DNA of 10,388 bases from positions 1 through 10,388 of the forward strand of contig JAGVFL010000175.1 in the NCBI GenBank assembly GCA_020057645.1, read 5' to 3'. The position numbers and the translations under genes were made by a program. Source of the stretch: Candidatus Omnitrophota bacterium (GTDB lineage: Bacteria > Omnitrophota > Gorgyraeia > Gorgyraeales > Gorgyraeaceae). Below are positions 1-10,388 of this stretch, piece after piece. The first letter of the stretch is position 1, and each line of letters starts with the position of its first letter. The notes beneath the pieces were generated by a model. That model ran no database searches. It saw only the letters and a list, made by a program, of their open reading frames with translations, and had not been told where the DNA came from.

Positions 1-39
1 CATAAAGAATAGATTGCTTCTCCGTCTAGGCGGATCGCA

Positions 40-636
40 ATGACAATAAGAATTATGATCGAAATCAATTTATTACCCGAAGAATTAAGAAAGAAAAAAT
101 CAGAGCCTGTTTTCAACCTGAACATGGAGGCTGAGAAACTAAGGTTTCTGGCGATTGGCGGGGCCGCCGGGATTTTAATATTAATCGTCATAGCGCTGTC
201 TTTGGGATCTTTTATAAGAAAGGCTCAGATAAATGACTTGCTATCGAGGGAAAAAGTTTTTTCCGACAGGCTTTCCAAAATAGACGGCATAAATAAAGAA
301 ATAACCGTTCTTAAAGCTAAAATGGCTGTTTTGGATCAGCTTACAAAGAGAAAATTTTTATGGACCGAGAAATTGAACCAGCTTTCAGACCTGCTCTTGC
401 CCGGTATATGGTTTACCCATATTTACACTGATTCCGAAAACAGGTTGATGATAGAGGGCAGCGTGATTTCAAAAAGCGAAGAGGCAATGGCTTTTGTGGG
501 CAAGTTCATGAAAAACGTAAAGGACAACCAGCAGTTTTTCAAGGACTTTAAGAGCATAAAACTGGAATCCGTCCAAAGAAAAAATAAAGAAGAAAGGGAT
601 GTGGTGGATTTTAAGATATCCCTTTATTTCCAATAA
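40..636 (+). CDS. pilN: Type IV pilus inner-membrane assembly protein PilN
   Basis: PilN pairs with PilO in the inner membrane and links cytoplasmic PilM to periplasmic PilP/PilQ in the pilus alignment complex. The sequence shows the hallmark cytoplasmic PilN motif IEINLLPEE (residues 7-15), which binds PilM in known systems. A single hydrophobic segment follows at about residues 37-59, then a charged, probably coiled-coil stretch (about 60-110) and a small periplasmic domain. At 198 residues it is of usual size. The ATG at 40 has an AGGCGG sequence at 28-33 as ribosome-binding site. An internal ATG at 55 gives the more typical N-terminus (MIEINLLP) but lacks a good site. pilO begins 1 nt after its stop. 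The 39 bases upstream end in a possible short frame closed by TAG at 10-12, perhaps the tail of pilM, but this cannot be decided here. Confidence 0.9.
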   Translation: MTIRIMIEINLLPEELRKKKSEPVFNLNMEAEKLRFLAIGGAAGILILIVIALSLGSFIRKAQINDLLSREKVFSDRLSKIDGINKEITVLKAKMAVLDQLTKRKFLWTEKLNQLSDLLLPGIWFTHIYTDSENRLMIEGSVISKSEEAMAFVGKFMKNVKDNQQFFKDFKSIKLESVQRKNKEERDVVDFKISLYFQ

Positions 637-637
637 A

Positions 638-1201
638 ATGGCAGATCTAAAAGAAAAACAAAAAATGTACATATTGATCGCGATATTCGGCATTGCGGGG
701 CTCGCGCTTTATTATAATCTTCTTTTGAAGCCGCAGTTTTCAGGTTTTATCGCGAAAAATAAAGAATTTCGCATTGTGAGAGACAGGGTTAAGAGCGAAG
801 AGATAATGATTGCCAATGAGGCGGGGATAAAAAGACAGCATGAAAATTACGCAAAACAGGCGGAATATCTTGAAAAAAGACTGCCCGGCCAGGACCAGAT
901 TTCAAGCCTTCTTGAAGATTTTTCAAAAGTCGCGGAATCTTCGGGAGTTAAGATACTCAAGATAAAGCCGCTGGAAGCGCCGGTTATCGCGTCCAAACAA
1001 AAAGTTATGAATGACTCCTATTCTGAGTTCCCGATTTTAATAGAAGCCAGGGCCGGTTACCATCAGCTCGGGGCTTTCGTGAATAAAGTAGAGAGCATGG
1101 ACAGATTTATAAAAGTTACTGATATGGACATTGCCGGGATCGATAAAGACCCGCGTCGTCACGATATAAAAATGAGGATAATCACCTATGTCCTTCAATA
1201 A
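638..1201 (+). CDS. pilO: Type IV pilus inner-membrane assembly protein PilO
   Basis: This is the PilO partner of PilN in the inner-membrane alignment complex. The 187-residue protein has a short charged cytoplasmic N-terminus (MADLKEKQK), one transmembrane segment at about residues 11-30, a coiled-coil-like stretch (about 35-85) and a C-terminal ferredoxin-like periplasmic domain. That domain includes the family-typical pattern of a conserved LPGQDQISSLLEDFSK stretch and a late YHQLGAFVNKVESM helix. The start at 638 is chosen because it leaves a normal membrane topology and follows the pilN stop by one base, suggesting translational coupling. An in-frame ATG at 599 would add 13 residues (MWWILRYP...) lying inside pilN and has its G-rich tract directly against the start, so it is less likely. 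The stop overlaps the first codons of pilP. Confidence 0.88.
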   Translation: MADLKEKQKMYILIAIFGIAGLALYYNLLLKPQFSGFIAKNKEFRIVRDRVKSEEIMIANEAGIKRQHENYAKQAEYLEKRLPGQDQISSLLEDFSKVAESSGVKILKIKPLEAPVIASKQKVMNDSYSEFPILIEARAGYHQLGAFVNKVESMDRFIKVTDMDIAGIDKDPRRHDIKMRIITYVLQ

Positions 1202-1562
1202 ACTAAAACAAGTTTACATTCTGACAATGTCAGTTTGTCAACTTACCGCAATAATCAGCAATTGCGCATTTGCTGAAGAGGGGTTTAAGTATGACGCGAA
1301 GTCCAGGAGAGATCCGTTTATCCCGCTTATTTCAGAAACCGGCGGATACGCGTCTGACGCGTACGAGGCAAGCGCGATAGAAGATATACGTCTGGAAGGC
1401 ATTGTGTGGGATGATGCGAAGGGATCCATAGCGATTATAAACGGAGAAATAGCGAAAGAAGGGGATTCCCTGGGTTCTCTAAAGATTTTGAAGATAAATA
1501 AAGACAGCGTTATTTTTGACGTTAACGGAGAAAGCTTGAAGATAGAGCTTAATAAAGAATAA
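1188..1562 (+). CDS. pilP: PilP-like pilus assembly protein with repeat-derived signal peptide
   Basis: PilP bridges the PilN/PilO inner-membrane complex and the PilQ secretin in the periplasm. The 124-residue product has a basic N-terminus, a hydrophobic stretch (about residues 9-25) and a plausible signal peptidase I site after CAFA (residue 29). A DPF motif (about 43-45) and a C-terminal small beta domain of the PilP/GspC type follow (IRLEGIVWDD, GSIAIINGEIAKEGD, then alternating strands). PilP is often a lipoprotein, but the sequence before Cys26 (ISNC) is not a good lipobox. The ATG at 1188 has TGAGGA at 1173-1178 as ribosome site and overlaps the pilO stop. Residues 8-19 are encoded by a copy of the palindromic repeat found elsewhere in the window between genes. 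An in-frame ATG at 1227 lies inside the repeat and is unlikely to be the start. Confidence 0.82.
   Translation: MSFNKLKQVYILTMSVCQLTAIISNCAFAEEGFKYDAKSRRDPFIPLISETGGYASDAYEASAIEDIRLEGIVWDDAKGSIAIINGEIAKEGDSLGSLKILKINKDSVIFDVNGESLKIELNKE
1210..1244 (+). repeat. Palindromic repeat copy 1 (inside pilP)
   Basis: Imperfect inverted repeat with arms of 17 nt (AAGTTTACATTCTGACA and TGTCAGTTTGTCAACTT) around a single A at 1227; 14 of 17 pairs match. Over 36 nt it differs from the copy at 4785 at only two positions. It begins nine bases after the pilO stop and is read in frame as residues 8-19 of PilP. Confidence 0.85.
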
Positions 1563-1575
1563 CAGGAGGATTTAT

Positions 1576-3003
1576 ATGAAAATATGGACAGCTTTTATTA
1601 TTTTATTCTTTGCTTTTACGTGTGGTTCTTTCGGCCAGGACGAGGCAAAGGATAGTCCGGCCGCCGAGATAGAAGCCAGCGCAGTAGAAACAGCCCCGGG
1701 GAATATAACGATGGATTTTAAAGACGCTGATATAAGTAATGTCCTGAGGATACTTTCTTACAAAAGCGGCATGAACATAGTCGCGGGCAAGGATGTTACA
1801 GGCCTTATAACCATACGGCTTACTGACGTGCCGTGGGAAAAGGCCCTGGACGTTATATTGAGGACATACGGTTATACGTATGAAAGAGAAGGGAATATCA
1901 TACGCGTGACCACCACAGCCAATCTTGAGAACGAAGAGCTCATTACGGAGATTTTTTCTCTTAATTACGCGAAAGCAAAAGATGTCCCTGAGTCAATAAA
2001 AGAGATGCTCAGTAATAGAGGCAAGGTAAAATTTGACGATAGGACCAACATGTTGATTGTTACTGATATTGCCACAAACATTTATAAAATAAGAGGGGTT
2101 GTTGAAAAATTGGACATGCAGACAAAGCAGGTTGTGATAGAAACAAAGATAATAGAGACTACGCTTGGCAATGCGGATAAATTCGGCATTGAATGGCAGA
2201 CAAAGATTGTCGCGACCGGCGCAAAGATTCCAACTACAGTGCCGTTTAAAAGTAATCTTTCTACGAGCACGGGATATAAGTACATACCTATACCTAAACC
2301 GCCGAAGACAGAAATTACCTATGATTCCGCCGGTAACATGGTTACGAATACAAACGTAGCGGATTTTCCCACAGCTTCTCTGGGCACGCCGAGTTTTCCA
2401 TATGCGAGCGTCAGCAATTTTACATTCGGGACCCTGGATTTCTCGCAGTTTCAAGCAGTGCTGGAGGTTTTATCGTCAAGAGGAGATACTAAAATTATAT
2501 CCAATCCCAAGATAGTGGTTTTAAATAATCAGGAAGCGCTTATTACAGTAGGCCAGACATTAAACATACCGAAGTATGAGAGAAACGCGAACACCGGGAA
2601 TATGGAGATAACAGGTTATATTGAAAAAGAACTCGGCATTTTATTGAAAGTTACGCCGCACATAAACGCAGAAGGTTATATAACGCTTGTCCTGAAGCCT
2701 GAATTAAGCTCGCTCTTAAGGTATGACCAGCTTACAGCGCAGATCCAGACGCCTGTTTTTTCCGTGAGGAGGGCTGATACGCAGTTGATACTGAGAGACG
2801 GCCAGACAATAGCCATAGGCGGCCTTATCAGCGAAAAAGACGTGGATAAGGTTACCAAAGTCCCTTTCTTGGGAGACTTGCCTATCATAGGGATTCCTTT
2901 CAGGAAGACAGAGAAGACAAAAGAGAAAACAGACCTTTTATTTTTTGTGACCGTGAATCTCGTTAAACAGGGGTCAGCCGTTATGGATACCGCGTCCAAA
3001 TGA
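1576..3003 (+). CDS. pilQ: Type IV pilus secretin PilQ
   Basis: PilQ forms the outer-membrane ring through which the pilus passes. The 475-residue protein begins with a signal peptide (hydrophobic residues 4-16, probable cleavage near Gly20). A secretin/TonB short N-terminal (STN) domain follows at about 43-113 (ITMDFKDADISNVLRIL ... VPWEKALDVIL), then one N1-type secretin_N domain at about 122-195 and the secretin core at about 285-463. The core includes the C-terminal signature VPFLGDLPIIGIPFR (429-443) and a final amphipathic TDLLFFVTVNLV strand. Residues 215-280 form a low-complexity Pro/Thr/Ser-rich section within the barrel region. There is no AMIN peptidoglycan-binding domain, so it is shorter than proteobacterial PilQ. 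A strong CAGGAGGA site (1563-1570) precedes the ATG. The stop overlaps the next start in an ATGA arrangement. Confidence 0.93.
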   Translation: MKIWTAFIILFFAFTCGSFGQDEAKDSPAAEIEASAVETAPGNITMDFKDADISNVLRILSYKSGMNIVAGKDVTGLITIRLTDVPWEKALDVILRTYGYTYEREGNIIRVTTTANLENEELITEIFSLNYAKAKDVPESIKEMLSNRGKVKFDDRTNMLIVTDIATNIYKIRGVVEKLDMQTKQVVIETKIIETTLGNADKFGIEWQTKIVATGAKIPTTVPFKSNLSTSTGYKYIPIPKPPKTEITYDSAGNMVTNTNVADFPTASLGTPSFPYASVSNFTFGTLDFSQFQAVLEVLSSRGDTKIISNPKIVVLNNQEALITVGQTLNIPKYERNANTGNMEITGYIEKELGILLKVTPHINAEGYITLVLKPELSSLLRYDQLTAQIQTPVFSVRRADTQLILRDGQTIAIGGLISEKDVDKVTKVPFLGDLPIIGIPFRKTEKTKEKTDLLFFVTVNLVKQGSAVMDTASK

Positions 3004-3299
3004 AATTAGAAACAATGTTTTGTAAAAAAGGCAGCCTAAGGTATATTTCCCACCTGGATATAGTGAGGCTTTTTCAGAGGGCTGTGAGAAGGGCAGAGTT
3101 AAAAGTAAGCATCAGCCAGGGTTTTACTCCTCATTACAGGATAGGATTTTCAAATGCCCTGAAGCTCGGCGTTGAAAGCGAAGGCGAGAACGCGGTGTTT
3201 ACTATGGACGGCTGGATGGACCCGGAGGAGTTTAAAAAGAGGATAAATGAAAAATTGCCGGAGGGAGTGAAAATAATATCGTGCAAAAAGAGATTTTAA
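3000..3299 (+). CDS. Short DUF2344 (radical-SAM-associated, TIGR03936-like) protein
   Basis: The 99 residues match the N-terminal half of the DUF2344 family, often found fused to or next to a radical SAM protein and of unknown biochemical function. Family features seen are GSLRYISHLDIVRLFQRAVRRA (about 11-32 here), SQGFTPHYRIGFSNALKLGVESEGE (about 39-63), and an ending that corresponds to DPEEFKKRINEKLPEGVKI. Full family members usually run to about 200 residues or more. Here the protein stops about where the second half should begin, and that region is instead occupied by the RNase G gene. It overlaps pilQ by 4 nt (ATGA) and the next gene by 19 nt, so it is likely translated by coupling. It could be a natural short form or a degraded relic; the intact frame and tight overlaps favour an expressed gene. 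Confidence 0.75.
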   Translation: MKLETMFCKKGSLRYISHLDIVRLFQRAVRRAELKVSISQGFTPHYRIGFSNALKLGVESEGENAVFTMDGWMDPEEFKKRINEKLPEGVKIISCKKRF

Positions 3300-4771
3300 T
3301 AAACGTAGAGCCGCAGGAAAAAAGGGTTGCCGTAGTTGAGGGCGGTTCTCTCGAGGAATATTACATAGAAAGGCCTTCGGACGTCAGCCTTGTGGGAAAT
3401 ATCTACAAGGGGACAGTGAATTCTGTCATGTCAGGCATAGGCGCCGCGTTTGTAGATATAGGATTCGGCAGAAACGGATTTTTATACGTTACAGACATGA
3501 TGGCTCCCATACAGGAGTTTGACCTGCTGGAAACAGCGGGACAGCATCCGAGGCACATACCAAGGCCGAAGCCTTCGGATATAGATAAGCTCGTGAAAAA
3601 AGGCCAGGAGGTCCTGGTTCAAGTCGTAAAAGAGCCTATAGGCAATAAAGGCCCCAGGCTCACTACACACGTAGGGATACCCGGGAGATTTGTAGTATTG
3701 ATGCCTTTTGATCATCACATGGGCATTTCCAAAAGGGTAACTGACCGCAATGAAAGAGAACGTCTGCGCCAGATTCTTAAAAAGATAATGCCCGGCCTGA
3801 ACATGGGGTTTATCGTGCGGACAGCGGGCGTCGGAAAAAGCGAGGCTGATTTTAAGCGCGAGATAAGATATCTGGCGGCATTGTGGCGTAACATAAAAAA
3901 TCGTTCGACCAAGATAAAAGCGCCGAACCTTGTCAACGAGGAGTATTCTTTAACCTTCAGGATCCTCAGGGATATATTTACTGAGGATGTGGCCAGGGTG
4001 CTGGTTGATGACAGGGAAGAATATAAAAAACTCAGGCATTTTGCGAATAATATAATGCCCAGCATGAAAAGAAAGCTATTGCTTTACCAGGAGAAGACGC
4101 CTCTATTTGATTCGCGCGGCATAGAGAAAGAAGTGGAAAAGCTTTACAATAAAAAGATAGCGCTTAAATGCGGCGGTTATGTATTTATTGAGGAAACAGA
4201 GGGCCTTATTGCCATAGACGTGAACAGCGGAAGCTTTAACAAGAAGTACATGGAGGAGACGGCTTTCAAGGTCAACAGCGAGGCAGCTGCGGAAATCGCG
4301 AAGCAGATACGGTTAAGGGATATAGGCGGCATAGTGATAATAGATTTTATAGACATGGTAAGGGAGAAACACAACCGCGAGATATTTGATCTGCTCGTGA
4401 ATTTATTCAAAAAAGACAGGGCAAAGATAAACGTGCTGAAGATGTCCGAGTTCGGCATCGTGCAGATAACGAGGCAGAGGATAAGAAGGGGCGTCAAAAA
4501 AGTCTCTTACAAGGATTGTCCTTATTGCCAGGGCAGGGGCTCTGTTAAATCAGCCGCTACGATGGCAATAGAGGTTTTAAGGGCTATAAAAAAACAAATA
4601 GAAAAAGTGAGATTGAAAGAGGTCCGCTCGTACGTGCATCCTGAAGTAGCCAATTATATGCTGAACGAAGACAGGCCTGCCATAGCCAAGCTTGAAGCTA
4701 TGTACAGGACAAGGATAGTCATCATAGCCGAGCCCGAGATGCACATAGAGAATTTTAGGATTGAAAAATAA
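3281..4771 (+). CDS. rng: Ribonuclease G/E family endoribonuclease
   Basis: This is a single-strand-specific endoribonuclease for rRNA maturation and mRNA turnover. The N-terminus (ILINVEPQEKRVAVVEGG) aligns with the start of known RNase G, supporting the GTG start at 3281. A GGAGGGAG tract lies 13-21 nt upstream inside the preceding gene. An S1 RNA-binding domain spans about residues 36-130 (VGNIYKGTVNSVMSGIGAAFVDIG). Catalytic metal-binding aspartates are probably Asp313 in AIDVNSGSF and Asp355 in IVIIDFIDM. The zinc-link motif CPYCQGRG (413-420) mediates dimerisation in RNase E. At 496 residues it has the RNase G layout and lacks the long degradosome scaffold tail of E. coli RNase E. Its place before rplU-rpmA, which are ribosomal genes, is a common arrangement. 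Confidence 0.93.
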   Translation: MQKEILINVEPQEKRVAVVEGGSLEEYYIERPSDVSLVGNIYKGTVNSVMSGIGAAFVDIGFGRNGFLYVTDMMAPIQEFDLLETAGQHPRHIPRPKPSDIDKLVKKGQEVLVQVVKEPIGNKGPRLTTHVGIPGRFVVLMPFDHHMGISKRVTDRNERERLRQILKKIMPGLNMGFIVRTAGVGKSEADFKREIRYLAALWRNIKNRSTKIKAPNLVNEEYSLTFRILRDIFTEDVARVLVDDREEYKKLRHFANNIMPSMKRKLLLYQEKTPLFDSRGIEKEVEKLYNKKIALKCGGYVFIEETEGLIAIDVNSGSFNKKYMEETAFKVNSEAAAEIAKQIRLRDIGGIVIIDFIDMVREKHNREIFDLLVNLFKKDRAKINVLKMSEFGIVQITRQRIRRGVKKVSYKDCPYCQGRGSVKSAATMAIEVLRAIKKQIEKVRLKEVRSYVHPEVANYMLNEDRPAIAKLEAMYRTRIVIIAEPEMHIENFRIEK

Positions 4772-4789
4772 GAGATTTTTGCATATAAG
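4761..4789 (+). promoter_or_regulatory. Possible sigma-70-type promoter for rplU-rpmA-obgE
   Basis: TTGAAA (4761-4766) and TATAAG (4784-4789) are separated by 17 bases and each differs from the bacterial consensus at one position. Transcription would start near 4796, within the left arm of repeat copy 2. It overlaps the last codons of the RNase G gene. Such matches arise by chance in AT-rich DNA, so this is a modest-confidence call. Confidence 0.3.
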
Positions 4790-4823
4790 GTTACACTCTG
4801 ACAATGTCAGTTTGTCAACTTAT
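4785..4823 (+). repeat. Palindromic repeat copy 2 (rng-rplU gap)
   Basis: Inverted repeat with 19-nt arms (ATAAGGTTACACTCTGACA and TGTCAGTTTGTCAACTTAT) around A4804; 15 of 19 pairs match. The left arm is identical to that of the perfect copy at 7259, while the right arm is the variant seen at 1228, so it looks like a hybrid of two arm types. It starts 14 bases after the RNase G stop. Confidence 0.88.
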
Positions 4824-4851
4824 CTGCTAACATTATACTGGGAGGTATAAA

Positions 4852-5166
4852 ATGTACGCGATAGTTGAAACAGGCTCAAAGCAGTACAAGGTGTCAAAAA
4901 ACGACACAATCGAGATTGAAAAGCTTGACCTGGGCAAAGCAAAAGAGGTAAAGCTGGACAAGGTTCTTTTTATCTCGGATAAAAAGGATACGACCATAGG
5001 GGCCCCTTACATAAAAGGCGCCCACGTGGTTTGCGATATCTTAGGGGAAAAACGCGACAAGAAGGTAATCTCTTTCAGGTACAGGCGCAGGCACGCGAGC
5101 TCCAAGAAGAAAATAGGCCACAGGCAGGGCTATGTCGTGTTGAAAGTTAAAGAAATAGTGGCTTAA
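4852..5166 (+). CDS. rplU: 50S ribosomal protein L21
   Basis: L21 is a large-subunit protein that binds 23S rRNA. The 104-residue product is standard length and recognisable from its start (MYAIVETGSKQYKV) through the RYRRRHASSKKKIGHRQ segment (about residues 76-92), the basic rRNA-binding signature of the family. A strong GGGAGGT ribosome site (4840-4846) precedes the ATG. The 80-bp gap in front contains a palindromic repeat and a possible promoter, so rplU-rpmA-obgE may have their own transcription start in addition to readthrough. rpmA follows after 12 bp. Confidence 0.97.
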   Translation: MYAIVETGSKQYKVSKNDTIEIEKLDLGKAKEVKLDKVLFISDKKDTTIGAPYIKGAHVVCDILGEKRDKKVISFRYRRRHASSKKKIGHRQGYVVLKVKEIVA

Positions 5167-5178
5167 TCGGAGGATAAG

Positions 5179-5412
5179 ATGGCACATACTAAAGCGCAGG
5201 GAAGCTGTAAAAACGGAAAAGATTCAAACGGTCAGAGGCGCGGCGTAAAATGCTACGGAGGCGAGACCGTAACTGCCGGAAGCATTATTATCAGGCAGAA
5301 GGGCACTAAGTTTTTTCCAGGCCTTGGAGTGGGCATAGGCAAGGATTTCACCCTGTTTGCGCTCAAGGACGGAACCGTTAAATTCGGATACCGCAAGGTT
5401 AACGTAATTTAG
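5179..5412 (+). CDS. rpmA: 50S ribosomal protein L27
   Basis: L27 reaches into the peptidyl-transferase centre with its N-terminal tail. The 77-residue product begins directly [19 protein letters not shown], so there is no cleavable N-terminal extension of the Firmicutes type. It carries the family blocks [25 protein letters not shown] and [15 protein letters not shown]. An otherwise usual Ser in the GSS motif is Cys (Cys10), and the usual His before PG is Phe. Both are mild departures. A TCGGAGGA ribosome site (5167-5174) lies just before the start. The stop codon touches the obgE ATG with no gap, which points to coupled translation of the two. Confidence 0.97.
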
Positions 5413-6366
5413 ATGTTTATAGACCGCGCAAGTATTTTTGTAAAGGCCGGAGACGGCGGAGACGGGTCTAATAGTTTTTGCAAAATAAAAGGCCTTAAAA
5501 GAAGGCAGGACGGCGGAGACGGCGGCAAGGGCGGAGATATAGTCCTGATAGCTGACAAGAATGTCCAGACCCTTTTGGATTTTCATTTCCGGAGGCATTT
5601 CAGGGCGGACAAGGGTTTAAACGGATCAGGCAACAATAGAAAAGGGGCGGCCGCGGCTGACTGCATTATAAGGCTTCCTTTGGGCACCATTGTAAAAGAT
5701 AAATACGAGGATATCGCGTATTGCGATTTAAAGGAAAGCGGCCAGTCAGTAATTCTTATAAAAGGCGGCTTAGGCGGCCAGGGTAATTCCAAGTTCAAGC
5801 AGGCTACGCACGGAGATCCCGGCGAAGAAAAAGAAATAACCCTGGAACTGAAATTAATAGCTGACGTGGGTATAATCGGCTATCCGAACGCGGGAAAATC
5901 GAGCCTGATTTCGGCCATATCAAAGGCCAGATCAAAAGTAGCTAATTACCCGTTTACTACAAAGACGCCCATATTGGGCGTTGTGAGGTTAAGCGGAGAA
6001 AGAAGTTTTGTTATATGTGACATACCCGGCCTGATAGAGGGCGCTCACGCAGGCAAAGGGCTTGGTGATGATTTCTTGCGCCATGTTGAGCGCACAAGAG
6101 TCCTAATACACATGATAGACATGGCTGCCGTGGACTGCAGGGATCCGGCAGATGATTTTAAATCAATAAATAATGAGCTTAAACTTTACAATCCTGAACT
6201 GGTGAAAAAGCCTCAGGTGATAGCAGTTAATAAAATGGATATACCTGAAGCAATGGAAAATTTGAAAAAATTTAAGAAGAAAGTGAAAAAAACGGTTTAT
6301 CCGATATCCTGCGTTACAGGCGATGGGATAAAGGAATTATTGGAAGCGGTATATAAGAGATTGTAG
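5413..6366 (+). CDS. obgE: GTPase Obg/CgtA
   Basis: This is a ribosome-associated GTPase needed for late 50S assembly and growth control. The 317-residue protein has the glycine-rich Obg fold at about residues 1-150 (FVKAGDGGDGSNSF, DGGDGGKGGDI, KGGLGGQGN) and then a G domain. The nucleotide motifs are GYPNAGKSS (156-164, P-loop), the FTTKTP switch I stretch (181-186), DIPGLIEGA (203-211), NKMD (273-276) and ISC near 298. It ends shortly after the G domain, so the optional C-terminal OCT domain of some Obg proteins is absent. The ATG immediately follows the rpmA stop, giving the usual L21-L27-Obg arrangement. Five bases after its stop a hairpin begins. Confidence 0.96.
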   Translation: MFIDRASIFVKAGDGGDGSNSFCKIKGLKRRQDGGDGGKGGDIVLIADKNVQTLLDFHFRRHFRADKGLNGSGNNRKGAAAADCIIRLPLGTIVKDKYEDIAYCDLKESGQSVILIKGGLGGQGNSKFKQATHGDPGEEKEITLELKLIADVGIIGYPNAGKSSLISAISKARSKVANYPFTTKTPILGVVRLSGERSFVICDIPGLIEGAHAGKGLGDDFLRHVERTRVLIHMIDMAAVDCRDPADDFKSINNELKLYNPELVKKPQVIAVNKMDIPEAMENLKKFKKKVKKTVYPISCVTGDGIKELLEAVYKRL

Positions 6367-6371
6367 GAGTA

Positions 6372-6396
6372 GCGAAGCGAGCATAGCGAGCTTCGC
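6372..6396 (+). repeat. Hairpin in the obgE-proB gap
   Basis: GCGAAGC (6372-6378) and GCTTCGC (6390-6396) form a seven-pair stem with an 11-base loop. Short AGCGA units recur inside (6371, 6376 and 6385). It begins five bases after the obgE stop and lies between TAGGAG (6364-6369) and the proB ATG. It is followed by GCCAACAAAC rather than a T tract, so it is not an evident terminator. Confidence 0.55.
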
Positions 6397-6406
6397 GCCA
6401 ACAAAC

Positions 6407-7258
6407 ATGGAACGCGATAAAATAAAAAAGGCAAAACGGATAGTTATAAAAGTCGGCGCGAGCGTCCTGACGCGTGTAGGGGGCGGTCGCGACCGTACCC
6501 TACGGCTTGATGAGGTTTGGATAAAAAATTTTGCCAAGCAGGTAACGGTTTTGTTCAAAGAAGGCCGCCAGGTGATAATAGTATCTTCCGGAGCCATTGC
6601 GGCAGGGATGGGGCTATTGGGCATGGAAAAGAGACCTAAGAGCTTGCCTGAGCAGCAGGCCTGCGCGGCGCTGGGCCAGGGATACCTCATGAAAACGTAC
6701 GAGGAGCATTTCAAGAAAAACGGTTTTCACGCGGCGCAAATACTTTTAACGTGGGAGGACATAAGGGAAAAACGCAGGTATCTAAATGCGGAAAATACCC
6801 TGCGCGTGCTTTTGAGCAAAAAGGCAGTGCCTGTTATAAACGAAAACGATACAGTCTCCGTGGATGAAATAAAGTTCGGCGACAACGACAAGCTTTCAGC
6901 TTTGGTCGCGAGCCTTGTCTCGGCTGATTTACTCGTCATGCTTACGGACGTAGAAGGATTGTACATAGACGACAAAAAGACCGTAGCCGGCGTCGTAAAG
7001 GATATACACGCGGGCATTGAGAAAATGGCGTGCGGTACTGATAAAGAGTGTTCCCGCGGAGGCATGAAGACAAAACTGGATGCCGCGAAGATAGCCGTTA
7101 AATCAGGCATAGATTGCGTCATAGCCGACGGAAGAGAAAAGGACATCCTTTTAAAGATCGTGAGCGGAAAAAAAGTAGGGACACTTTTTCAAGCCAATAA
7201 GAACAAGATAACAGGCAGGGATTTCTACGACAAAGCCATAAACCGGGTGATTTTATAA
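6407..7258 (+). CDS. proB: Glutamate 5-kinase
   Basis: ProB phosphorylates the gamma-carboxyl of glutamate, the first step of proline synthesis; proA for the next step follows. The 283-residue protein is an amino-acid kinase domain without the C-terminal PUA domain present in E. coli ProB. Visible blocks are VIKVGASVLT (13-22), VIIVSSGAIAAGM (56-68), LPEQQACAALGQGYLM (80-95), PVINENDTVSVDEIKFGDNDKLSAL (142-166) and RGGMKTKLDAA (217-227). Between SVLT and LDEVWIKNFA it has about six residues more than E. coli ProB as recalled, and that loop (VGGGRDRTL) is encoded by a 28-bp palindrome. The ATG at 6407 has no ribosome site beside it. TAGGAG lies at 6364-6369, separated by a hairpin. Upstream obgE does not overlap it. 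Confidence 0.94.
   Translation: MERDKIKKAKRIVIKVGASVLTRVGGGRDRTLRLDEVWIKNFAKQVTVLFKEGRQVIIVSSGAIAAGMGLLGMEKRPKSLPEQQACAALGQGYLMKTYEEHFKKNGFHAAQILLTWEDIREKRRYLNAENTLRVLLSKKAVPVINENDTVSVDEIKFGDNDKLSALVASLVSADLLVMLTDVEGLYIDDKKTVAGVVKDIHAGIEKMACGTDKECSRGGMKTKLDAAKIAVKSGIDCVIADGREKDILLKIVSGKKVGTLFQANKNKITGRDFYDKAINRVIL
6476..6503 (+). repeat. 28-bp palindrome embedded in proB
   Basis: Arms GTAGGGGGCGGTCG (6476-6489) and CGACCGTACCCTAC (6490-6503) pair at 12 of 14 positions, and one of the two exceptions is a G-T wobble. It is unrelated to the repeats between genes. It encodes the loop around residues 24-33 of ProB, a position where the protein is longer than E. coli ProB. It resembles a small mobile palindrome inserted in frame, but only one copy is in the window. 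Confidence 0.6.
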
Positions 7259-7297
7259 ATAAGGTTACACTCTGACAATGTCAGAGTGTAACCTTAT
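7259..7297 (+). repeat. Palindromic repeat copy 3 (proB-proA gap, perfect)
   Basis: Perfect inverted repeat: 19-nt arms ATAAGGTTACACTCTGACA and TGTCAGAGTGTAACCTTAT with a single central A at 7278. As RNA it would form a stem of about 18 pairs with a three-base loop. It begins on the base after the proB stop codon. No run of U follows the stem, so it does not look like a classical intrinsic terminator, although the stem could still pause polymerase or protect upstream RNA from 3' exonucleases. Confidence 0.93.
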
Positions 7298-7320
7298 ATT
7301 GATATGGTTAGGAGATTAAG

Positions 7321-8577
7321 ATGCAGCTCAAGGATAAAATTATTAAATTATTAAAAAGGGCGAAGGAAGCTTCTTTCTGCCTTGCTAAAGTCAGCGCCAA
7401 AGAAAAAAACGCGGCTTTGTCCAAGATGTCTTCATCTCTTTTGAAAAATACAAAATATCTTTTGTCAGAAAATTCAAAGGACGTGGCTCTGGCAAATGAG
7501 ATCGGCCTTTCAAGGCCTATTGTTGACAGGCTGACTCTTACGGAAAAACGCATAAAGGAAATGGCGGATTCTTTAAAACAAGTCGCGTCATTAAAGGATC
7601 CTGTCGGGAAAATTCTCAGGCAATGGAAAAGGCCGAACGGCCTTATAATAAAAAAGATTTCAGTCCCGATAGGCGTTATCGGGATCATATATGAATCAAG
7701 GCCGAACGTGACGAGCGATTGCGCCGGCCTTTGCCTTAAATCAGGCAACGCGTGCGTCTTGAGAGGCGGAAGCGAGGCCATAAATTCTAATCTCGCGATC
7801 CACGGCGTGATTACAAAAGGCCTTGGAGAATTTGGCATACCTGAATCAGCCGTTACCATGATTGACACGGCTGACAGGCAGGCAATAGAGATTTTATTAA
7901 AACAGGATAACCTGATAGATGTTGTTATTCCCAGAGGCGGAGAAGGCCTTATAAGATACGTTGCGGAAAATTCATCGATTCCGGTTATAAAGCATTATAA
8001 AGGCGTCTGCCATTTATACGTTGATAAAGACGCTGATTTTAAAATGGCAATGGACATCATGCTCAACGCGAAAGTCCAGCGTCCCGGGGTTTGCAACGCC
8101 ATAGAAAAGATGCTGGTCCATGAAGACATAGCGCGTAAATTTCTGCCCCAGGCAGCCGGGGTTTTGGATGACAAAGGCGTGGAGCTCAGAGGCTGCTCCG
8201 AGACGTTGAAGATCCTAAAGGGTATAAAAAAAGCTGCTGAAAAAGACTGGTACGAAGAATATCTGGATTTGATTTTGACAATCAAGGTGGTAAAGAGCGC
8301 TAGTGAGGCAATCAGCCACATAAATAAATACGGTTCCGGGCATTCAGACGCGATTGTCACTAAAAATAAGTTGACTGCGGATAAATTTTTAAAAGAGGTG
8401 GATTCCGCGTGCGTTTACCATAACGCGTCCACAAGGTTTACGGACGGATACCAGTTCGGCATGGGGGCTGAGATAGGGATAAGCACGGACAAGATTCACT
8501 GCCGGGGCCCGATGGCCTTGGAAGAGCTGTGCGCTTATAAATACGCGATCCTTGGTTCCGGCCAAACCCGTGCCTAA
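7321..8577 (+). CDS. proA: Gamma-glutamyl phosphate reductase (glutamate-5-semialdehyde dehydrogenase)
   Basis: ProA reduces the ProB product with NADPH to glutamate semialdehyde, the second step of proline synthesis. The 418-residue length is normal for the family. Recognisable blocks are VPIGVIGIIYESRPNVT (115-131), CLKSGNACVLRGGSEA (138-153), VIPRGGEGLI (202-211), the catalytic cysteine in VQRPGVCNA (Cys258), EEYLDLILTIKVV (312-324) and the C-terminal signature NASTRFTDGYQFGMGAEIGI (368-387). An AGGAGA ribosome site (7310-7315) sits five bases before the ATG. A perfect palindromic repeat fills most of the 62-bp gap after proB, and another copy starts one base after the proA stop. proC, for the last step, is not in the window. 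Confidence 0.96.
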   Translation: MQLKDKIIKLLKRAKEASFCLAKVSAKEKNAALSKMSSSLLKNTKYLLSENSKDVALANEIGLSRPIVDRLTLTEKRIKEMADSLKQVASLKDPVGKILRQWKRPNGLIIKKISVPIGVIGIIYESRPNVTSDCAGLCLKSGNACVLRGGSEAINSNLAIHGVITKGLGEFGIPESAVTMIDTADRQAIEILLKQDNLIDVVIPRGGEGLIRYVAENSSIPVIKHYKGVCHLYVDKDADFKMAMDIMLNAKVQRPGVCNAIEKMLVHEDIARKFLPQAAGVLDDKGVELRGCSETLKILKGIKKAAEKDWYEEYLDLILTIKVVKSASEAISHINKYGSGHSDAIVTKNKLTADKFLKEVDSACVYHNASTRFTDGYQFGMGAEIGISTDKIHCRGPMALEELCAYKYAILGSGQTRA

Positions 8578-8578
8578 C

Positions 8579-8615
8579 TAAGGTTACACTCTGACATTGT
8601 CATAGTGTAACCTTA
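8579..8615 (+). repeat. Palindromic repeat copy 4 (proA-lipB gap)
   Basis: Inverted repeat with 18-nt arms (TAAGGTTACACTCTGACA and TGTCATAGTGTAACCTTA) around a central T at 8597; 17 of 18 pairs match. It starts one base after the proA stop and ends six bases before the lipB ATG, so it occupies nearly the whole gap. Compared with the copy at 7259 it differs at the centre base and at one arm position. Confidence 0.92.
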
Positions 8616-8621
8616 TTTGAG

Positions 8622-9269
8622 ATGCAATATATTGATTTAGGATTAAGCGATTATAAAGAGGCATATAAGGTACAGTGCGAGGTTAGAAGCAAGGTAGCTG
8701 ATGGGGCCTTTGAAAATACGCTGATTGTAACAGAACATAGAAGCGTTATAACAATAGGGAGAAGAGGCTCGCGGGGACATTTATTCATGACCGGAGAATT
8801 TTTAGCCGGCCTGGGCATAGAAGTTTTAGATGTTGATAGGGGCGGGGATATCACTTATCACGGCCCCGGCCAATTGGTCGCCTATCCGATTTTCAGATTA
8901 GAAAACGAAGCAAGGGACATTCACGGTTTTTTAAGATTTTTAGAGGAGGTAGGAGTAAATTTTTTAAGTAAATACGGAGTAGAAGCCGGGACGATACCCG
9001 GCGCGAGGGGGATCTGGGTTAAAGGCGCGAAAATCGGCTCGATAGGCGTAGGCGTGAAAAAATGGGTCACATATCATGGTATGGCAATAAACATAAAAAT
9101 GGATTTAAGGCCCTTCTCGTTTATAAAACCCTGCGGCATTCAAGGGGTTAAAATCACTTCGCTGGAATATTTAGTGAAGGAGAGATTAGATATTGAAGAC
9201 GCAAAACGTAAGCTCAGGGAGTCGTTCGAAGAGGTTCCCTTACTGGCTGAGGCAGTCTGTAAGGGATAA
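8622..9269 (+). CDS. lipB: Octanoyltransferase LipB (lipoate biosynthesis)
   Basis: LipB moves octanoate from acyl carrier protein to the lysine of a lipoyl domain. The 215-residue product shows RGGDITYHGPGQLVAYPI (73-90), the lysine-containing GAKIGSIGVG block (Lys137) and the PCGIQGVKITSL segment with the catalytic-position Cys171. Lys137 and Cys171 correspond to the Lys/Cys pair that forms the acyl-enzyme in known LipB. The ATG at 8622 has no Shine-Dalgarno sequence. Only six bases (TTTGAG) separate it from the inverted repeat that fills the proA-lipB gap, and no alternative in-frame start lies upstream before a TGA at 8592. The last 77 bases overlap lipA in another frame. Confidence 0.94.
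   Translation: MQYIDLGLSDYKEAYKVQCEVRSKVADGAFENTLIVTEHRSVITIGRRGSRGHLFMTGEFLAGLGIEVLDVDRGGDITYHGPGQLVAYPIFRLENEARDIHGFLRFLEEVGVNFLSKYGVEAGTIPGARGIWVKGAKIGSIGVGVKKWVTYHGMAINIKMDLRPFSFIKPCGIQGVKITSLEYLVKERLDIEDAKRKLRESFEEVPLLAEAVCKG
9177..9195 (+). promoter_or_regulatory. lipA: Ribosome-binding site that sets the lipA TTG start
   Basis: AAGGAGA (9177-9183) lies inside lipB and nine bases before the TTG at 9193-9195. No ATG or GTG occurs in the lipA frame between here and the conserved N-terminal sequence, so this site is the main evidence for the TTG start and the long gene overlap. Confidence 0.65.
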
Positions 9270-10077
9270 CGAAGGATTTACCCGCACAAGAGAGCTTATT
9301 TCCAAGCTTGGGCTTAATACGGTATGTCAGGCCGCCCGCTGCCCTAACATACACGGTTGTTTTTCAGTTAAAAGGTGCACATTTTTAATACTCGGCAAAA
9401 TCTGCACCCGCTCTTGCAGGTTCTGCGCCGTAGAAAAAAACAGATTAGAATTAAAAGCTCCTGATAAAGAAGAGCTCCTGAAAATCAAAGAAGCAGTTGA
9501 AAAGCTGGGTATTGAAAACGTAGTAATTACCTCTGTTACAAGGGATGACCTGGCTGACAAAGGCGCAAGCCACTTTGCAGATTGCGTAGATATATTAAAG
9601 AGTATCGGAAAGGGCTTAAAAATAGAAACGCTTGTCCCTGATTTTCTTGGGGATAAGCGCTCTATTAAAAAGGTTGTATCCGCAAGGCCCGATGTTTTTT
9701 CGCATAATTTAGAAACCGTGCCAAGGCTTTATGGTAAAGTGAGGCCTGAGGCAGATTACAATCGTTCTTTGGAGGTGCTCAGATACGCTAAAGAGTTGGA
9801 TAGAGACATAACTACAAAAAGCGGGATTATGGCAGGCCTGGGAGAGTTTAGAGAAGAAATCCGCAGCGTGATGAATGATCTCAGGAAAGCAGATTGCGAC
9901 ATCATCACCATAGGGCAATATTTAAAACCGGATGCCGGCTGCCTGGACGCGGAAGAGTTTTTAGAACCAGCGGAGTTTGATAAATTTTCAGAATGGGCAA
10001 AAGAGGCAGGGTTTAAAAAATATTATTGCGGCCCATTTGTCAGGAGTTCGTATACGGAGGGGATATGGCAGAGTTAA
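9193..10077 (+). CDS. lipA: Lipoyl synthase LipA (radical SAM)
   Basis: LipA inserts two sulfurs into the octanoyl chain left by LipB, making lipoate. The 294-residue protein has the auxiliary 4Fe-4S cluster motif CX4CX5C (Cys45, Cys50, Cys56), the radical SAM motif CX3CX2C (Cys71, Cys75, Cys78), the ITSVTRDDL block (112-120), TTKSGIMAGLGE (207-218) and the family-typical RSSY near the C-terminus (284-287), whose serine ligates the auxiliary cluster in studied enzymes. The start is TTG at 9193. AAGGAGA at 9177-9183 lies nine bases upstream, and no ATG or GTG occurs in frame before conserved sequence (FPYWLR, about residue 15) begins. This gives a 77-nt overlap with lipB. The stop overlaps the next gene by 13 nt. 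Confidence 0.93.
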   Translation: MKTQNVSSGSRSKRFPYWLRQSVRDNEGFTRTRELISKLGLNTVCQAARCPNIHGCFSVKRCTFLILGKICTRSCRFCAVEKNRLELKAPDKEELLKIKEAVEKLGIENVVITSVTRDDLADKGASHFADCVDILKSIGKGLKIETLVPDFLGDKRSIKKVVSARPDVFSHNLETVPRLYGKVRPEADYNRSLEVLRYAKELDRDITTKSGIMAGLGEFREEIRSVMNDLRKADCDIITIGQYLKPDAGCLDAEEFLEPAEFDKFSEWAKEAGFKKYYCGPFVRSSYTEGIWQS

Positions 10078-10295
10078 AATTACCTGAACTGGCAGAAGGG
10101 GTTAACGAGGCGGTTGTTTCTTTCTGGCATTTTAAAGAAGGGGATAGCATCAAAGAAGGCGACGAGATAGTTGAAATGGCCACAGATAAGGCAGCGTTCA
10201 ACGTGCCTTGCAAATTCTCAGGCGTTTTAAAAAAGATAGTGGCGCAAGAGGGCGATACTGTTAAGGTAGGAGAAGCGTTGGCGATAGTAGAATAA
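10065..10295 (+). CDS. Stand-alone lipoyl-domain protein
   Basis: The 76-residue product is a complete single biotinyl/lipoyl domain: an N-terminal strand (ELKLPELAEGVNEAVVSFWHF), the lysine turn EMATDKAAF with probable lipoylated Lys42, and the second half GVLKKIVAQEGDTVKVGEALAIVE. The TDKA context is that of lipoyl domains; biotin carriers have MKM at this point. The first strand resembles dihydrolipoamide acyltransferase (E2) subunits, yet a stop follows the domain and no E3-binding or catalytic domain is present. The ATG at 10065 is preferred to an upstream in-frame ATG at 10026 because CGGAGGGG (10055-10062) precedes it and it yields a canonical domain start. It lies directly after lipB and lipA, whose enzymes would modify it. 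Confidence 0.85.
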   Translation: MAELKLPELAEGVNEAVVSFWHFKEGDSIKEGDEIVEMATDKAAFNVPCKFSGVLKKIVAQEGDTVKVGEALAIVE

Positions 10296-10308
10296 ACCGG
10301 AGGGGAAC

Positions 10309-10388
10309 ATGAAAGAGATATTGGAAATTTTGGAGAAAGACGCGAGGACAACGCAGGAAGAGATAGCGAAGATGCTGAGAAAAAACAC
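10309..10388 (+). CDS. Partial AsnC/Lrp-family transcriptional regulator (N-terminus)
   Basis: Only the first 26 codons are in the window. The peptide MKEILEILEKDARTTQEEIA followed by KMLRKN looks like the start of the AsnC/Lrp helix-turn-helix: a first helix ending in EKDAR, then the second-helix pattern TTQEEIAKML. A strong CCGGAGGGG ribosome site (10297-10305) precedes the ATG, 13 bp after the lipoyl-domain gene, so it is probably co-transcribed. Proteins of this family respond to amino acids or other small molecules. The effector cannot be told from this fragment, and another winged-helix family is possible. Confidence 0.6.
   Translation, partial: MKEILEILEKDARTTQEEIAKMLRKN

Follow-up and report, generated by a model that had tools for sequence, protein, structure and literature searches.

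How a palindrome that lies mostly between genes comes to be read inside a protein is the question raised by a pilP-like gene of a Candidatus Omnitrophota bacterium, in which one copy of such a repeat coincides with codons near the N-terminus. The window is the whole stretch of DNA analysed here, 10,388 nucleotides of contig JAGVFL010000175.1. The preferred reading, which is considered likely, is that the palindrome belongs to a REP-like family of one Omnitrophota genus, that a RAYT probably spread this family, and that the pilP copy now provides signal-peptide codons at a site that was inherited while its sequence was renewed. The features of the window are as follows.

638..1201, forward strand: pilO; stop codon at 1199-1201, 8 nt before the element; 14-nt overlap with the start of pilP
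1188..1562, forward strand: pilP-like / GspB-like gene (Pfam T2SSB), with the element within the putative signal-peptide codons; congeners have their ATG at the same place
1210..1244, forward strand: the copy of the type-A palindrome within the pilP-like gene; together with base 1209 it codes QVYILTMSVCQL, residues 8-19; identical 35-mer at loci L063 and L077
4787..4821, forward strand: type-A palindrome between rng and rplU; genome G003 has it too, type A being absent in the nine other relatives seen
6476-6503: palindrome with a GTAG tag, in frame within proB; net gain of six residues
7261..7295, forward strand: type-A palindrome in the proB-proA gap; type A in G003 only among the ten relatives seen
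8580..8614, reverse strand: type-A palindrome between proA and lipB; among 11 genomes including this one, six have type A, two type B, two other palindromes and one none

A palindrome family at gene ends

Window positions 1209-1244 read CAAGTTTACATTCTGACAATGTCAGTTTGTCAACTT, translated QVYILTMSVCQL, and form codons 8-19 of the open reading frame beginning at 1188, exactly as given in the preliminary description. The same description put the identity to a copy at 4785 at 34 of 36 positions; the two are indeed copies of one palindrome, and the best register, 4786-4821, gives 33 of 36. Within the stretches examined, the 35-mer at 1210-1244 recurs without change at two further places in the same genome, G000, and once in G003 (L159). 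Three of its 17 pairs are mismatched and the other exact 35-mers carry the same mismatches, so the pilP copy represents a recurring version rather than a decayed single copy. The 36-mer folds as RNA with -11.7 kcal/mol, against a mean of -4.22 (sd 2.07) for shuffled sequences, none of 200 being equally good. An Rfam search of the window returned nothing at gathering thresholds.

The 11-nt core TGACAATGTCA occurs exactly 93 times in the 916,614-base assembly (61.7% complete), and the reversed control pattern not at all. Aligned, the 93 copies give the type-A consensus AA-variable-ACA-3 nt-TGACA-A-TGTCA-3 nt-TGT-variable-TT, some copies being spaced otherwise. Arms covary: in 92 copies, the remaining one being truncated at the end of a contig, 1395 of 1564 cells are Watson-Crick, compared with a shuffled-arm mean of 1240 (sd 13, maximum 1288). 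Neither GTAG nor CGTC, nor any other common tag, is present among the aligned copies, which as a rule start with AAG or AAT. Signal peptides are under low constraint and vary rapidly, and a palindrome could in principle arise by chance from their ordinary codons. For the pilP copy this has next to no probability: the exact 35-mer stands elsewhere in the genome, and 93 cores against none in the control refute it by copy number.

Copies lie close to the ends of genes. Stop codon and element are separated by a median of 1 nt (75 distances from 73 of the 93 copies, the other 20 having no stop distance), with 71 of the 75 values between -31 and +18 nt and the stop codon inside the element in 34; the next start follows at a median of 20 nt (79 distances). 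These distances depend on gene calls by a home-made codon-score script. By the same calls, 62 of the 93 copies lie between co-directional genes, two are convergent, two divergent and two inside a called gene, and 25 are unassigned. The two copies inside a called gene (L013, position 1436; L071, position 1303) coincide with the last codons of the gene upstream, and the L013 copy is open in G003 too, as judged by eye. For 17 further stop distances, the element extends over the stop codon by 7 nt or more. In Escherichia coli, one study reportedly found REPs near stop codons.

With one mismatch allowed, the type-A pattern is found in G003 (76 matches), G010 (82), G006 (18), G007 (7), G011 (7), G005 (6) and G008 (3), and in none of G001, G002, G004 and G009; outside the genus, a single copy is present, in G014 alone of 27 genomes. 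A subfamily, AACTTnACA..TGTnAAGTT, is present in G005 and G006. A second palindrome, type B, has 57 listed places in G002, eight in G008 and four in G010, and none in G000, G001, G003, G004 or G009. In the genus tree, G000, G003 and G008 split from the rest with a support of 91, the G006-G010 and G001-G009-G004 groupings reach 100, and the outgroup placement is weak (47-78).

Probable translation of the palindrome in the pilP-like protein

The gene follows pilN and pilO and precedes a secretin gene. Its product matches the Pfam profile T2SSB (29.7 bits, cut-off 28.4), with CdsD_C below cut-off and no PilP profile match in the Pfam profile search (E 0.001), and some near relatives are called GspB in a public source. 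By profile, the predicted protein is therefore T2SSB/GspB-like, and 'pilP' is a name taken from gene order.

The start codon of this gene precedes the element by 22 nt and falls within the last codons of pilO. Orthologues with a type-A element occur in G000, G006, G007, G010 and G011 (degraded in the last), and with type B in G008 and G002 (left arm lost in the latter); this comparison leaves out G003, whose N-terminus was not recovered, and G005, in which no orthologue was found. From the shared ATG, the frame is open in all seven genomes with an element or remnant. At the other copies with a gene start near or at most 120 nt downstream (70 pairs), the downstream frame is open through the element in two, and an upstream start is available in none. 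The earlier claim that the repeat is open in the pilP frame is thus confirmed, and relatives with and without the repeat align as it would have them: in G001, G004 and G009, which lack the element, the ATG is at the same place and the N-terminus is shorter. The pattern named beforehand as refuting the claim, the same residues encoded by diverged, non-palindromic codons, is absent; the relatives' elements specify other residues with other codons. G006, G008 and G010 have true palindromes there, G007 has an imperfect one, and those of G011 and G002 are degraded.

The palindrome could instead be extragenic here too, forming a hairpin in the pilO-pilP leader, with pilP translated from an ATG at 1227 inside the palindrome or from a later start. 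The centre of the palindrome does supply that in-frame ATG, database open reading frames begin there (P0006, of 111 aa, P0008 and P0010), the home-made gene script also chose it, and PMC3733652 cautions that a REP placed at an N-terminus frequently reflects a wrongly called start. This alternative is nonetheless improbable. An open frame with an upstream start in seven of seven genomes stands against the two and none of 70 pairs elsewhere, and the G007 and G008 elements contain no ATG. A leader starting at 1227 would have no K or R and a lower hydrophobicity (1.43 versus 1.78), but the element-less G009 protein also lacks K/R before its core. From these sequence comparisons, it is very likely that the pilP palindrome is read in frame; as the start lies upstream of it, the element would have become signal-peptide codons.

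What the element contributes to the signal peptide differs among lineages. In the window protein, the best 12-residue hydrophobic window begins at residue 12, and residues 12-19 are element-encoded; the same start, inside the element codons, is seen in six type-A proteins near G000. In the other 27 type-A proteins, the best window starts at residues 17-22, mainly after the element, and in G006, G007, G010 and G011 the element encodes mainly the region before the hydrophobic core. The type-B palindrome reads (F/L)TKRVILVLSIS, combining positive charge and core. Among type-A proteins, the predicted hydrophobic core is thus supplied by the element only in the G000 clade, and it is also so supplied in type B. 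The preliminary description, which had the repeat supply much of the hydrophobic segment, holds for the G000 clade and fails for most relatives, whose core is encoded mainly downstream of the element.

Of 137 homologues, 120 were listed and 119 classified by the authors' own motif rule: 33 are type A, 18 type B, 20 lack a recognised element and 48 have another or a truncated start. All are predicted open reading frames, and that their frames are open therefore adds no independent support. Element-less homologues have a shorter N-terminus, for example MSFNKLAVSIICALVISEAFA. P0007, a homologue that shares 95% identity with the window protein, has a replaced N-terminus (MFFAKNKNRDRDHFYILS..) but retains VCQLTAIISNCAFA.

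Removal of an ancestral lipobox by the insertion, which had also been put forward, was considered and rejected. No lipobox is visible by eye in the congeners and sister genera aligned (G012 has TAC without a preceding hydrophobic residue), and a loose lipobox pattern occurs in two of 119 homologues only (P0067 and P0094, the latter a truncated call). The related proposal that a signal peptide is a safe landing site may hold in part: because the element lies 8 nt past the pilO stop, a position typical of the family, the signal peptide alone does not explain where it landed.

A second in-frame palindrome lies in proB, where the protein reads SVLTRVGGGRDRTLRLDE in G000 and the palindrome is degraded in G003. 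Seven relatives lack it and read SVLTAKGLKLDE (SILTAKGLKLDE in G007), with small changes after; the G011 protein aligns only from residue 25 onwards (GSGRNRSLRLDE), its earlier part being unaligned, and G002 is outside the coverage. Twelve distinct GTAGG..CTAC palindromes occur in the G000 stretches examined. As an in-frame insert with empty sites, proB is a cleaner example than pilP. In the obgE-proB gap, another hairpin-like sequence (AGCGAAGCGAGC..GCGAGCTTCGC) was noted by eye at 6367-6400.

Shared sites and probable replacement of their sequences

Eighteen of the 93 G000 copies have both flanks in the G003 stretches examined. All 18 sites carry an element in G003 (17 with the strict core, one of them rearranged, and one with an altered core base), and the arms are often different. 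Junction tests were performed with 88 G000, 46 G002, 41 G003, 32 G010 and 33 G006 elements, after de-duplication and palindrome scoring, with gene ends lacking an element as controls. Sharing exceeded the control in 20 of 20 comparisons (55-100% versus 0-29%), with p under 0.05 in 18; the two exceptions were G003 to G010 (5/8 versus 1/9, p 0.05) and G006 to G003 (6/11 versus 4/20, p 0.11). Starting from G000, sites were shared with G003 in 15/16 cases (controls 0/16), with G010 in 13/17 (1/25) and with G006 in 16/18 (0/19); towards G000, the values were 16/17 versus 1/24 from G006 and 14/16 versus 2/22 from G010. Sites also coincide between types A and B: 15/21 versus 0/14 for G000 to G002, 15/15 versus 5/17 for G002 to G000 and 10/11 versus 3/11 for G002 to G003. 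As the stretches examined are mostly centred on elements, the tests against G003, whose contigs were chosen for copies and are mostly whole, are the cleaner ones.

At shared sites, base pairs have often changed on both sides. Two-sided changes number 12 (1.9 expected) between G000 and G003, 45 (14.1) between G010 and G000 and 80 (31.5) between G006 and G000; the corresponding one-sided changes are 20, 26 and 25, and exceed the two-sided in the closest pair (20 versus 12). Shared sites with changed palindromes are thus observed for type A, and more weakly between types A and B. Taken together, the shared sites and the two-sided changes point to renewal in place: the sites were probably inherited and their sequence replaced where it stood. 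That neither a target-site duplication nor a precise empty site was defined for type A counts against the preferred reading as a whole.

The main rival explanation, held to be somewhat unlikely, is repeated independent insertion, with palindrome families landing again and again in the same permissive gaps or at the same stop codons. Four kinds of palindrome do occupy the proA-lipB gap in different species, and the position of copies at stops makes targeting near stops plausible. The frame through the pilP element is also the same in G000, G006 and G010, and different in G007 and G011. Set against this is the precision of placement. For pairs with alike upstream protein tails (13/15, 10/14, 16/16, 4/4, 11/16, 5/7, 4/6 and 10/10 over eight genome pairs), the element-to-stop offset is often the same to the base: identical in 10/13 for G000-G003, 6/10 for G010-G000, 3/16 for G006-G000 and 2/11 for G002-G000. 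In these four of the eight genome pairs, agreement surpasses that of shuffled pairs (0.001 or less as small), and it is marginal or absent in G006-G010 (0.07), G002-G010 (0.05), G002-G006 (0.17) and G002-G003 (0.08), the share of shuffles as small running from 0.046 to 0.165 over these four pairs. Furthermore, the pilP elements of G007 and G010 have TGTCACAAGTGT and an unpaired C in common, and one orthologous G000/G003 pair (L035/L159) has kept its left arm and differs in its right arm. In the proA-lipB gap of G001 and G009 (L133, L134), palindromes of still other sequence are present.

Selection may alternatively keep hairpins as RNA elements at operon boundaries, for mRNA protection or translation control, with the families interchangeable there. 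The 62 of 93 copies between co-directional genes, the excess of two-sided changes and the occurrence of different families at one boundary all fit. Conversely, the pilP, rplU and proB-proA sites are element-free in several congeners, so that no single boundary is shown to need a hairpin, and hairpin-templated repair or conversion would also keep the arms complementary. As the explanation of the pattern such selection is unlikely; it is compatible with both renewal in place and repeated landing.

A candidate agent for the spread of the family is available. Y1_Tnp genes occur in all 12 genomes of the genus, and seven (G000, G002, G003, G006, G007, G010 and G011) have a RAYT-type clade of 303-326 aa proteins at least 61% identical to the G010 protein, the G000 gene running off the contig end. 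The clade is absent from G001, G004, G005, G008 and G009; G001, G004 and G009 have neither the clade nor type-A or type-B copies. Counting against the link, G005 (79% complete) has 26 matches per strand and G008 a few, and neither carries the clade. A-like palindromes adjoin both ends of the RAYT-type gene in G002, G003 and G006, the flanking copies being inverted in G002 and in the same orientation in G003. In G007, one palindrome adjoins the 5′ end of the gene and a second lies 495 nt beyond its 3′ end; G010 has one at the 3′ end only, and none was scored beside the gene in G011.

The Pfam Y1_Tnp match of the RAYT-type protein scores 38.5 bits, over 23, and residues H87 and H89 are invariant in five of five. 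Three of these proteins scored 57.8, 54 and 57.4 bits with the NCBI REP-associated model NF047646, below its cut-off of 80 (E 1e-14 to 1e-15, best 1.1e-15), and the match spans residues 36-166 only. Close relatives of the transposase are recorded under Candidatus Omnitrophota or Omnitrophica. In G002, the gene is adjoined by an A-like palindrome and not by type B, which dominates that genome; a type-B transposase was not found, none of the four listed G002 Y1 genes lying within 1 kb of a listed type-B place. Two other Y1_Tnp genes (L153 and L154, at G008:C62 and G006:C32) have long palindromes, of CCACCTGCCAGGTGAGCC or GGTCAACCTCGGAGGTTACCC type, both at one end and within the open frame upstream of the domain.

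It is proposed, in line with the reading of an inherited site and a renewed sequence, that a RAYT, an HUH-type single-strand transposase, would place the element just after the pilO stop, where the start of a signal peptide would tolerate an in-frame insert and the pilP frame would run through it. Later, the sequence would be renewed in place, by conversion from other copies or by transposase replacement, while the site was inherited; the palindrome would now give hydrophobic signal-peptide codons in the G000 clade and in the type-B species. More tentatively, and with somewhat less than an even chance, a change of transposase or of its recognition may have replaced the palindromes at old sites genome-wide, even coding ones, so that the signal peptide was re-encoded by the current palindrome of each lineage.

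Comparison with known systems

The family resembles the RAYT-REP system, as described in the available parts of PMC2817692, PMC3116915 and PMC3733652, in being a short, high-copy palindrome at gene 3′ ends with a candidate Y1/HUH transposase gene adjoined by copies, and in remaining palindromic as the sequence changes. At 35 nt it falls in the 20-40 nt class, in high copy and mainly extragenic (two of 93 copies are covered by a called gene). By comparison with the same partial texts, it differs in that type A has no GTAG/CGTC tag, the transposase of approximately 310 aa scores below the NCBI cut-off, the phylum is Omnitrophota, and sites are common to species with turnover of sequence. According to the available part of PMC2817692, published RAYTs are always flanked by two inverted REPs, which is true here in part only. 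The title of a 1988 review, seen in the reference list of PMC3116915, raises REP evolution by gene conversion. For the question of how REPs spread and whether their sites persist over the long term, this genus offers many orthologous junctions with a kept site and a changed sequence, which make conversion, re-insertion and selection separable.

Like bacterial MITEs, the element is non-autonomous, small and hairpin-forming; unlike them, it is linked to a candidate Y1 transposase and has no defined target duplication.

In-frame REPs, REPs that supply stop codons and the warning about N-terminal start calls are already published in the portion of PMC3733652 available, which also describes a pair of recB genes from Xanthomonas whose REPs differ but occupy approximately the same site. 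Many of the GTAG/CGTC REPs within open reading frames in that portion lie in genes of DNA synthesis and repair, whereas here the gene region is a putative signal peptide and two palindrome types occupy approximately the same codons. Within the partial texts that the literature search covered, no REP-coded signal peptide was found, nor, beyond the recB remark in PMC3733652, any cross-species sites with an exchanged palindrome type.

The likeness to Rickettsia palindromic elements (RPEs) drawn in the preliminary description is apt in one respect, that a palindromic repeat is decoded in frame inside a protein. RPE-4 and RPE-6 are equated with CGTC-type REPs in the accessible part of PMC3733652. 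Unlike RPEs, the present elements are 35-43 nt long and mostly extragenic, and the in-gene case follows from the stop codon upstream. The locus thereby suggests a route by which a mobile hairpin may enter signal-peptide codons: landing at a stop codon that the start of the following gene precedes.
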